From contig NZ_CP162023.1 in assembly GCF_041320275.1 (NCBI RefSeq), positions 2,976,001 through 3,040,000 on the forward strand: a stretch of DNA of 64,000 bases, read 5' to 3'. This DNA comes from Mumia sp. Pv4-285 (GTDB lineage: Bacteria > Actinomycetota > Actinomycetes > Propionibacteriales > Nocardioidaceae). The stretch's first letter is position 1; each line of letters opens with the position of its first letter. Shown in pieces: positions 1 to 64,000 of the stretch. The notes beneath the pieces were generated by a model. It saw only the letters and a list, made by a program, of their open reading frames with translations, searched no databases and had not been told where the DNA came from. The position numbers were made by a program, and so were the translations under genes.

Positions 1-291
1 CGTCGTCGCCGTGTCGGCGCGGGTCGCGCGCGGCTCGACCACCAGGAGGTGACCGGGCTTGCCGGTCTGGCCGCTCATCGTCAGGGCGCCGGTCAGCACC
101 AGCATCTCCTCGCCGGCAGGCTGGTAGCCGGTCTTGGACCGGCTCCACCCGGCAGGGAACCGGACCAGCACCGTCCGCGAGTTGCTGCCGGCGACGCTCC
201 GGAGCATCACCATCTCCGCCGGCACGTCGGCTCCGGCGGGCGAGAAGCTGTTCCAGGACAGCGCGTCGTCGTACAGGTCGGTCACGGTCAC
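1..291 (-). CDS. Cupin-fold protein, C-terminus cut by window edge
   Basis: The frame opens at a GTG whose last bases overlap the stop of the upstream hydrolase (GTGA at 288-291) and runs off the left edge after 97 codons. The visible sequence has the small beta-strand and Gly/Pro rhythm of a cupin, for example VLVRFPAGWS, then GEEMLVLTGALTMSG, then HLLVVEPRA. I infer a cupin fold from this pattern; no metal-binding histidine set can be confirmed because the protein is incomplete. It is translationally coupled to the isochorismatase-like and CoA-transferase genes and probably belongs to the same catabolic operon. Its ligand is unknown. Confidence 0.75.
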   Translation of the reverse strand, partial: MTVTDLYDDALSWNSFSPAGADVPAEMVMLRSVAGSNSRTVLVRFPAGWSRSKTGYQPAGEEMLVLTGALTMSGQTGKPGHLLVVEPRATRADTATT

Positions 292-938
292 GGGTGAGCT
301 CCTTCAGCGGGGGTGGTCACGAGGTGGTGCAGGGCGTCGTCGAGGGTGACGACGTCGGCGTACTTGGCATCGAGATCGAAGAGGTTGTGGTCGTGCGTGA
401 CCGAATCCCGGTCGCCGCAGGCCTCGGCGACGACGATCGGCTTGAATCCGTGCTGCAGCGCGTCGGTGGCCGACGCCCGCACGCACCCGCTCGTGGAGAA
501 GCCCGTCACGAGGACGGAGTCGACTCCCATGGTGCGCAGCGTCGAGGCGAGGGACGTCCCGAAGAACGCGGACGCGTACTGCTTGGTCACGACCAGCTCA
601 CCGGGCGCGGGTGCGGGGTCGGACGGGAAGTCACCGCTCGGCGCACCCTCGACGAAGGCGGCCAGCGCGGGCACCTTCGCCCCGAACAGCCCGGCGTCGG
701 CCATCCCCCGCTGGTAGCGCACGCACGTGAACACCACGGGGTGACCGGCGGCGCGGGCGGCGTCCACGAGCTGAGCCGTCGCCTTCCGGGCGCTCTCGAA
801 CCGACCGCCGGCGTCACTGAGAGGAGAGTCGGGGTCAAGGTAGGCCTGCACCACGTCGACCACCAGGACGGCCGGGCGAGAGCCGTAGCCGACCTTGCCG
901 CGGAACCCCGCGGCGTCGTAGTCCGCGTCGCGCGACAT
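288..938 (-). CDS. Isochorismatase-family cysteine hydrolase (amidase-like)
   Basis: This is a 216-residue protein of the isochorismatase-like hydrolase fold. The expected catalytic triad is visible: Asp28 in VLVVDVVQ, Lys119 in VVTKQY and the nucleophile Cys152 in FSTSGCVRAS. The presence of the cysteine points to an amidase or carbamoylase type (N-carbamoylsarcosine amidase, maleamate amidase, nicotinamidase relatives), unlike isochorismatase itself, which lacks it. Its ATG shares one base with the upstream CoA-transferase stop (TGATG at 936-940), and its stop overlaps the cupin start. Context suggests hydrolysis of an amide intermediate in a carboxylic-acid catabolic route; the substrate cannot be read from sequence. 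Confidence 0.9.
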   Translation of the reverse strand: MSRDADYDAAGFRGKVGYGSRPAVLVVDVVQAYLDPDSPLSDAGGRFESARKATAQLVDAARAAGHPVVFTCVRYQRGMADAGLFGAKVPALAAFVEGAPSGDFPSDPAPAPGELVVTKQYASAFFGTSLASTLRTMGVDSVLVTGFSTSGCVRASATDALQHGFKPIVVAEACGDRDSVTHDHNLFDLDAKYADVVTLDDALHHLVTTPAEGAHP

Positions 939-2146
939 CAGATCACGCCCGCGCCGGTCAGCTCGGCGATCTCGTCAGCCCCGAGGCCGAGCAGTCCGCC
1001 GTACACCTCGGCGTTGTGCTCACCGAGCTTCGGACCGGTCCAGCGCACCGAGCCCGGCGTGCCCGACAGCCGCGGCACGACGTTGGGCATCGCGAGCGTG
1101 CCGAAGGTCTCGTCAGGCACCCGCACGATGGCCTCGCGGGCCTCGTAGTGCGGGTCCTCGAGCATGTCCTCGGCGCGGTAGATCCGGCCGGCGGGGACGC
1201 CGCCCTCGTGCAGCAGGTCGAGCAGGGTGGCGGCGTCGTGCTTCGCGGTCCAGTCGGCGATCCGGTCGTCGAGCTCCTCCTGGTTGGCGCCACGCGCGCC
1301 GTGGGTGGCGTACGCGGGCAGCTCCTTCCAACCGGGCTCCCCCATCAGGTCGGCCAGCCGGCCGAAGACCGAGTCCTGGTTGGCCGCGATGAGGATCGTG
1401 TGCCCGTCGGCGGTCGGGTAGACGTTGCTGGGAGCCACGTTGGGCAGGATCGGGCCGGTGCGCTCGCGCTGGTAGCCGGCGACGTCCCACTCGGTCACGA
1501 GGCTCTCCGTCATCGCGAGCACGGCCTCGTAGATCGCGCTGTCCACGACCTGCCCCTCACCGGTGCGCTCGCGGTGCAGCAGCGCCGCGAGCGTGCCGAC
1601 CGTGGCGTGCGTGGCGGCGAGCGAGTCACCGATCGAGAGGCCGGTCCGCGACGGCGGACGGTCGGGCTCGCCGGTGATGTAGCGGAGGCCGCCCATCGCC
1701 TCGCCGATGGAGCCGTAGCCGGCCCGCTCGGAGTACGGCCCGGTCTGGCCGTAGCCGCTGACGCGTACGAGGACGATGCCGGGGTTGCGCTCCTTGAGGC
1801 GCTCGTAGCCGAGGTTCCAGCGCTCGAGCGTGCCCGGGCGGAAGTTCTCGACGACGACGTCGGCGTGCTCGACGAGGCGCAGGAAGATCTCCTGGCCGGC
1901 CTCCTCGCGAAGGTTGAGGGTCACCGACCGCTTGTTGCGTGCGACGATCGGCCACCACAGCGAGTGACCGTGCGGCTTCTCGCGCCCCCACTGCCGCATG
2001 GGGTCACCGAGACCAGGCGGCTCCACCTTGACGACGTCGGCGCCGAGGTCGCCCATCAGCTGTCCCGCGAAGGGACCGGCGAGCAGCTGACCGGCTTCGA
2101 TGACGCGTACTCCGGCGAGGGCGCCGGTCGGTTGATCCTGAGACAT
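938..2146 (-). CDS. CaiB/BaiF (family III) CoA-transferase
   Basis: This 402-residue protein has the family III CoA-transferase layout: an N-terminal VIEAGQLLAGPFAGQLMGDLGADVVKVE block, then NKRSVTLNL, VVENFRPGTLERW, and the catalytic aspartate at Asp174 in GLSIGDSLAA. The family moves CoA from an acyl-CoA donor to a free carboxylic acid through an aspartyl-CoA intermediate. It is the first gene of a minus-strand unit (transferase, hydrolase, cupin) and is divergent from an HMG-CoA-lyase-family gene, a pairing that suggests activation of a hydroxy-acid and its later cleavage. There is no Shine-Dalgarno sequence before the ATG. A TACGAT hexamer lies six bases upstream instead, suggesting a leaderless mRNA. 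Confidence 0.93.
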   Translation of the reverse strand: MSQDQPTGALAGVRVIEAGQLLAGPFAGQLMGDLGADVVKVEPPGLGDPMRQWGREKPHGHSLWWPIVARNKRSVTLNLREEAGQEIFLRLVEHADVVVENFRPGTLERWNLGYERLKERNPGIVLVRVSGYGQTGPYSERAGYGSIGEAMGGLRYITGEPDRPPSRTGLSIGDSLAATHATVGTLAALLHRERTGEGQVVDSAIYEAVLAMTESLVTEWDVAGYQRERTGPILPNVAPSNVYPTADGHTILIAANQDSVFGRLADLMGEPGWKELPAYATHGARGANQEELDDRIADWTAKHDAATLLDLLHEGGVPAGRIYRAEDMLEDPHYEAREAIVRVPDETFGTLAMPNVVPRLSGTPGSVRWTGPKLGEHNAEVYGGLLGLGADEIAELTGAGVI

Positions 2147-2149
2147 GGG

Positions 2150-2164
2150 CTGATCGTATATCAG
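2150..2164. promoter_or_regulatory. Palindrome CTGAT-N5-ATCAG in the divergent promoter
   Basis: Perfect 5-bp arms separated by five bases lie in the 58-base gap between the divergent CoA-transferase and lyase genes. On the minus strand a TACGAT -10-like hexamer (2153-2158) is inside it, six bases before the CoA-transferase ATG, so a repressor bound here would block that promoter. The arms are short, so this is a candidate operator only. Confidence 0.45.
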
Positions 2165-2204
2165 ATAGACTCTGCCCTTCTAGGGCCTGCGAGAGGATCG
2201 ACAC

Positions 2205-3101
2205 GTGACCGAGATCGAGATCGTCGAGGTAGCCCCGCGCGACGGGCTGCAGAACGAGAAGAAGATCCTGCCGACCGGCGTCAAGGCCGACCTCGTCCGT
2301 CGCAGCCTCGACGCCGGGCTCCGCCGCCTCGAGGTCACCGCCTTCGCGCGGCCGGACCGGGTGCCGCAGATGGCCGACGCCGAGGAACTGATGGCCCTGG
2401 TCCGCGACGACCCCCGGCTCACCTCGATCGGGCTCGTGCTCAACCGCCGCGGGCTCGACCGCGCGATCGACGCGGGTTGCGACGAGGTGACGGTCGTGGT
2501 CGTCGCCTCCGACGGACTGGCGCTCCGCAACCAGGGTGTCGACACCGCCGCGCAGATCGAGGCCTGGCACGCGATCGCCCCTGCCGCGCGGGCCGCAGGC
2601 CTCGGCACGTCCGTCGTGGTCGCCGCCGCGTTCGGCTGCCCGTTCGACGGGGAGGTCCCCAGCGAGCGGGTCCTCGAGGTCGTCGCGGGCATCATGGCGG
2701 ACGCTCCCGACGAGATCGCGCTGGCCGACACGATCGGCGTCGGTGTCCCCGCACAGGTGCGCGAGCTCGTCACAGGAGTCAAGGCGCTGGCCCCCGGCAC
2801 GCGGCTGCGCGCTCACTTCCACAACACGCGCAACACCGGATACGCCAACGCACTGGCGGCGGTCGAGTCCGGCGTCACCGTGCTCGACGCCTCGACGGGC
2901 GGTGTGGGCGGCTGCCCCTTCGCCCCCGGCGCGACCGGCAACATCGCCACCGAGGACCTGGTCTACCTGCTGCACCGCTCGGGATACCGGACGGGTGCCG
3001 ACCCCGCGCAGATCGCGGCGACCGGCACCTGGCTCGCCGACGAGCTCGGGCTCGCCCAGGCGCCGGCCCAGATCGGGCGCGCCGGGTGGTTCCCGGCCTG
3101 A
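2205..3101 (+). CDS. HMG-CoA-lyase-family (DRE-TIM) lyase
   Basis: This 298-residue TIM-barrel protein belongs to the DRE-TIM metallolyase family, which cleaves 3-hydroxy-3-methylglutaryl-CoA or related 3-hydroxyacyl-CoA thioesters. Visible catalytic features are Arg12-Asp13 in APRDGLQNE, the metal ligands in HFHNTRN, and the C-terminal cysteine loop GGCPFAPGATGN. The segment usually read as SFVSPKWVPQ is AFARPDRVPQ here, so the substrate pocket differs from classical HMG-CoA lyase. The start is GTG, preceded by GAGAGGA. It is divergent from the CoA-transferase. A citramalyl-CoA or other hydroxyacyl-CoA lyase is an alternative to true HMG-CoA lyase (leucine degradation). Confidence 0.88.
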   Translation: MTEIEIVEVAPRDGLQNEKKILPTGVKADLVRRSLDAGLRRLEVTAFARPDRVPQMADAEELMALVRDDPRLTSIGLVLNRRGLDRAIDAGCDEVTVVVVASDGLALRNQGVDTAAQIEAWHAIAPAARAAGLGTSVVVAAAFGCPFDGEVPSERVLEVVAGIMADAPDEIALADTIGVGVPAQVRELVTGVKALAPGTRLRAHFHNTRNTGYANALAAVESGVTVLDASTGGVGGCPFAPGATGNIATEDLVYLLHRSGYRTGADPAQIAATGTWLADELGLAQAPAQIGRAGWFPA

Positions 3102-3116
3102 CCTGATCCGGACGGT

Positions 3117-4676
3117 CTAGAAGAGGTCCCGGATCTCCTTGGGGATCTCGATGTCGCCGTCGGCGTTCGGCGTCCCGCCGAAGCCGAAAGCTGCTGCGCC
3201 GTCCTGCTTGGGCGCTGCCGCCTCGGACTGGGCCGCCGCAGCACGCTTCGCCGGATTGCCGGAGACACGACGCCCCTTGGCCTTGCCCTTCTGGGCCTGC
3301 TGACGTGCGCCCGACCGCTTGCCGCCCGCGCCGGGCATCCCGGGCATCCCGGGCATGCCCGGGAGTCCGCCGCCCTTGGCCATCTGCTGCATCATCTTGC
3401 GGGCCTCGAAGAAGCGGTCGACGAGCTGGTTCACGTCGCTGACCTGCGTGCCGGAGCCACGGGAGATCCGCTTGCGGCGGGAGCCGTCGATCAGCTTCGG
3501 GTTGTGGCGTTCGGCGGGCGTCATCGACTGGATGATCGCCTGGATCCGGTCGATCTCGCGCTCGTCGAAGTTCGCGAGCTGGTCCTTGATCTGCCCGGCG
3601 CCGGGCAGCATCCCGAGGATCTTGGACAGCGAGCCCATCTTGCGGACGGCCTGCATCTGCTGCATGAAGTCGTCGAGGGTGAAGTCGCCGCTCTTGCCGG
3701 CGAGCTTCTCGGCGGCCTTCTGCGCCTGCTCGACGTCGAAGGCCTTCTCGGCCTGCTCGATCAGCGTCATCATGTCGCCGAGGTCGAGGATGCGCGAGGC
3801 CATCCGGTCGGGGTGGAAGACGTCGAAGTCGGTGAGCTTCTCTCCGTTGGAGGCGAACATCACCGGTCGACCGGTCATCTGGGCGATCGACAGCGCGGCA
3901 CCGCCGCGGGCGTCGCCGTCCAGCTTGGAGAGCACCACGCCCGTGAAGTCGACGCCCTCGAGGAACGACTCCGCAGTGCGGACCGCGTCCTGTCCGATCA
4001 TCGCGTCGACGACGAACAGGACCTCGTCGGGATCGGTCGCGTCGCGGATGTCGGACGCCTGCTTCATCAGCTCCGCGTCGATGCCGAGCCGGCCGGCGGT
4101 GTCGATGACGACGACGTCGTGGAGGGTACGGCGCGCCTCGACGACCGCGTCCTTCGCGACCTTGACCGGGTCGCCGACGCCGTTGCCCGGCTGCGGGGCG
4201 TACACGTCGACGCCGGCGCGCTCACCGACGACCTGGAGCTGGTTGACGGCGTTGGGGCGCTGCAGGTCGGCGGCGACCAGCAGGGGCGAGTGGCCCTGGC
4301 CCTTGAGGTACAGGCCGAGCTTCCCGGCGAGGGTCGTCTTGCCGGCACCCTGCAGGCCGGCGAGCATGATCACCGTCGGCGGGTTCTTGGCGAGACGCAG
4401 GCGACGGGTCTCGCCGCCGAGGATCCCGACGAGCTCCTCGTTGACGATCTTGATGACCTGCTGAGCCGGGTTCAGTGCCTGGCTGACCTCGGCACCGCGG
4501 GCGCGTTCCTTGACGCGCGCCACGAACTCCTTGACCACGGGCAGCGCGACGTCGGCCTCGAGCAGCGCCACGCGGATCTCACGCGCGGTCGCGTCGATGT
4601 CGGCCTCGGACAGCTTGCCCTTGCCGCGAAGGTTGCGGAAGGTGCTCTGCAGGCGGTTCTGGAGTGTGTCGAACAA
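3117..4676 (-). CDS. ffh: Signal recognition particle protein Ffh (SRP54)
   Basis: Ffh is the GTPase that binds signal sequences of nascent membrane proteins and docks with FtsY. The 519-residue protein shows the N domain (about 1-95), the G domain with the P-loop GLQGAGKTT at about 107-115, DTAGRLG and TKLDGDARGG, and the methionine-rich M domain from about 325 with the SRP-RNA-binding SRRKRISRGSG segment. A low-complexity linker of repeated GMP triplets and a basic tail follow. The start is TTG, preceded by GAGGA nine bases upstream. It lies 126 bases beyond glnD and converges on the lyase gene with a 15-base gap. Its partner receptor ftsY is about 10 kb away on the same strand. Confidence 0.98.
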   Translation of the reverse strand: MFDTLQNRLQSTFRNLRGKGKLSEADIDATAREIRVALLEADVALPVVKEFVARVKERARGAEVSQALNPAQQVIKIVNEELVGILGGETRRLRLAKNPPTVIMLAGLQGAGKTTLAGKLGLYLKGQGHSPLLVAADLQRPNAVNQLQVVGERAGVDVYAPQPGNGVGDPVKVAKDAVVEARRTLHDVVVIDTAGRLGIDAELMKQASDIRDATDPDEVLFVVDAMIGQDAVRTAESFLEGVDFTGVVLSKLDGDARGGAALSIAQMTGRPVMFASNGEKLTDFDVFHPDRMASRILDLGDMMTLIEQAEKAFDVEQAQKAAEKLAGKSGDFTLDDFMQQMQAVRKMGSLSKILGMLPGAGQIKDQLANFDEREIDRIQAIIQSMTPAERHNPKLIDGSRRKRISRGSGTQVSDVNQLVDRFFEARKMMQQMAKGGGLPGMPGMPGMPGAGGKRSGARQQAQKGKAKGRRVSGNPAKRAAAAQSEAAAPKQDGAAAFGFGGTPNADGDIEIPKEIRDLF

Positions 4677-4802
4677 GACAGCCGTTCCTCACAGGTGTCG
4701 TCGCTGCCGCGACGTGCGGCACGCATCGTCCAGCCTAACGTCTGGCCCCAGGCGGTCCGCCGCCCAGGCGGTCGCAGCCGCGGCAGGCGTACGAGGAGAC
4801 CG

Positions 4803-8775
<3,973 letters not shown>

Positions 8776-8866
8776 GGAACCTCCAGAGTTAGTGAGCTGA
8801 GACAGGCCGGCGCTCGAACGGCAGTGTCCGGGACGGCTTCGCTGACAGAAACCTTCGCGTCGTTTC

Positions 8867-8904
8867 GTTTCGTGGCTGGCGACGGTCTGTTTCACGCAAG
8901 TGAC
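8867..8904 (-). promoter_or_regulatory. Candidate GlnR box upstream of amtB
   Basis: Read on the minus strand, the sequence is GTCAC-N6-GAAAC-N6-TCGCC-N6-GAAAC. This matches the spacing of the published GlnR consensus gTnAC-n6-GaAAC repeated twice; three of four 5-mers are exact and the third is degenerate. A further GAAAC follows directly (8862-8866). It lies 92 bases before the amtB start, a normal activator position. GlnR control is inferred from this match alone. Confidence 0.65.
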
Positions 8905-9002
8905 ACTTCCCCCACTTTTGTTACGCAGAGATTTCTCCGGTTGCCGGGGGCGGCGAGGTGTGCGGTTCGACGGTGAACCCCGGCCCGGGTGAGGATGGAG
9001 CC

Positions 9003-10907
9003 ATGCCCTCCCCCGCCCACCACGCACGGCTTGTCCGGCCCGCCACGCTCGCGCTCACTGCCCTCCTGGCGGCCGGCGCGCTGACGTCGTGCAGCAGTGC
9101 ACCGTCGGCCGGACCCGAGGCCGACCGGCTCGCGGAGGGCCTCGCAGCCATGGACCTGTCCGGTGTCGCCCTCGACGACCAGAGCGCCACGGAGAACCTC
9201 GACCGGATCACCGCGGGGCTCGACGGGATCAAGCCGACCGTCACCGTGAAAGAGGTCGACGAGGACGGCGACGAGGAGAAGGCGACCGCGACGCTGGCGT
9301 ACCGGTGGGAGCTCGGCCCGGAGGCGGCCTGGGAGTACGAGACCCACGCCGACCTCACCCGAACGGAGGACGACTGGACCGTCTCGTGGGCACCGTCGAT
9401 CGTCGCGCCCGACCTCGCCGAGGGCCAGCGCCTGCGTGTCCGGACCGTCGAACCGCAGCGCGGCGACATCATGGGCGGCGACGGCACGGCGGTGGTGACC
9501 GAGCGCGCTGTCCTGAGGATCGGCCTCGACAAGGCGGCCGTGGACGCCGGCCGGCAGCAGGACTCCGCCCGCGTCATCGCGCAGAAGCTGGAGATCGACG
9601 CCGACGCGTACGCCGCCAAGGTCGCGGCGGCCGGTCCGAAGGCCTTCGTCGAGGCGCTGGTGCTCCGGACCTCGGAGGCGCCGCCCCTCGGTGACGTCGA
9701 AGCCGTCGCTGGCGCCCGCGTGATCGGGGACGAGCTGCCGCTCGCGCCGACGCGGACGTTCGCCTCGGGCATCCTCGGGTCTGTCGGCGAGGCGACCAAG
9801 GAGCTCATCGACGAGAGCGACGGACGGCTGTCTGCCGGCGACCAGACGGGGGTCTCGGGGCTTCAGCGCCGCTACGACGAGACCCTGCGCGGCCGCGACG
9901 GCTACGTCGTCGAGCTCGTCAGCGACGCTGCCGAGGACCCGGCCAACCCCTCACCCGAGATCAAGGACACCCCGGTCTTCGAGAAGGAGCCCGTGCCGGG
10001 CGAGCCGCTGAGGACCACGCTGGACCCACGGCTGCAGAACCTCGGTGAGAGGGTTCTGTCGGCGACCAGGCCGGCGAGCGCCCTGGTCGCGATCCGGCCG
10101 TCCGACGGAGCGGTGCTCGCCGCCGCCGGCGGTCCAGGAGCCGACGGGCAGGCGATCGCCACGACCGGTCAGTACGCCCCCGGCTCCACGTTCAAGATCG
10201 TCACCGCGCTCGCCGCGCTCCGTGCCGGCGTGACGCCGCAGACGACCACGCGGTGCCCCGCGACGACGGTGGTGGACGGCAAGTCGTTCAAGAACTACGA
10301 CGACTACCCGAGCAGCGCCCTCGGCCAGATCCGGTTCGCCGACGCCTTCGCGCAGTCGTGCAACACGGCGATGATCGGGCTGCGCGGCGAGGTCGCCCAG
10401 AGCGATCTCGCGTCGGCCGCCGCCTCGCTCGGCATGGGGGTGGACCAGGACCTCGGGTTCCCCTCGTACTTCGGGTCGGTGCCGAGCGAGGCTCCGACCA
10501 CGGAGCACGCCGCATCGATGATCGGCCAGGGCAAGGTCCTGGCGTCACCCTTCACGATCGCCACGGTGGCCGCGTCGGTCGCCGCAGGGCGTACGGTCGT
10601 CCCCACGCTGCTTCCCGACGTCGCTGCGCCGACGGTGGACTCGACCCTGACGGCGGCCGAGGCGCGCCAGCTGCGCGCGCTGATGCGCAGGGTCGTCACC
10701 GACGGAAGCGGGCGCGGGCTGGCGGGTCTCGGCAAGGACGTCGGCGCCAAGACCGGGACCGCCGAGTACGGGTCGCCCGTCAAGACGCACGCGTGGATGG
10801 TGGCGACGCAGGGAGACCTGGCGGTCGCGGTGTTCGTGGAGACCGGCGAGTCGGGCTCGCAGACCGCGGGTCCGCTGCTCGAGCGGTTCCTCGCCGGCGC
10901 CCGCTGA
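9003..10907 (+). CDS. Penicillin-binding lipoprotein (class B transpeptidase)
   Basis: This 634-residue lipoprotein has a lipobox ending in Cys30 (ALTSC), an NTF2-like MecA_N domain (about 40-155), a short PBP dimerisation domain beginning PQRGDIMGGDG, and a transpeptidase domain. The active-site motifs are complete: Ser395-x-x-Lys398 (STFK), Ser452-Cys-Asn454 and Lys583-Thr-Gly585. It therefore should cross-link peptidoglycan from the outer face of the membrane and bind beta-lactams. Domain order resembles the mycobacterial penicillin-binding lipoprotein Rv2864c. The ATG at 9003 follows GGATGGAG; an upstream GTG at 8958 gives an implausible pre-signal extension. It is divergent from amtB and convergent with the D-aminoacylase gene. 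Confidence 0.94.
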   Translation: MPSPAHHARLVRPATLALTALLAAGALTSCSSAPSAGPEADRLAEGLAAMDLSGVALDDQSATENLDRITAGLDGIKPTVTVKEVDEDGDEEKATATLAYRWELGPEAAWEYETHADLTRTEDDWTVSWAPSIVAPDLAEGQRLRVRTVEPQRGDIMGGDGTAVVTERAVLRIGLDKAAVDAGRQQDSARVIAQKLEIDADAYAAKVAAAGPKAFVEALVLRTSEAPPLGDVEAVAGARVIGDELPLAPTRTFASGILGSVGEATKELIDESDGRLSAGDQTGVSGLQRRYDETLRGRDGYVVELVSDAAEDPANPSPEIKDTPVFEKEPVPGEPLRTTLDPRLQNLGERVLSATRPASALVAIRPSDGAVLAAAGGPGADGQAIATTGQYAPGSTFKIVTALAALRAGVTPQTTTRCPATTVVDGKSFKNYDDYPSSALGQIRFADAFAQSCNTAMIGLRGEVAQSDLASAAASLGMGVDQDLGFPSYFGSVPSEAPTTEHAASMIGQGKVLASPFTIATVAASVAAGRTVVPTLLPDVAAPTVDSTLTAAEARQLRALMRRVVTDGSGRGLAGLGKDVGAKTGTAEYGSPVKTHAWMVATQGDLAVAVFVETGESGSQTAGPLLERFLAGAR

Positions 10908-10936
10908 GCCGTTCCAGGCGCCAGAGCGGCTCGCGG

Positions 10937-12547
10937 TCACGAGGGGGCGGCGCCGGAGCGAGCCGGGACGTACGTGCCACGGCGATCCGGCAGGTCCTGG
11001 CCCCGACGCCACACGGTCTCGCCGCCGACGACGACGCTCTCGACGCCCCCCGGATGGCGTCGTGGCTCGGCGAAGGTGGCACGGTCCTCGAGCGCCGCCG
11101 GGTCGAGGACCACGAGGTCGGCGACGCTCCCCGTCTCGATCGTGCCGCGCCCGTGGAGGCCGAACCGCCGGGCCGACGCGCCCGACATCTTGTGCACCGC
11201 CTCCGTACGCGACAGCGGACCCCCAGCGCCGGCGTACTCGGTCAGGACGCGCACGAACGTCCCGTACAGGCGCGGGTGGACGTAGCCGCGCAGGTGCGGG
11301 AGCCCGTCGGACCCGACCATGCTGTGCGGCCACGCCAACGCCTGGCGGACGCCCTCGGGATCGGTGTGGAACAGGACGGCCGTCAGCGACCCGCCCTCCT
11401 CGGCGAGCAGGTCGACGAGGCACGCGTACGGCTCCTGCCCCCGCTCGGCGGCGACCTCCGCCAGCGCGAGCCCTTCGTGCTCGGTGTTCGAGGGCCGCGA
11501 GAACCCCGCGAGCAGGACGCGGGACGGACCGATCGCGAGCAGCATGTTCTCCTGCCCGGGCTCGTTCCACGGACGCGAGAGGTCGGCGACGAGACGGCGG
11601 CGGGAGCTCGGATCGCGAACGGCACCTCGGACGGAGGTCATGCCTTCGCGCAACGCCCAGGCCGGCAGCAGCGTCGACGTCGTGGTGCTCCCGGCGTGGT
11701 ACGGGTAGACGTCCGCCGTGACGTCGACCCCCGCCGCGCGGTGGGCATCGAGCCTCTCCAGGATCCGCGGCATCGACCCGGCGTTGCGCGGGCCGGTCAC
11801 CTTGAGATGGCTGACGTGGATCGCGCAGCCCGTCGCGGCGCCCAGCGACGTCGCCTCGTCGATCGCGGCGAGCACGTGGTCGCCCTCGTTGCGGACGTGG
11901 ACGGCGAGCACGCCCTCGTGGGCGGCGACGACGCCGGCCAGCGCCTCGAGCTCGGTACGGTCCGCCGCGTTGCCGGGCGCGTAGAGCAGCCCGAGCGACA
12001 GCCCCGCTGCACCGGCTTCCATCGCGTCACCGAGCTGTCCGCACATGGCGTCGACCTCGCGTGCGGTCGCGGCGCGGACCGTGGGCCCCGTCGCCGCGGC
12101 CCGGAGTGCCCCGTGCGCGGCCAGGACAGCGGCGTTGAGGGTCCTCGGTGCGGCGGCGATCGTGTCGACGTAGGCGCGGACCGAGTCGAACGCGAGGTCC
12201 GTACGGTCGCCTCCGAGCACCGGCGCGAAGAGCTCCCCGAGACCCGACCCCGGCGTCGTCGGCGCGCAGCCGTGGCCGCAGTTGCCGACGACGACGGTCG
12301 TCACACCCTGGCGAAGCTTCGGGACGCAGGCCTGCGTGTCGAGGAGGGCGAGGTCGTCGTGGGCGTGGGTGTCCACGAAACCGGGAAGGACCTCCCAGCC
12401 GGACACGTCCTCGACGGCGCACCCGGCGGGCGGTGCGAGTGCGGGCCCGACGGCCGCGATCCGTCCGGCGGCGACGAGCACGTCGGCGCGGCGCGGCGGA
12501 GCGCCGGTCCCGTCGAGGACGGTTCCTCCGCGCAGCAGGACCGTCAT
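10937..12547 (-). CDS. N-acyl-D-amino-acid deacylase (D-aminoacylase family)
   Basis: This is an amidohydrolase of 536 residues with the D-aminoacylase layout: N-terminal composite beta domain, DTHAHDD metal motif (His61, His63), the family cysteine ligand in GNCGHG (Cys90), HVSHLKVTG, and the late MVGSDG aspartate. The family releases D-amino acids from N-acyl-D-amino acids; urethanase and dihydroorotase-like members exist, so exact chemistry is not certain. The ATG at 12547 overlaps the stop of a 54-residue ORF (ATGA). Upstream same-strand genes for an aldolase, RidA and a PLP deaminase make D-amino-acid catabolism the natural reading. It is the last gene of that unit. Confidence 0.92.
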   Translation of the reverse strand: MTVLLRGGTVLDGTGAPPRRADVLVAAGRIAAVGPALAPPAGCAVEDVSGWEVLPGFVDTHAHDDLALLDTQACVPKLRQGVTTVVVGNCGHGCAPTTPGSGLGELFAPVLGGDRTDLAFDSVRAYVDTIAAAPRTLNAAVLAAHGALRAAATGPTVRAATAREVDAMCGQLGDAMEAGAAGLSLGLLYAPGNAADRTELEALAGVVAAHEGVLAVHVRNEGDHVLAAIDEATSLGAATGCAIHVSHLKVTGPRNAGSMPRILERLDAHRAAGVDVTADVYPYHAGSTTTSTLLPAWALREGMTSVRGAVRDPSSRRRLVADLSRPWNEPGQENMLLAIGPSRVLLAGFSRPSNTEHEGLALAEVAAERGQEPYACLVDLLAEEGGSLTAVLFHTDPEGVRQALAWPHSMVGSDGLPHLRGYVHPRLYGTFVRVLTEYAGAGGPLSRTEAVHKMSGASARRFGLHGRGTIETGSVADLVVLDPAALEDRATFAEPRRHPGGVESVVVGGETVWRRGQDLPDRRGTYVPARSGAAPS

Positions 12548-12708
12548 CGGTCGACGTGCTCGGGGTCTTGGAGGCCGGCGGACGCCCACAGCGCAGGCGT
12601 GGGACCGGTGACGCGGAGGATGCGGCCGTCGTCGGGCTCCACTCCATCCGCCCCGAGCTCGCGTCGCACCACCTCGCCGTCAAGCGTGACGACGGCGCCG
12701 TCAGCCAC
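12544..12708 (-). CDS. 54-residue ORF in the D-amino-acid operon
   Basis: A GTG at 12708, eight bases inside the end of the aldolase gene, opens a 54-codon frame that ends in ATGA overlap with the deacylase start. It begins VADGAVVTLDGEVVRRELGA and ends LQDPEHVDR. The tight coupling on both sides and the absence of any other coding explanation for the 150-base gap favour a real gene. It has no membrane segment or recognisable motif. It could be a small subunit or chaperone of the deacylase, or a fragment of a larger ancestral protein; no function is claimed. Confidence 0.6.
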   Translation of the reverse strand: MADGAVVTLDGEVVRRELGADGVEPDDGRILRVTGPTPALWASAGLQDPEHVDR

Positions 12709-13375
12709 GCGCGGGCTCCTGGGAGCCGGTCTGGGGCGCAGGCTGGGCTGAGACCACAGAGACGAGCGTGCGGGCGCGTTCGGCGAGCGCCTCGAGGTCG
12801 CCGCCGTCGAGCGCGTCGCCGAGCAGCGGACCGCCGAGGCTCACCGCCACGCAGCCGGCGTCCAGCCACGACCTCGCGTCGGGGATCGACACCCCGCCGG
12901 AGGGGATCAGCGCGACGTGCGGGAGCGGCCCCTGCAGCTGGGCCACGTAGGAGATACCCACGAGCGACGCCGGGAAGACCTTGACGGCGCTCGCGCCGAG
13001 CTCCCAGGCCGCGCTGATCTCGGTCGGCGTCAGCGCGCCCGGGATCACCGGGACGCCTGCGTCGCGAAAGGTCGCGATCACGTCCGGTACGACCGTCGGC
13101 GTGATGGCGTAGTCGACGCCGGCGTCGATGGCGCGGGCAGCGTCGTCGCGGCTGAGCACCGTGCCGACGCCGACGTCGCAGCTGCGTGGGAGCCGCTCGC
13201 GCAGGGAGGCGATCGCCTCCAGCGCACCGGGGGTCCCGAGCGTCACCTCCACGCTGACGATCCCGTTCTCCGCGAGGACCTCCGCCGCGGGCACGACGCG
13301 GTCGCCGTGGGGTGCCCGCAGCACCGCGACGATCCGCGACGTGCGGGTCGGCTCGGGCAGCGGGACCCTGGGCAT
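12701..13375 (-). CDS. KDPG/KHG-type 2-keto-acid aldolase
   Basis: This 224-residue class I aldolase belongs to the 2-keto-3-deoxy-6-phosphogluconate/4-hydroxy-2-oxoglutarate family. Visible are the catalytic Glu43 in SVEVTLGTPG, the Schiff-base Lys132 in VKVFPAS, and LIPSGGVS. It cleaves a 2-keto-4-hydroxy acid to pyruvate plus an aldehyde. Its ATG shares one base with the RidA stop (TGATG). Placement between RidA and the deacylase suggests it handles a keto acid produced by D-amino-acid deamination rather than Entner-Doudoroff flux, because no edd is nearby; this role is inferred. Confidence 0.92.
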   Translation of the reverse strand: MPRVPLPEPTRTSRIVAVLRAPHGDRVVPAAEVLAENGIVSVEVTLGTPGALEAIASLRERLPRSCDVGVGTVLSRDDAARAIDAGVDYAITPTVVPDVIATFRDAGVPVIPGALTPTEISAAWELGASAVKVFPASLVGISYVAQLQGPLPHVALIPSGGVSIPDARSWLDAGCVAVSLGGPLLGDALDGGDLEALAERARTLVSVVSAQPAPQTGSQEPARG

Positions 13376-13755
13376 CAGGACCTCAGCAGGGCGACGCCGT
13401 CGATCTCGACGAGGATGCCGGCCAGCTGCGACCCGACGGTCGTCCGGACGGGGTGCGGCGTCGGGAGCGCTGCGCCGTACGCGGCGTCGAAGGCCGCCCA
13501 GTCGGCGAGGTCGGCGAGGTGCACCGTCGTCTTCACCAGCAGGTCGAGTCCGCTCCCGGCGGCGACGAGTGCCGCCTCGAGGTTCTTGATCGTCTGGAGG
13601 GTCTGGGCCTCGATCCCTTCCGGCAGCTCGCCGGTCGCGGGATCGTGGGGCCCGAACCCGGCGGTGTACACGAAGCGGTCGGCCACCATCGCCTGGTTGT
13701 ACGCGCCGGCCGGGCGCGGCGCGTGGTCGGTGCTGACGGGCTCACGAGTGCTCAT
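13375..13755 (-). CDS. RidA-family enamine/imine deaminase
   Basis: This is a 126-residue RidA (YjgF/YER057c/UK114) protein. The family hydrolyses reactive 2-aminoacrylate-type enamines and imines released by PLP enzymes. The N-terminal APRPAGAYNQA, central VYTAGFGPHD and C-terminal HPVRTTVG with the substrate arginine (Arg104) fit the family. It sits 68 bases after a PLP amino-acid deaminase, exactly the enzyme type that makes its substrate, and is coupled to the downstream aldolase by a one-base stop/start overlap. The ATG at 13755 gives the normal family length; the frame stays open upstream, but only as an overlap with the deaminase gene. Confidence 0.94.
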   Translation of the reverse strand: MSTREPVSTDHAPRPAGAYNQAMVADRFVYTAGFGPHDPATGELPEGIEAQTLQTIKNLEAALVAAGSGLDLLVKTTVHLADLADWAAFDAAYGAALPTPHPVRTTVGSQLAGILVEIDGVALLRS

Positions 13756-13823
13756 AGACGCAACGTAGCGACATTGCAGCCGTCCCGCGGGCGCAAGGTC
13801 GACACGCAACGCATGAGCCCTCG

Positions 13824-15089
13824 TCAGAAGTAGGTGCGGACGACCCCGGAGACGGTGTCGTCGTCCTCGAGCACCGCGATCGCCCGCCACCTGTCGAACG
13901 CGGTGCACGGGTGCGAGATGCCGAAGCGGACGAGGTCGCCCGGCACCAGCGGCTCCATGTCCGCAGGGACGTCGAGGTAGCCGTGGTGGTCGTTGATCCG
14001 GGCGAGCACGAGCGCGTCGGACGCCGGCTCGACCACGGCCGAGCTCGCGCGGCGCACGGCGCGAGGAACGGCGAGCCCTTCGTCGTACGGGGCCTCGCGC
14101 TTGCCCATGCCGACGATCGCGCGCCCCGGCTCCGGCGTCGACGTCACCTGCGCCCACACCTCCAGCGCAGCGACGAGGCCTCCCTCGTCCGAGACGCGGT
14201 TGAACGGCGTCTTCTTCTGGTAGACCCCGTCGTCGTGCGAGACGTACGCCCCGCTCCGCAGGACCACCTCGGGCCGGCCGTACGCCGGTGTGCTCGTCGT
14301 CGGCCACCCGCGGGAGAGCACGTCGACGACGACGTCGAAGTACGCGCTGCCGCCGGCGGACACGATCGGCCTGCTGCCGGCCTCGAACGGCATGAGCGAT
14401 GCGGCCTCACGGAGCGTCTCCAGGAAGGAGCGCGCCTCGTCGACGGAGGCCAACCCGCCCTCGTACCCCGCCGCCCCGGCGAGACGCAGACCAGTGGTCG
14501 CCGCCACGCGCCGGGCAAGATCGACCGCGCCGGGCACCGTTCGTACGCCGGTCCGGCCACCGTCGTACCCCACTTCGACGAGGACGGAGAGCGGGCGTCT
14601 CCCCCCGGCGGCGGCGAAGGCGGCCGCGGCAGCGTCGATGCCCTGCGGGGAGTCCACGTAGAAGAGGACCTCGAGTCCTGGATCGGTGTCGAGCTCGCGG
14701 GCGAGCCAGGTGAGCACGCCGGTGTCGAGCAGCTCGTTGGCGACGAGGATGCGGCGCACGCCCATGCGTCGCGCGGCGAGCAGCTGGTTGCCCGTCGCCA
14801 CCGTGATGCCCCAGGCGCCCGCGGCGAGCTGGGCGTCGAAGAGCGCCGGCGCCATCGTGGTCTTGCCGTGCGGTGCGAACGAGAGCCCGTGCCGGGCGCA
14901 GTACTCCGCCATGGTCGCGACGTTGCGCTCGAGCGCGGTCCGGCGCAGCACCATCACAGGCCAGGTGAACGTCCCGTCGAACAGCGACGCCCCGCGCGAC
15001 ACGAGCGACGCCTCCGTGAGCTCGCCGTCGGGGACCCAGAGCCCCGTCGTCCGCCAGTCGAGGACTCCAGGCCCCTCGTCCATCACCAT
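13824..15089 (-). CDS. PLP amino-acid deaminase, alanine-racemase fold (D-serine dehydratase-like)
   Basis: This PLP enzyme of about 421 residues has an alanine-racemase-type barrel, with the PLP lysine in FAPHGKTTMAP, followed by a beta domain carrying HPCTAFDRW. The His-Cys pair matches the metal site of eukaryotic-type D-serine dehydratase and D-threonine aldolase. It should deaminate or cleave a D-hydroxyamino acid. Start choice is uncertain: GTG at 15110 overlaps the ftsY stop (GTGA) but has no ribosome site, while ATG at 15089 and 15083 follow GAGAGG. Downstream RidA and aldolase fit its products. It is directly behind ftsY on the same strand. Confidence 0.88.
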   Translation of the reverse strand: MVMDEGPGVLDWRTTGLWVPDGELTEASLVSRGASLFDGTFTWPVMVLRRTALERNVATMAEYCARHGLSFAPHGKTTMAPALFDAQLAAGAWGITVATGNQLLAARRMGVRRILVANELLDTGVLTWLARELDTDPGLEVLFYVDSPQGIDAAAAAFAAAGGRRPLSVLVEVGYDGGRTGVRTVPGAVDLARRVAATTGLRLAGAAGYEGGLASVDEARSFLETLREAASLMPFEAGSRPIVSAGGSAYFDVVVDVLSRGWPTTSTPAYGRPEVVLRSGAYVSHDDGVYQKKTPFNRVSDEGGLVAALEVWAQVTSTPEPGRAIVGMGKREAPYDEGLAVPRAVRRASSAVVEPASDALVLARINDHHGYLDVPADMEPLVPGDLVRFGISHPCTAFDRWRAIAVLEDDDTVSGVVRTYF

Positions 15090-15106
15090 CGTCCTCTCGC
15101 CGTCGG

Positions 15107-16336
15107 TCACGTGAGCAGCGCGTCGACGAATCCCTCGGGATCGAACGGCGCCAGGTCGTCGGCGCCCTCACCCAGCCCGACCAGCTTGACCGGGACGCCG
15201 AGCTCGCGCTGCACGGCGATCACGATGCCGCCCTTGGCCGTGCCGTCCAGCTTCGTGAGCACGATGCCCGTCACGTCGACGACCTCGGCGAAGACGCGCG
15301 CCTGGGTCAGGCCGTTCTGGCCGGTGGTGGCGTCGATGACCAGCAGCACCTCGGTCACCGGCGCCTGCTTCTCGATGACCCGCTTGACCTTGCCGAGCTC
15401 GTCCATCAGACCTGCCTTGGTGTGCAGGCGGCCGGCGGTGTCGACGACGACCGTGTCGTAGCCGCCCTCCTTGCCGGTCTTCACCGCGTCGAACGCGATC
15501 GACGCGGGGTCGCCACCCTCGGGACCGCGAACGGTCGGGACGCCGACGCGCTCTCCCCAGGTCTGGAGCTGGTCCGCCGCGGCGGCGCGGAACGTGTCGG
15601 CCGCGCCCAGCAGCACCGTGTCGCCGTCGGCCACGAGCACCCGCGCGAGGCGGCCGACCGTCGTCGTCTTGCCGGTGCCGTTGACGCCGACCACGAGCAC
15701 CACACCAGGCACGCCGTCAGCGCCCTTCGCAGCGACCGAGCGGTCGTACGACGGGTCGATCTGCGCGACGAGCTCCTCACGCAGGATCTCCTTGGCGCGC
15801 CCGGGCTCGGCGATGCCCTCGACCTTGATGCGCGTACGCAGCTTCTCGACGAGCTCCTGGGTGGGCGTGACGCCGACGTCGGCGGCGAGCAGGGTGTCCT
15901 CGATCTCCTCCCAGGTGTCCTCGTCGAGGCGGTCCCGTCCGAGCAGCGCGAGCAGGCCCTTGCCGAGCGAGGACTGCGACCTCGAGAGGCGTTCGCGGAG
16001 CCGGACCAGCCGCCCGGCGGTCGGCGCGGGCTGCTCGACCTCGGGTGCGACCGAGATCTCGCGGTCCGCGACGGCGGCGCCCTCGGCGTGCGGATCGACG
16101 TTGTCGGTGTCGGCCTCGTCGATCTCGCCGGGTTCGGGGAGCGCGGGCTCGAGGCCGTCGCCTGTCGGGGTCGGCTCGACCTCGGGATGCTCGCGGAGGT
16201 CGTCGAGCCGTCGATCGACCGTGTCGGCAGGCGGAAGGGCCCGGCCGCGAGAGCCGACCACGAAGGCCGCGATCCCCCCGATCACGAGGATCGCGACGAC
16301 CAGACCGATGAAGAGGAAGAGCGTGGTGTCAGACAC
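15107..16336 (-). CDS. ftsY: SRP receptor FtsY
   Basis: FtsY is the membrane-docking GTPase that receives Ffh-ribosome complexes. From the GTG at 16336 it has 409 residues: a membrane anchor (LFLFIGLVVAILVIGGIAAF), an acidic linker, and the NG domain with the P-loop GVNGTGKTT, DTAGRLHTK and TKLDGTAKGG. I prefer this GTG over ATG 16360 because the actinobacterial family begins with the short polar residues and anchor. The start overlaps the cydC stop by eight bases, so ftsY appears co-transcribed with cydABDC, an unusual setting for an essential gene. Its stop overlaps a possible GTG of the downstream deaminase. Confidence 0.96.
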   Translation of the reverse strand: MSDTTLFLFIGLVVAILVIGGIAAFVVGSRGRALPPADTVDRRLDDLREHPEVEPTPTGDGLEPALPEPGEIDEADTDNVDPHAEGAAVADREISVAPEVEQPAPTAGRLVRLRERLSRSQSSLGKGLLALLGRDRLDEDTWEEIEDTLLAADVGVTPTQELVEKLRTRIKVEGIAEPGRAKEILREELVAQIDPSYDRSVAAKGADGVPGVVLVVGVNGTGKTTTVGRLARVLVADGDTVLLGAADTFRAAAADQLQTWGERVGVPTVRGPEGGDPASIAFDAVKTGKEGGYDTVVVDTAGRLHTKAGLMDELGKVKRVIEKQAPVTEVLLVIDATTGQNGLTQARVFAEVVDVTGIVLTKLDGTAKGGIVIAVQRELGVPVKLVGLGEGADDLAPFDPEGFVDALLT

Positions 16337-17957
16337 GATCCACGATCCTAGTCGGCTCATCGAGCCGGACGACGGTCGACGCGGCCGCGAGGGCCCGTTC
16401 GTCGTGGCTGACGAGCAGGATCGACCGGTACGGCGCCAGGTCGACGAGGTCGCGGAGCAGCGCCTCGGCCGTGGCGGCGTCGAGGTGCTCGGTCGGTTCG
16501 TCCAGGATCAGCACCCGGTGCTTCCCGAGGAGGAGTCGCGCAAGCCCCAGGCGCTGTCGCTCGCCCCCGGACAACCGGTTGCCGTTCTCACCGACCTCCG
16601 TGTCGAGGCCGTCCGGGAGTCCCGCGACGAAGGCCCCGAGCCCGGCGCCGTCGAGTGCGGCGAGCAGCGTCGGGTCGTCGGCCGCGGGGTCGGCGACTCG
16701 GAGGTTCTCACGGATCGTCGTGTCGAAGACGTGCTCGTCCTGGCGCAGGGTGGCGACGACGCGACGGACCTGCTCCCCCGTGAGCCGGTCGATCGGTGTG
16801 CCGCCGAGGGTGATCGCGCCGGCCCGCGGCGTGCCGAGCCGGAGGAGGACTGCGGCGAGCGTCGACTTCCCCGACCCGCTCGGGCCGGCCACGGCGACGA
16901 CGGCGCCCTCGGGGAGGTCGAGGTCGAGATCGCTCACCAGCGGAGGGTCGTCCCCCCAGCCCAGCGAGACCCCGCGCAACCGCAGGTCGAACCCGGTCGG
17001 GTCGGGAGCCGGCACGGACGGGTCCACGACGTCGTCCTCGGCGGTGACCAGCTCGTCGATGCGCTCGCGCGACGCCGCAGAACGCTGACCCTGCTGCTCG
17101 ATCGCGCTCAGGGCCTCGAGCGGCTCGGCCAGCGCGACGGGCGCGAGCACCACGACGGCCAGCAGCACCGGCCCGAGGCTCCCGTCGGCGACGGCGGTGA
17201 CCCCCGCGAGTGCGATCACGCAGGTCGCGGCGCCGAGGCACAGGCGTACGACGAGCACGCCGAGCCCGTCGAGGAAGGCCGTACGCCGCTCGGCCGCCGC
17301 CAGCGCCGCACCGGTCCGGGCCAGCTGCGCAGTCGCGGTGCCGCCCGCGCCGTAGGCGACCAGGTCCCGCGACGAGCGAACCGTCTCCGAGACCTCGGCG
17401 GCGAGCCGCCCTCGGAGCGTCGCGGTCGCGACGCTGGTCCGTGAGCCGCCGATCCGCACCGCGAGAACGACGCCGATCCAGGCGATCGCGACGGTGACGG
17501 CGAGAACGACTCCCCCGAGCGGGAAGACGGCCAGCACCAGTCCGACGACGACCGCTGCCGACGCCGCGGTGATCGCGCGTGGCACGGTCACCCGCACGAT
17601 CCGGTCCTGGAGCGCCTCGACGTCCGACACGATGCGAGCGATCCGCTCACCCCGGCGTCCCGCAGCCAGCGTGGACGGCGAGAGGCGCTCGAGCCTCGAG
17701 TAGACGGCGACGCGAAGATCAGTGCCGACGCGGAGCGCACCGTCGTGGGTGAGCAGCCGCTCGACGTACCGCAGTGCCGCACGGCCGATCCCGAGCGCGC
17801 GGACGCCGACGATCGCGACCATGAGGTAGAGCACGGGTGGCTGCTGCGCGGCCCGCGAGATCAGCCACGCCGAGACGAGCAGCAGCCCGATCGACGCGAG
17901 GCTGGCGAGCACGCCGAAGAGCCCGCCGAGGACGAGTCGCCGCCGGGCGGTCGTCAC
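16329..17957 (-). CDS. cydC: ABC exporter subunit CydC
   Basis: CydC pairs with CydD in an exporter of cysteine/glutathione-type thiols (and haem in recent work) needed to assemble cytochrome bd. The 542-residue protein has six N-terminal membrane segments and a C-terminal ATPase with GPSGSGKST, the signature LSGGERQR and LILDEPTEHLD. The GTG start overlaps the cydD stop by four bases (GTGA at 17954-17957). Its 3' end overlaps ftsY. The order is cydA-cydB-cydD-cydC, the arrangement usual in actinobacteria. Confidence 0.95.
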   Translation of the reverse strand: MTTARRRLVLGGLFGVLASLASIGLLLVSAWLISRAAQQPPVLYLMVAIVGVRALGIGRAALRYVERLLTHDGALRVGTDLRVAVYSRLERLSPSTLAAGRRGERIARIVSDVEALQDRIVRVTVPRAITAASAAVVVGLVLAVFPLGGVVLAVTVAIAWIGVVLAVRIGGSRTSVATATLRGRLAAEVSETVRSSRDLVAYGAGGTATAQLARTGAALAAAERRTAFLDGLGVLVVRLCLGAATCVIALAGVTAVADGSLGPVLLAVVVLAPVALAEPLEALSAIEQQGQRSAASRERIDELVTAEDDVVDPSVPAPDPTGFDLRLRGVSLGWGDDPPLVSDLDLDLPEGAVVAVAGPSGSGKSTLAAVLLRLGTPRAGAITLGGTPIDRLTGEQVRRVVATLRQDEHVFDTTIRENLRVADPAADDPTLLAALDGAGLGAFVAGLPDGLDTEVGENGNRLSGGERQRLGLARLLLGKHRVLILDEPTEHLDAATAEALLRDLVDLAPYRSILLVSHDERALAAASTVVRLDEPTRIVDRV

Positions 17958-19717
17958 GTCGCCACCGTGGTTTCGACTCGCTCGTCCTGAGGGGCCCGAG
18001 CTCGCGAGGGCTGCTCGAAGGGCTGCGCTCGCTCAACCGGCAAAGGTCGGAGGGCGACGACGGCGTCCGCATCCTCGACGAGGGCACGGCGATGGGCCAC
18101 CACGAGCACCGTCACGCGCGCCTCGCGCAGCGTCCGGCGGACCCGCGCCTCGGTGGCCGGGTCGAGTCCGGCCGTGGGCTCGTCCAGGAGCATGACGGCG
18201 GCACCGCCGCACCGCACCCGGACCAGGGCCCGTGCCACTGCGAGCCGGCGCCGCTCCCCCGCGGACAGGTTCGCGCCGCCCTCGTGCAGGTCGCGCCACG
18301 GATGGAGGTCGGTCGCCCCGGCATCGGCCAAGGCCGCGAGCACCTCGTCGTCGGACGCGTCGGGGGCTCCGAGCCGGACGTTGGCGGCCACCGTCCCGGC
18401 GAGCACCCCAGGCGCCTGCGGCACCCACGCCAGCCCCGTGCGCCAGGTGTCGGGGTCGAGGTCGGCCAGGTCGTACGCCCTCCCCTCCGCGGTGCGCACG
18501 GTGACGCGGCCGGCGGTGGGCGCCGTGAACCCCATCAGGACGTCGACGAGCGTGCTCTTGCCGGTGCCCGACGGGCCCGTGAGTGCGAGAACGGTCCCCG
18601 GCTCGAGCGTGAGGGAGGTCGGGGCGAGGGCGGGCGCCGAGCGGCCCGGGTACGAGACCGAGACGCCGTCGACCGCGATCGTGGCACCGGCGAGGTCGAG
18701 CGTGGTGCGCTCCTCCGATCGACCTGCCGCGGCGGGCCCGTCCGGGTCGTCGAGGATCGTGTACACGTCGTCGGCGACCGCGCGCCCCTCCGCCGAGTCG
18801 TGGAAGTGGGCGCCGACCTGGCGCAGCGGCAGGTACGCGTCAGGCGCGAGGACGAGGACGAAGAGTCCCGTCATCAGGGTCATGTGCCCCTCCACGAGCC
18901 GCAGGCCGATCGACACCGCGACCAGCGCGACCGAGATCGACGCGACGAGCTCCAGCACGAACGACGACAGGAACGCCAGTCGGAGCGCCGCCATCGTCTC
19001 GTGCCGGTTGCGCTCCCCCACCTCGGCGATGCCCTTCGCCTGGTTGCGCGACCGCCCGAAGACCTTGAGGACGACCAACCCGTCGAGGACGTCGGAGAAG
19101 TGGTGCGACAACCGGACCAGAGCGCGCCAGCGGCGCTCCGTACGATCCCGTGTCAGGTAGCCGACGAGCACCATGAACACCACGACCAGCGGAAGGGTGA
19201 CCGCGATCGTCACACCGGACAGCGGGTCTGCTGCGAACACCGCGACCACCACGACGGCGGGGACCGTGAGCGCGAGGACGAGCTGTGGCAGGTACTTCGC
19301 GAAGTACGGGTCGAGCTTGTCGAGCCCTGGCCCGAGCAGCGTGACCACGTGGCTCGACTCCGGGCGTCCCAAGCGCGCGGGGGTGCCGTCGAGCAGCCGG
19401 TCGACGACTTCGCCGCGGAGCTGTCGCTTGACCTCGACCGCGGCCCGGGCCGAGACGACGGCGTGCAGCCAGCCGAGCAGCGCCCGGCCGACGACCACCG
19501 CTGCGAGGGCGACCACGGCGGTGATGACGGCGTCGGTGGCGCCGCTCCCCTCGAACCCGTCGGAGACCACCGTCGCGACGAGCCACGCCTGCCCCACCAC
19601 GAGGCCGGCGACCACGGTGGCGAGCACGACGCTGACGACCAGGTACGACCGCACGGCCCGCGAGCGCCGTACGAGCCGCGGGTCGATCGCACCGCCCCGG
19701 GTGCTGACTGGGGTCAT
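17954..19717 (-). CDS. cydD: ABC exporter subunit CydD
   Basis: This is the 587-residue partner of CydC. It has membrane segments from about residue 25, then an ATPase domain with GPSGTGKST, the signature region LSAGERRRL and MLLDEPTAGLD. Its signature reads LSAGE instead of LSGGQ, as is common in CydD. The ATG overlaps the cydB stop (ATGA at 19714-19717), and the downstream cydC is likewise overlapped, so all four cyd genes form one translationally coupled unit. Confidence 0.95.
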   Translation of the reverse strand: MTPVSTRGGAIDPRLVRRSRAVRSYLVVSVVLATVVAGLVVGQAWLVATVVSDGFEGSGATDAVITAVVALAAVVVGRALLGWLHAVVSARAAVEVKRQLRGEVVDRLLDGTPARLGRPESSHVVTLLGPGLDKLDPYFAKYLPQLVLALTVPAVVVVAVFAADPLSGVTIAVTLPLVVVFMVLVGYLTRDRTERRWRALVRLSHHFSDVLDGLVVLKVFGRSRNQAKGIAEVGERNRHETMAALRLAFLSSFVLELVASISVALVAVSIGLRLVEGHMTLMTGLFVLVLAPDAYLPLRQVGAHFHDSAEGRAVADDVYTILDDPDGPAAAGRSEERTTLDLAGATIAVDGVSVSYPGRSAPALAPTSLTLEPGTVLALTGPSGTGKSTLVDVLMGFTAPTAGRVTVRTAEGRAYDLADLDPDTWRTGLAWVPQAPGVLAGTVAANVRLGAPDASDDEVLAALADAGATDLHPWRDLHEGGANLSAGERRRLAVARALVRVRCGGAAVMLLDEPTAGLDPATEARVRRTLREARVTVLVVAHRRALVEDADAVVALRPLPVERAQPFEQPSRARAPQDERVETTVAT

Positions 19718-20721
19718 GCGTGCACCGTGTCAGGGATGGACTCGACGCTGATCCGCTTGCGGAACACCCAGTAGCTCCACGCCTGGTAGCCGATGACGAT
19801 CGGGACGAAGATCAGGGCCACCCAGCTCATGATCCCCAGCGTCTTGTCGGTGGAGGCCGCGTTCTCGGTCGTCAGGCTGTACGCCGGGTCGAGCGTCGAC
19901 GGCATCACGTCGGGGAAGAGCGCCACGAACAGCGCCGTGACCGCGAAGCCGATCGCCGCCATCGTGCCGACGAACGCCCAGCCGTCGCGCCGCGCCCACG
20001 CCGCTAGCAGGCCTCCGACGAACGTCAGCGCGGCGAGCCCGGACAGGACCCAGACCCATGCCTCGCCGTGGTCGAGCGAGGTCCACACCAGGAAGACGAC
20101 CGCCAGCACCGCGGCGACCAGGCCGACCTGGAGCGAGACGGTGCGGGCCCGCTCGTGGATGATCCCGCGGGTCTTGAGGGCCAGGAAGTTCGCGCCGTGG
20201 GTGAGGAACAGCGTGAGCGTGACGAGGCCCGCCAGCAGCGCGTACGGGTTGAGCAGGTCGAAGACCGTCCCGACGTAGTTCTTGTCGGCGTCGATCTCGA
20301 CCCCGCGGACGATGTTGCCGAACGCGACACCCCACAGCAGGGCCGGGACGAACGAGCCGAAGATGATCGCCGCGTCCCAGCGCTTCTTCCAGCTGGCGTC
20401 GTCGCGCTGGTGGCGGTACTCGAACGCCACCCCGCGCACGATGAGCGCGACCAGGATCAGCAGCAGCGGGAGGTAGAAGCCGCTGAACAACGTCGCGTAC
20501 CACTCGGGGAACGCCGCGAAGATGCTCGCGCCGGCGACGATCAGCCAGACCTCGTTGCCGTCCCACAGCGGGCCGATCGTGTTGATCATCGCGCGCCGCT
20601 CACGGTCGTTCTTCGCGACGACCGGCAGCAGCATGCCGACGCCGAAGTCGAAGCCCTCGAGCACGAAGTAGCCGATGAAGAGGAACGCGACGACGCAGAA
20701 CCAGACGGTGGTGAGCTCCAT
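19714..20721 (-). CDS. cydB: Cytochrome bd quinol oxidase subunit II
   Basis: CydB, 335 residues, is the second integral-membrane subunit of cytochrome bd oxidase. The sequence starts with the typical LTTVWFCVVAFLFIGYFVLEG and continues with LEGFDFGVGMLLP, GNEVWLIVAGASIFAAFPEWYA and further hydrophobic segments. A strong GAGAGGAGAGG ribosome site lies in the 13-base gap after cydA. The enzyme reduces oxygen with high affinity without pumping protons, supporting respiration at low oxygen or when the main oxidase is inhibited. Confidence 0.97.
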   Translation of the reverse strand: MELTTVWFCVVAFLFIGYFVLEGFDFGVGMLLPVVAKNDRERRAMINTIGPLWDGNEVWLIVAGASIFAAFPEWYATLFSGFYLPLLLILVALIVRGVAFEYRHQRDDASWKKRWDAAIIFGSFVPALLWGVAFGNIVRGVEIDADKNYVGTVFDLLNPYALLAGLVTLTLFLTHGANFLALKTRGIIHERARTVSLQVGLVAAVLAVVFLVWTSLDHGEAWVWVLSGLAALTFVGGLLAAWARRDGWAFVGTMAAIGFAVTALFVALFPDVMPSTLDPAYSLTTENAASTDKTLGIMSWVALIFVPIVIGYQAWSYWVFRKRISVESIPDTVHA

Positions 20722-20734
20722 GATCCCTCTCCTC

Positions 20735-22147
20735 TCAGTACGCGAACGCCATCGGGCGGTCGTCGGGTTGCTTGCCGGTCTCGTTGTCCGGATCCACCTC
20801 GGGCAGGCCCTTCCTGATGGCGGTGAGCAGCAGCTTGACCTCGACGACGGCGAGGGCGCCGTACAGGAGCGTGAAGACGATCAGCGAGGTCAGCACGGTT
20901 CCGGCGCCGACGTTGGGCGAGACTCCGTCCTCGGTGCGCATCAGCCCGAACACCAGCCACGGCTGCCGGCCCATCTCGGTGAAGATCCAGCCGAACGAGT
21001 TCGCCGCCAGCGGGAGGAGCGGGGCGGCCACCGCGAGCCAGACCGGCCACCGCCGGTCGCCGCGTGGCACGCGACCGCCGCGGGTCGACCACAGCATCCA
21101 GAGGCCGATCATCATCGCGAGGGCACCGGAGGTGATCATCGCGCGGAACGTCCAGTAGGTGACGGGGATGTACGGCTTGTAGTTGCCCGGGCCGAACTCC
21201 TCCTCGTACTCGGCCTGGAGGTTGTCGATGCCCTGCACCTCGGCGTTCCAGTCGCCGGTGGCGAGGTACGACAGGAGGTGCGGCACCTCGAGCTGGTAGA
21301 ACGGCTCGTGCCCGTCGAGCGACCCGATGGTGAGGATCGAGAACGGCGCCGGCTGCTCCGTCTCGTACAACGCCTCGGCCGCGGCCATCTTCATCGGCTG
21401 CACCTCGGTCATCACCTTGCCCTGGATGTCGCCGGTGACGATCGTGCCGACGCCGGCGACCAGCAGGGTCACGGCGCCGAGACGCAGCGACGAGCGGAAC
21501 GCGTCGGCATCGACCGGCCTGCGCCGGATGAGCCACCACATCGAGATCGCGGCGACCAGCCCGCCGGCGACCATGAAGGCGCCGAACAGCGTGTGGGGCA
21601 GGGTGATGAGGACGACCTTGTTCGTGAGGACGTCGGTGAAGCTCTCGAGCTCGGCACGGCCGCGGTCGGCGTTGTAGGTGTAGCCGACCGGGTTCTGCAT
21701 GAAGGAGTTCGCGGCGAGGATGAAGTACGCGGACAGGGCGGTGCCGAACGCCGCGATCCACATGCAGGCGTTGTGCACGCCGGCGGAGAGCCTGTCCCAC
21801 CCGAAGATCCACAGGCCGAGGAACGTCGACTCGAGGAAGAACGCCAGGAGCCCCTCGATCGCGAGCGGTGCCCCGAAGATGTCGCCGACGAAGCGCGAGT
21901 AGTCGGACCAGTTCATCCCGAACTGGAACTCCTGCACGATGCCGGTCACGATCCCCATCGCGAAGTTGATGAGGAAGACCTTGCCGAAGAACTTGGTCAG
22001 ACGGAGCCACTTCTCGTTGCGCGTGCGCACCCAGGCGAGCTCGAGGCCCGCGACGAGGAACGACAGCCCGATCGTGATCGGAACGAAGAAGAAGTGGTAC
22101 ACGGTGGTGATGCCGAACTGCCACCGTGCGATCTCGAGTGCTTCCAT
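20735..22147 (-). CDS. cydA: Cytochrome bd quinol oxidase subunit I
   Basis: CydA carries the three haems and the quinol site. From the ATG at 22147 it has 470 residues and begins MEALEIARWQFGITTVYHFF, with the haem b595 axial ligand His18. An upstream ATG at 22159 would add four residues. The protein is shorter than the Escherichia coli subunit, consistent with the short quinol-loop form. The upstream 190-base region is shared with divergent blaI and contains three BlaI-like palindromes, so repression by BlaI is possible. A Rex-type site was looked for and not convincingly found. Confidence 0.97.
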   Translation of the reverse strand: MEALEIARWQFGITTVYHFFFVPITIGLSFLVAGLELAWVRTRNEKWLRLTKFFGKVFLINFAMGIVTGIVQEFQFGMNWSDYSRFVGDIFGAPLAIEGLLAFFLESTFLGLWIFGWDRLSAGVHNACMWIAAFGTALSAYFILAANSFMQNPVGYTYNADRGRAELESFTDVLTNKVVLITLPHTLFGAFMVAGGLVAAISMWWLIRRRPVDADAFRSSLRLGAVTLLVAGVGTIVTGDIQGKVMTEVQPMKMAAAEALYETEQPAPFSILTIGSLDGHEPFYQLEVPHLLSYLATGDWNAEVQGIDNLQAEYEEEFGPGNYKPYIPVTYWTFRAMITSGALAMMIGLWMLWSTRGGRVPRGDRRWPVWLAVAAPLLPLAANSFGWIFTEMGRQPWLVFGLMRTEDGVSPNVGAGTVLTSLIVFTLLYGALAVVEVKLLLTAIRKGLPEVDPDNETGKQPDDRPMAFAY

Positions 22148-22246
22148 GGTGCCCCTCATGGCTCGAATTGCTCGTCACGCTAGTACGAGAGACCGTGGGC
22201 GGCGACTCGGTGTGACAACCCGGACCTGCTGTGTTCACCCAACCGT

Positions 22247-22319
22247 CTACGACGCTCTGTAGGAGCAATCTACTACGCCGTGTCGTAGTTCTGGAGGTGG
22301 GGTACGACACAGTGTCGTA
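22247..22319. promoter_or_regulatory. Three BlaI/MecI-like operators
   Basis: The strongest site, 22303-22319, is the perfect 17-bp palindrome TACGACACAGTGTCGTA. A second, 22272-22289, has ACTACG...GTCGTAGT arms with 7 of 9 pairs. A third, weaker one is CTAC-N8-GTAG at 22247-22262. All three resemble TAC-N-ACA/TGT-N-GTA operators of the BlaI family and lie between blaI and cydA, with the best site just upstream of the blaI -10 element. Confidence 0.75.
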
Positions 22320-22327
22320 GCACCCCG

Positions 22328-22333
22328 TACTCT
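22328..22333 (+). promoter_or_regulatory. -10 element of a leaderless blaI promoter
   Basis: TACTCT fits the actinobacterial TANNNT -10 pattern and lies seven bases before the blaI ATG, which has no Shine-Dalgarno sequence. Transcription would start at or beside the ATG. The 22303-22319 palindrome would cover the -35 region. Confidence 0.5.
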
Positions 22334-22340
22334 TGGTTCC

Positions 22341-22709
22341 ATGGCACGACTCGGCGAGCTCGAACGCGAGGTGATGGAGCTCCTCTGGGAGTCTCCTGAG
22401 CCGCTCACCGGACGCGAGGTCCTCGACCTCCTGTCCCCACGACGTGACCTCGCGTACACGACCGTCACGACGATCCTCGACAGGCTGTCGCGCAAGGACG
22501 TGGTCGTCCGTGAGCGCCACGGACGGGCCTTCACGTACACCCCGTCCGTCGGACGCGACGAGCTGACCGTCACGCTGCTGCACGAGGTGCTCGCGTCCGC
22601 GGGCGACGACCGCACCGCGGCGCTCGTCCACTTCGCCGAGACCGCCAGCGACGCCGACGCCCGCGCCCTGCGCGACGCCCTGGCGCGCATCGAGGCGCAG
22701 GATCCATGA
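22341..22709 (+). CDS. blaI: BlaI/MecI-family repressor
   Basis: This 122-residue winged-helix repressor begins MARLGELEREVMELLWESPEPLTGREVLDLL and continues with LAYTTVTTILDRLSRK, the DNA-recognition part. The C-terminal dimerisation region is where an M56 peptidase would cleave. It is coupled to the M56 gene by ATGA (22706-22709), the classical blaI-blaR arrangement, also seen as Rv1846c-Rv1845c in Mycobacterium tuberculosis. Autoregulation is expected from the palindromes immediately upstream. Its possible targets in this window are its own operon and divergent cydABDC; no beta-lactamase is adjacent. Confidence 0.95.
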   Translation: MARLGELEREVMELLWESPEPLTGREVLDLLSPRRDLAYTTVTTILDRLSRKDVVVRERHGRAFTYTPSVGRDELTVTLLHEVLASAGDDRTAALVHFAETASDADARALRDALARIEAQDP

Positions 22710-23617
22710 CGACACCGCTCCTGCTGGGACTGATCGGCCTCGCGCTCGCCCAGCCGGTCCCCGCGCTGCTCGCGCGGATGGACTGGCCCTACCGAGCACC
22801 CCGCGCGGCGATCGTCCTGTGGCAGGCGCTCGCGCTCGCCGCGATCCTCGCGATGGTCGGTGCCGGCCTGTCGGCGTCGCTGTGGCTCGTCGTCCACGAG
22901 GGCGCACCGAACCCGGATCCCGGCCCGGTCCGCGCGACGTTCCACGTCGCTTTCCTCGTCCTCACCGTGGTCGTCGTCGCGCGGCTGGCGTGGTCGATGA
23001 TCAGCGTCGCGCGCGAGGTCCGTGCGGAGCGCCGGCGGCACCGTACGATCCTGGACCTCGTCGGCGAGCGCGACGCCGTACGCCGGTCCGTCCGCATCCT
23101 CGACGCCGCGGAGCCCCTCGCCTACTGCGTCCCGGGGCTCACCGCTCGTGTCGTGGTGTCACGCGGTGCCCTGGACACGCTCGCCCCGGCCGAGCTCGAC
23201 GCGGTCCTGGCGCACGAGCAGGCGCACCTGCGGGCTCGGCACGACCTCGTGGTGGACACCTTCTCGGCGCTGCACCGGGCGTTCCCGCGGGTGCTGCGCA
23301 GCGACGCCGCCTTCGTGAGCACGAAGGTGCTGGTCGAGCTGCTGGCCGACGACCACGCCCGCCGCCGTACGGGGACGACTCCGCTGGCCCGCGCGCTCGT
23401 CAAGCTCGGCACGCGCCCCGCTCCGGCCGGAGCCCTCGGCGCGACCAGCACGCTGGTGCGCCGCATCGACCGCCTCGAGCGCGAGACCGTCGACGCCGGT
23501 CGCCAAGGCGCGGTGGAGGGTGTCGCCTGCTACCTGCTGGCGGCGGCCGTCGTGCTGGGTCCCACGTTCACCCTGGCGGTGCCGTGGATCAGCTCGGCGT
23601 GGACGACCCTGAGCTGA
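22706..23617 (+). CDS. BlaR1-like M56 membrane metallopeptidase
   Basis: This 303-residue membrane protease has the zinc motif HEQAH in DAVLAHEQAHLRARHD, with hydrophobic segments before it and near the C-terminus. Family members cleave the partner BlaI repressor. The long extracellular penicillin-binding sensor domain of staphylococcal BlaR1 is missing, since the protein ends soon after the last membrane segment. The input signal must therefore be sensed otherwise, as in the short actinobacterial homologues. It overlaps blaI by four bases, and its 3' end overlaps a convergent small membrane-protein gene by 29 bases. Confidence 0.93.
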   Translation: MTTPLLLGLIGLALAQPVPALLARMDWPYRAPRAAIVLWQALALAAILAMVGAGLSASLWLVVHEGAPNPDPGPVRATFHVAFLVLTVVVVARLAWSMISVAREVRAERRRHRTILDLVGERDAVRRSVRILDAAEPLAYCVPGLTARVVVSRGALDTLAPAELDAVLAHEQAHLRARHDLVVDTFSALHRAFPRVLRSDAAFVSTKVLVELLADDHARRRTGTTPLARALVKLGTRPAPAGALGATSTLVRRIDRLERETVDAGRQGAVEGVACYLLAAAVVLGPTFTLAVPWISSAWTTLS

Positions 23618-23837
23618 CGGACTCCCGGTTGACGGGCCGGCGGGCGGCGACGTCGGGGTCCTGACCGATCCCGACCTGCTCCGCAAGGGCACCGAGGGCC
23701 TTGTCGATCCGCTCCGCACCCCAGATCGCTCCGGGCACTCGGCGTCCTCGGTACGGGAACGCGAGCACCACGACGAGCAGCATCGCCGCGACGACGATGA
23801 TGAGCATGACGGGCACGATGACGACTGCCGGCGACAT
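23589..23837 (-). CDS. Small single-span membrane protein, function unknown
   Basis: An 82-residue protein starts at ATG 23837 with a GGGGG tract upstream. Residues 3-27 form one long hydrophobic segment (VVIVPVMLIIVVAAMLLVVVLA), followed by a cationic FPYRGRR stretch and a soluble helix (IWGAERIDKALGALAEQVG). The coherent membrane topology argues that it is real. It overlaps the end of the M56 gene in antisense orientation by 29 bases. No family was recognised. Confidence 0.6.
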   Translation of the reverse strand: MSPAVVIVPVMLIIVVAAMLLVVVLAFPYRGRRVPGAIWGAERIDKALGALAEQVGIGQDPDVAARRPVNRESVSSGSSTPS

Positions 23838-23980
23838 GTGGCACAACCCCCAGATATGGCCAAAACGGACTTGCCAAGGCTTTCACACCTGGGGTCCACG
23901 TGCGCATCCAGACGGCGCGCCGCGAGCATGACGTGCGTCACGTCGACGAGCCGCGCCCGACCGGACCGTACGATCGCGTG

Positions 23981-24502
23981 GTGCCCCTCCCCCGCATCCG
24001 CATCGTCCACCTCCCGCCCGACACCCTGCGAGCGCTCGCCGACGGCGACCTGGGCGCCGCAAACGCCACCTCGCCGGTGCCGTTGTCGGAGGGGTTCGTG
24101 AGCGAGACCTTCCGCACCGTGTGGCTGATGCGGGCCCGCCAGGTCGTCGACGATCCTGCTGCCGTCGGCTGGGTCACCGGTGCCGTCTGGGACGAGGACG
24201 CCGGCGTGGCGGTGGGTCGTGCCGGCTACCACGGACCGCCGGACGCCGACGGCATGGTCGAGATCGGTTATGAGATCGAGCCCGCGTACCGGCGCCGCGG
24301 CTACGCCCGAGCAGCCCTCACCGCACTGGTCGACCGAGCCGACACCGAACCCTCCGTACGAGTCGTCCGAGTGACCATCGCCCCGGACAACACGGCGTCC
24401 CGCGACCTTGCCCTCCCGTTCGGGTTCGTCCATGTCGGTGAGCAGTGGGACGAGGAGGACGGGCTGGAGCTCGTGTACGACCGGCCCGTCCGCAGACCGT
24501 AG
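23981..24502 (+). CDS. GNAT-family N-acetyltransferase
   Basis: This 173-residue GNAT acyltransferase has the acetyl-CoA-binding motif A in EIGYEIEPAYRRRGYARAAL (R-R-x-G-x-A), followed by the ITIAPDN-type beta-5/alpha-4 region (VTIAPDNTASRDLALPFGF). The substrate is unknown. I place the start at GTG 23981. The longer frame from 23900 adds a polar, non-family extension, and TACGAT lies six bases before this GTG, as in other leaderless starts here. The gene stands alone. Confidence 0.85.
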   Translation: MPLPRIRIVHLPPDTLRALADGDLGAANATSPVPLSEGFVSETFRTVWLMRARQVVDDPAAVGWVTGAVWDEDAGVAVGRAGYHGPPDADGMVEIGYEIEPAYRRRGYARAALTALVDRADTEPSVRVVRVTIAPDNTASRDLALPFGFVHVGEQWDEEDGLELVYDRPVRRP

Positions 24503-24526
24503 CCAGCGACGGTGAGCGGAGGGCGG

Positions 24527-24976
24527 CTACTCGCGTACGAGCGGTGCCACCGCCGTACGGATCGCGTCGGGCACCGGCGTCACCGCGCGCCCTTCCCGCG
24601 TCACGTAGACGTGGACGAAGCGGCCGATCGCGGCCGGCTCCGGCGACTCGCCCTGGAACAGCCCGATCTCGTACACGATCGACGAGCTGCCCAGCTTCTC
24701 GACGGCCAGACCGACCTCGACGTCGGCGGGGAACCCGAGCTCCCGCTTGAAACGGCACCCCGTCTCGACGACGAGCCCGATCGCGTCGAGGCGACGGATG
24801 TCGGTGCCGGTGGACTCGATGAGGAAGCCGTTCACGGCGGTGTCGAAGTAGGAGTAGTAGGTCACGTTGTTCACGTGGCCGTACACGTCCTCGTCGGACC
24901 AGCGCGTCGTGATCCGGCGCAGCACCGGGAAGTCCTCGCGGGTGGGGCTGCTGGAGGCGGGGGCTTTGTCGCTCAC
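24527..24976 (-). CDS. Acyl-CoA thioesterase, hot-dog fold (4HBT family)
   Basis: This 149-residue thioesterase is of the 4-hydroxybenzoyl-CoA type. The signature RWSDEDVYGHVNNVTYYSYFD includes the catalytic acidic residue and the HVNN turn of the family. It should hydrolyse an acyl-CoA, with unknown chain specificity. Start is GTG at 24976. It follows smc on the same strand with a 16-base gap and may be read through from it. Confidence 0.9.
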   Translation of the reverse strand: MSDKAPASSSPTREDFPVLRRITTRWSDEDVYGHVNNVTYYSYFDTAVNGFLIESTGTDIRRLDAIGLVVETGCRFKRELGFPADVEVGLAVEKLGSSSIVYEIGLFQGESPEPAAIGRFVHVYVTREGRAVTPVPDAIRTAVAPLVRE

Positions 24977-24992
24977 GCGGCGGACGATACCG

Positions 24993-27900
24993 TCACGCCG
25001 GCTCGACCTCGCGGATGCGCTGGCTGATCACTGCGGATACTCCGTCGCCACGCATCGAAACGCCGTACAGCGCGTCCGCGACCTCCATGGTGCGCTTCTG
25101 GTGCGTGATCACGACGAGCTGGCTGCTCTCGCGCAGCTCCTCGTAGATCTCCAGCAGCCGCCCGAGGTTGGTGTCGTCGAGAGCCGCCTCCACCTCGTCG
25201 AGGATGTAGAACGGGCTCGGCCGCGCCTTGAAGAGCGCCACGAGGAACGCGACCGCGACGAGCGACCGCTCGCCACCGGAGAGCAGCGACAGCCGCTTGA
25301 CCTTCTTGCCCGGCGGTCGCGCCTCGACCTCGATGCCGGTCGTGAGCATCGACGACGGATCGGTGAGGATCAGGCGCCCCTCGCCACCGGGGAACAGCCG
25401 CGAGAAGACACCCTCGAACTCCCGCGAGACGTCCTCCCAGGCGCTCGTGAACACCTGCTCGACCCGCTTGTCGACCTCGTCGACGATCTCGAGCAGGTCC
25501 TTGCGGGTCTTGCGCAGATCCTCCAGCTGCTCGGACAGGAACTTGTGACGCTCCTCGAGCGCGGAGAACTCCTCGAGCGCGAGGGGGTTGACGCGCCCCA
25601 GCAGCGCAAGCGCCTTCTCGGCGGTGCGCAGCCGCTTCTCCTGCTCGGCGCGCACGTACGGGACGGGCTCCGGGTCGGGCTCGTCGTCGGGCGCGTCGAC
25701 GGCCCGCGGCACCGGCACCAGGACGTCGGGGCCGTACTCGGCCACCAGCGAGTCCGCCTCGACACCGATCTCCTCCAGCGCACGCTGCTCCAAGGCCTCG
25801 ATCCGCAGGCGCTGCTCGGCGCGTGCGACCTCGTCGCGGTGCACCGAGTCGGTCAGGCGCGACAGCTCGACCGACAGGTCGCGCAGCTTGCGACGGACCT
25901 CGGCGAGCTGCTGCTCGCGCCCGGCGCGCGCCGCGGTGATCTCGTCGCGGGCCTTCTTGGCGGCGGCCAGCGACACCGCGAGGTGCTCGAGGACGACCTG
26001 CGCGGCCTCCCCGACGGCACGCGCGGCGGCTCCTTCACGGCGCAGCCGCTCACGGCGTGCACGATCGCGCTCGCGTGCCGCGCGCTCCTCGGTGGCACGG
26101 CGGCGCAGACCGGCGGCACGACCGGAGATGGCGCGTGCACGCTCCTCGCTGGTGCGCAGCGCCAGGCGGGCGTCGGTCTCCTCGGCGCGCTGGGTGCGGG
26201 CGGCGTCGGCCAGGCCTTCGAGGGCGCTCGTGTCGGGGTCGTCCTCCGGAGCGTTCTCGGCGTCGGTCAAGCGCTTCTCGAGCTCGACCAGGCCGGCCGC
26301 GGCGTCGTCGCGTGCCTTCTGCGCAGCGGTGATCGCCGTCGCGAGCCGCGTGCTCTCGTCCCTGGCAGCCTTGACCGTCGACCCGAGCTGCGCGAGCTTC
26401 TCGGTCAGCGCGTTGGTCTTGGCCTCCGACGCACGGCGCTCCGCGACGGCCACGTCGAGCCGCTGCTTGGCCTCGGCACGCTGAGCCTTCAGGTCGGTGA
26501 CCTCCGCACTGAGCTCGTCGCGGCGGACCGCGACGGCGCGCAGGTTCTCGGCGGCAAGGTCGACCGCGGCCTGGACCTCGATGAGACTCGGGACGTCCTG
26601 CGAGCCGCCCGCGACGTAGTGACCGCCGACGACGTCGCCCTCACGGGTCACCGCCACGACCGTCGGGACGCGTTCGACGAGCTCACGGGCTTCGCCGATC
26701 GCGTCGACGACGGCGACGCGATCGAGCAGCCGCTCGAGCGCCGCCATGACGCCCTTCGGTGCGGAGACGACATCCACGGCGTACGCGGCACCGGCCGGCA
26801 GCGACGGCCAGCCGGACCGCTCCAGAGCGCTCGCGGATCCGACGAGCAGGCCCGCGCGTCCGTCCTCGGACACCTTGAGGGACTCGACCGCGCTGATCGC
26901 TGTGGCCAGCGTGTCGACCGCCACCGCGTCGGCGGCCGGGCCCAGCGCAGCGGCGACGGCAGTCTCGTAGCCCGACTCGACGGTCACCACGGCGGCGACG
27001 GATCCGAGCACCCCACCGAGCCGGTCGGCAGCGCCGAGCACGGCTCCGGCGCCGTCCTTGCGCGCCAGACCCATCTCGAGCGCCTCCTTGCGCGCCTCGA
27101 GCGCGGCCCGCTCACGGTCGGCGGCGTGGACGGCGTCGGTGGTCTTCGCCAAGAGGTCGGTCACGTCGTCGAGCGCGGCCTCGGCGGCGTCGATCTCGGC
27201 GGTCAGGTTGGTCTCTCCCGAGTCCAGCCCAGCCACCTGCGTCTCTGCCCCGGTGAACTCGTGCTGCGCACGCTCGGCACGCTGCTCCGCCAGGAGCCGG
27301 TTCTCCTCGAGGCGCCCGATCTCCTCCTCGGCGGCCAGCACCCGCGTACGGAGCGTGTTGACCTGGCCGGTCAGGCGGGCGAGGCCTTCGCGGCGGTCGG
27401 ACGCGGCGCGCAGCTGATCGGCGATGCGGCGCTCCTCCGCCTGGTACGCCTCCTCAGCGGCCTTGCGGGCGGCGATCACGCCCTGAAGGCCCTTCTCGGC
27501 GGCAGCCACCTCCTCGGTGATCGCCTTCTCCTGCGCCTCGAAGCGCGTCGCCTCCTCCTCGAGCTCCTCGGGGTCTCGCCCGCGGCGGTCGTCCGGTGGC
27601 AGCGCGGCCGCGTTGCGGACCCGCTCCGCGGCGAGCCCGGCGGTGCCCTGCACGCGCTCGCGCATGCTGTTCAGGCCGTACCAGGTGTCCTGCGCCTCCT
27701 GCATGCGCGGCGCGTCGGCGCGCAGGGCATCCTCGAGCGCAGCCTCCTCGGTGCGCATCTGGTTGACCGAGCCCTCGACGGCGGTGCGCTTGAGGCGCAG
27801 CGCCTCCTCGTCGGCGAGCTCGGTCTGGAGCTGCTCGCGGGAGCGGAGCACGTCGTCGGCCAGCAGGCGGGCGCGGGCGTCGCGGACGTCGGCCTGGACG

Positions 27901-28550
27901 ACGGCGGCCTTGCGAGCGACCTCCGCCTGGCGCCCGAGCGGCTTGAGCTGGCGGCGGATCTCGGCGAGCAGGTCCTGGAGCCGGGTCAGGTTGCCCTCGG
28001 TGGCGTCCAGCTTGCGGAGCGCCTTCTCCTTGCGCTTGCGGTGCTTGAGGACGCCCGCGGCCTCCTCGATGAAACCGCGTCGGTCCTCCGGCGACGCCTG
28101 GAGCACGGAGTCGAGCTGGCCCTGTCCGACGATGACGTGCATCTCGCGACCGATGCCGGAGTCGCTGAGGAGCTCCTGGACGTCGAGGAGGCGGCAGGAG
28201 CTGCCGTTGATCGCGTACTCGGACCCGCCGTTGCGGAACATGGTCCGCGAGATCGTCACCTCGGCGTAGTCGATCGGAAGGGCGCCGTCGGCGTTGTCGA
28301 TCGTGAGGACGACCTCGGCGCGACCGAGCGGCGCGCGGCCGGACGTCCCGGCGAAGATGACGTCCTCCATCTTGCCGCCGCGCAGCGACTTGGCGCCCTG
28401 CTCGCCCATCACCCAGGCGAGGGCGTCGACGACGTTCGACTTGCCGGAGCCGTTGGGACCGACCACACAGGTGATGCCGGGCTCGAGCTGGAGGTGGGTG
28501 GCAGAGGCGAAGGACTTGAACCCACGCAGCGTCAGGCTCTTGAGGTGCAA
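24993..28550 (-). CDS. smc: Chromosome segregation ATPase SMC
   Basis: SMC forms the condensin ring with ScpA and ScpB that organises and separates chromosomes. The 1185-residue protein has the N-terminal Walker A GPNGSGKS (31-38), two long coiled-coil regions rich in Glu/Arg/Ala flanking a hinge (around residues 500-660, KDGAGAVLGAADRLGG onwards), and the C-terminal signature LLSGGERSLVAVAFL with Walker B FYILDEVEAALDD. Translation starts at TTG 28550 with GAAGGAG upstream. No scpA or scpB is within the window. Confidence 0.98.
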   Translation of the reverse strand: MHLKSLTLRGFKSFASATHLQLEPGITCVVGPNGSGKSNVVDALAWVMGEQGAKSLRGGKMEDVIFAGTSGRAPLGRAEVVLTIDNADGALPIDYAEVTISRTMFRNGGSEYAINGSSCRLLDVQELLSDSGIGREMHVIVGQGQLDSVLQASPEDRRGFIEEAAGVLKHRKRKEKALRKLDATEGNLTRLQDLLAEIRRQLKPLGRQAEVARKAAVVQADVRDARARLLADDVLRSREQLQTELADEEALRLKRTAVEGSVNQMRTEEAALEDALRADAPRMQEAQDTWYGLNSMRERVQGTAGLAAERVRNAAALPPDDRRGRDPEELEEEATRFEAQEKAITEEVAAAEKGLQGVIAARKAAEEAYQAEERRIADQLRAASDRREGLARLTGQVNTLRTRVLAAEEEIGRLEENRLLAEQRAERAQHEFTGAETQVAGLDSGETNLTAEIDAAEAALDDVTDLLAKTTDAVHAADRERAALEARKEALEMGLARKDGAGAVLGAADRLGGVLGSVAAVVTVESGYETAVAAALGPAADAVAVDTLATAISAVESLKVSEDGRAGLLVGSASALERSGWPSLPAGAAYAVDVVSAPKGVMAALERLLDRVAVVDAIGEARELVERVPTVVAVTREGDVVGGHYVAGGSQDVPSLIEVQAAVDLAAENLRAVAVRRDELSAEVTDLKAQRAEAKQRLDVAVAERRASEAKTNALTEKLAQLGSTVKAARDESTRLATAITAAQKARDDAAAGLVELEKRLTDAENAPEDDPDTSALEGLADAARTQRAEETDARLALRTSEERARAISGRAAGLRRRATEERAARERDRARRERLRREGAAARAVGEAAQVVLEHLAVSLAAAKKARDEITAARAGREQQLAEVRRKLRDLSVELSRLTDSVHRDEVARAEQRLRIEALEQRALEEIGVEADSLVAEYGPDVLVPVPRAVDAPDDEPDPEPVPYVRAEQEKRLRTAEKALALLGRVNPLALEEFSALEERHKFLSEQLEDLRKTRKDLLEIVDEVDKRVEQVFTSAWEDVSREFEGVFSRLFPGGEGRLILTDPSSMLTTGIEVEARPPGKKVKRLSLLSGGERSLVAVAFLVALFKARPSPFYILDEVEAALDDTNLGRLLEIYEELRESSQLVVITHQKRTMEVADALYGVSMRGDGVSAVISQRIREVEPA

Positions 28551-28750
28551 GCCAGTGCTCCTTCACGCATTCGACTCGAGACGGTATGTCTCACAAGACA
28601 GTGGCGCCGAGGCGGCCACGCCACGTCGGCGGGACTGCAGGCAGCGGGGAAGGATGCCGCTCTCAGCGTAGGGGACGGACGCGGGTCGTACGCCACGCCA
28701 CGCCCGGGGAGGGCGAGGTGGGTGTCGGCGCCCGGAGTGACCGGGGCTGG

Positions 28751-28786
28751 ACCGGTCGGGCTCGACCGGTCGGGCTCGACCGGTCA
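28751..28786. repeat. 14-bp tandem repeat after the small coiled-coil gene
   Basis: The unit ACCGGTCGGGCTCG occurs twice in full (28751-28764, 28765-28778) and then as ACCGGTCA. The unit contains the palindrome ACCGGT. It touches the stop codon of the gene on the minus strand and lies in the 233-base gap before smc. The rest of that gap (28551-28750) shows no gene or clear site. Confidence 0.8.
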
Positions 28787-28981
28787 GGAGCTGGCGGGCT
28801 CGAGCAGGTCTGCGGTCGAGAGGTCCACGGGTGCGAGCCCGGTCGAGGTGGCCAGCTCGTCGTTCTCGTGCTTGAGCCGGATCACCTCTGCTTCCAGATC
28901 GGCGATGCGTCGGCGGAGCTGAGCCTCGCGGGCCTGGTGGACGTTCGGCGTCGCCACGTAGCCGAGGAGAGCCTTGGCCAT
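28784..28981 (-). CDS. Small conserved coiled-coil protein (MAKALLGYV family)
   Basis: This 65-residue protein starts MAKALLGYVATPNVHQ, followed by a coiled-coil heptad region AQLRRRIADLEAEVIRLKHE and a short tail. I recognise the N-terminal sequence as that of a small protein widespread in actinobacteria and of unknown function. ATG 28981 has GAGAAGGA upstream. It is the gene immediately before smc on the same strand, though separated by 233 bases. The conserved hydrophobic start plus zipper suggests a scaffolding role; that is inference only. Confidence 0.8.
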   Translation of the reverse strand: MAKALLGYVATPNVHQAREAQLRRRIADLEAEVIRLKHENDELATSTGLAPVDLSTADLLEPASS

Positions 28982-29159
28982 CGGAGTCCTTCTCATCGGG
29001 AGTGATTGGGATGGGCGCACGCCGCATCCGAGATGCCGAGACGGCGGTCTGGATCGGACGGAATACGCCGTCTCCCAGTCTCGCACCTGCCCCCCGACCG
29101 GGTCAATCTGACCCGGAGGACGGGCCGCGAAGGCCCAGATAACGAATGCCTAACAGGGG

Positions 29160-29193
29160 TTGACGATGATTTGTTAGTAGGGTGAACTAACAA
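29160..29193 (+). promoter_or_regulatory. Promoter and ROK operator of the amino-sugar operon
   Basis: A perfect inverted repeat TTGTTAGT (29171-29178)-N7-ACTAACAA (29186-29193) ends two bases before the ATG of the ROK regulator. TTGACG at 29160-29165 is a good -35 hexamer, and a weak -10 (TGAACT, 29183-29188) falls 17 bases later inside the palindrome. Binding of the regulator to this site would shut the operon off and autoregulate it. Confidence 0.7.
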
Positions 29194-29195
29194 CC

Positions 29196-30368
29196 ATGAT
29201 CGAGCGCACGACCGACTCCGGTGACGCACGCGGCACCACGCCGTTGCGCCCGCGCTCCTCGCGCCGCTCGACCGAGAAGATGCTTCCGGCAGACACCCGC
29301 CGGCACCACCTCTCGCTCCTCCTCCAGTGCCTCGCCGACGAGGGTCCGCTCAGCCGCGCGGACCTCGCCCGCGCCACCTCGCTCACCCGCGTGACAGTGT
29401 CCGACCTCGTCACCGAGCTGCTGACGGACGGCCTCGTCGCCGAGCTCGGCACCAAGCCGGGCGCCCGGCCCGGCAAGCCGGCCACGCTGCTCGGCCTGGT
29501 CGACGACGCCGTCCTGATCGTCGCTCTCGACCTGTCGGACGACACGGTGCTCCACGGTGCCCTCATGGACCTGCGCGGCGAGATCGTCACTCGCCACGCC
29601 GTCGAGCTCGGCACCGCCCGCGGCGAGGCGGCCGTCGACCTCGTCGTCGCCCTCGTCCAGCGCCTCGTCGACGTTTCCGAGCGCCCCGTCCTCGGCGTCG
29701 GCATCGGGACCCCCGGAGTCGTCGACGAGCTGGGCGTCGTCCGCCAGGCGCCGAACCTCGGCTGGTACGAGCTCCCGCTGGCTGCGGCCGTCGGCGAGCG
29801 GGTCGGCCTCCCGGTCTCGATCTCGAACGACGCCAACATCGCCGCGCTCGCCGAGTGCACCTTCGGCGCGGGCAACCCCGACGGTCTCCTGCTCGTGGCG
29901 GTCGGGCACGGTGTCGGTGGCGGCATCCTCATGGACGGCGCGATGCTCGGCGGACCCCTGCTGTCGGCGGGCGAGGTCGGCCATGTGGTCGTCGATCCCG
30001 GTGGCGCCCCCTGCGCGTGCGGCAACCGCGGCTGCCTCGAGACGGTGCTGGCGGTCCCCCGGCTCCGCGACCGCCTCGCCGCGGTCGCTCCCGACGCCGT
30101 CGAGTCCGAGCTGCGGACCGTCGGCACGACGCTGGGGGCGGTCCTCGCCCCCATCGTCACCACGCTCGGGATCACCGACGTCGTGCTCTACGGCCCCGCC
30201 GAGCTGCTCGACGGCCCCCTCCTGGGTGCCGTCCGTGCCGCGGTCGCCGAACGCAGCATGCCGGTGATCGCCGAGAACCTCGACGTGCGGATGGCCTCGC
30301 TGGCAAGCGACGTCGTCCTCACGGGTGCGGCGGCCCAGGTCCGCTTCGCCCAGCTAGGGGTGGTCTGA
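29196..30368 (+). CDS. ROK-family transcriptional repressor (CsnR-like)
   Basis: This 390-residue regulator has an N-terminal winged helix (about 28-90; GPLSRADLARATSLTRVTVSDLV) and a ROK sugar-binding domain. The zinc motif CACGNRGCLE is intact. The kinase phosphate-binding DxGxT motif is degraded (LDLSDDT), as expected for a regulator. It leads an operon with a binding protein, two permeases, a hexosaminidase, a sugar kinase and NagB. Regulator position and gene order match csnR of the Streptomyces csnR-K chitosan-oligosaccharide operon. Its likely inducer is an amino-sugar or its phosphate. An 8+8 bp palindrome precedes the start. Confidence 0.93.
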   Translation: MIERTTDSGDARGTTPLRPRSSRRSTEKMLPADTRRHHLSLLLQCLADEGPLSRADLARATSLTRVTVSDLVTELLTDGLVAELGTKPGARPGKPATLLGLVDDAVLIVALDLSDDTVLHGALMDLRGEIVTRHAVELGTARGEAAVDLVVALVQRLVDVSERPVLGVGIGTPGVVDELGVVRQAPNLGWYELPLAAAVGERVGLPVSISNDANIAALAECTFGAGNPDGLLLVAVGHGVGGGILMDGAMLGGPLLSAGEVGHVVVDPGGAPCACGNRGCLETVLAVPRLRDRLAAVAPDAVESELRTVGTTLGAVLAPIVTTLGITDVVLYGPAELLDGPLLGAVRAAVAERSMPVIAENLDVRMASLASDVVLTGAAAQVRFAQLGVV

Positions 30369-30454
30369 CGCCGATGTCTCCTCGACTGCCATCACTCCCT
30401 CTCCTCACCCCCGGAAGGCCCCCGCGTGGAGCCCTCACCTCTAAGGAAGACACC

Positions 30455-31705
30455 ATGAAGAATCTGACCCGTCTGGCGGTTCTGGGCGTGGCCTCGGCCC
30501 TCGCCCTGACTGCGTGCGGCAGCGCGGACTCCGACGACTCCTCGTCGGGCACCACGGTCGTCAAGCTCTGGCTCGCCGGCGAGACCGACACGCCCGAGGC
30601 GCTGACCACGTGGCTCGAGAAGGAGTACGAGGCCCAGAACGAGGGCACCGACCTCAAGATCGAGCAGATCGACTGGGGCCAGCTCGTCCCGCGGCTCCAG
30701 ACCGCCCTGAGCGACGAGAACCAGACGCCCGACGTCTTCGAGGTCGGCAACACGCAGTCCCCGACCTTCACCTCCGTGGGCGCCTTCGCCGACCTCACCG
30801 ACAAGGTCGGCGACCTCGGTGACAACATCGGCCCGGAGAGCTTCGTCGAGGCCGGCGCGTTCGACGGCAAGCAGTTCGCGGTGCCCTACTACTGGGGTTC
30901 GCGCTACGTCTTCTACAGCAAGAAGGCCTTCGCCGATGCCGGCATCGCCCTCCCGACGTCGCTCGCCGAGTTCAACACGGCCGTCGTGGAGCTGAAGAAG
31001 AAGTCCGGCGACAAGAACTACTCCGGCTTCTGGGTGCCCGGTCAGGACTGGCGCAACGGCATCTCGTGGATGTTCGCCCACGGCGGCGACATCGCGGTCC
31101 AGGAGGGTGACTCGTGGGTCGGCAAGCTCTCCTCGCCCGAGAGCGTCAAGGGCCTCGAGGAGTGGAAGAACCTCTCCGACAACGCCAGCGCGGCCCCGAA
31201 GGACGGACTCGACGCCGAGGCATGGGTCCCCTTCAACAACGGTGAGGCCGCTGCATTCATGGCGCCGAGCTGGGCGCGTTGGAGCGTTCCCGAGGAGCTG
31301 GCTGCCGACCTCGGTGGCTTCGCGCTCCCGGGCACCGACGGCGGAGCTGCTCCGGTGTTCGCCGGCGGGTCCAACCTGGGCGTCTCGGCCAAGTCCAAGA
31401 ACCAGGACGAGGCGTTCGCGCTGCTCCAGCTGATCTACAGCGACGAGTACCAGACGCTGCTGGCGGAGAACGGCCTCGGCCCGGCCAAGCCGGACTTCAC
31501 CGCCAAGATGGGTGACGACGAGTTCGCGAAGGCCTCCGTCGCCGCGGCCTCGAACTCCAAGCTGACCCCGAACTCGCCGAACTGGACCGAGGTCGAGACC
31601 AGCCAGGTCATGGAGGAGTTCTTCGGCAAGATCGCCGGCGGCGCCGACGTCGCGGCGACGGCCGAGGACTACGACGCGAAGCTCGCGGAGATCCTGAACA
31701 AGTAA
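30455..31705 (+). CDS. Sugar ABC transporter substrate-binding lipoprotein
   Basis: This is a 416-residue extracellular binding protein with a lipoprotein signal (MKNLTRLAVLGVASALALTAC, acylated Cys21) and a family 1 solute-binding fold (VKLWLAGETDTPE, DVFEVGNTQSP, YYWGSRYVFYSKKAF). ATG 30455 follows AAGGAAG. It is the CsnE-position protein of the operon and should capture an amino-sugar oligosaccharide outside the membrane. A strong hairpin just after the gene may favour extra binding-protein mRNA over the permeases. Confidence 0.95.
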   Translation: MKNLTRLAVLGVASALALTACGSADSDDSSSGTTVVKLWLAGETDTPEALTTWLEKEYEAQNEGTDLKIEQIDWGQLVPRLQTALSDENQTPDVFEVGNTQSPTFTSVGAFADLTDKVGDLGDNIGPESFVEAGAFDGKQFAVPYYWGSRYVFYSKKAFADAGIALPTSLAEFNTAVVELKKKSGDKNYSGFWVPGQDWRNGISWMFAHGGDIAVQEGDSWVGKLSSPESVKGLEEWKNLSDNASAAPKDGLDAEAWVPFNNGEAAAFMAPSWARWSVPEELAADLGGFALPGTDGGAAPVFAGGSNLGVSAKSKNQDEAFALLQLIYSDEYQTLLAENGLGPAKPDFTAKMGDDEFAKASVAAASNSKLTPNSPNWTEVETSQVMEEFFGKIAGGADVAATAEDYDAKLAEILNK

Positions 31706-31715
31706 GCAGGCGTAC

Positions 31716-31753
31716 GGGGCCCGTCGCGACCTTCCCCCGGCGCGACGGGCCCC
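31716..31753 (+). terminator. Intra-operon hairpin after the binding-protein gene
   Basis: Perfect 13-bp arms GGGGCCCGTCGCG and CGCGACGGGCCCC are separated by 12 bases, with no T-run following. Lying 11 bases after the binding-protein stop and 29 before the permease start, it probably reduces downstream transcription or protects the upstream mRNA 3' end. Confidence 0.75.
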
Positions 31754-31782
31754 GCACCCCCTCTCCACACGACAGGCAGACG

Positions 31783-32748
31783 ATGGCTCAGGCGATCACA
31801 GACACCGAAGCGCCCCCCGAGCGCGCCGACCCCGCGGCCCCTCCGTCACGGAACCGCCGGCGGCGCCCCGCGCCGTACCTGCTGCTCGTCCCGGCGCTCG
31901 CCACCCTGCTCCTCGGCCTCGGCTATCCCTTGGTCCGCCAGGTCGCGATGTCCTTCCAGGAGTTCGGCCTCGCGCAGCAGTTCGGCACGGCCGACCCGGG
32001 CTGGATCGGCTTCGACAACTACGTCTCGATCCTCAGCGACCCGACGACGTGGGCGGTCATCGTCCGCTCGGTCGTGTTCTGCTTCGTCGCTGCGTCGCTG
32101 ACGATGGTGATCGGGATGGGCGTCGCGCTCCTCATGCGGTCGGTCTCCACCGTCGCGCGGCTGATCCTCCAGGTCTCGATGCTCGCCGCGTGGGCCACCC
32201 CGCTGATCGCGAGCCTGACCGTCTGGAACTGGCTGTTCGACACGCGCTACGGCGTCGTCAACTGGCTGCTCGTCAAGATCGGCTTCGAGTCCTTCGAGGA
32301 CTATTCCTGGCTGGCGAACCCGTGGACCTTCTTCCTGGTGGCGTGCGTGATCGTGGTCTGGATGAGCGTGCCGTTCGTCGCCTTCAGCCTGTACGCGGCG
32401 CTGACCCAGGTGCCGGAGGAGACGCTCGAGGCGGCCCAGCTCGACGGCGCGTCGCGCACGCAGCGGTTCCGGCACATCATCGTCCCGTCCATCCGTCCCG
32501 TTCTCTCGATCGTGATGCTGCTCCAGATCGTGTGGGACCTGCGCGTGTTCGCCCAGATCAAGTACCTCCAAGGAGCCGGCGGCACCGTGAGCGAGACCAA
32601 CCTCCTCGGCACCTACCTCTACCAGCTCGGCATCGCGCAGAGCGAGTACGGCGTCGCGTCCGCGGTCGCGATGGTGATGCTGCTGCTCACGCTCGGGCTG
32701 ACCTTCGGCTACGTGCGTTCCCTGCTGCGTGAGGAGCGCGCATCATGA
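31783..32748 (+). CDS. Sugar ABC transporter permease (MalF type)
   Basis: This 321-residue inner-membrane permease has six predicted membrane segments and the EAA loop EAAQLDGASRTQRFRHIIVP that contacts the ATPase. The N-terminal tail is polar and arginine-rich before the first segment (YLLLVPALATLLLGLGYPL). It is coupled to the second permease by ATGA (32745-32748). The operon holds no ATPase gene; the convergent MsiK-like gene at 36926-37999 is the probable energiser. Confidence 0.95.
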   Translation: MAQAITDTEAPPERADPAAPPSRNRRRRPAPYLLLVPALATLLLGLGYPLVRQVAMSFQEFGLAQQFGTADPGWIGFDNYVSILSDPTTWAVIVRSVVFCFVAASLTMVIGMGVALLMRSVSTVARLILQVSMLAAWATPLIASLTVWNWLFDTRYGVVNWLLVKIGFESFEDYSWLANPWTFFLVACVIVVWMSVPFVAFSLYAALTQVPEETLEAAQLDGASRTQRFRHIIVPSIRPVLSIVMLLQIVWDLRVFAQIKYLQGAGGTVSETNLLGTYLYQLGIAQSEYGVASAVAMVMLLLTLGLTFGYVRSLLREERAS

Positions 32749-33602
32749 CGACCCCCACCACCCGTACGCGGCGCCCCCGCACCGGCCGTACGCTGCTCAG
32801 CACGCTGGCGATCGTGATCGCCGCCGTGTGGGCGTTCCCGGTCTACTGGATGGTCAACAGCTCGTTCCAGACACTGGGGCGTCTCCGCTCCCCCGACCCC
32901 GCGTGGCTGCCGTTCGGCGGTGACACCAGCCCCGACGCGTACGGGCGGGTGGCGGACGCGTCGTTCTGGGACGCGATGCAGCTGAGCCTCACGGTGACGT
33001 TGCTCGCCGTCGGCTCCGGGCTCGTGTTCGCGTTCCTCGCGGCCCTGGCGATCTCCCGTTTCCGCCTCCGCGGCAAGACGTCGTTCATCGTCGTGATCCT
33101 GGTCGTGCAGATGATCCCCGCCGAGGCCCTGTTCATCTCCCAGTACAAGATGCTGTCGGGCTGGGGGCTCTTCAACACCGTCGCGGGCTTGACACTTCTC
33201 TATCTCGCGATGATCCTTCCCTTCACGATCTGGATGCTGCGCGGCTTCGTCGCCGGTGTCCCGGCGGAGCTCGAGGAGGCGGCGATGGTCGACGGGTGCA
33301 GCCGCTTCCGTGCCTTCTTCACGATTACGTTCCCGCTGCTGGCACCCGGCCTGGTGGCGTCCGGCGTGTACGGGTTCCTGCAGTGCTGGAACGAGATCAC
33401 CCTCGCCACGGTCGTGATGGACCCGGCGAACCAGACGATCCCCCTGTGGCTGCAGGGGATGACGACGGTGTCCAACCAGGCCATCGACTGGCCGGCGGTG
33501 ATGGCGGGTGCGACGCTCGTCGCGATCCCGGTGATCGGCCTGTTCATGTTCGTCCAGAACAAGATGACCAGCGGCATGGTGTCGGGGGCGGTCAAGGGAT
33601 GA
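32745..33602 (+). CDS. Sugar ABC transporter permease (MalG type)
   Basis: This is a 285-residue second permease subunit with six membrane segments and the EAA motif EEAAMVDGCSRFRAFFTITFP. It overlaps both neighbours by four bases (ATGA at 32745 and 33599), so permease and hexosaminidase synthesis are coupled. It occupies the CsnG position relative to the Streptomyces operon. Confidence 0.95.
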   Translation: MTTPTTRTRRPRTGRTLLSTLAIVIAAVWAFPVYWMVNSSFQTLGRLRSPDPAWLPFGGDTSPDAYGRVADASFWDAMQLSLTVTLLAVGSGLVFAFLAALAISRFRLRGKTSFIVVILVVQMIPAEALFISQYKMLSGWGLFNTVAGLTLLYLAMILPFTIWMLRGFVAGVPAELEEAAMVDGCSRFRAFFTITFPLLAPGLVASGVYGFLQCWNEITLATVVMDPANQTIPLWLQGMTTVSNQAIDWPAVMAGATLVAIPVIGLFMFVQNKMTSGMVSGAVKG

Positions 33603-35107
33603 CGGCCGACGCCTCCGTGCGCCGCAGCGCGCACCGGGTGGTCCTCGGTGCGTTCGAGGGCGCCGACGTGCCCGCGTGGCTGCCGGGTCTGATCGAGGAC
33701 GGGCTCGGTGGCATCTGCCTCTACGGCAACAACCTCACGGCCGATCCGGCGGACGCCGTGAGGCTCGCGCAGGCGCTGAGCCAGGCCGCACCCTCGCTCG
33801 TCCTCGCGCTCGACGAGGAGGGCGGCGACGTCACCCGGCTCGACTACGCCACCGGCAGCCCGTACCCCGGCAACGCCGTGCTCGGCCGTGCCGACGACCT
33901 GCCGACGACCACCGCGGTCGCTGCAGCGATCGGTGCCGAGCTGAAAGCGGCTGGTGTGTGGCTCGACCTGGCCCCCGATGCCGACATCAACTCCAACCCG
34001 CGCAACCCGGTCATCGGGACCCGCAGCTTCGGGGCGGACACGGCGTTGGTCGCCCGGCACACCGCTGCCTGGGTCCAGGGCCTGCAGAGCCGGGGTGTCG
34101 CCGCGTGCGTCAAGCACTTCCCCGGTCACGGCGACACGTCGGACGACTCGCACCTGGCGCTCCCGCGCGTCGACGTCGACCTCGCGACCCTCCGTACGCG
34201 CGAGCTGGTGCCGTTCGTCGCCGCGATCGAGGCCGGCGCGGCGACGGTCATGACGTCGCACATCGTCCTGAGCGCCCTCGACGCGCAGCTGCCCGCCACC
34301 CTCAGCCCGGCGATCCTCACCGGGCTGCTGCGCGAGGACCTCGGGTTCGAGGGCGTGATCGTCACCGATGCCCTCGACATGGCAGGCGCGAGCGCGACGA
34401 TCGGCATCCCCGCTGCGGCCGTCGCCTCGCTCGCCGCCGGCGCGGACCTCCTGTGCATCGGTCCGTCGTTGCGCGGACGCGGTCCCGACGACATCCGCGA
34501 CGTGGTCGATGCGCTGGTCGACGCCGTGGACGCCGGTACGCTCGCCGCCGAGCGGCTGCACGATGCGGCTGCCCGCGTGGACGCGCTGGCCGCGGCGTAC
34601 GGGACCGGGCTCGTCCCGGCTGATCCAGCAGTCGTCGAGGCCGGACTCGCCGCGGGACGGCGAGCCGCCGCTGCGGCCCTCGACGACCTGCCTCCGCTGC
34701 GTCCGGGCGTCCCGCTGATCGTCCGACTGGAGACGGGTTCCAACATGGCCGTCGGTGATGCCGCCTGGGGAGACCTCGGGCTGAGCGGCGCCACGGTCGT
34801 CTCGGCGACCTCCGACGTGCCGCCGCTCGAGGGCATCGTCGCGCACGACGGCCCTGTGGTCGTCGTCGCACGCTCCGCCGCCGCGACACCGCCCACGTGG
34901 GAGTGGCTCGTCTCGCTCGTCGCGGCTCGCCCCGACACCCTCGTGGTCGAGCTCGGGTGGCCGTCGCCCGAGATCGACGCACTCCCCCACGTCGTCCGCG
35001 GATGGGGGTCGGCGCTGCCGCCCTCACGCGCCGTCGGCGACGCGATCCGCGCCGCGACCACACCCACCACCCGGGCGACGCCCGGACCTACCGGAGAGGC
35101 TCGATGA
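33599..35107 (+). CDS. GH3 beta-hexosaminidase (NagZ/CsnH-like)
   Basis: This 502-residue glycoside hydrolase family 3 protein lacks a signal peptide, so it is cytoplasmic. The NagZ-type motif KHFPGHGDTSDDSH (172-185), whose Asp/His pair acts as general acid-base in the N-acetylglucosaminidase subgroup, and the nucleophile Asp257 (VTDALDMAG) are present. It should cut beta-linked (N-acetyl)glucosamine from imported oligosaccharides. It has a C-terminal extension beyond the barrel (about 345-502) that NagZ of proteobacteria lacks. Overlaps of four bases join it to the permease and kinase genes. Confidence 0.92.
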   Translation: MTADASVRRSAHRVVLGAFEGADVPAWLPGLIEDGLGGICLYGNNLTADPADAVRLAQALSQAAPSLVLALDEEGGDVTRLDYATGSPYPGNAVLGRADDLPTTTAVAAAIGAELKAAGVWLDLAPDADINSNPRNPVIGTRSFGADTALVARHTAAWVQGLQSRGVAACVKHFPGHGDTSDDSHLALPRVDVDLATLRTRELVPFVAAIEAGAATVMTSHIVLSALDAQLPATLSPAILTGLLREDLGFEGVIVTDALDMAGASATIGIPAAAVASLAAGADLLCIGPSLRGRGPDDIRDVVDALVDAVDAGTLAAERLHDAAARVDALAAAYGTGLVPADPAVVEAGLAAGRRAAAAALDDLPPLRPGVPLIVRLETGSNMAVGDAAWGDLGLSGATVVSATSDVPPLEGIVAHDGPVVVVARSAAATPPTWEWLVSLVAARPDTLVVELGWPSPEIDALPHVVRGWGSALPPSRAVGDAIRAATTPTTRATPGPTGEAR

Positions 35108-36072
35108 GCGCCGTCACGATCGGACTCGACATCGGCGGCACCAAGATCCACGGGATCGCGTCCGACGCCGAGTCGCCGGACGAGGTGCTGGCCGAGGTTC
35201 GGATGCCCACGGTGCTCGGGCCCGCCGGTGTCGTCTCGACGGCCCTCGACGTCGTCAAGCGTCTCCTCGAGGCTCTCCCTCCGGAGACCGTGTTGCTGGC
35301 CGCGGGTGCCGGCATCCCCGGCGCGGTCGATGGCGACGGCATTCTCGCGAATGCCGTCAACCTCGACATCCACGAGCCGTTCGACCTGCGCGGCGCGCTG
35401 TCGGGAGCGCTCTCCGTGCCCGTCACGGTGAACAACGACGTGAACGCTGCCGCGCGCGGTGTGGCGACCTGGCTGCGCGCACAGGGCGAGCCCGAGGACG
35501 TCGCCCTGCTCTCGGTCGGCACCGGTCTCGCCGCGGGCTTCGTCCTCGACGGGCGGATGCGGCGCGGAGCGCACGGCGTGGTCGGCGAGGTCGGCCACCT
35601 GTCGGTGGTCGACGACGGCCCGCTCTGCACGTGCGGGCAGCACGGCTGTCTCGAGCTGTACGCGTCGGGCCGAGGGCTGTCCCGCCAGTGGCCGTACGAC
35701 GGGCCGGGTCCGCTGCCGATCGCCGTGTTCGACGCGGCCGACGCCGGCGACGAGCAGGCGATCGCGGTCCGCGGCACCTTCGTCCACTGGCTCTGCGAGG
35801 CCATTCGCATCGTCACGCTCAGCGTCGATCCGGCACGCGTGGTGCTCACGGGCGGCGTGATGCGGCTCGGCGACCGGGTCATGGAGCCGCTGCGCGCACA
35901 GCTGGGCTCGGACGAGGCGGTGTCACCCTTCGTAGCGAGCCTGCGGCTGCGGGAGCGTACGGTGGCCCTTCCGGTCGACTACCCGGCCGCCGCTCTCGGG
36001 GCGGCCGAGCTGGCGACCGAGGCGAACGCCGATGCGACGAGCACGAAGGGGACGACGACGTGGAGGTCGTGA
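35104..36072 (+). CDS. ROK-family amino-sugar kinase (CsnK-like)
   Basis: This 322-residue ROK kinase has an intact ATP phosphate-loop GLDIGGTKIHG (7-17), GAGIPGAVD, NNDVNAAARG and the zinc site CTCGQHGCLE. Substrate is likely glucosamine or N-acetylglucosamine released by the preceding hydrolase, giving the 6-phosphate for NagB. The start ATGA overlaps the hydrolase stop. Its 3' end overlaps nagB by 13 bases. Glucokinase is an alternative reading but fits the context less well. Confidence 0.93.
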   Translation: MSAVTIGLDIGGTKIHGIASDAESPDEVLAEVRMPTVLGPAGVVSTALDVVKRLLEALPPETVLLAAGAGIPGAVDGDGILANAVNLDIHEPFDLRGALSGALSVPVTVNNDVNAAARGVATWLRAQGEPEDVALLSVGTGLAAGFVLDGRMRRGAHGVVGEVGHLSVVDDGPLCTCGQHGCLELYASGRGLSRQWPYDGPGPLPIAVFDAADAGDEQAIAVRGTFVHWLCEAIRIVTLSVDPARVVLTGGVMRLGDRVMEPLRAQLGSDEAVSPFVASLRLRERTVALPVDYPAAALGAAELATEANADATSTKGTTTWRS

Positions 36073-36839
36073 TCTGCGGGTCCGGCGAGGAGATCGGGCG
36101 ACACGTGGCAGACGTGTACGAGGCGGTGCTGCGTGGCCCCGCGCCGGTGATCGGGCTCGCCACGGGGTCGTCGCCGCTGGTCGCGTACCAGGAGCTGATC
36201 CGCCGCCACCGCGAAGACGGGCTCTCGTTCGCCGGTGCCACCGCATTCCTGCTCGACGAGTATGTCGGGCTTCCCCTCTCGCACCCGGAGTCGTACGCGG
36301 CGGTGATCCGCCGCGAGCTGACCGACCACGTCGACATCGACCCCGCACGGGTCTTCTCCCCCGACGGGACCGCCGCCGACCTCGCCGCCGAGTGCGCGCG
36401 CTACGACGCCGCGATCGCAGCGGCGGGCGGTGTCCACGTGCAGCTGCTCGGCATCGGCACGGACGGACACGTCGGTTTCAACGAGCCGATGTCGTCCCTG
36501 ACCTCGCGGACCCGCCCCAAGACACTGACGCGGCAGACGCGCGAGGACAACGCACGCTTCTTCGACTCGGTCGACGAGGTGCCGACGCACGTCCTGACCC
36601 AGGGTCTCGGCACGATCAGCAGCGCCCGCCACCTCGTCCTGGTCGCGACCGGCTCCGCGAAGGCCGAAGCGATCGCCGCGGCGGTCGAGGGTCCGCTGTC
36701 GGCTCGCTGCCCCGCGTCGATCCTCCAGTGGCACCGGCACGCGACCGTGTTCGTGGACGAGGCGGCGGCGTCCCGGCTCGAGTTCGCCGACTACTACCGC
36801 CACACCCTCGCCCACAAGCCGGACTGGCAGGGCTTCTGA
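36060..36839 (+). CDS. nagB: Glucosamine-6-phosphate deaminase/isomerase
   Basis: NagB converts glucosamine 6-phosphate to fructose 6-phosphate and ammonia. The 259-residue protein shows the phosphate loop LATGSSPL, DEYVGL with Asp66-Glu67, and GIGTDGHVGFNEP with the catalytic Asp135/His137 pair. The start is GTG 36060 behind AAGGGG. It is the last gene of the operon. No nagA deacetylase accompanies it, so the operon either uses deacetylated (chitosan-type) sugars or depends on a NagA encoded elsewhere. Confidence 0.95.
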   Translation: MEVVICGSGEEIGRHVADVYEAVLRGPAPVIGLATGSSPLVAYQELIRRHREDGLSFAGATAFLLDEYVGLPLSHPESYAAVIRRELTDHVDIDPARVFSPDGTAADLAAECARYDAAIAAAGGVHVQLLGIGTDGHVGFNEPMSSLTSRTRPKTLTRQTREDNARFFDSVDEVPTHVLTQGLGTISSARHLVLVATGSAKAEAIAAAVEGPLSARCPASILQWHRHATVFVDEAAASRLEFADYYRHTLAHKPDWQGF

Positions 36840-36850
36840 CGGCCCTCTCG

Positions 36851-36918
36851 TCCCCGATTTGACGCCTTCGACAAGGAATCCGGGCTGGCGTTCCTTGTCG
36901 AACGCGCCAAATCGGGGA
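36851..36918. repeat. Long palindrome between convergent genes (family copy 1)
   Basis: Arms of 28 bp (26 pairs) flank a 12-base loop. The inner arm is CGACAAGGAA / TTCCTTGTCG and the outer arm is TCCCCGATTTG. It fills the gap between nagB and the convergent ATPase gene, so it can act as a bidirectional terminator. A second copy with the same core and loop length is at 55071-55144. Confidence 0.85.
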
Positions 36919-36925
36919 AGAAGGC

Positions 36926-37999
<1,074 letters not shown>

Positions 38000-38136
38000 G
38001 CTGGATACATCCCTTCAGCGGCAGGAACGTGCCGCACGATCCGAGTGAAGTGGAGACGGCCCAGGGTCGGGCTTGCGCTTATTGTTGCCGAGGAAGACTT
38101 ATTCGTCCATGGGTTGGCGCGAACCGTTATCGAACC

Positions 38137-38679
38137 TCAGGGGACGAGGATGCTGAACGGCTCCGGGCTTGCCCCGAATCCCCCAGTGCTCAGCCGCCAG
38201 GTGGAGATGTCCAGCCATCCGGCCGGACAGTTCGGCAGCCCTACCTCGAGGTGGCCGAACCCACCCGGCCCGCTGGTCGTACGCAGCTGTGCAGCGGCCA
38301 GCCGCGACTCCGGCAGGGCCACGGAGAGCTGGACGCAGTACTGGTAGGCAGCATTGTCCTGTCGGACGGCCTTGATCCGGTACGACCCGGGCACGACCTT
38401 TCCGTCGACCGTGATCGAGCCCCAGGCCATGGCCGTACCTGCCGCTCCCGCCGGGCCCCGCACACCCCGTTGGCCGACCGGACCTCGCACCGCCACAGCG
38501 CGCTTCTTCGTCCGCTTCGGGCACTTCCCCTTCTCGTTCGCCGACCGGACGACACCGGCCTTCGTGACACAGACCTTGACGGTCTTGGCCGACGACACCG
38601 CGTACGCGGTCGTACCGCCGACGAGCAGCCCGCACACCATGCCGGCGGCGAGAAGAACCACTGAGCGCTTGGAGACCAT
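38137..38679 (-). CDS. Secreted protein with short collagen-like segment
   Basis: This 180-residue protein has a signal peptide (MVSKRSVVLLAAGMVCGLLVGGTTAYAV), then a cysteine-bearing KTVKVCVTKAGVVRSANEKG region and a brief Gly-x-y stretch (RGPVGQRGVRGPAGAAG). A mixed C-terminal domain follows with two further cysteines (QYCVQL, LPNCPAGW). It is predicted to be exported. The arrangement resembles surface or tail-like proteins of related actinobacteria, but I cannot name a function. ATG 38679 was chosen because the signal peptide begins there; upstream in-frame sequence is arginine-rich. Confidence 0.75.
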   Translation of the reverse strand: MVSKRSVVLLAAGMVCGLLVGGTTAYAVSSAKTVKVCVTKAGVVRSANEKGKCPKRTKKRAVAVRGPVGQRGVRGPAGAAGTAMAWGSITVDGKVVPGSYRIKAVRQDNAAYQYCVQLSVALPESRLAAAQLRTTSGPGGFGHLEVGLPNCPAGWLDISTWRLSTGGFGASPEPFSILVP

Positions 38680-38805
38680 GGCCCACGGTCTCGCGCCGAC
38701 TGCGACGCACGCCCTGAATTGCACTCCCAAGCATCGCGGCGCCACATACTTCGCCACGCGCCGAGCCTTCCTCGCGGTTGAAGCCCGCTGATAGATTCGT
38801 CTGCT

Positions 38806-39396
38806 GTGACTGCTACCCCCGAGCGCCACACGAGCGCGTCGTCCACCCCGGCCTCCGAGCCGGTGTTCGTCGACGCCTCGGGCAGGCGTGCCCACCGCGC
38901 CCGCCGCTGGGCGCTCGTGCTGGCCCTGCCTGCGGCCGCGTACGTCGTCGCGCTCGGCAGCAGCGTCCTCGGCGGGCCGTCGCTCCCGTCGGCGCTCCTG
39001 CCTCCCGCTGTGCCCGAGGCAGCGGCGCCGGCGCAGTCTGAGCCTCCTCGGTCCGAGCGTGGAGGCCAGTCCACCGGTGCGGACGAGAGCCCGTCGGACG
39101 CCTCAGCCCCGGCTGCCGATTCCGACAGCCCGTCCGACGCCCCGTCTGAGCCGCGTGACGACGACCGACCGACGGAGGGCTCGCCGCCGTCCACGCCGTC
39201 GCCCACCGAGCAGGTGACCGCGCCGGCGCCGAGCACACCCCCGACGACGCCCACGCCGGCGACACCGTCGCCGACGACCGGACGACCCACGGCCCCGGGC
39301 AAGAGCGACGCCGCCCAGGACGCCCACAAGAAGACCGAAGAGGAGCGTGGCTCCACGGCGGCGCCGGGCAAGACGAAGGCCACGACGGCTCCCTGA
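38806..39396 (+). CDS. Pro/Thr/Ser-rich single-span membrane protein
   Basis: A 196-residue protein has one membrane segment near residues 33-50 (RRWALVLALPAAAYVVAL) and a long low-complexity, Pro/Thr/Ser/Ala-rich extracellular tail ending in a lysine-rich stretch. Such tails can span the cell wall or be glycosylated. TAGATT lies eight bases before the GTG start with no ribosome site, so the mRNA may be leaderless. It ends two bases before the deacetylase-glycosyltransferase start and is probably its partner. The function is otherwise unknown. Confidence 0.8.
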   Translation: MTATPERHTSASSTPASEPVFVDASGRRAHRARRWALVLALPAAAYVVALGSSVLGGPSLPSALLPPAVPEAAAPAQSEPPRSERGGQSTGADESPSDASAPAADSDSPSDAPSEPRDDDRPTEGSPPSTPSPTEQVTAPAPSTPPTTPTPATPSPTTGRPTAPGKSDAAQDAHKKTEEERGSTAAPGKTKATTAP

Positions 39397-39398
39397 CC

Positions 39399-41600
39399 AT
39401 GGACACGCACGCGGCGCCGCGCCACCGCACGGTGCGAGACGTCCGGCCCCGAGCGCACTGGGTGCTGCTCGCGGTCCTGCTGCCGACCCTGATGGCCGCG
39501 CTGCTGGTGCAGGGCTACGCGCGCCACATGTTCGGCACCGCGGCCGACGGCGCGGTGAAGCCGTCGGGCGAGACCGCCACCGTGCCGGCTGCGGTCCCGT
39601 CCGGCGGGCCGGTGATCGACGCGCGCGGCGACGAGGTCCGGACTCTCGCGCCCGAGCCGCGTACCCTCTCGCTGACCTTCGACGACGGCCCCGACCCACG
39701 CTGGACGCCGAAGGTGCTCGACGTCCTCGCGAAGCACCACGTCCATGCGACGTTCTTCACCGTCGGCACACAGATGGCCGACCATCCCCGCCTGACCCGT
39801 CGCATCCTGGACGAGGGCCACGAGATCGGGATGCACACCTTCTCCCACGCCGACCTCGGCCAGGTCGGCGACTGGCGCCGCGGGCTCGAGCTCCGCGAGT
39901 CGCAGCTGGTCCTCAACGGCGCGACCGGCACGACCAGCTCGCTCCTGCGTCCTCCCTACTCCTCCACGCCCGACGCCGTCGACGACACCCAATGGCGGGC
40001 CCTGAAGGCGGTCGGCGACGCGGGATACGTGTCGGTGCTGTCGACCCTCGACAGCGAGGACTGGCGCCGTCCCGGCGTCGACGCGATCGTCGCCAACGCC
40101 ACCCCGCCCTCCGACGCAGGTGAGATCCTGCTGATGCACGACGCCGGCGGCGACCGCAGCCAGACTGTCGCGGCGCTCGACCGGCTCCTTCCCCAGCTCG
40201 AGCAGTCCGGGATCACGGTGGGCACCGTCGGCGAGACCACGCGCCTGACCGGCGCCACGGGTGACGCGACGGCCTCGCAGACCTTGCAGGGACGCACGCT
40301 CCTTCTCGCGTTCACCGCAAGCACGTGGATCCTGCGCATCCTGACCGTGATGCTGCTCGCCGCCGGTGCGCTCGCCGTCGGCAGGTCGCTGCTCCTCGTC
40401 GTCGCCGCGCGGCGCCACCGCCGCCGCAGCCCGCAGCGGTGGGGGCCGATCCCGACGCCTGCGCAGTGCCCGCCGGTGACCGTCGTCGTCCCGGCGTACA
40501 ACGAGAGCGCCGGGATCGAAGCCGCCGTACGCTCCCTGGTCGCCTCGGACGTCCAGGTCGAGATTGTCGTGGTCGACGACGGCTCGACCGACGACACCGC
40601 CGACATCGTCGAGCGGCTCGGGCTTCCAGGTGTCCGCCTCATCCGGCAGCAGAACGCCGGCAAGCCCGCTGCGCTCAACACCGGCATCGCCGCCGCGTCC
40701 CACGAGATCGTCGTGATGGTGGACGGTGACACCGTCTTCGAGCCCAGCACGATCCGACACCTCGTCGTGCCGTTCCGCGACCCCGAGGTGGGCGCGGTCT
40801 CCGGCAACGCCAAGGTCGCCAACCGGACCGGCCTCCTCGGGCGCTGGCAGCACATCGAGTACGTCGTCGGGTTCAACCTCGACCGCCGGCTGTTCGACCT
40901 CGCCGAGTGCATGCCGACCGTCCCTGGCGCGGTGGGCGCCTTCCGGCGCGGCGCCCTGCTGGCGGTCGGTGGCGTCAGCGACGAGACGCTCGCGGAGGAC
41001 ACCGACCTCACGATGGGGCTGCTGCGCGCGGGCTGGCGCGTCGTCTACCAGGAGGACGCGCGGGCGTGGACGGAGGCGCCGGCCACGCTCGACGCGCTGT
41101 GGCGGCAGCGCTACCGCTGGTGCTACGGCACGCTGCAGGCGATGTGGAAGCACCGCCGTGCGTTCGTCCAGCGGGGACGAGCCGGGCGCTTCGGCCGCCG
41201 CGGGCTCACCTACCTGACCCTCTTCCAGGTCCTGCTGCCGCTCCTGGCGCCGATCGTCGACGTCTTCGCGATCTACGGCCTGATCTTCCTCGACCCGCTC
41301 AACGTGATCGGTCTGTGGCTCGCGTTCCTGGGTCTGCAGCTGGCGACGAGCGTGTACGCGTTCCGGCTCGACGGCGAGCGGCTCGCGCCGTTGTGGACGC
41401 TCGCCCTCCAGCAGGTGGTCTACCGCCAGCTGATGTACCTCGTGGTCATCCAGTCGGTGTGGACCTCGGTCGCGGGCCTCCGGCTGAGGTGGCAGCGGAT
41501 GGAGCGGTACGGCACCCTCCGCGCGACCGCGGCCGGTCCCCCGGTCGAGGTGGTCCCGCAACCCACCGCGTCGGTGGGAGCGCCGGACAGCCCCCGATAA
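39399..41600 (+). CDS. Polysaccharide deacetylase - glycosyltransferase family 2 fusion
   Basis: This 733-residue bifunctional protein has a membrane segment at about 21-40 and a NodB-type carbohydrate esterase 4 domain (about 85-270) with TFDDGPDPRWT (Asp95, Asp96), HTFSH (His146, His150) and RPPYSS. A membrane segment follows (about 310-335), then a processive GT2 synthase domain with VVVPAYNES, VVDDGSTDD, VMVDGDT, EDTDLT and QRYRW, and further membrane segments. It should polymerise a hexosamine-containing exopolysaccharide and deacetylate it at the outer face. The preceding Pro/Thr-rich membrane protein is two bases upstream, suggesting one surface-polymer unit. Confidence 0.93.
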   Translation: MDTHAAPRHRTVRDVRPRAHWVLLAVLLPTLMAALLVQGYARHMFGTAADGAVKPSGETATVPAAVPSGGPVIDARGDEVRTLAPEPRTLSLTFDDGPDPRWTPKVLDVLAKHHVHATFFTVGTQMADHPRLTRRILDEGHEIGMHTFSHADLGQVGDWRRGLELRESQLVLNGATGTTSSLLRPPYSSTPDAVDDTQWRALKAVGDAGYVSVLSTLDSEDWRRPGVDAIVANATPPSDAGEILLMHDAGGDRSQTVAALDRLLPQLEQSGITVGTVGETTRLTGATGDATASQTLQGRTLLLAFTASTWILRILTVMLLAAGALAVGRSLLLVVAARRHRRRSPQRWGPIPTPAQCPPVTVVVPAYNESAGIEAAVRSLVASDVQVEIVVVDDGSTDDTADIVERLGLPGVRLIRQQNAGKPAALNTGIAAASHEIVVMVDGDTVFEPSTIRHLVVPFRDPEVGAVSGNAKVANRTGLLGRWQHIEYVVGFNLDRRLFDLAECMPTVPGAVGAFRRGALLAVGGVSDETLAEDTDLTMGLLRAGWRVVYQEDARAWTEAPATLDALWRQRYRWCYGTLQAMWKHRRAFVQRGRAGRFGRRGLTYLTLFQVLLPLLAPIVDVFAIYGLIFLDPLNVIGLWLAFLGLQLATSVYAFRLDGERLAPLWTLALQQVVYRQLMYLVVIQSVWTSVAGLRLRWQRMERYGTLRATAAGPPVEVVPQPTASVGAPDSPR

Positions 41601-41610
41601 GGTCGGAAGA

Positions 41611-42102
41611 GTGGACCCCCTCTTCGCACCACCCGCCGACACCTGGCACCCGGTCTCACCCAAGCTCCGCACGATGCACCGGCTCCTCACCGTCGTCTGG
41701 ACGCTCGTGATCGCCGGAGTGGTGATGGCCATCGTCGCTCTCACGCTCCAGTGGTGGTGGCTGGTGGGCCTCGTGGGCGCCGCCGCCGTCGCCGTCGCCG
41801 TGTGGGGCTGGATGTGGTCGGCCCGGAACCAGGCGGCATGGGGCTATGCCGAGAACGCCGAGGACCTGTGGATCCGGCACGGGGTCGCCTGGCGGCAGAT
41901 CGTGGCCGTCCCGTACGGCCGGGTCCAGTACGTCGACGTGACCGCCGGCCCGCTCGAGCGGTCGTACGGGATCGCGAAGGTCTCGCTGCACACGGCCAGC
42001 TCGAGCACCTCGGCCGCCATCCCCGGCGTCCCCGCCGGCGAGGCGACCCGGCTCCGTGACCGCCTCACCGAGCTCGGGAAGACCCGTGGCTCCGGGATCT
42101 GA
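41611..42102 (+). CDS. Bacterial PH-domain membrane protein (bPH2, YdbS-like)
   Basis: This 163-residue protein has two adjacent membrane segments (about 23-65) and one bPH2 (DUF304) domain (YAENAEDLWIRHGVAWRQIVAVPYGRVQYVDV). The motif in which a residue before VPYxRVQ meets a following ASSSTSA strand is typical. Start is GTG 41611. It overlaps the next gene by 17 bases; the pair matches the YdbS-YdbT arrangement of Bacillus, where loss alters resistance to certain peptides. The direct role is unknown. Confidence 0.9.
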   Translation: MDPLFAPPADTWHPVSPKLRTMHRLLTVVWTLVIAGVVMAIVALTLQWWWLVGLVGAAAVAVAVWGWMWSARNQAAWGYAENAEDLWIRHGVAWRQIVAVPYGRVQYVDVTAGPLERSYGIAKVSLHTASSSTSAAIPGVPAGEATRLRDRLTELGKTRGSGI

Positions 42103-43555
42103 TCAGCCGCTGCCCCCGCCGTCCCCGGAGCCGGCAGCCGCAGTCGGCCAGCGGACGCACCCGGCCAGCGCCCTGGTGCGCGTGTGGCTCTGGGTCGCCG
42201 CGGGCCTGTTCGCGTTCGGGCGCGATCTCGTCGAGGGCGGAGAGAGCCGCAGCCTGCTGTCGATGCTGTGGATCGGGCTGGCGATCGTGGGCGCGGCGGC
42301 ACTCCTCGGCGTGGCCTTCGGCTACCTGTCGTGGCGGTTCACCCGCTACTTCATCGACGGTCGCGAGATCCGCATCGAGCGCGGCATCCTGACCCGCTCG
42401 TCACGACGGGCTCCGTACGAGCGCATCCAGGCCGTCGACATCGCCGAGCCGTTCGCCGCCCGGATCTTCCGCCTCTGCGAGCTCAGGATCGAGCTCGCCG
42501 GCGGCGACGACTCGCGCGTCGCCCTCCAGTACCTCCGTCAGAGCGAGGCCGACCGCCTGCGCCACCTCCTCCTCCAGCGCGCGTACGAGGCAGGCTCGCA
42601 GGCGGTGCGCGACGCGGTGCCGGCGTCTGTCGCCGGCGCCGGCGCCACGGATGCCCTGGGCCGCGCGGCAGCTCCCTCGCTCGGCGGGGCGGACGACGGC
42701 ACCGCGGCATCGACGGAAGCACCGATCACCGTCCCGCACCTCGACCTCTCACCACCGATCCTCGTCGTCCCGCCGCTGCGCCTCGTCGTGGCGACGGTCG
42801 TGTCCGCCGAGTTCCTCGCGCCAGCGCTCTTCCTCACCGCGCTCGTCGTCGGTGGGGTCGTCTTTCCCGGCGTCATCGTGTTCGGCGTGGTCCCGCTGCT
42901 GCTGTGGGCCGGCCAGGTCATCATGTCTCGGGTCGTGGCGCAGTGGAGCTTCACCCTGCGTCGAGCGCCCACCGGGCTGCACGTCACACGCGGTCTGCTC
43001 TCACGGATCGCGCAGACCATCCCGTACGACCGCGTGCAGGCCGTCGTCGTCCGCCAGGCCGCCTTGTGGCGGCCGCTGCACCTCGAACGCGCCGAGGTGA
43101 CCGTCGCCGGTGGGTCCAACGACTCCGACGAGTCCGGGAGCGCGACCTTGCTGCCGGTCGCCACCCCGGACGAGGTCCGCATGGTGCTGGGCGAGCTCTT
43201 CACCGACGTGGACCACGTCCGCATCCCCCGTGTCCGCGCGCCGCGGCGTTCTGCGGTCTTCGCCCCGGTCGGCTGGCGTTTCCGGTCGGCCGGCTCGGAC
43301 GCGCACGCGTTCGTGACCGAGTCGGGCTGGATCATGCATCGCACGGACGTCGTCCCCCATGCGAAGACGCAGTCCGTGGTGATCAAGCAGGGGCCGCTGC
43401 AGCGCCTCCGCGGAGTCGCCGACATCGTCGTGCACACGCCCGACGGGCCCGTCGCGGCCCACGGCTACTCCCTCGACGCCGCAGACGTCCGCGCCCTCGC
43501 GACCGCGCAGCTGACCCTCGCGCGCCAGGCCCGAGAAGAGCGCGGCGAGTCCTGA
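42086..43555 (+). CDS. Bacterial PH-domain membrane protein (bPH2, YdbT-like)
   Basis: This 489-residue membrane protein contains three bPH2 repeats: RYFIDGREIRIERGILTRSSRRAPYERIQAVDI, then ARAPTG..GLLSRIAQTIPYDRVQAVVV, then FVTESGWIMHRTDVVPHAKTQSVVI. Pairs of membrane segments lie between them. The GTG at 42086 has GGGAAG six bases upstream; another GTG at 42056 would give a longer overlap with the preceding gene. A low-complexity loop (about 165-200) separates repeats one and two. Confidence 0.9.
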   Translation: MAPGSDQPLPPPSPEPAAAVGQRTHPASALVRVWLWVAAGLFAFGRDLVEGGESRSLLSMLWIGLAIVGAAALLGVAFGYLSWRFTRYFIDGREIRIERGILTRSSRRAPYERIQAVDIAEPFAARIFRLCELRIELAGGDDSRVALQYLRQSEADRLRHLLLQRAYEAGSQAVRDAVPASVAGAGATDALGRAAAPSLGGADDGTAASTEAPITVPHLDLSPPILVVPPLRLVVATVVSAEFLAPALFLTALVVGGVVFPGVIVFGVVPLLLWAGQVIMSRVVAQWSFTLRRAPTGLHVTRGLLSRIAQTIPYDRVQAVVVRQAALWRPLHLERAEVTVAGGSNDSDESGSATLLPVATPDEVRMVLGELFTDVDHVRIPRVRAPRRSAVFAPVGWRFRSAGSDAHAFVTESGWIMHRTDVVPHAKTQSVVIKQGPLQRLRGVADIVVHTPDGPVAAHGYSLDAADVRALATAQLTLARQAREERGES

Positions 43556-43634
43556 GCCCGCCGCAGCAGCCGACGGCGGCAGTAGCATTCACCTGTCCGA
43601 GCCGTGCTGCCGACGACCCGCCCAGGAGGCGCTG

Positions 43635-44858
43635 ATGTCCGTCACGTCGCACGGCCGCGGCACCCTGGTCCTGCGGGACGGGCGGTTCCGTGACCCTGAG
43701 AGCGGCACCGTCGTCGAGGGCGACCTCCTGGTCGAGGACGGGGTCGTCCGGGAGATCGGGGACGTCGGACGCAGCGACGCCGCGGTTCTCGACCTTCGCG
43801 GTGCCACCGTCGTGCCGGGCTTCCTCGACGCCCACTTCCACGCGTACAGCACGTGCATGGGCGGCCTCGAGCTCGAGCGTCGCGCGATGAGCTTCGTCGC
43901 CATCAACGCGACGCGCCGCCTGGGAGCCCGCCTCGCTCGGGGCTTCACCACGGTCCGCGACGTGGCCGGTGGCGACGCAGGCCTCGCCCAGGCGCTCGAC
44001 CAGCAGCTCGTCGCCGCTCCGCGCTACCTCTACAGCGGCCCGGCGCTCAGCCAGACCGGTGGGCACGGCGACCCACGCCCTGCGGACCTCGACGTGTGCT
44101 TCCACGAGGGACACATGAACGAGATCGTGGACGGGGTCGACGACCTCCGGCGCGCGGTCCGTCGCCGCTTCCAGCAGGGCGCCCACGTCATCAAGATCAT
44201 GACGTCGGGGGGTGTCGTGTCGCCGGTCGACCCGATCCGCATCCCCCAGTACTCCGCGGACGAGGTCGCCGCGGTCGTCGACGAGGCGACCCGGCGCGGC
44301 AGCTACGTCGCCGCGCACGCCTACTCGAGCGAGGCCGTCATCCACTCGGTCACCCACGGCGTCCGCTCGATCGAGCACGGCAACCTCATCGACGAGACGG
44401 CGGCGCTGGCGATGGCCGAGCACGGCGCCTACCTCGTGCCCACCCTCGTCACGTACGACTCCATGGCCCGGCGTGCGGACGAGGTCGGGCTGTCGGCGGT
44501 GGGGCGCGCCAAGAACGCCGAGGTGCTCGACTCGGGCCGGCAGGCGATCGTGCTGGCCGCGGCGGCAGGCGTCCCCGTCGGCTTCGGCAGCGACCTGATG
44601 GGCGACCTGGAGGACGATCAGCTGCGCGGCCTGCAGCTGCAGGCGGAGGTGCAGACGCCCGAGGACCTGCTGCGCTCGATCACGACGGTCAACGCCGCGC
44701 TGTTCCAGCGGCCCGAGCTCGGCCGGCTCGCGGTGGGCTCACCCGCCGACCTCGTGGTGCTCGGCGCCGACCCGATCGACGACGTCGAGGTGCTCTGGGA
44801 CGAGTCGCGGCCGCGGACGGTCCTCCGCGCGGGTGTGCCGGTGGATCGGCGTCCCTAG
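43635..44858 (+). CDS. Metal-dependent amidohydrolase (imidazolonepropionase/Xaa-Pro dipeptidase-like)
   Basis: This 407-residue amidohydrolase-superfamily enzyme has the HxH motif His67-x-His69 (LDAHFHA), the bridging lysine in HVIKIMTSGG, metal histidines in AAHAYSSEA and SIEHGN, and the catalytic aspartate in GFGSDLMGD. The superfamily subgroup contains prolidases, imidazolonepropionase-like and pesticide hydrolases, so the substrate cannot be assigned. GGAGG precedes the ATG at good spacing. It converges on dus, leaving only 18 bases. Confidence 0.88.
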   Translation: MSVTSHGRGTLVLRDGRFRDPESGTVVEGDLLVEDGVVREIGDVGRSDAAVLDLRGATVVPGFLDAHFHAYSTCMGGLELERRAMSFVAINATRRLGARLARGFTTVRDVAGGDAGLAQALDQQLVAAPRYLYSGPALSQTGGHGDPRPADLDVCFHEGHMNEIVDGVDDLRRAVRRRFQQGAHVIKIMTSGGVVSPVDPIRIPQYSADEVAAVVDEATRRGSYVAAHAYSSEAVIHSVTHGVRSIEHGNLIDETAALAMAEHGAYLVPTLVTYDSMARRADEVGLSAVGRAKNAEVLDSGRQAIVLAAAAGVPVGFGSDLMGDLEDDQLRGLQLQAEVQTPEDLLRSITTVNAALFQRPELGRLAVGSPADLVVLGADPIDDVEVLWDESRPRTVLRAGVPVDRRP

Positions 44859-44876
44859 CGGGACGGCGAGACCCGC

Positions 44877-46016
44877 TCAGCCTCCGGAGGTCGCGTCCTC
44901 TGCTGCGGCGTCGATGTGCCCGACCTCTCGCGAGGTGAGCCAGCCGTCGGGCAGCGCGACCTTCTTGGGGCTCCCCTGGCGTCCGCGCGGGGTGCCGAGC
45001 TCGGCCACCGGGTACGGCTCGTCGTGATCGAGGTCGGCCAGCAGCGCGTCGAGGTCGGCGAGCGACGAGATCGTTGCGAGCGCGTGGCGCATGCGACCAC
45101 CGGCGCGGAAGCCCTTGAGGTACCAGGCGACGTGCTTGCGGAACTCGATGCAGCCGCGCTCCTCCCCCATGTCGACGGCGAGCAGCTCGGCGTGCCGGCG
45201 CATCCAGCCGGCGACCTCGCCGAGCGTCGGGAGTGCGGTCGCGTCGTCGCCGGAGAACGCCGCGGCCAGGTCCCGGAACAGCCACGGCCGGCCCAGGCAG
45301 CCGCGTCCGACGACGACGCCGTCGACGCCGGTCTGCTCGACCATCGCGAGCGCGTCCGAGGCCTCCCAGATGTCGCCGTTGCCGAGGACGGGAATGTCGA
45401 CGGCCTGCTTGAGCGTGCCGATCGCGTCCCAGTCGGCGGTGCCCGAGTAGTGCTGCGCAGCCGTACGACCGTGCAGCGCGATCGCCGCGCAGCCCGCATC
45501 CTGCGCGATGCGGCCGGCGTCGAGGTAGGTGAGGTGGTCGTCGTCGATGCCCTTGCGGGTCTTCATCGTCACCGGGACGGCGTACGGCTCCGCGGCGCGT
45601 ACGGCCTCGGTGAGGATCTCGCCCAGGAGCGTGGCCTTCCACGGCAGCGCCGCCCCGCCGCCCTTGCGGGTGATCTTGGGGACGGGGCACCCGAAGTTGA
45701 GGTCGACGTGCCCGACGCCGTACTCCGCGCAGAGGATCCGGACGGCCTTGCCGATATAGGCCGGGTCGATGCCGTACAGCTGCACCGAGCGCACCGTCTC
45801 GGCCTCGGCGAAGCTGAGCATCCGCAGGCTGATCGCGTCACCCTCGACGATGCCGCGCGAGGTGATCATCTCGCAGACGTACAGGCCCGCACCCTGCTCC
45901 GCGCACAGCTGCCGGAACGCGGCGTTGGTGACCCCGGCCATCGGGGCGAGCACGACCGGCGTCGCGACCTCGAGGTTGCCGAGGCGCAGCGGGCGCGCGA
46001 GAGCGGTGGTGGGCAT
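44877..46016 (-). CDS. dus: tRNA-dihydrouridine synthase (DusB type)
   Basis: This flavoenzyme reduces uridine to dihydrouridine in tRNA D-loops. In 379 residues it shows the FMN-binding LAPMAGVTN, the catalytic cysteine motif DLNFGCPVPKI, KTRKGID, ALHGRTAAQ and GNGDIW. The ATG at 46016 has GAGAG ten bases upstream and gives the family-standard N-terminus; ATG 46025 and GTG 46043 are possible longer starts. The closing helical domain (MRRHAELL...) is complete. Confidence 0.95.
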   Translation of the reverse strand: MPTTALARPLRLGNLEVATPVVLAPMAGVTNAAFRQLCAEQGAGLYVCEMITSRGIVEGDAISLRMLSFAEAETVRSVQLYGIDPAYIGKAVRILCAEYGVGHVDLNFGCPVPKITRKGGGAALPWKATLLGEILTEAVRAAEPYAVPVTMKTRKGIDDDHLTYLDAGRIAQDAGCAAIALHGRTAAQHYSGTADWDAIGTLKQAVDIPVLGNGDIWEASDALAMVEQTGVDGVVVGRGCLGRPWLFRDLAAAFSGDDATALPTLGEVAGWMRRHAELLAVDMGEERGCIEFRKHVAWYLKGFRAGGRMRHALATISSLADLDALLADLDHDEPYPVAELGTPRGRQGSPKKVALPDGWLTSREVGHIDAAAEDATSGG

Positions 46017-46074
46017 GACGTCCATTCTCTCAGGCACGAGCAACCCGGTCGGTGCGGCTCGGGCGCTGCCCCGG

Positions 46075-47286
46075 TCAGGCGGCGTACGTCTCCAGGAAGC
46101 GCGCGATGCGGCCGACGGCGTCCTCGAGATCCTCGACCCGCGGCAGCGTCACCAGTCGGAAGTGGTCCGGCGTCGGCCAGTTGAACCCGGTGCCCTGCAC
46201 CACGAGCAGCTTCTGCTCCCGCAACAGCTCGTACGCGAACTTCTCGTCGTCGGCGATCGGGTACATCTCCGGGTCGAGCCGCGGGAACATGTACAGCGCA
46301 CCCTTCGGCTTGACGCAGGTGACCCCGGGAATCGCCGTCAGTAGGTCGTACGCCTTGTTGCGCTGCTCGAGCAGGCGTCCACCCGGCAGCAGCAGGTCGT
46401 TGATCGACTGGCGTCCGCCGAGCGCGGTCGCGATCGCGTACTGCGAGGGCACGTTGGGGCACAGCCGCATGTTGGCCAGCATGTTGAGGCCCTCGATGTA
46501 GCTGTGCGCGTGGTGCTTGGGGCCCGTCAGCATCATCCAGCCGCTGCGGAAGCCGGCCACCCGGTACGCCTTGGAGAGTCCGTTGAAGGTCACGCACAGG
46601 ACGTCGTCGGCCACCGCGGACATCAGGGTGTGCTCAGCGTCGTCGTAGAGGATCTTGTCGTAGATCTCGTCGGCGTAGACGATCAGGTCGTTCTCCCGGG
46701 CGACCTGGGCGATCTGCTCGAGCACCTCGGGCGCATAGACAGCACCTGTCGGGTTGTTGGGGTTGATCACCACGACGGCCTTGGTGCGGTCGGTCACCTT
46801 CGACCGAAGGTCGTCGATGTCGGGGTTCCAGTCGGAGGCCTCGTCGCAGCGGTAGTGCACGGCCGTGCCCCCGGCGAGGCTCACTGCTGCCGTCCAGAGC
46901 GGGTAGTCGGGCATCGGGACGAGCACCTCGTCGCCGTCGTCGAGCAGCGCCTGCATGGACATCACGATCAGCTCGGAGACGCCGTTGCCGATGTAGACGT
47001 CCTCCACGTCGACTCCGGGGATCCGCTCCTCGTAGTGCTGGACGATCGCACGGCGAGCCGGCATCAGCCCCTTGGAGTCGCTGTAGCCCTGGGCCTGGTG
47101 CAGGTTGGCGATGATGTCGACGAGGATCTCGTCGGGCGCGTCGAAGCCGAACGGCGCGGGGTTGCCGATGTTGAGCTTGAGGATGCGGTGACCCTCGTCC
47201 TCGAGACGCTTGGCCTCGTCCAGGACCGGCCCCCGGATGTCGTACAGGACGTCGGACAGCTTCGTGGACTGCATCACCTCGCGCAT
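46075..47286 (-). CDS. Pyridoxal-phosphate aminotransferase, alanine aminotransferase type
   Basis: This 403-residue class I aminotransferase has LNIGNPAPFGFDAP, PDYPLWTAAVSLAGG, INPNNPTGAVY, DEIYDKILYD and the PLP lysine Lys239 (NGLSKAYR). It closely follows the AlaA/AlaT pattern, which makes alanine from pyruvate with glutamate as donor. An alternative ATG at 47274 would shorten it by four residues. It may share transcription with the lipoprotein and glyS genes upstream (a 22-base gap). Confidence 0.94.
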   Translation of the reverse strand: MREVMQSTKLSDVLYDIRGPVLDEAKRLEDEGHRILKLNIGNPAPFGFDAPDEILVDIIANLHQAQGYSDSKGLMPARRAIVQHYEERIPGVDVEDVYIGNGVSELIVMSMQALLDDGDEVLVPMPDYPLWTAAVSLAGGTAVHYRCDEASDWNPDIDDLRSKVTDRTKAVVVINPNNPTGAVYAPEVLEQIAQVARENDLIVYADEIYDKILYDDAEHTLMSAVADDVLCVTFNGLSKAYRVAGFRSGWMMLTGPKHHAHSYIEGLNMLANMRLCPNVPSQYAIATALGGRQSINDLLLPGGRLLEQRNKAYDLLTAIPGVTCVKPKGALYMFPRLDPEMYPIADDEKFAYELLREQKLLVVQGTGFNWPTPDHFRLVTLPRVEDLEDAVGRIARFLETYAA

Positions 47287-47308
47287 GCCCCAAGCATGCC
47301 AGCGAGGG

Positions 47309-47935
47309 TCAGGCGACGGGCCAGGAGACCGGGGTCTCGAGATCAGACGTCCGCACCTGGACCGCGGTCAGCTTCGCGCCCTTCGGGACGAGGAGCACGA
47401 AGCACCCCTTCCAGGTCGCACCGGCGTCGAAGGTCTTGGGCAGCGCGCCGCCCGGGCACTTCGCGTAGCTCTCGCCGGCGAACCGCGTCGGCGGGAAGGA
47501 GGTCTGCGTCGAGTCGAACCCGTAGACCGGCACCGCGGCGCCCCCGAGCGGGTCGGGCCCGTCGTTGCGGACCGACACCGTGGCGTAGTACGGCGTGGAG
47601 GTCGCCGAGACCTTGTCGAGCGCGTACCCCGAGAGGTCGGTGATCCTGCCCGGCTTCACGGCCGCGACGGTCACGGTGATCGCGCTCGCCGCCTCGCCCA
47701 CCGGGTAGCCGACGGTCGCCGGCTGCACGATCGCGACCTCGGTGCCGGCCTCGGTCAGCGTGACTCCCTCGGGGAGGTCCACTGCCGAGGTCGCCTCGGG
47801 CGTCGCCTTCTTCGCGGGCTCGTCGTCTCCGCCGCTGCAGCCCGCGAGCACGAGGCCCGCGGCGACCGTCAGGGCGACAGCGGCCGCACGCCAAGGCGTA
47901 CGGGATGCGCCGCCTGCGGGAAGGACGCCGGTCAT
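47309..47935 (-). CDS. Predicted secreted lipoprotein, unknown function
   Basis: This 208-residue lipoprotein has a signal peptide ending at the lipobox LVLAGC (Cys33), then an acidic/Ala linker and an immunoglobulin-like beta-rich domain ([38 protein letters not shown]) with two cysteines (about residues 159 and 177). The domain resembles the extracellular telomeric-repeat-factor-like/DUF4352 type in layout, but no motif proves it. Its ATG overlaps the glyS stop (ATGA at 47932-47935). Confidence 0.85.
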
Positions 47936-49332
47936 GCGCCGATCAGCCGGGCCGCGAGGTACGCGGGGACCTGGTCGAGCGCGACCCGCTCCTGCGCCAT
48001 GGAGTCGCGCTCGCGGATCGTCACGGCATTGTCGTCGAGGGTGTCGAAGTCGACCGTGATGCAGAACGGCGTGCCGATCTCGTCCTGGCGGCGGTAGCGG
48101 CGACCGATCGCGCCGGCGTCGTCGAAGTCGACGTTCCAGGACTGGCGCAGCTCCGCGGCGAGGTCGCGCGCGGCGGGGCTCAGCCGCTCGTTGCGCGACA
48201 GCGGAAGCACGGCCGCCTTGATCGGCGAGAGGCGCGGGTCGAGCGCGAGCACGGTGCGCTTGTCCACGCCGCCCTTGGCGTTCGGTGCCTCGTCCTCGCG
48301 GTACGCGTCGACCAGGAACGCCATCATCGAGCGGTTGACACCGGCTGCAGGCTCGATGACGTACGGGGTCCAGCGCTCACCGAGCTCCTGGTCGAAGTAG
48401 GACAGGTCGTTGCCGGAGTGCTTGGCGTGGGTGCCGAGGTCGAAGTCGGTGCGGTTCGCGACACCCTCGAGCTCACCCCACTCCGAGCCTGCGAAGCGGA
48501 AGCGGTACTCGATGTCGACCGTGCGCTTGGAGTAGTGCGACAGCTTCTCCTGCGGGTGCTCGTAGAGCCGCAGGTTGTCGGCGTCGACGCCGAGGTCCGT
48601 GTACCACCGCATGCGCTCGTCGATCCAGTACTGGTGCCACTCCTCGTCGCTGCCCGGCTTGACGAAGAACTCCATCTCCATCTGCTCGAACTCGCGCGTC
48701 CGGAAGATGAAGTTGCCGGGCGTGATCTCGTTGCGGAACGACTTGCCCATCTGCGCGATGCCGAACGGCGGCTTCTTGCGGGCGGCGGCCATCACGAGGG
48801 CGAAGTTCACGAAGATGCCCTGCGCGGTCTCCGGGCGGAGGTAGTGCAGGCCCTCCTCGGAGTCGACCGGGCCGAGGAACGTCTTGAGCAGGCCGGAGAA
48901 CTGGCGCGGCTCGGTCCACTGGCCGCGGGTGCCACAGTTCGGGCACACGACCTCGCTCATCGAGACGTCGTCCGGGTTGACGACGTCGCCCTTCTTCGCC
49001 GCCTTCTCGGCGTACGCCTCCTGGAGGTGGTCCTGGCGGAACCGCTTGTGGCAGTGCTGGCACTCGATCAGCGGGTCGGTGAACACGTCGACGTGACCGG
49101 AAGCCTCCCAGACCGGGCGCGGCAGGATGACCGAGGAGTCGAGACCGACGACGTCGTCGCGGCGCTGCACCATCGCACGCCACCACTGGCGCTTGATGTT
49201 CTCCTTGAGCTCGACACCGAGCGGGCCGTAGTCCCAGGCGGAGCGGGTGCCGCCGTAGATCTCGCCGCTGGGGAAGACGAATCCCCGGCGCTTGGAGAGG
49301 CTGACGACGTTGTCGATCGTGGAGGCAGGCAC
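47932..49332 (-). CDS. glyS: Glycyl-tRNA synthetase (alpha2 class II)
   Basis: This class II synthetase charges tRNA-Gly. From GTG 49332 it has 466 residues, starting [18 protein letters not shown], with the motif-1 region [17 protein letters not shown], the zinc-type cysteines CQHCHKRF and CPNCGTRG, motif 2 [25 protein letters not shown] and the C-terminal anticodon-binding domain. No ribosome site precedes the GTG. A longer in-frame extension to 49908 is low-complexity and was rejected. It is coupled to the lipoprotein gene. Confidence 0.97.
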
Positions 49333-49445
49333 CAGAGGGCTCGCTTTCCGGCTGGGTGTCGGCGGGCATGAGCGGGTCGCCGTGGCGTCCCGCACCCGAG
49401 TTGGCTGATCCAGGCTACCCGACGCCCTCCGGCAGCGATCGAGAC

Positions 49446-50459
49446 CTACTCGCGCCCGGACGACACCCAGGTCGGATCGGCGGAACGCGCGCCGACGACG
49501 GCGTCGGAGACCGCGTCCAACGTCTCCAGTGCCTCGGTGTCGAGGGTGATCGACACGGCCGCGACGTTCTCGTCGACCCGCTCGGCGCGGCGCGTCCCCG
49601 GGATCGGGACGACCGGCAGGCCGCTGCGGCGCCCCTGCTCGTAGACCCACGCCAGGGCGACCTGCGCCGGCGTCACGTCGAGCCGGGCGGCCACCGCGCG
49701 TACGGCGTCGACGACGACCTGGTTGGCCTGCTGCGCGTCGGCATCGAAACGCGGGAACGTGTGCCGCATGTCGCCCGGAGGGAGGTCGGCGGTCGCGGCA
49801 CCGGCGAGGAAGCCGCGGCCGAGCGGCGAGTAGGCGACGAACCCGACACCGAGCTCGACGGCGGTCGGCACGACGTGCGCCTCGACGTCGCGGCTCCAGA
49901 TCGACCACTCGCTCTGCACGGCGGCGATCGGGTGCACCGCGTGCGCACGGCGCAGCTCGCCGGCCGTCACCTCGGAGAGCCCGAGGTGACGCACCTTGCC
50001 CGCGGCGACCAGCTCGGCCATCGCACCGACGGTCTCCTCGATCTCGACGCGGGTGTCGATGCGGTGCATGTAGTAGAGATCGACGACATCGGTCCCGAGC
50101 CGCTGCAGCGAGGCGTCGATGCAGGCGCGGACGTACGCGGCGTCACCGCGCACCTCCTTCTCACCGGTCCTGATGTTGCCCGAGACCCCGAACTTCGTCG
50201 CGATCTGGACCTCGCCGCGACGACGCGCGAGGAGGCGGCCGATGAGCTCCTCGTTGCTGCCGTTGCCGTAGACGTCAGCGGTGTCGACGAACGTGACACC
50301 GAGGTCGAGCGCGTGCTCGAGGGTCGCGAGGGAGGCGTCAGGGTCTGCGCCCCCGTACACGGAGGTCAGTGCCATCCCGCCGAATCCCTGGGGGCTGACT
50401 CGCAACCCGTCTCCGAGGACGACGCTGCTCGGGCTCGTACGGTCGGCGTTCACGGTCAT
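49446..50459 (-). CDS. Aldo/keto reductase
   Basis: This 337-residue NADPH-dependent oxidoreductase of the AKR superfamily has the catalytic set Asp/Tyr in [11 protein letters not shown], Lys in IATKFG and His in YYMHRID; cofactor-binding [14 protein letters not shown] is near the C-terminus. It belongs to the group similar to AKR13 (voltage-gated-channel-like and perakine reductases). The ATG at 50459 was chosen because the longer frame would read into the next gene's region with an arginine-rich extension. Substrate is unknown. Confidence 0.92.
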
Positions 50460-50484
50460 GTCGTCGCCCAAGACCGGGCGCGCC

Positions 50485-50820
50485 TCACGTATTCCCCCTG
50501 CGCGGCGCGTCGTCATGCGGAAACGTGTCGGCGACGACGTCGTCGTACGCGTCGGTGTAGGCACCCGGCTCCTCCAGAGCGAGCGCGTAGGGTTCGGCGG
50601 TCGCCAGCTTCACGTCGTACGAGGACAGCGCCCGCCGGTAGGCGCCGACGCTCTCCCACCGGGTCGTCAGCGTCCACAGGGTCGGCTCGTCCAGGTTGCG
50701 GCCGACGTAGGAGTCGACGAGCCCGGGGCGCGACGCGAACGCATCGACGACGGCCCGGAGATCGGCCGTGAAGTCCGTCGCCGCCTCGGACGGGACACGG
50801 AACCGCGTGATGACGAGCAC
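50485..50820 (-). CDS. Antibiotic-biosynthesis-monooxygenase (ABM) domain protein
   Basis: This is a 111-residue ferredoxin-like alpha/beta protein of the ABM family: MLVITRFRVP first strand, then GLVDSYVGRNLDEPTLWTLTTRWES and YRRALSSYDVK. Members include haem-degrading and small-molecule monooxygenases as well as proteins of unknown role. GTG start at 50820. It lies 25 bases upstream of the aldo/keto reductase on the same strand and may be co-transcribed. Confidence 0.87.
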   Translation of the reverse strand: MLVITRFRVPSEAATDFTADLRAVVDAFASRPGLVDSYVGRNLDEPTLWTLTTRWESVGAYRRALSSYDVKLATAEPYALALEEPGAYTDAYDDVVADTFPHDDAPRRGNT

Positions 50821-50866
50821 CCGCGCAGCCTAGTGGCCTGCTCACGCGTACGGCAGGATGACGCCC

Positions 50867-51130
50867 ATGAGCGACTTGTACGACCGTCTGATGGTGTCGC
50901 GTCGGGCGAGGATCGTGATCCCGGTGGCCGGGGCGCTGCTGCTCGTCGTCGGGCTCGCCGCGCCGGCGTGGATCGGCATCCCGGCGCTCATCGTGATCAT
51001 CGCGTTCGTGGCCTGGATGGCACGGAACTCCGTGGACCAGACCTCGGGCCTGGCGCGGCTCCGCGTTCTCGTCGCGGGGATCCTCACCTTCCTCGTGGTC
51101 GGTCGCTTCTTGACTGCCGTGCTCGGGTGA
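50867..51130 (+). CDS. Small membrane protein, unknown function
   Basis: This 87-residue protein has two hydrophobic segments close together (IVIPVAGALLLVVGLAAPAW and IPALIVIIAFVAWMA) and a third near the C-terminus (LVAGILTFLVVGRFL), with the basic SRRAR before the first. ATG 50867 follows AGGATG; a preceding ATG at 50858 would add three residues. It stands alone, 20 bases before the Zur box. Confidence 0.75.
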   Translation: MSDLYDRLMVSRRARIVIPVAGALLLVVGLAAPAWIGIPALIVIIAFVAWMARNSVDQTSGLARLRVLVAGILTFLVVGRFLTAVLG

Positions 51131-51149
51131 TCGGGAGCACGCTCAATGA

Positions 51150-51170
51150 GTTTGAGAATGATTCTCAAAC
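51150..51170. promoter_or_regulatory. Zur box upstream of znuA
   Basis: A perfect 21-bp palindrome has the core TGAGAATGATTCTCA with one further T-T-G arm step on each side. It matches the actinobacterial Zur consensus TGAnAATGATTnTCA. It ends four bases before the -10 hexamer of znuA, so zinc-loaded Zur would block polymerase. The gene for Zur ends the same operon. Confidence 0.9.
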
Positions 51171-51174
51171 GCAA

Positions 51175-51180
51175 TAGTGT
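51175..51180 (+). promoter_or_regulatory. -10 element of a leaderless znuA promoter
   Basis: TAGTGT (TANNNT) lies seven bases before the znuA ATG, which has no ribosome site. A start of transcription at or next to the ATG is implied. Confidence 0.5.
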
Positions 51181-51187
51181 TCCTCTC

Positions 51188-52162
51188 ATGCCTTCCTCCG
51201 CGTCGTTCCGTCGCCGATCCCTTGCCGTCGCCGTCCTCGCACCGCTGGCCCTCACCGTGGCCGCGTGCGGGTCCGAGGGGTCGGGGGGGTCCGGCGACGG
51301 CATCACGGTCGTCACCGGCGCGTACCCCTTCGCCTACGTCGCCGAGCAGATCGGGGGCACGATGGTCACCGTGGACAACCTCACGCAGCCCGGCGTCGAG
51401 CCGCACGACGTCGAGCTGACGGCCCGACAGCTCGGCTCGATCGTCGACGCCGACCTCGTCGTCACGCTCGACGGCTTCCAGCCACAGGTCGACGACGCCA
51501 TCGACCAGTCCGACCTCGCTGACGACGCCGTCCTCGACGTCGCCGACGTGGTCCCGCTGCTCGAGAGCTCGGCCGACGGCCACCACGAGGAGCACGCCGA
51601 CCACGACCACGGGGAGGGCGAGGACGGCCACGACCACGGCTCGATCGACCCCCACGTGTGGCTCGACCCCGAGCGCATGCTCATGATCTCCGACGCGGTC
51701 GCCGACCGGCTCGGCGAGATCGACCCGGACAACGCCGCCGAGTACCGCAAGAACGCCGACGCCCTCGACGCCGAGCTCACCGACCTGGACAAGGCGTTCG
51801 ACACCGGCCTCGCGCAGTGCCGGATCCGCAGCTTCGTCACCAGCCACGCGGCCTTCGGCTACCTCGCCGACGCCTACGACCTGGAGCAGATCCCGATCGC
51901 CGGCATCGAGCCCAACACGGAGCCGTCGACGCAGCAGCTCGCCGAGATCACCGGCCTCGTCGAGTCCGAGGGCATCACGACGGTGTTCACCGAGGAGCTC
52001 AGCAGCCCCCGCACGGCCGAGACGATCGCCCGTGAGGCCGGCGTGACCACTGCCGTACTCTCGCCCATCGAGGGACTCACCGACGACACCAGCGACGAGA
52101 CCTACCTGACGCTCATGCGCCAGAACCTCGCAGCACTCCAGAAGGCGAACGACTGCCCGTGA
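51188..52162 (+). CDS. znuA: Zinc ABC transporter binding lipoprotein ZnuA
   Basis: This 324-residue cluster A-I metal-binding lipoprotein has a lipobox LTVAAC (Cys27). Zinc ligands are His73 in GVEPHDVEL, His156 in IDPHVWLD, the later HAAFGY histidine and a C-terminal acidic residue. A histidine-rich, mobile loop (132-150, HHEEHADHDH...) is diagnostic for zinc binding proteins. The ATG at 51188 has a -10 hexamer seven bases before it and no ribosome site. It overlaps znuC by GTGA. Confidence 0.95.
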   Translation: MPSSASFRRRSLAVAVLAPLALTVAACGSEGSGGSGDGITVVTGAYPFAYVAEQIGGTMVTVDNLTQPGVEPHDVELTARQLGSIVDADLVVTLDGFQPQVDDAIDQSDLADDAVLDVADVVPLLESSADGHHEEHADHDHGEGEDGHDHGSIDPHVWLDPERMLMISDAVADRLGEIDPDNAAEYRKNADALDAELTDLDKAFDTGLAQCRIRSFVTSHAAFGYLADAYDLEQIPIAGIEPNTEPSTQQLAEITGLVESEGITTVFTEELSSPRTAETIAREAGVTTAVLSPIEGLTDDTSDETYLTLMRQNLAALQKANDCP

Positions 52163-52968
52163 CCCGATCAGCCAGCACCCGCACCGCCGGCAGCGATCCG
52201 CTCGTCGTCGACGACGTCCACGTCGCGCTCGGCGGGCGCGAGGTCGTACGCGGGGTGTCGCTGGTGGTCCACCCGTCGGAGTTCGTGGTGCTGCTCGGGA
52301 GCAACGGCTCCGGCAAGACGACCCTGATGCGGGCGGCGATGGGCGTGATCCCGATCGCTGCCGGCGAGGTCCGGCTGTTCGGGACACCGCTGCGTCGGTT
52401 CCGCGACCGGCAGCGGATCGGCTACGTCCCCCAGCGCTCGACGGCCGCCGCCGGGGTGCCGTCGACCGTGCGCGAGGTCGTGATGAGCGGGCGACTGTCC
52501 CGGCGTCCGTACGCCGGCCGGTCCTCGCGCGACGACCGGGCCGCCGTGGCGGAGGCGATCGCGCTGGTCGACCTGGAGGAGTACGCGGCGCAGCCGGCCG
52601 CCGAGCTCTCGGGCGGGCAGCAGCAGCGCGTGATGATCGCCCGCGGGCTCGCCTCGCAGCCCGACCTGCTCGTTCTCGACGAGCCGACGGCCGGAGTCGA
52701 CGCTCGCAGCCAGCTGTCGCTCGCGGAGCTCTTCGGACGGCTCCTCGGCGAGGGTCGCGCGATCTTCATGGTCGCCCACGAGCTCGGCCCGTTCGAGCCG
52801 ATGATCGACCGGGCGGTCGTGCTGCGCGCCGGGAAGGTCTCGTACGACGGTCCGTGCACCGGCGGCGACCTGGCTGCCGCGTCCGAACCCCACAACCAGC
52901 ACCACCCGCACCTCGTCGTCCCGCAGCACCGGGTCGGCATCGACGAGTCCGGAGCGTGGGGCGCGTGA
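52159..52968 (+). CDS. znuC: Zinc ABC transporter ATPase ZnuC
   Basis: This 269-residue ATPase has Walker A GSNGSGKTT, signature LSGGQQQRV, Walker B LLVLDEPTAGVD and H-loop FMVAHELG. The C-terminal HNQHHPHLVVPQHR segment is histidine-rich, which supports a metal transporter. Start GTG 52159 overlaps the znuA stop. It powers import through ZnuB. Confidence 0.95.
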   Translation: MTRSASTRTAGSDPLVVDDVHVALGGREVVRGVSLVVHPSEFVVLLGSNGSGKTTLMRAAMGVIPIAAGEVRLFGTPLRRFRDRQRIGYVPQRSTAAAGVPSTVREVVMSGRLSRRPYAGRSSRDDRAAVAEAIALVDLEEYAAQPAAELSGGQQQRVMIARGLASQPDLLVLDEPTAGVDARSQLSLAELFGRLLGEGRAIFMVAHELGPFEPMIDRAVVLRAGKVSYDGPCTGGDLAAASEPHNQHHPHLVVPQHRVGIDESGAWGA

Positions 52969-52978
52969 GGGGCACGGC

Positions 52979-53833
52979 GTGAACGACATCCTGTCCTACG
53001 AGTTCATGCAGCGGGCGCTGCTCGCCGCGGTCATCACGGGCCTGACCGCGCCCGCCATCGGCACGTACCTCGTGCAGCGCCGCCTCGCACTCCTCGGCGA
53101 CGGCATCGGGCACATCGCGCTGACCGGGGTCGCGGCCGGGTTGCTGACCAACACCCAGCCTCTCGTCACCGCGGTCATCGTCAGCGTTCTCGGCGCGGTC
53201 GCGATCGAGCTGCTCCGGACGTACGGCCGCACCAGCGGCGACGTCGCGCTCGCGCTGCTCTTCTACGGCGGGATCGCCGGGGGCGTCCTGCTCACGAACC
53301 TCGCCGGCGGGTCGGCGGCCACCCTCAACGGTTATCTGTTCGGGTCGATCAACACGATCAGCGGCACCGACCTGGTCATCGTGGCCGTGCTGGGCGCCGT
53401 CGTGCTGCTCCTGGCCGTGGGCCTGTCGCCGCAGCTGTTCGCGGTGTGCCAGGACGAGGAGCACGCCCGCGTGTCCGGTGTGCCCGTCCAGGCGTACGGG
53501 ATCCTGATCGCCGTCCTCGCTGCCGTCACCGTGACCGTCTCCATGCGGACCGTCGGGCTCCTGCTGGTGTCCGCGCTCATGGTCGTGCCCGTCGCTGCCG
53601 CGCAACAGCTGACCCGCAGCTTCCGGGGCACGTTCGTCCTCGCGATGGGCATCGGCACGTTCGCGGCACTGACCGGTGTCCTCGGCAGCTACGAGATCGA
53701 CACCCAGCCCGGCCCGACGATCGTCATCGTGGCGCTGGGCATCTTCCTGGTGCTCGCTCCGGTGGGCCACCTTGTCCGATCGACACGACGGCGCCTGTCC
53801 AGCACGAACGACCCGGTCGAGGAGGCAGCATGA
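52979..53833 (+). CDS. znuB: Zinc ABC transporter permease ZnuB
   Basis: This 284-residue permease of the metal-transport ABC-3 family has eight or so membrane segments: it begins NDILSYEFMQRALLAAVITG, then IGTYLVQRRLALLGDGIGHIALTGVA and the family-typical VSMRTVGLLLVSALMVVPVAAAQQL. GTG start 52979 with AGGGG six bases upstream. It overlaps zur by ATGA (53830-53833). Confidence 0.95.
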   Translation: MNDILSYEFMQRALLAAVITGLTAPAIGTYLVQRRLALLGDGIGHIALTGVAAGLLTNTQPLVTAVIVSVLGAVAIELLRTYGRTSGDVALALLFYGGIAGGVLLTNLAGGSAATLNGYLFGSINTISGTDLVIVAVLGAVVLLLAVGLSPQLFAVCQDEEHARVSGVPVQAYGILIAVLAAVTVTVSMRTVGLLLVSALMVVPVAAAQQLTRSFRGTFVLAMGIGTFAALTGVLGSYEIDTQPGPTIVIVALGIFLVLAPVGHLVRSTRRRLSSTNDPVEEAA

Positions 53834-54222
53834 CCGAGACCCCGATCCGTACGACCCGGCAACGGCGCGCCGTGGCCGCCGTGATGGACGAGCTCGACCG
53901 TTTCGCGAGCGCCCGCGAGATCCATGACGCGCTGCGTGACCGCGGCGACTCGGTGGGTCTGTCGACGGTGTACCGCAACCTCCAGGCACTCGCCGACGCC
54001 GACGAGGTCGACCAGCTGCGCAACGACGACGGCGAGATCCTCTATCGGCGGTGCGTCACCGACACCCACCACCACCACCTGGTGTGCCGCGAGTGCGGCC
54101 GCACCGTCGAGGTCGAAGGCCCGGCGCTCGAACGCTGGGTCGAGCAGGTCGGCGCCGAGCACGGCTTCCGGAAGATGACGCACACCCTCGAGCTCTTCGG
54201 GACCTGCGACCAGTGTGGGTGA
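53830..54222 (+). CDS. zur: Zinc uptake regulator Zur (Fur family)
   Basis: This 130-residue Fur-family repressor has a winged helix (8-75, GLSTVYRNLQALADADEV), a histidine cluster HHHH (80-83) followed by LVCRECG, and a second CxxC (CDQC, 126-129) for the structural zinc. Placement as the last gene of znuACB and the upstream palindrome identify it as Zur rather than FurA. It represses its own operon when zinc is plentiful. Its end overlaps the next gene's start (GTGA). Confidence 0.95.
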   Translation: MTETPIRTTRQRRAVAAVMDELDRFASAREIHDALRDRGDSVGLSTVYRNLQALADADEVDQLRNDDGEILYRRCVTDTHHHHLVCRECGRTVEVEGPALERWVEQVGAEHGFRKMTHTLELFGTCDQCG

Positions 54223-55094
54223 CGCTCGACGAGACCGACTGGCGCGAGCGTGCCGCGCGGCACCGCGAGCGCGCCGAGCCCTTCGTCGCGGGGCGGCTCC
54301 GGCGGCGGGCGCAGGGCGAGAAGCACCCGGTCGACGACTTCCTCTTCGAGTACTACGGCTACTCCCCCGCACGCCTGTCCCGCTGGCATCCCGGTGCCGG
54401 CGTCCTGCTCGGCGGTGACGCGTCCGAGTACGCCGCGCTCGGGGCGTACCGCTCCTATGACGCGGGAGTCGGGGCCGACCTCGGCCGGATCCCCGCTCGC
54501 CGCGACGGGATGGAGTGGATCCGCGGACTCCTCGCGATGACGGCCACCCGTCCCGCGCGGACGGACTGCTTCGGCCTGCACGAGTGGGCGATGGTCTATC
54601 GCCAGCCGGTGGACGAGGTCCGCCACGACTGGCCGTTGCGGCTCGGCCCCGACGGGACGGACGCGGTCGTCGAGGCGCACCAGCTGCGCTGCTCGCACAT
54701 CGACGCCTTCCGGTTCTTCACCCCGCCGGCCGCACCGTTGAACGCGGTGACGCCGACACGCGAGACCCAGCGTGCGCTCGAGCAGCCGGGCTGCCTGCAC
54801 GCCAACATGGACCTCTACAAGTGGGCGAGCAAGCTGGTCCCCCTCGGCGACTCGGACCTGCTCCTCGACTGCTTCGCCCTGGCGCGCGACGTCCGCGAGC
54901 TCGACATGCGCGCAGCCCCGTACGACCTGAGCGACCTCGGCTACGAACCGGTGCGCATCGAGACCGTCGACGGCAAGGCCGCGTACGTCCGGCTGCAGCG
55001 CGCGCACGCCGAGCGGGCGGCGGTGCTGCGGGCGCGGCTGCTCGCCGACTACGACCGCGTCCTGTCCCTCCCGTCCGCGATTCGTGAGGTTTGA
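54219..55094 (+). CDS. 3-methyladenine-DNA-glycosylase-annotated actinobacterial protein
   Basis: This 291-residue protein matches a family in actinobacteria that databases label 3-methyladenine DNA glycosylase; the conserved parts are EKHPVDDFLFEYYGYSPARLSRWHPG, GLHEWAMVY and HANMDLYKWA. I recognise the family but see no helix-hairpin-helix or AlkA motif, so true glycosylase activity is doubtful. The GTG start overlaps zur, so it could be zinc-regulated. Its TGA stop lies inside the left arm of the palindromic repeat at 55071-55144. Confidence 0.8.
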   Translation: MTLDETDWRERAARHRERAEPFVAGRLRRRAQGEKHPVDDFLFEYYGYSPARLSRWHPGAGVLLGGDASEYAALGAYRSYDAGVGADLGRIPARRDGMEWIRGLLAMTATRPARTDCFGLHEWAMVYRQPVDEVRHDWPLRLGPDGTDAVVEAHQLRCSHIDAFRFFTPPAAPLNAVTPTRETQRALEQPGCLHANMDLYKWASKLVPLGDSDLLLDCFALARDVRELDMRAAPYDLSDLGYEPVRIETVDGKAAYVRLQRAHAERAAVLRARLLADYDRVLSLPSAIREV

Positions 55095-55144
55095 CAAGGA
55101 ACGACGCTGCCGTTTCCTTGTCGTATCGCACGAATCGGGGACGG
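55071..55144. repeat. Long palindrome between convergent genes (family copy 2)
   Basis: Arms of 31 bp with 26 pairs surround a 12-base loop. The inner arm is GACAAGGAA / TTCCTTGTC and the outer part is CGATTCG, close to the CGATTTG of copy 1 at 36851-36918. The stop codon of the DNA-glycosylase homologue is inside it. A bidirectional terminator is likely. Confidence 0.85.
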
Positions 55145-55200
55145 GATGTGCACGGGTGGAGGGCCGCCGTCTGCCCTCCACCCGCGCGTCGGGGCGCTGA

Positions 55201-56181
55201 TCAGCTGATCAGCGAGTCGATGTCGACGAAGTCCGCCGAGCTGCCGGAGCGTACGACGCTGGTGCGGCCGTCGACGCTGATCGGCACGTCGCCGGCGACG
55301 GTGACGCGCCGCACCTCGCGCGGCTGGTCGTCGAAGTCGGCGACGGCGTAGTGCTGCGTGGCGCGGTTGTCCCACACGGCGACGTCGCCCGGAGCCCACG
55401 CCCAGCGGACGGTGTTCTCGAGCCTCGTGATGCGCGTCTGGAACAGCTCGAAGATCTCGTGCGACTCGTACGTGTTCAGGCCGACGAACCGCTGGAAGAA
55501 CTGTCCGAGCAGCAGGGCGCGTTCGCCGGTCTCCGGGTGCACGCGGACGACGGGGTGCTCGGTCTCGAAGGGGATGCGGCCGAACTCCTTCCGGTACTCC
55601 GTGACCTCAGGATCGTCCGGGTCCGCGTCGCCGAGCTCGTTCATCGCCGCGTAGTCGTACAGGTTGCTGTGCACCGCCCAGAGCCGGTCGGCGAGGGCGC
55701 GCAGGGGCTCGGGAAGCGCCTCGTACGCGGCGACGGTGTTCGCCCACGAGGTGTTGCCGCCGTACTCGGTCACCTCGACGCCGCGCAGCACGCTGATCGC
55801 CGGGACCTTGTCGACGAACGACACGTCGGTGTGCCAGGAGTTCGCGGCCTGGCCGCTGCGCGTCTTGATCGTCAGAAGCCGCGACGATCCGGTGCTGATC
55901 GTCGGGTGCGCACTGGTGAGTGGGCCGAGCAGTCCGGCGAACGCGATCTGCTGCTCGTCGTCGAGGTGGTCCTGTCCTCGGAAGAAGACGACCTTGTGAC
56001 GGAGCAGCGCCGCACGGATCTCCGCGACCGTCGCTGGGTCCACGGCGCCGGACAGGCGTACGCCTTCGATGCGTGCTCCGATCCGGCCGCCGAGCCGGTG
56101 GACCGCGATGCGCTCGTACGGCGCGCCCGCGAGGGCAGCGTCGGCACCGAGGCTGTCGGACGTGGTGAGGCTCGAGGTCAC
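55201..56181 (-). CDS. TauD/TfdA-family 2-oxoglutarate-dependent dioxygenase
   Basis: This Fe(II)/2-oxoglutarate oxygenase has 326 residues from GTG 56181, preceded by AAAGG. The iron ligands His117-x-Asp119 (SWHTDVSF) and the distal histidine in [13 protein letters not shown] are visible, as is the oxoglutarate-binding arginine after it. The closest substrate classes are taurine, alkyl sulphates and chlorophenoxy acids, so a sulphur-scavenging or xenobiotic role is plausible. It is divergent from a ROK regulator that may control it. No transporter is adjacent. Confidence 0.93.
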
Positions 56182-56327
56182 GGGCGGCCTTTCTGGTGCG
56201 ACGTTCGGCGTGCTTCCTCCACCGTGAGGGCGACCGGTCGGCGAACGAAGGTTTGCGGTCAGCCTGACTTCAACCGGACACGGCATCCCACGGGGCGAGA
56301 ACGCGGCGTGGGAAGAACAAGATGGGC

Positions 56328-56360
56328 TAAAGTCGTTCTAGTCACTCGACTTTATATAGT
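56328..56360 (+). promoter_or_regulatory. Palindromic operator and -10 of the second ROK gene
   Basis: TAAAGTCG (56328-56335)-N11-CGACTTTA (56347-56354) is a perfect inverted repeat. It directly abuts TATAGT (56355-56360), a near-consensus -10 element eight bases before the ATG. A repressor at the palindrome would block this promoter; no ribosome site is present, so the mRNA is probably leaderless. Confidence 0.6.
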
Positions 56361-56368
56361 TGCTGCAC

Positions 56369-57607
56369 ATGACCTGGACGACGAAACGAGGGTTCGTGAA
56401 CACGTTCGCGCAGGACAGCTCGACCGCCGGGATCGTGCTCCGCACGGTGCTGCGCCACGGCATCGCCTTCCGGGACCAGATCGCCGAGCACACCGGCCTG
56501 AGCGCCGCGACGATCGGCCGCCAGGTCACGTCGCTGGTCCAGCACGGCCTCCTCCAGGAGCGGCCCGACTGCACGCGCGCCGGTCACGTCGGACGCCCCA
56601 CCATCCCCGTCGAGGTCGACGACCGGCGGCTGTCCGCAGCCGCGGTGCACATCGGCCGGCTCGTCACGACCGTCGCTGTGTCCGACCTGCGGGGTCGCGT
56701 TCTCGCCATCGCCCACCTGCCGACCCGCGGGGACGACCGTCAGCTCGTCGTCGCAGCCGGTCGACGGCTCATCGGGCTGGACGCAGGGATCGGCGATCGA
56801 CGGCTCGTCACCGCAGCAGTCGTCGCACCCTGGGAGGCCATCGACCGCTCGCCCTCCGTCGCAGGGCGTACGCTCCGCGATCTCACCGGCCTCCCCACGG
56901 CGACCTCCGACCACGTCGCCGCCGTCGCTGCCGCCGACCTGCTCTCGTCGCCCGAGCATGCCCACGGGGTCACCGCGTACGTCTACGCGCGCGAGACGGT
57001 GGGGGTCGCCACCGCGCACGACGGGGTCGCACCGTCGGGTGCTCGCCGGGCGGGGAGCGTCACCCACCTTCCGACCACCTCCGACGTCCTCTGCCCCTGC
57101 GGTGCCCGCGGCTGCCTCGGGGCCACGGTGGCCGCGATCGGCCCAGCGGCCCACGCCGCCGGGATCGTGGCGCGGCCCGACGTCGAGCTGGTCCACGCCG
57201 CCGCCCTCGCCGGCGACGCACGGGCCCACGCCCTGCTCATCGAGCGAGCGGACCACCTCGGTCGTGCGGTCGCGGTCGTCCGTGACCTCCTCGACCCGCA
57301 TCGCGTCGTGCTGGCGGGCCAGGCGTTCACCGCGTACCCGCCTGCGGCGTCCGTCGTGCTGGAGGCCTTCCGGCGTACGACGGGGCTGGGTCCGGTCCCG
57401 ATCACGCTGTCGCGGTTCGGTGCGGAGGTGCAGGCCGCGGCAGCCACCGCGATCGCGCTGGGCCCGCTCTACCGGGACCCGGTCGCGGCGCTCGAACGGC
57501 TCGAGCGCCAGCAACGCCGGGTGCGGAACGCGCGCGCACCGCGACAGCGCTCGGGCACGGCCGATCCGACGACGGACGCGCACGCAGGTCGGCTGCAACC
57601 TGCCTGA
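56369..57607 (+). CDS. ROK-family transcriptional regulator (orphan)
   Basis: This 412-residue protein has an N-terminal winged helix (about 20-75, AGIVLRTVLRHG...DQIAEHTGLSAATIGRQVTSLVQHG) and a ROK domain. The zinc motif is CPCGARGCLG, where the usual final acidic residue is replaced by glycine. The kinase motif DxGxT is not preserved, so it is a DNA-binding member. It is divergent from a TauD-like dioxygenase. It has no sugar genes nearby, which leaves its ligand open. Start ATG 56369; a TTG at 56360 would add three residues. Confidence 0.88.
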   Translation: MTWTTKRGFVNTFAQDSSTAGIVLRTVLRHGIAFRDQIAEHTGLSAATIGRQVTSLVQHGLLQERPDCTRAGHVGRPTIPVEVDDRRLSAAAVHIGRLVTTVAVSDLRGRVLAIAHLPTRGDDRQLVVAAGRRLIGLDAGIGDRRLVTAAVVAPWEAIDRSPSVAGRTLRDLTGLPTATSDHVAAVAAADLLSSPEHAHGVTAYVYARETVGVATAHDGVAPSGARRAGSVTHLPTTSDVLCPCGARGCLGATVAAIGPAAHAAGIVARPDVELVHAAALAGDARAHALLIERADHLGRAVAVVRDLLDPHRVVLAGQAFTAYPPAASVVLEAFRRTTGLGPVPITLSRFGAEVQAAAATAIALGPLYRDPVAALERLERQQRRVRNARAPRQRSGTADPTTDAHAGRLQPA

Positions 57608-57739
57608 GACAGATAGGAAACGCATCTCGCGCCTCAACCCTCGACAGAACGACGAGTGTTCCCGAGGGGCGAGACGCGCTGTTCCCTGCAAGGCTTGCAC
57701 TGCGAGAGGATCTCCGCAGTCACTAGCCCGAGGAGCAGC

Positions 57740-59035
57740 ATGTTCCGTCAGATCTTGATAGGTATCGCAAGTCTTTCCATCATTGCGGTCGCCGCATCTC
57801 CCGTCTCGAGCGCCGCAGCCGCGGAGGACGCCGCCCCGCCCGGCCCCGACATCACCGTGAAGCACTGGGACGACGTCCTCGACTTCGCGCGCGGCTCCTG
57901 GGAGGGTGTCGTTCCGGGTCTCGACGGCAGCCTCGTCATCAGCCCGCTCTCGAAGCGCACCACCACGTACGCCGATCCGTTCGGCGACGGGACGGAGAAG
58001 ACCTACGTCTACGGCCGCTGGACGTCCCCGGTCGTCTCTCCCGGCTACGCGATCGACGAGTCGATCACGTCCTGGAACGCACGCACCCCGACCGGCACGT
58101 TCGTCGAGACCACATTCCGCGGCCGACTGGAAGACGGCACGTGGACCAAGTGGTACGTCATGGGCCGGTGGGCCTCCGGCGACGACTTCGCCGCCGGCGA
58201 CATCCACCGCACGTCGCTCGACGGGCAAGGTGACGCGAACGCGAACATCTGGACCGACACCTTCTCCGCACGCACGGGCCACGAGCCCGTCGCGTACCAG
58301 ACCCGGGTGACGCTGCTGCGGCCGAAGGGCACCTGGAAGTCGCCGCGCCTCGACGGGCTGACCACGATGACCAACGAGCTGCTCTCGGGCGACGACGGCG
58401 AGACGAGCGCGTTCACGCTCGGCCGGCACGTCGAGCTCGACGTGCCGCGGTTCTCGCAGAACATCCACAAGGGCGAGTACCCGGAGTTCGGCGGCGGCGG
58501 CGAGGTCTGGTGCTCGCCGACCTCGACGACCATGGTCCAGTACTACTACGGTCGCAAGTACCAGGTGCCGGCGTCGGAGCTGACCGACATCGTCGCGCCG
58601 AACGGTGACCCCCAGGTGGACTACGCCGCCATGAAGACGTGGGACTACACGTACGAGGGGGCCGGCAACTGGCCGTTCAACGCGGCGTACGCGCACACCT
58701 TCGGGCTCGACACCTTCGTGACGCGGCTCCGGTCGCTCGCCGAGGCCGAGAAGCTGGTCGCCGCAGGCATCCCGGTGATCACGTCACTCTCGTGGGACCT
58801 CGAGGAGATGCCGGAGGCGGGGTACGACACCAACGGGCACCTGATGGTGATCGTCGGCTTCACGGCCGATGGCGACCCCATCCTCAACGATCCCGCATCG
58901 AGCAGCAACGAGGCGGTGCGCAACGTCTACACCCGCGAGAACTTCGAGAAGGTGTGGCAGGACTCCACCGGAGGCGTCTCGTACCTCTATCGTCCTCCGG
59001 GCAAGCGGCTCCCCGGAGACGCCACCAACTGGTGA
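57740..59035 (+). CDS. Secreted C39-like cysteine peptidase
   Basis: This 431-residue protein has a signal peptide (MFRQILIGIASLSIIAVAASPVSSAAA), a long beta-rich N-terminal domain (about 35-225) and a papain-like C39 peptidase domain. The predicted catalytic residues are Cys258 (EVWCSPTS), His367 (NGHLMVIVGF) and Asp384 (LNDP). The family of actinobacterial C39-like proteins is of unknown substrate; self-secreted bacteriocin processing is not indicated because no ABC module is fused. AGGAG precedes the ATG. The 132-base gap upstream shows no clear operator. Confidence 0.9.
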   Translation: MFRQILIGIASLSIIAVAASPVSSAAAAEDAAPPGPDITVKHWDDVLDFARGSWEGVVPGLDGSLVISPLSKRTTTYADPFGDGTEKTYVYGRWTSPVVSPGYAIDESITSWNARTPTGTFVETTFRGRLEDGTWTKWYVMGRWASGDDFAAGDIHRTSLDGQGDANANIWTDTFSARTGHEPVAYQTRVTLLRPKGTWKSPRLDGLTTMTNELLSGDDGETSAFTLGRHVELDVPRFSQNIHKGEYPEFGGGGEVWCSPTSTTMVQYYYGRKYQVPASELTDIVAPNGDPQVDYAAMKTWDYTYEGAGNWPFNAAYAHTFGLDTFVTRLRSLAEAEKLVAAGIPVITSLSWDLEEMPEAGYDTNGHLMVIVGFTADGDPILNDPASSSNEAVRNVYTRENFEKVWQDSTGGVSYLYRPPGKRLPGDATNW

Positions 59036-59044
59036 CGGGCGCAC

Positions 59045-59103
59045 AGGCGTTGCGTATCGACATCGCGGCCACCCCGTGGGCCTGATGTCGATACGCAACG
59101 CCT
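59045..59103. repeat. Perfect 20-bp inverted repeat between convergent genes
   Basis: AGGCGTTGCGTATCGACATC and its exact reverse complement are separated by 19 bases. The element fills the gap between the C39-like peptidase and cimA and can terminate transcription from both sides. A single arm-like sequence (GTCGACACGCAACGC, 14 of 15) also occurs at 13798-13812 without its partner. Confidence 0.9.
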
Positions 59104-59112
59104 CAGCTCGGG

Positions 59113-60705
59113 TCAGTCGCGGTGGCGGCGCAGACCGTACGTGAACGCGTCGAGCAGCGCCTCCCACGAGGCCTCGATGATGTTGTGGCCGACCCCGACC
59201 GTCGTCCAGGTGTCCTGGCCGTCGGTCGTGCCGATCATGACTCTGATGCGGGCGTCGGTGCCGCCCGACTCGTTGAGGATCCGCACCCGGTAGTCGTTGA
59301 GCCCGAACGTCTCCACGTCCGGGAACGCCCGATCGATCGCCTGCCGCAGCGCGTGGTCGAGCGCGGAGACAGGGCCGTTGCCCTCCCCGGTCACCACGTA
59401 GCGCCGGCCGCCGGCCACGATCTTCAGCGTCGCCTCCGACTGCGCCTCCTCGCCTGCCGCGTGGCTCGACTCGGTGATCACCCGCCAGGACTCGACGTCG
59501 AAGTACGACGGCCGCTCACCCTCCACCATCTCGGCGAGGAGGAGCTCGAACGACGCGTCGGCGGCCTCGAACGTGTAGCCGGCCTGCTCGCGCTCCTTGA
59601 CGACCTCGGTCACGCGTCCGAGCGTCGCGGCGTCGCCGCTGAGGTCGAAGCCGAGCTCCTTGCCCTTGAGCTCGATCGTGGCGCGACCCGCCATCTCCGA
59701 CACGAGCAGGCGCATGTCGTTGCCGACCAGCTCGGGGTCGATGTGCTGGTAGAGGTCGGGATCGACGCGGATCGCGCTCGCGTGCAGCCCGGCCTTGTGC
59801 GCGAACGCGGACACGCCCGTGTACGGCTGCCGTGCCGCCGGCGGGTAGTTGGTGACCTCGGCGATCGCGTGCGCGATTCGGCTGGCCTCGCGCAGCGCAC
59901 CCGTCGGCACGACCTTCTGGCCGAGCTTCAGCTCGAGGTTCGCGACGCACGTGATCAGGTCGGCGTTGCCGGTGCGCTCGCCGTACCCGTTGACGCACCC
60001 CTGGAGGTGCGTCGCACCGGCCTGGACCGCAGCGACGGAGTTGGCGACCGCGCAGCCGGTGTCGTTGTGCGCGTGGATGCCGAGTCGCGCGCCGGTCGAG
60101 GCGGCGACGTCGGCGACGATCTCGCCGACCCAGTGCGGGAGCATCCCACCGTTCGTGTCGCACAGGATCACGACCTCGGCGCCCGCCTCGGCAGCCGTCC
60201 GCACCACCTCGAGCGCGTACGCCCGGTTGCGCCGGAAGCCGTCGAAGAAGTGCTCGCAGTCGACGAAGACGCGCTGCCCGTGCGCGCGCAGGTGCTGCAC
60301 GGTGTCGCGGACCATCGCGAGGTTCTCGTCGAGCGTGGTTCGGAGCGCGAGCTCGACGTGGCGGTCGTGGCTCTTGGCGACCAGGGTCACGACCGACGCG
60401 CCGGAGTCGCGCAGCGCGGCGACAAGGGGGTCGTCGGCCGCGCCGGAGCCCGCACGCCGCGTCGCGCCGAAGGCTGCGAGCGTCGCGTGCTTGAGGACCA
60501 GCTCGTCCTTCGCGCGGGCGAAGAACTCGGTGTCCTTCGGGTTCGAACCGGGCCACCCGCCCTCGATGTAGCCGACGCCGAGCTCGTCGAGGTGGCGCGA
60601 GATCACCAGCTTGTCGGCGACGGAGAGGTTCAACCCCTCCTGCTGCGCACCGTCGCGCAGCGTCGTGTCGTACACGTGGAAGGTCGGGTCCTGGTCCGTG
60701 GTCAT
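59113..60705 (-). CDS. cimA: Citramalate synthase CimA
   Basis: CimA joins pyruvate and acetyl-CoA to (R)-citramalate, the threonine-independent entry to isoleucine. The 530-residue protein starts MTTDQDPTFHVYDTTLRDGAQQEG, the metal/arginine motif, and continues with EGGWPGSNPKD, HAHNDTGCAVANS and GYGERTGNADL, then a C-terminal LeuA-type allosteric domain. This length and the GWPGSNPKD block distinguish it from 2-isopropylmalate synthase and homocitrate synthase. ATG 60705 follows AGGAGAA. A complete branched-chain attenuator lies upstream. Confidence 0.95.
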   Translation of the reverse strand: MTTDQDPTFHVYDTTLRDGAQQEGLNLSVADKLVISRHLDELGVGYIEGGWPGSNPKDTEFFARAKDELVLKHATLAAFGATRRAGSGAADDPLVAALRDSGASVVTLVAKSHDRHVELALRTTLDENLAMVRDTVQHLRAHGQRVFVDCEHFFDGFRRNRAYALEVVRTAAEAGAEVVILCDTNGGMLPHWVGEIVADVAASTGARLGIHAHNDTGCAVANSVAAVQAGATHLQGCVNGYGERTGNADLITCVANLELKLGQKVVPTGALREASRIAHAIAEVTNYPPAARQPYTGVSAFAHKAGLHASAIRVDPDLYQHIDPELVGNDMRLLVSEMAGRATIELKGKELGFDLSGDAATLGRVTEVVKEREQAGYTFEAADASFELLLAEMVEGERPSYFDVESWRVITESSHAAGEEAQSEATLKIVAGGRRYVVTGEGNGPVSALDHALRQAIDRAFPDVETFGLNDYRVRILNESGGTDARIRVMIGTTDGQDTWTTVGVGHNIIEASWEALLDAFTYGLRRHRD

Positions 60706-60765
60706 CGTCGTTCTCCTGCTCAGGTGCGGCCGGCGGGTCCTCCCGAACACAAGGCTGTGCCCATC

Positions 60766-60827
60766 AAAAAAGCCCCTCGGGGTACGAGAGGCTGGCGCGT
60801 CGGACCCGGGAGGTGGGTCAGACGCGC
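60766..60827 (-). terminator. Attenuator of cimA: leader hairpin and intrinsic terminator
   Basis: Reading the minus strand, a strong first hairpin (60795-60827; arms GCGCGTC/GACGCGC with inner GACCC/GGGTC) covers the end of the leader peptide. It is followed by a 9-bp terminator stem AGCCTCTCG/CGAGGGGCT with loop TACCC (60771-60793) and a run of six T (60766-60771). cimA starts 61 bases later. The alternative antiterminator pairing is not obvious by eye. Confidence 0.8.
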
Positions 60828-60859
60828 TGACTAATGACGACGCCGGTCACGCGATGCAT
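60818..60859 (-). CDS. Branched-chain leader peptide MHRVTGVVISQRV
   Basis: A 13-codon ORF has five Val/Ile codons among its last ten, including Val-Val-Ile in a row. It ends in the first hairpin of the attenuator. A TAGAGT -10 hexamer is six bases before its ATG, with no ribosome site. Starvation for valine or isoleucine would stall the ribosome and prevent termination upstream of cimA. Peptide function itself is purely regulatory. Confidence 0.75.
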   Translation of the reverse strand: MHRVTGVVISQRV

Positions 60860-60861
60860 AC

Positions 60862-60879
60862 GGCCACTCTAGACTGGCC
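60862..60879. promoter_or_regulatory. Palindrome with two overlapping divergent -10 elements
   Basis: GGCCACTCTAGACTGGCC is palindromic in 16 of 18 positions. Its minus strand holds TAGAGT (60866-60871), six bases before the cimA leader ATG. Its plus strand holds TAGACT (60870-60875), nine bases before the ATG of the oxidoreductase at 60885. The two -10 hexamers share two bases, so both promoters cannot be occupied at once. Confidence 0.65.
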
Positions 60880-60884
60880 GGACC

Positions 60885-61943
60885 ATGACTTCCAGCGCAG
60901 CCTCGGCCCCCACGACCCATCACAGCGTCCTCCTGGCCAGCCGGCCGCACGGCGAACCGACACCCGAGAACTTCACGATCGAGCGCACCCCGGTCCCCGA
61001 GCCGGGGCCGGACGAGGTGCTCCTGCGGACCATCTACCTCTCCCTCGACCCCTACATGCGCGGGCGCATGTCGGACGCGGAGTCGTACGACGAGCCCGTC
61101 CCCGTCGGGGGCGTGATGGTCGGCGGCACCGTCTCGGAGGTGGTCGCCTCGAACAGCGACCTCGTCACGGTCGGCGACTTCGTCATCGCCTTCACCGGCT
61201 GGCAGGAGTACGCCGTCGCGCCGGCGAACGCCGTACGCCGACTCGACCCGTCGCGCGCGCCGCTGTCGACCGCGCTCGGCGTGCTCGGCATGCCGGGCTT
61301 CACCGCGTACGCCGGTCTGCTCGAGATCGGTCGTCCGCAGCCGTCCGAGACGGTCGTCGTGGCGGCGGCTGCCGGCCCGGTCGGCTCCGCGGTCGGCCAG
61401 ATCGCCCGCATCAAGGGCGCTCGCGCCGTCGGCATCGCCGGTGGGCCGGAGAAGGTCCGCTACGTCAAGGAAGAGCTCGGGTTCGACGTCGCGCTCGACC
61501 ACCGCTCCCCCGACTTCGTCGACGAGCTCGCAGCGGCCACACCCGACGGGATCGACGTCTACTTCGAGAACGTCGGCGGCGCGGTCTTCGACGCCGTCCT
61601 CCCCCGGGTGAACGAGTTCGGTCGCATCCCACTGTGCGGCCTGATCGCGCAGTACAACGCCACCGCGCTGCCCGAGGGTCCGGACCGCTCCCCCGTCCTG
61701 CTGCGCCGCATCCTCACGCGCAGCCTCACCGTCCGCGGCTTCATCCAGCGCGAGTTCGTCAAGGCCCACTACCGGCAGTTCCAGGAGGACATGGCCGGCT
61801 GGATCGCCGACGGACGCGTCCGCTACCGCGAAGACGTCGTCGACGGCCTCGACAAGGCGCCGGAGGCGTTCCTCGGCATGCTTCGTGGCACGAACTTCGG
61901 CAAGCTCGTCGTGCAGGTCGGCCCGGACCCGACGAGGCCGTGA
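60885..61943 (+). CDS. NADPH-dependent MDR-type oxidoreductase (prostaglandin/2-alkenal reductase family)
   Basis: This 352-residue medium-chain dehydrogenase/reductase lacks zinc motifs. YLSLDPYMRGRM is the hallmark of the leukotriene B4/2-alkenal reductase group. The cofactor domain has AAAGPVGSAVGQIARIKGARAVG and the GGP(E)K NADPH phosphate loop, then DVYFENVGG. It should reduce alpha,beta-unsaturated carbonyls. Its ATG has no ribosome site but a -10 hexamer nine bases away. The next gene overlaps its stop (GTGA). Confidence 0.93.
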   Translation: MTSSAASAPTTHHSVLLASRPHGEPTPENFTIERTPVPEPGPDEVLLRTIYLSLDPYMRGRMSDAESYDEPVPVGGVMVGGTVSEVVASNSDLVTVGDFVIAFTGWQEYAVAPANAVRRLDPSRAPLSTALGVLGMPGFTAYAGLLEIGRPQPSETVVVAAAAGPVGSAVGQIARIKGARAVGIAGGPEKVRYVKEELGFDVALDHRSPDFVDELAAATPDGIDVYFENVGGAVFDAVLPRVNEFGRIPLCGLIAQYNATALPEGPDRSPVLLRRILTRSLTVRGFIQREFVKAHYRQFQEDMAGWIADGRVRYREDVVDGLDKAPEAFLGMLRGTNFGKLVVQVGPDPTRP

Positions 61944-62635
61944 GCAGCGCGGTTCCGGCGCCGCGCAGCGTCGGTGCCCTGTACGTCGTCCTCACCGACG
62001 AGCCGATCGAGTCCGACCTGCCCGCTCCCCCGGTGCCACCGCCCAGCCTGCTGCTGGCGCGGGGGTCGAGCCCGAAGGCCGTCCGCTTCGCGGAGTCTCT
62101 GACGTACGCGACCGCGGTGTCGGCGGAGTCCGACCTGGCCGACGCGCTGGACCTGCAGCGGCGGACGCAGGCGTCGGCGCGCGCGCTCGCCGCCGAGCAC
62201 GTCGGCGTGGTCGTGGACGCCGCCGTGCCCCGCCTGCTGGGTCCGCAGCCTCCGCACCCGGACGTGCTTCGCGCGAGCGAGTGGTTCGTGCTCGAGCGGC
62301 CGGACGAGACGACCACCGCGACCCACGGGCTGGCACGCTTCGGACTCCCCGAGCTGTACGTCGCCGACTCGGGCGACGCGGCACTGCCGATGGTCGACGC
62401 CGTGATCATGGGTGTCGCGCAGCGGGTGGTCGAGGAGTGGCCCGGCAACGATCCTGTCGGTCCGGCGACGGTGACGATGCGTGACATCGCCCGCGGCTAC
62501 GGTGACGCGTCGGCCGGCGGGGACGACCCGACACTCACGCGGAGCATCGACGTCACGCTCGCGTACGACCCCCATGCCGACCGCCTCGCCGTGACCATGC
62601 ACGACGACCCGGCTACGGCGCTGTTCGCTCCCTGA
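61940..62635 (+). CDS. Conserved-looking protein of unknown function
   Basis: A 231-residue soluble protein has an acidic, alpha/beta composition and no signal or membrane segment. Repeated features are VRFAESLTYATAVSAESDLADALDL, ASEWFVLERPDETTTATHGLARFGLPELYV and a C-terminal LAYDPHADRLAVTMHDD. Coupling by GTGA to the MDR oxidoreductase implies a shared process. I do not recognise the family and assign no role. Confidence 0.8.
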   Translation: MSSAVPAPRSVGALYVVLTDEPIESDLPAPPVPPPSLLLARGSSPKAVRFAESLTYATAVSAESDLADALDLQRRTQASARALAAEHVGVVVDAAVPRLLGPQPPHPDVLRASEWFVLERPDETTTATHGLARFGLPELYVADSGDAALPMVDAVIMGVAQRVVEEWPGNDPVGPATVTMRDIARGYGDASAGGDDPTLTRSIDVTLAYDPHADRLAVTMHDDPATALFAP

Positions 62636-62659
62636 GCGCCACGAGCGCGTGAGCGGCGG

Positions 62660-64000
62660 TCACCGCCGGACGGACGCGCCGAGCTCGGCTCCGAGAAGCC
62701 GGCCGAAGGTGAGCGCGGGGGTGACGAGCATGCCGGAGCAAAAGCTGTTGCCGCAGGTCGCGCCGGCGCCGATCACCTCGCCGACGGCGTACAGGCCCTC
62801 GATCACCACCCCCGACTCGTCACGCACCGCGAACGACGCGTCGACGTCGAGGCCCTGGAAGGTCACGAGCGTGATCGCGTGGTTGCGGATCGCGTAGTAC
62901 GGCGGTCGCGCGATCGGGGCAGGGAGGAACGTCCGTCCGTACGCGGGGTCGTGGCCGGCCTCGACCGCGCGGTTGTACGCGGCGACCGTCTCGACGAGGC
63001 CGGCGGCGTCGATGCCCGCCAGGTCGGCGAGGTCCGCGAGCGTGTCCGCGCGGTGCACGCCCGGTCGCGTGTTCATCATCGCGCGGACGTCGTCGGGCTC
63101 CTTGCCGACCACCAGCTGGCGCATCGTCCCACTCGCGGCCGACAGGGCGGCGTCGTCGAAGACCGTCCAGAACGTCCGGTCCACGACCTCGGCGAGGGCG
63201 CGCTCCTTGACGTCGATCGACTCCTCGTCCTCGGCGACCCAGCGGCGTCCGTCGCGATCCACGTAGATCTCCCACGGTGGCCGCTCACTGGTCAGCCGCT
63301 GCCGGTCGGCCCAGTTCGCGCGTCCGGGGGTGCGCGGATCCGGGAGGCCCCCGAACGTCGGGAGCGAGCTTCCCTGGCCCTGCAGTCGCGCGCCGACCGA
63401 CCTGCCGAGGTGCAGTCCGTCCCCCGTCGCGGTGCGCGCGGCGGCCGAGACCAACGGCGCGCCCTCGAGCTCCAGGAAAAGGTCGGGATCGGCGCCGTAA
63501 CCGCCGGTGGCCAGCACGACCGCGCCCGCCTGCACGGTGGTCTCGCGCCCGTCGCGGTAGACGCCGATGCCCGTGACCCTCCCGTCCGCGTCGGTGATCA
63601 GCTCGGTCACAGGCGCACTCGTCCACAGCGTGAGGTCGCTCTCGGCGCAGGCCCGCTCGAGCTCGGGCCGGAGCACCTCGAGCACGGACTGCCCCTCGTC
63701 GGTGCCGTAGTAGGTGCGCGCCTTCGTGTACGGCTCGTGCCCGTAGACGATCCGCGGCGTCTCCGGCGCGAACGCGAAGCCGTGGTCCTCCAGCCAGTCG
63801 ACGGTCACCGCCGCCTCGTCCACCAGGACGTCCACGAGGTCCGATCGTGCCGTCCCATGACTGATGCGGGTGATGTCCGCCCGGTGCGCCTGCGGCGAGT
63901 CCTCGATGCCGTGCTCGTGCTGACGACGCGTGCCCGCCGCGGCCAGATGGCCGCCGCTCACGTGCAGGGTGCCGCCGGTGCGAGAGTCCTTCTCGACGAG
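62660..64000 (-). CDS. FAD-dependent dehydrogenase (3-ketosteroid/fumarate-reductase type), N-terminus cut
   Basis: The frame continues past the right edge, so the FAD Rossmann start is outside the window. The visible 446 residues begin LVEKDSRTGGTLHVSGGHLAAAG, as in FAD_binding_2 flavoproteins right after the dinucleotide fold. They include AVVLATGGYGADP, an active-site-like GYTFLP-type region (AYGRTFLPAPIARPPYYAI) and the FAD-closing GLYAVGEVIGAGATCGNSFCSG. The likely reaction is a dehydrogenation or fumarate-type reduction, on an unknown substrate. It converges on the gene before it with a 24-base gap that holds a small GGCGGT/ACCGCC hairpin. Confidence 0.9.
   Translation of the reverse strand, partial: LVEKDSRTGGTLHVSGGHLAAAGTRRQHEHGIEDSPQAHRADITRISHGTARSDLVDVLVDEAAVTVDWLEDHGFAFAPETPRIVYGHEPYTKARTYYGTDEGQSVLEVLRPELERACAESDLTLWTSAPVTELITDADGRVTGIGVYRDGRETTVQAGAVVLATGGYGADPDLFLELEGAPLVSAAARTATGDGLHLGRSVGARLQGQGSSLPTFGGLPDPRTPGRANWADRQRLTSERPPWEIYVDRDGRRWVAEDEESIDVKERALAEVVDRTFWTVFDDAALSAASGTMRQLVVGKEPDDVRAMMNTRPGVHRADTLADLADLAGIDAAGLVETVAAYNRAVEAGHDPAYGRTFLPAPIARPPYYAIRNHAITLVTFQGLDVDASFAVRDESGVVIEGLYAVGEVIGAGATCGNSFCSGMLVTPALTFGRLLGAELGASVRR

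Follow-up and report, generated by a model that had tools for sequence, protein, structure and literature searches.

Attenuators in ilvB leaders are known in Actinobacteria from the available text of four papers (PMC1262725; PMC8079986; PMC13236596; PMC10272879), and the original prediction, which named attenuation of ilvBN or leuA, agrees with this literature (e.g. PMC1262725). For the ilvB leader of Streptomyces coelicolor, changes to the candidate codons are reported, in the available part of PMC1262725, to have had no effect, which speaks against codon reading in that Streptomyces leader. For ilvB1 of Mycobacterium tuberculosis, the available part of PMC13236596 describes a loss of induction upon codon replacement, which speaks for codon reading; there, a ribosome at the stop codon masks a structure that would oppose the terminator, similar to the scheme we propose below.

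Here we describe a leader of related plan upstream of cimA, the gene for citramalate synthase. CimA opens a threonine-independent route to isoleucine, and we take SCO5529 to be a cimA gene. A cimA leader that reads isoleucine codons would let bacteria set the citramalate route apart from the supply of leucine and valine. We found no mention of cimA in the available text of PMC1262725, PMC10272879 or PMC13236596, no occurrence of "cimA" or "citramalate" in the main text of PMC8079986, and no report of a cimA leader or attenuator among the open-access papers listed by our searches. Because attenuators are known for ilvB and none was found for cimA, we consider cimA a new target, with isoleucine as the conserved control residue.

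Anatomy and conservation of the cimA leader

The window, a 64,000-nucleotide stretch of a 4.65-Mb chromosome, carries the leader on its minus strand at 60766..60859, and both the sequence and these coordinates match the original prediction exactly. The features of the locus are:

60866..60871, minus strand: -10 element TAGAGT, 6 nt upstream of the leader ATG; [TC]AnnnT is conserved in relatives
60818..60859, minus strand: leader-peptide ORF, probably leaderless, 13 codons, encoding MHRVTGVVISQRV and a stop codon; an equivalent ORF is present in 83/85 upstream regions
60833..60841, minus strand: control codons GTC GTC ATT (Val-Val-Ile), beginning 14, 11 and 8 nt before H1
60795..60827, minus strand: hairpin H1 (GCGCGTC...GACGCGC), from folding and covariation
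60771..60793, minus strand: intrinsic terminator stem-loop, flush against H1, from folding, covariation and a terminator scan
60766..60771, minus strand: six-T run of the terminator, from the sequence
60713..60717, minus strand: AGGAG, likely the ribosome-binding site of cimA, judged from the sequence
59113..60705, minus strand: cimA, citramalate synthase, 530 aa; TIGR00977 at 627.4 bits, cut-off 450, in agreement with the gene originally named

The leader coding sequence (60859-60818, minus strand) reads ATGCATCGCGTGACCGGCGTCGTCATTAGTCAGCGCGTCTGA and yields MHRVTGVVISQRV; its final codons and stop codon lie within the 5' arm of H1. The predicted Val-Val-Ile leader ending in a hairpin, followed by a terminator with six T, is present. 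The terminator is the only terminator-like site in 60600-61000, where shuffled sequences gave 0.1 +/- 0.3. ATT is rare in the window: in five long ORFs it encodes just 1 of the 78 isoleucines. The fold of the 131-nt region consists of both hairpins (z -2.1; 6/200 shuffles equally stable), and since the fold of a single sequence is modest evidence, the case rests on conservation. A consensus sigma-70 scan of the locus returned no promoters and a clear -35 element was absent. No Rfam riboswitch or T-box matched the leader at gathering level; the sole match of that level in the window is an msiK RNA (RF01747) at 38003-38061 on the minus strand, with 49.2 bits against a cut-off of 33.

As the original prediction had proposed, conservation was checked and a covariance model built on the upstream regions of cimA relatives. 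Of at least 586 such relatives on genome contigs the 80 best were used, together with the cimA of six same-genus genomes, the window's own included; one region (L005) duplicated another (L087) and was removed, leaving 85 upstream regions. The short ORF, H1, the flush terminator and the T run were found in 83 of the 85, the window's included. In the two regions that lack the arrangement (L043 and L045, both Nocardioides) the promoter region adjoins cimA itself. The element is also absent from a genome of the same family that lies outside the 85 (G203), where TAGACT is followed after 7 nt by the cimA GTG (locus L255). From these three absences we consider the element dispensable. In L043 and L255 a -10-like box stands 9 and 7 nt, respectively, upstream of the cimA start, an arrangement that looks like the outcome of a deletion of the switch.

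Both stems covary. We aligned 48 of 54 non-redundant leaders, with the long-H1 leaders L042, L051, L054, L061, L062 and L071 left out; 94.9% of cells were paired and 11 of 18 pairs had changed on both sides. The covariation score was 0.347, compared with 0.174 in shuffled alignments, and none of 500 shuffles scored as high; slid alignments reached at most 0.13. The count of further pair types, one of five covariation measures, was unexceptional in these leaders (49/500 shuffles).

The spacing of the parts is tightly kept. H1 itself ranges from 23 to 77 nt among the 83 leaders, while the terminator always follows H1 at a distance of -1 to 2 nt (83/83) and the first Ile, Leu or Val codon begins 11-17 nt 5' of H1, again in 83/83. 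The stop codon is a TAG whose G forms the first base of H1 in 39 leaders, and in the remaining 44 it starts 7-23 nt inside H1. The pattern [TC]AnnnT occurs 6-7 nt before a start codon in 70/83 leaders, compared with 10/832 other ATG or GTG triplets in the same upstream regions. This placement suggests that most leaders of the cimA family are probably leaderless, and together with the TAGAGT it supports the leaderless start originally suspected for the window.

The control codons are dominated by isoleucine. An Ile codon lies in the control window of 83/83 leaders, and the Ile, Leu and Val residues there number 196, 21 and 20. Among 199 Ile codons of the leaders 100 are ATT, compared with only 6 of 1360 in the cimA coding sequences; Fisher p values for such codon comparisons are overstated because the sequences are related, although the contrast itself is not inflated. 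The control runs in the six genomes of the genus are VVI, VII, LFI, LVI, VII and LII, and the wider set has mostly Ile-Ile-Ile or Ile-Ile. Judged from these counts, the conserved control residue is isoleucine. The run has drifted within the genus, as the six Mumia genomes show, which makes the window's Val codons a local variant; of the Val-Val-Ile signal originally proposed the isoleucine part holds generally, and Val-Val-Ile is one variant found in the genus. Given the run in the window, valine may be read there too.

The covariance model was also run on 296 genomes drawn evenly from the phylum, and it matched 76 of them at E 0.01 or better. cimA is present in 228 of the 296 (218 above the family cut-off). 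The element precedes cimA in 15 of the 16 same-class genomes that have the gene, the window's own included, with G203 as the exception, and seven more cimA leaders of the same plan all come from one more distant family. The majority of distant cimA genes in the draw had no model match, and at the draw's 30 highest-scoring TIGR00977 cimA loci, all of them distant and three (L237, L241, L253) with inexact positions, no such leader was seen.

Sister leaders at other genes

The draw contained 88 model matches, of which 73 were assigned to a gene: 22 to cimA (own included), 41 to ilvB, 5 to leuA, 3 to leuB and 2 to leuS. Assignment of ilvB was by tblastn, and the leuA, 3-isopropylmalate dehydrogenase and leuS families scored above their cut-offs. 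The 15 matches without an assigned gene include several weak ones within unrelated genes. For the ilvB codon comparison 38 of 47 rows were used; L133, L173, L202 and L218 were dropped for a misassigned H1 or frame, and L217 and L219-L222 as unparsed. At least two Ile codons were found in 20/21 cimA leaders compared with 0/38 ilvB leaders, and Leu codons in 35/38 ilvB leaders compared with 2/21 cimA leaders. The leuA leaders had Leu only (5/5). Elsewhere in the phylum, leaders built on this plan therefore stand before ilvB (Leu/Val/Ile) and leuA (Leu), each with codons that correspond to the product. Such a leader also lies upstream of ilvB in the window's own genome (L218, G000:C1, about 3053541, minus strand): a leaderless MRNLLLVRH ending at a stop codon, two tandem hairpins and a T run. 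If the length-switch reading set out below is true, many Actinomycetota would use one device to regulate cimA (Ile), ilvB (Leu/Val/Ile) and leuA (Leu).

Several further observations concern these sister loci. Like leaders precede 3-isopropylmalate dehydrogenase genes (L169, L175, L186; Val-Ile-Ile codons) and leuS (L199, L214; Leu codons) in other Actinomycetota. The ilvB leaders of the phylum frequently use GTA (39), CTT (23) and ATT (13), which are probably rare codons in GC-rich genomes. Upstream of leuA in the window's own genome (L002, about 620-670) a short ORF, MYYARLLLRCRGEGSL ending at a stop codon, resembles the LEU-element leaders described for actinobacterial leuA; no two-hairpin leader was noticed by eye in that region. 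One weak match (L189), GFVAIA and a stop codon followed by a hairpin and terminator, lies before an isocitrate-lyase-like gene and may be chance.

Proposed attenuation scheme and its alternatives

Taken together, we conclude that a leader-peptide-dependent, translation-dependent transcription attenuator likely controls cimA, with a probability of roughly 0.8. The original prediction spoke of a complete attenuator: a branched-chain attenuator is well supported by the 83/85 conservation, the covariation and the product-matched codons, whereas a classical antiterminator was not found and the control codons lie 5' of H1. We infer the following steps from anatomy and conservation. Transcription would begin at or beside the leader ATG or GTG, and the leader would be translated without a Shine-Dalgarno site. 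The attenuator would sense charged tRNA-Ile, and perhaps valine or leucine too in this genus. When isoleucine is ample, the ribosome would reach the stop codon at or in the 5' arm of H1, the terminator would form, and transcription would end before cimA. When isoleucine is short, the ribosome would stall on the control codons just 5' of H1, H1 would fold, and polymerase would read through into cimA.

We searched for an antiterminator by constrained folding in three ribosome states, using 82/83 leaders (L086 had no parsed codon run). The mean probability of H1 was 0.94 with no ribosome, 0.90 with a stall at the start of the control run and 0.002 with a ribosome at the stop codon, and that of the terminator at equilibrium was at least 0.99 in all three states, so that both hairpins coexist. 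This equilibrium measure does not discriminate in Escherichia coli controls either (0.74-1.0), and we therefore relied on a nascent-RNA measure, which asks if the terminator's 5' arm is already held in other pairing at a point where the 3' arm has still to be transcribed; it was applied to 54 non-redundant leaders with the ribosome footprint blocked, in a pseudoknot-free model. In the E. coli thr, leu, trp, ilv and his leaders, pairing of the 5' arm was 0.51-0.86 when stalled versus 0.01-0.32 at the stop codon (5/5). In the cimA leaders the best stalled pairing had a median of 0.35 and exceeded 0.5 in 11/54; some leader starts (e.g. L049, L052, L066) were set too far upstream in both the constrained and the nascent folding, which inflates the pairing values of those leaders. 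Medians were 0.06 for a stall at the first codon, 0.34 at the last codon and 0.30 at the stop codon. An antiterminator switch, taken as a rise of more than 0.3 on stalling, appeared in only 3/54 leaders, and in 0/54 at the first codon, versus 5/5 in E. coli; the change was reversed, with higher pairing at the stop, in 14/54.

Pairing was also examined by duplex tests. The leader with the 5' arm of H1 paired with the 3' arm of the terminator less than shuffled sequences did, and pairing of the leader with either terminator arm was below the shuffled level. The summed duplex energy between the H1 loop and the terminator 3' arm was -154.7 versus -143.1 +/- 10.2 when shuffled, with 24/200 shuffles as low; the window's loop, ACCTCCC, can pair with the 3' arm, no better than shuffled loops. 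A classical antiterminator as the default reading was rejected on the nascent folding with its E. coli controls and on these duplex tests. In the trp type the control codons lie inside the first strand of the upstream hairpin, whereas here they are 5' of H1 in 83/83. H1 thus survives an early stall and is lost once the leader has been translated to its end, opposite to what happens in the trp scheme; with the ribosome halted at the last Ile codon, the outermost H1 pairs are lost. A response of the useful sign requires that H1 oppose termination.

How H1 might do so is suggested by distances along the RNA. The folded H1 could bring a stalled ribosome close to RNA polymerase and leave the flush terminator hairpin without room, in which case ribosome and H1 would replace an antiterminator RNA; a ribosome at the stop codon would open H1, leaving enough RNA for termination. 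In the available text of PMC11711091, a single-molecule study, 28 nt from the P site to the polymerase active site corresponds to no intervening mRNA, and the collided complex forms at 37 nt or less. A review states from modelling, in the available text of PMC7858274, that the collided ribosome-polymerase complex is incompatible with termination hairpins. The spacer was computed as the number of RNA nucleotides between the P site of the ribosome and a point seven bases into the T run. In the 83 leaders it came to 20-29 nt (median 23; below 28 in 82/83) for a ribosome halted at the first control codon while both hairpins are formed, and to 30-64 nt for a ribosome at the stop codon, where H1 is open and only the terminator is formed, in a post hoc fit that borrows E. 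coli distances and ignores helix widths. The five E. coli leaders gave 51-120 nt stalled and 33-73 nt at the stop codon; in these leaders, termination takes place while the ribosome is at the latter position. Under a length switch the size of H1 should be immaterial once it is folded, which agrees with the range of 23-77 nt.

A stricter computation lets only RNA outside the ribosome footprint (A site +13) fold. For a stall at the first codon the spacer stayed below 28 nt in 82/83 (hairpin -21.7 kcal/mol; 82 and 67 of 83 with footprints of +11 and +15) and for the first Ile codon in 78/83, but for the last Ile codon in only 31/83 (hairpin -7.2 kcal/mol). At the stop codon, 23/83 fell under 28 nt if weak residual pairing (median -1.6 kcal/mol) was counted. 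In the window, a stall at the lone Ile codon at -8 covers the outer pairs of H1 and gives a spacer of 34 nt versus 36 at the stop codon, and with the ribosome at the first Val codon the spacer is 24 nt (footprint +13), so that it separates the states there only for stalls at the first Val. The stricter computation thus implies that stalls must come early in the run. On this modelling, early stalls are offered by Ile-Ile-Ile leaders and, in this genus, only by way of valine or leucine. Because the two states are less distinct for last-Ile stalls and in the window, attenuation without antiterminator RNA, with H1 as a length switch, has dropped somewhat in our estimate and is doubtful. If true, the collision complex of ribosome and polymerase, known from structures, would have a regulatory role in nature, and the mechanism of the ilvB leaders of Actinobacteria, which has been called unclear, might be explained as well. 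The leader family, compact, mostly leaderless and widespread, raises the question of whether a stalled ribosome can itself prevent a terminator from forming.

There are two other accounts of the antitermination step. In a classical trp-type attenuator a stall would favor an antiterminator hairpin over the terminator by pairing that the folding missed, for example a pseudoknot of the H1 loop with the terminator 3' arm. Leader, control codons and terminator are all in place for it, ilvB-II shares the two-hairpin layout with a proposed pairing of loop and 3' arm (available text of PMC10272879), the ACCTCCC loop can pair with the 3' arm, if no better than shuffled loops, and in 11/54 leaders some stall leaves more than half of the nascent 5' arm paired. 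Mostly, however, a ribosome at the stop codon leaves the arm paired to as great an extent, with a rise on stalling of more than 0.3 in 3/54 and a reversal in 14/54, while the same computation separates the states in 5/5 E. coli leaders. Loop pairing was matched by 24/200 shuffles, leader pairing with the terminator arms fell below shuffled, and with codons 5' of H1 a first-codon stall would preserve the 1:2 hairpin rather than break it, making this account unlikely. H1 alone might instead be the antiterminator, its flush fold hindering closure of the terminator in the polymerase exit channel with no nearby ribosome needed, and a ribosome at the stop codon would restore termination by removing H1. 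The gap of -1 to 2 nt in 83/83 fits this, as does an H1 probability of 0.94 free, 0.90 stalled and 0.002 at the stop (82/83 leaders). The two hairpins nevertheless coexist at equilibrium (terminator at least 0.99, by a measure that does not discriminate in E. coli either, 0.74-1.0). We know of no terminator blocked by a flush upstream hairpin, and we regard this account as improbable to the same degree.

Other explanations dispense with the codons. A protein or RNA could bind the conserved GCGCG hairpin, or the terminated RNA of ~94 nt could be a small RNA. The GCGCG is kept while the leader stop precedes H1 in some lineages and falls inside it in others, the codon changes in the S. coelicolor ilvB leader reportedly had no effect (available text of PMC1262725), and there is a weak likeness to 6C RNA at 30.4 bits. 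Such a structure would leave the product-matched codons and the enrichment of ATT without reason, and the 6C score is below the cut-off of 47, which no site in the genome reached; we think it quite unlikely. A chance small ORF before the terminator of some other transcription would agree with a single sequence that folds only modestly better than shuffles (z -2.1), but not with 83/85 regions, two covarying stems, fixed spacings and codons matched to the product, and it is very improbable indeed. The reading we prefer remains an attenuator in which the leader codons would be read by a ribosome.

Comparison with known leaders

6C RNA is formed by two tandem GC-rich hairpins in actinomycetes. The cimA leader (30.4 bits) resembles 6C RNA (RF01066) in that layout; identity was rejected, with a gathering cut-off of 47 and no match over it in the genome.

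The closest relatives are leaders of ilvB. The actinobacterial ilvB leaders of Seliverstov et al. (2005; available text of PMC1262725) likewise encode a leader peptide with branched-chain residues, whose reading frame stops at or within a hairpin that is followed by a terminator, and ilvL of Streptomyces lividans TK24 is reported as leaderless (available text of PMC8079986), like the cimA leader. What sets the cimA leader apart from them is the gene it serves and isoleucine as its conserved control residue. Corynebacterium ilvB-II (Narunsky et al. 2023; available text of PMC10272879) also has two hairpins, the second a terminator, and a branched-chain uORF, and its combination of a P1 hairpin, a P2 terminator with covariation and a uORF was found in the cimA leaders. 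According to the same text, the ilvB-II gene is ilvB rather than cimA, its uORF covers most of P1, whereas here the last base of the stop codon is the first base of H1 in 39/83, and an antiterminator formed by the P1 loop is proposed; in the cimA leaders, pairing of the H1 loop was matched by 24/200 shuffles. The M. tuberculosis ilvB1 attenuator stalls at branched-chain codons, as in the scheme proposed for cimA; unlike the cimA leader, it is 166 nt long, is not leaderless, serves ilvB1 and is described with a mutually exclusive antiterminator (available text of PMC13236596).

The E. coli thr, leu, trp, ilv and his leaders share with the cimA leader a leader peptide with control codons and an intrinsic terminator. 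They differ in that an antiterminator is detectable in 5/5 and that their stalled spacers are long, at 51-120 nt. Measured against the trp type, the cimA leader departs in two tested features, the antiterminator and the placement of the codons, and agrees in having a leader ORF with control codons (predicted to be translated), codons matched to the product and an intrinsic terminator before the gene. We conclude that it probably works like an attenuator.
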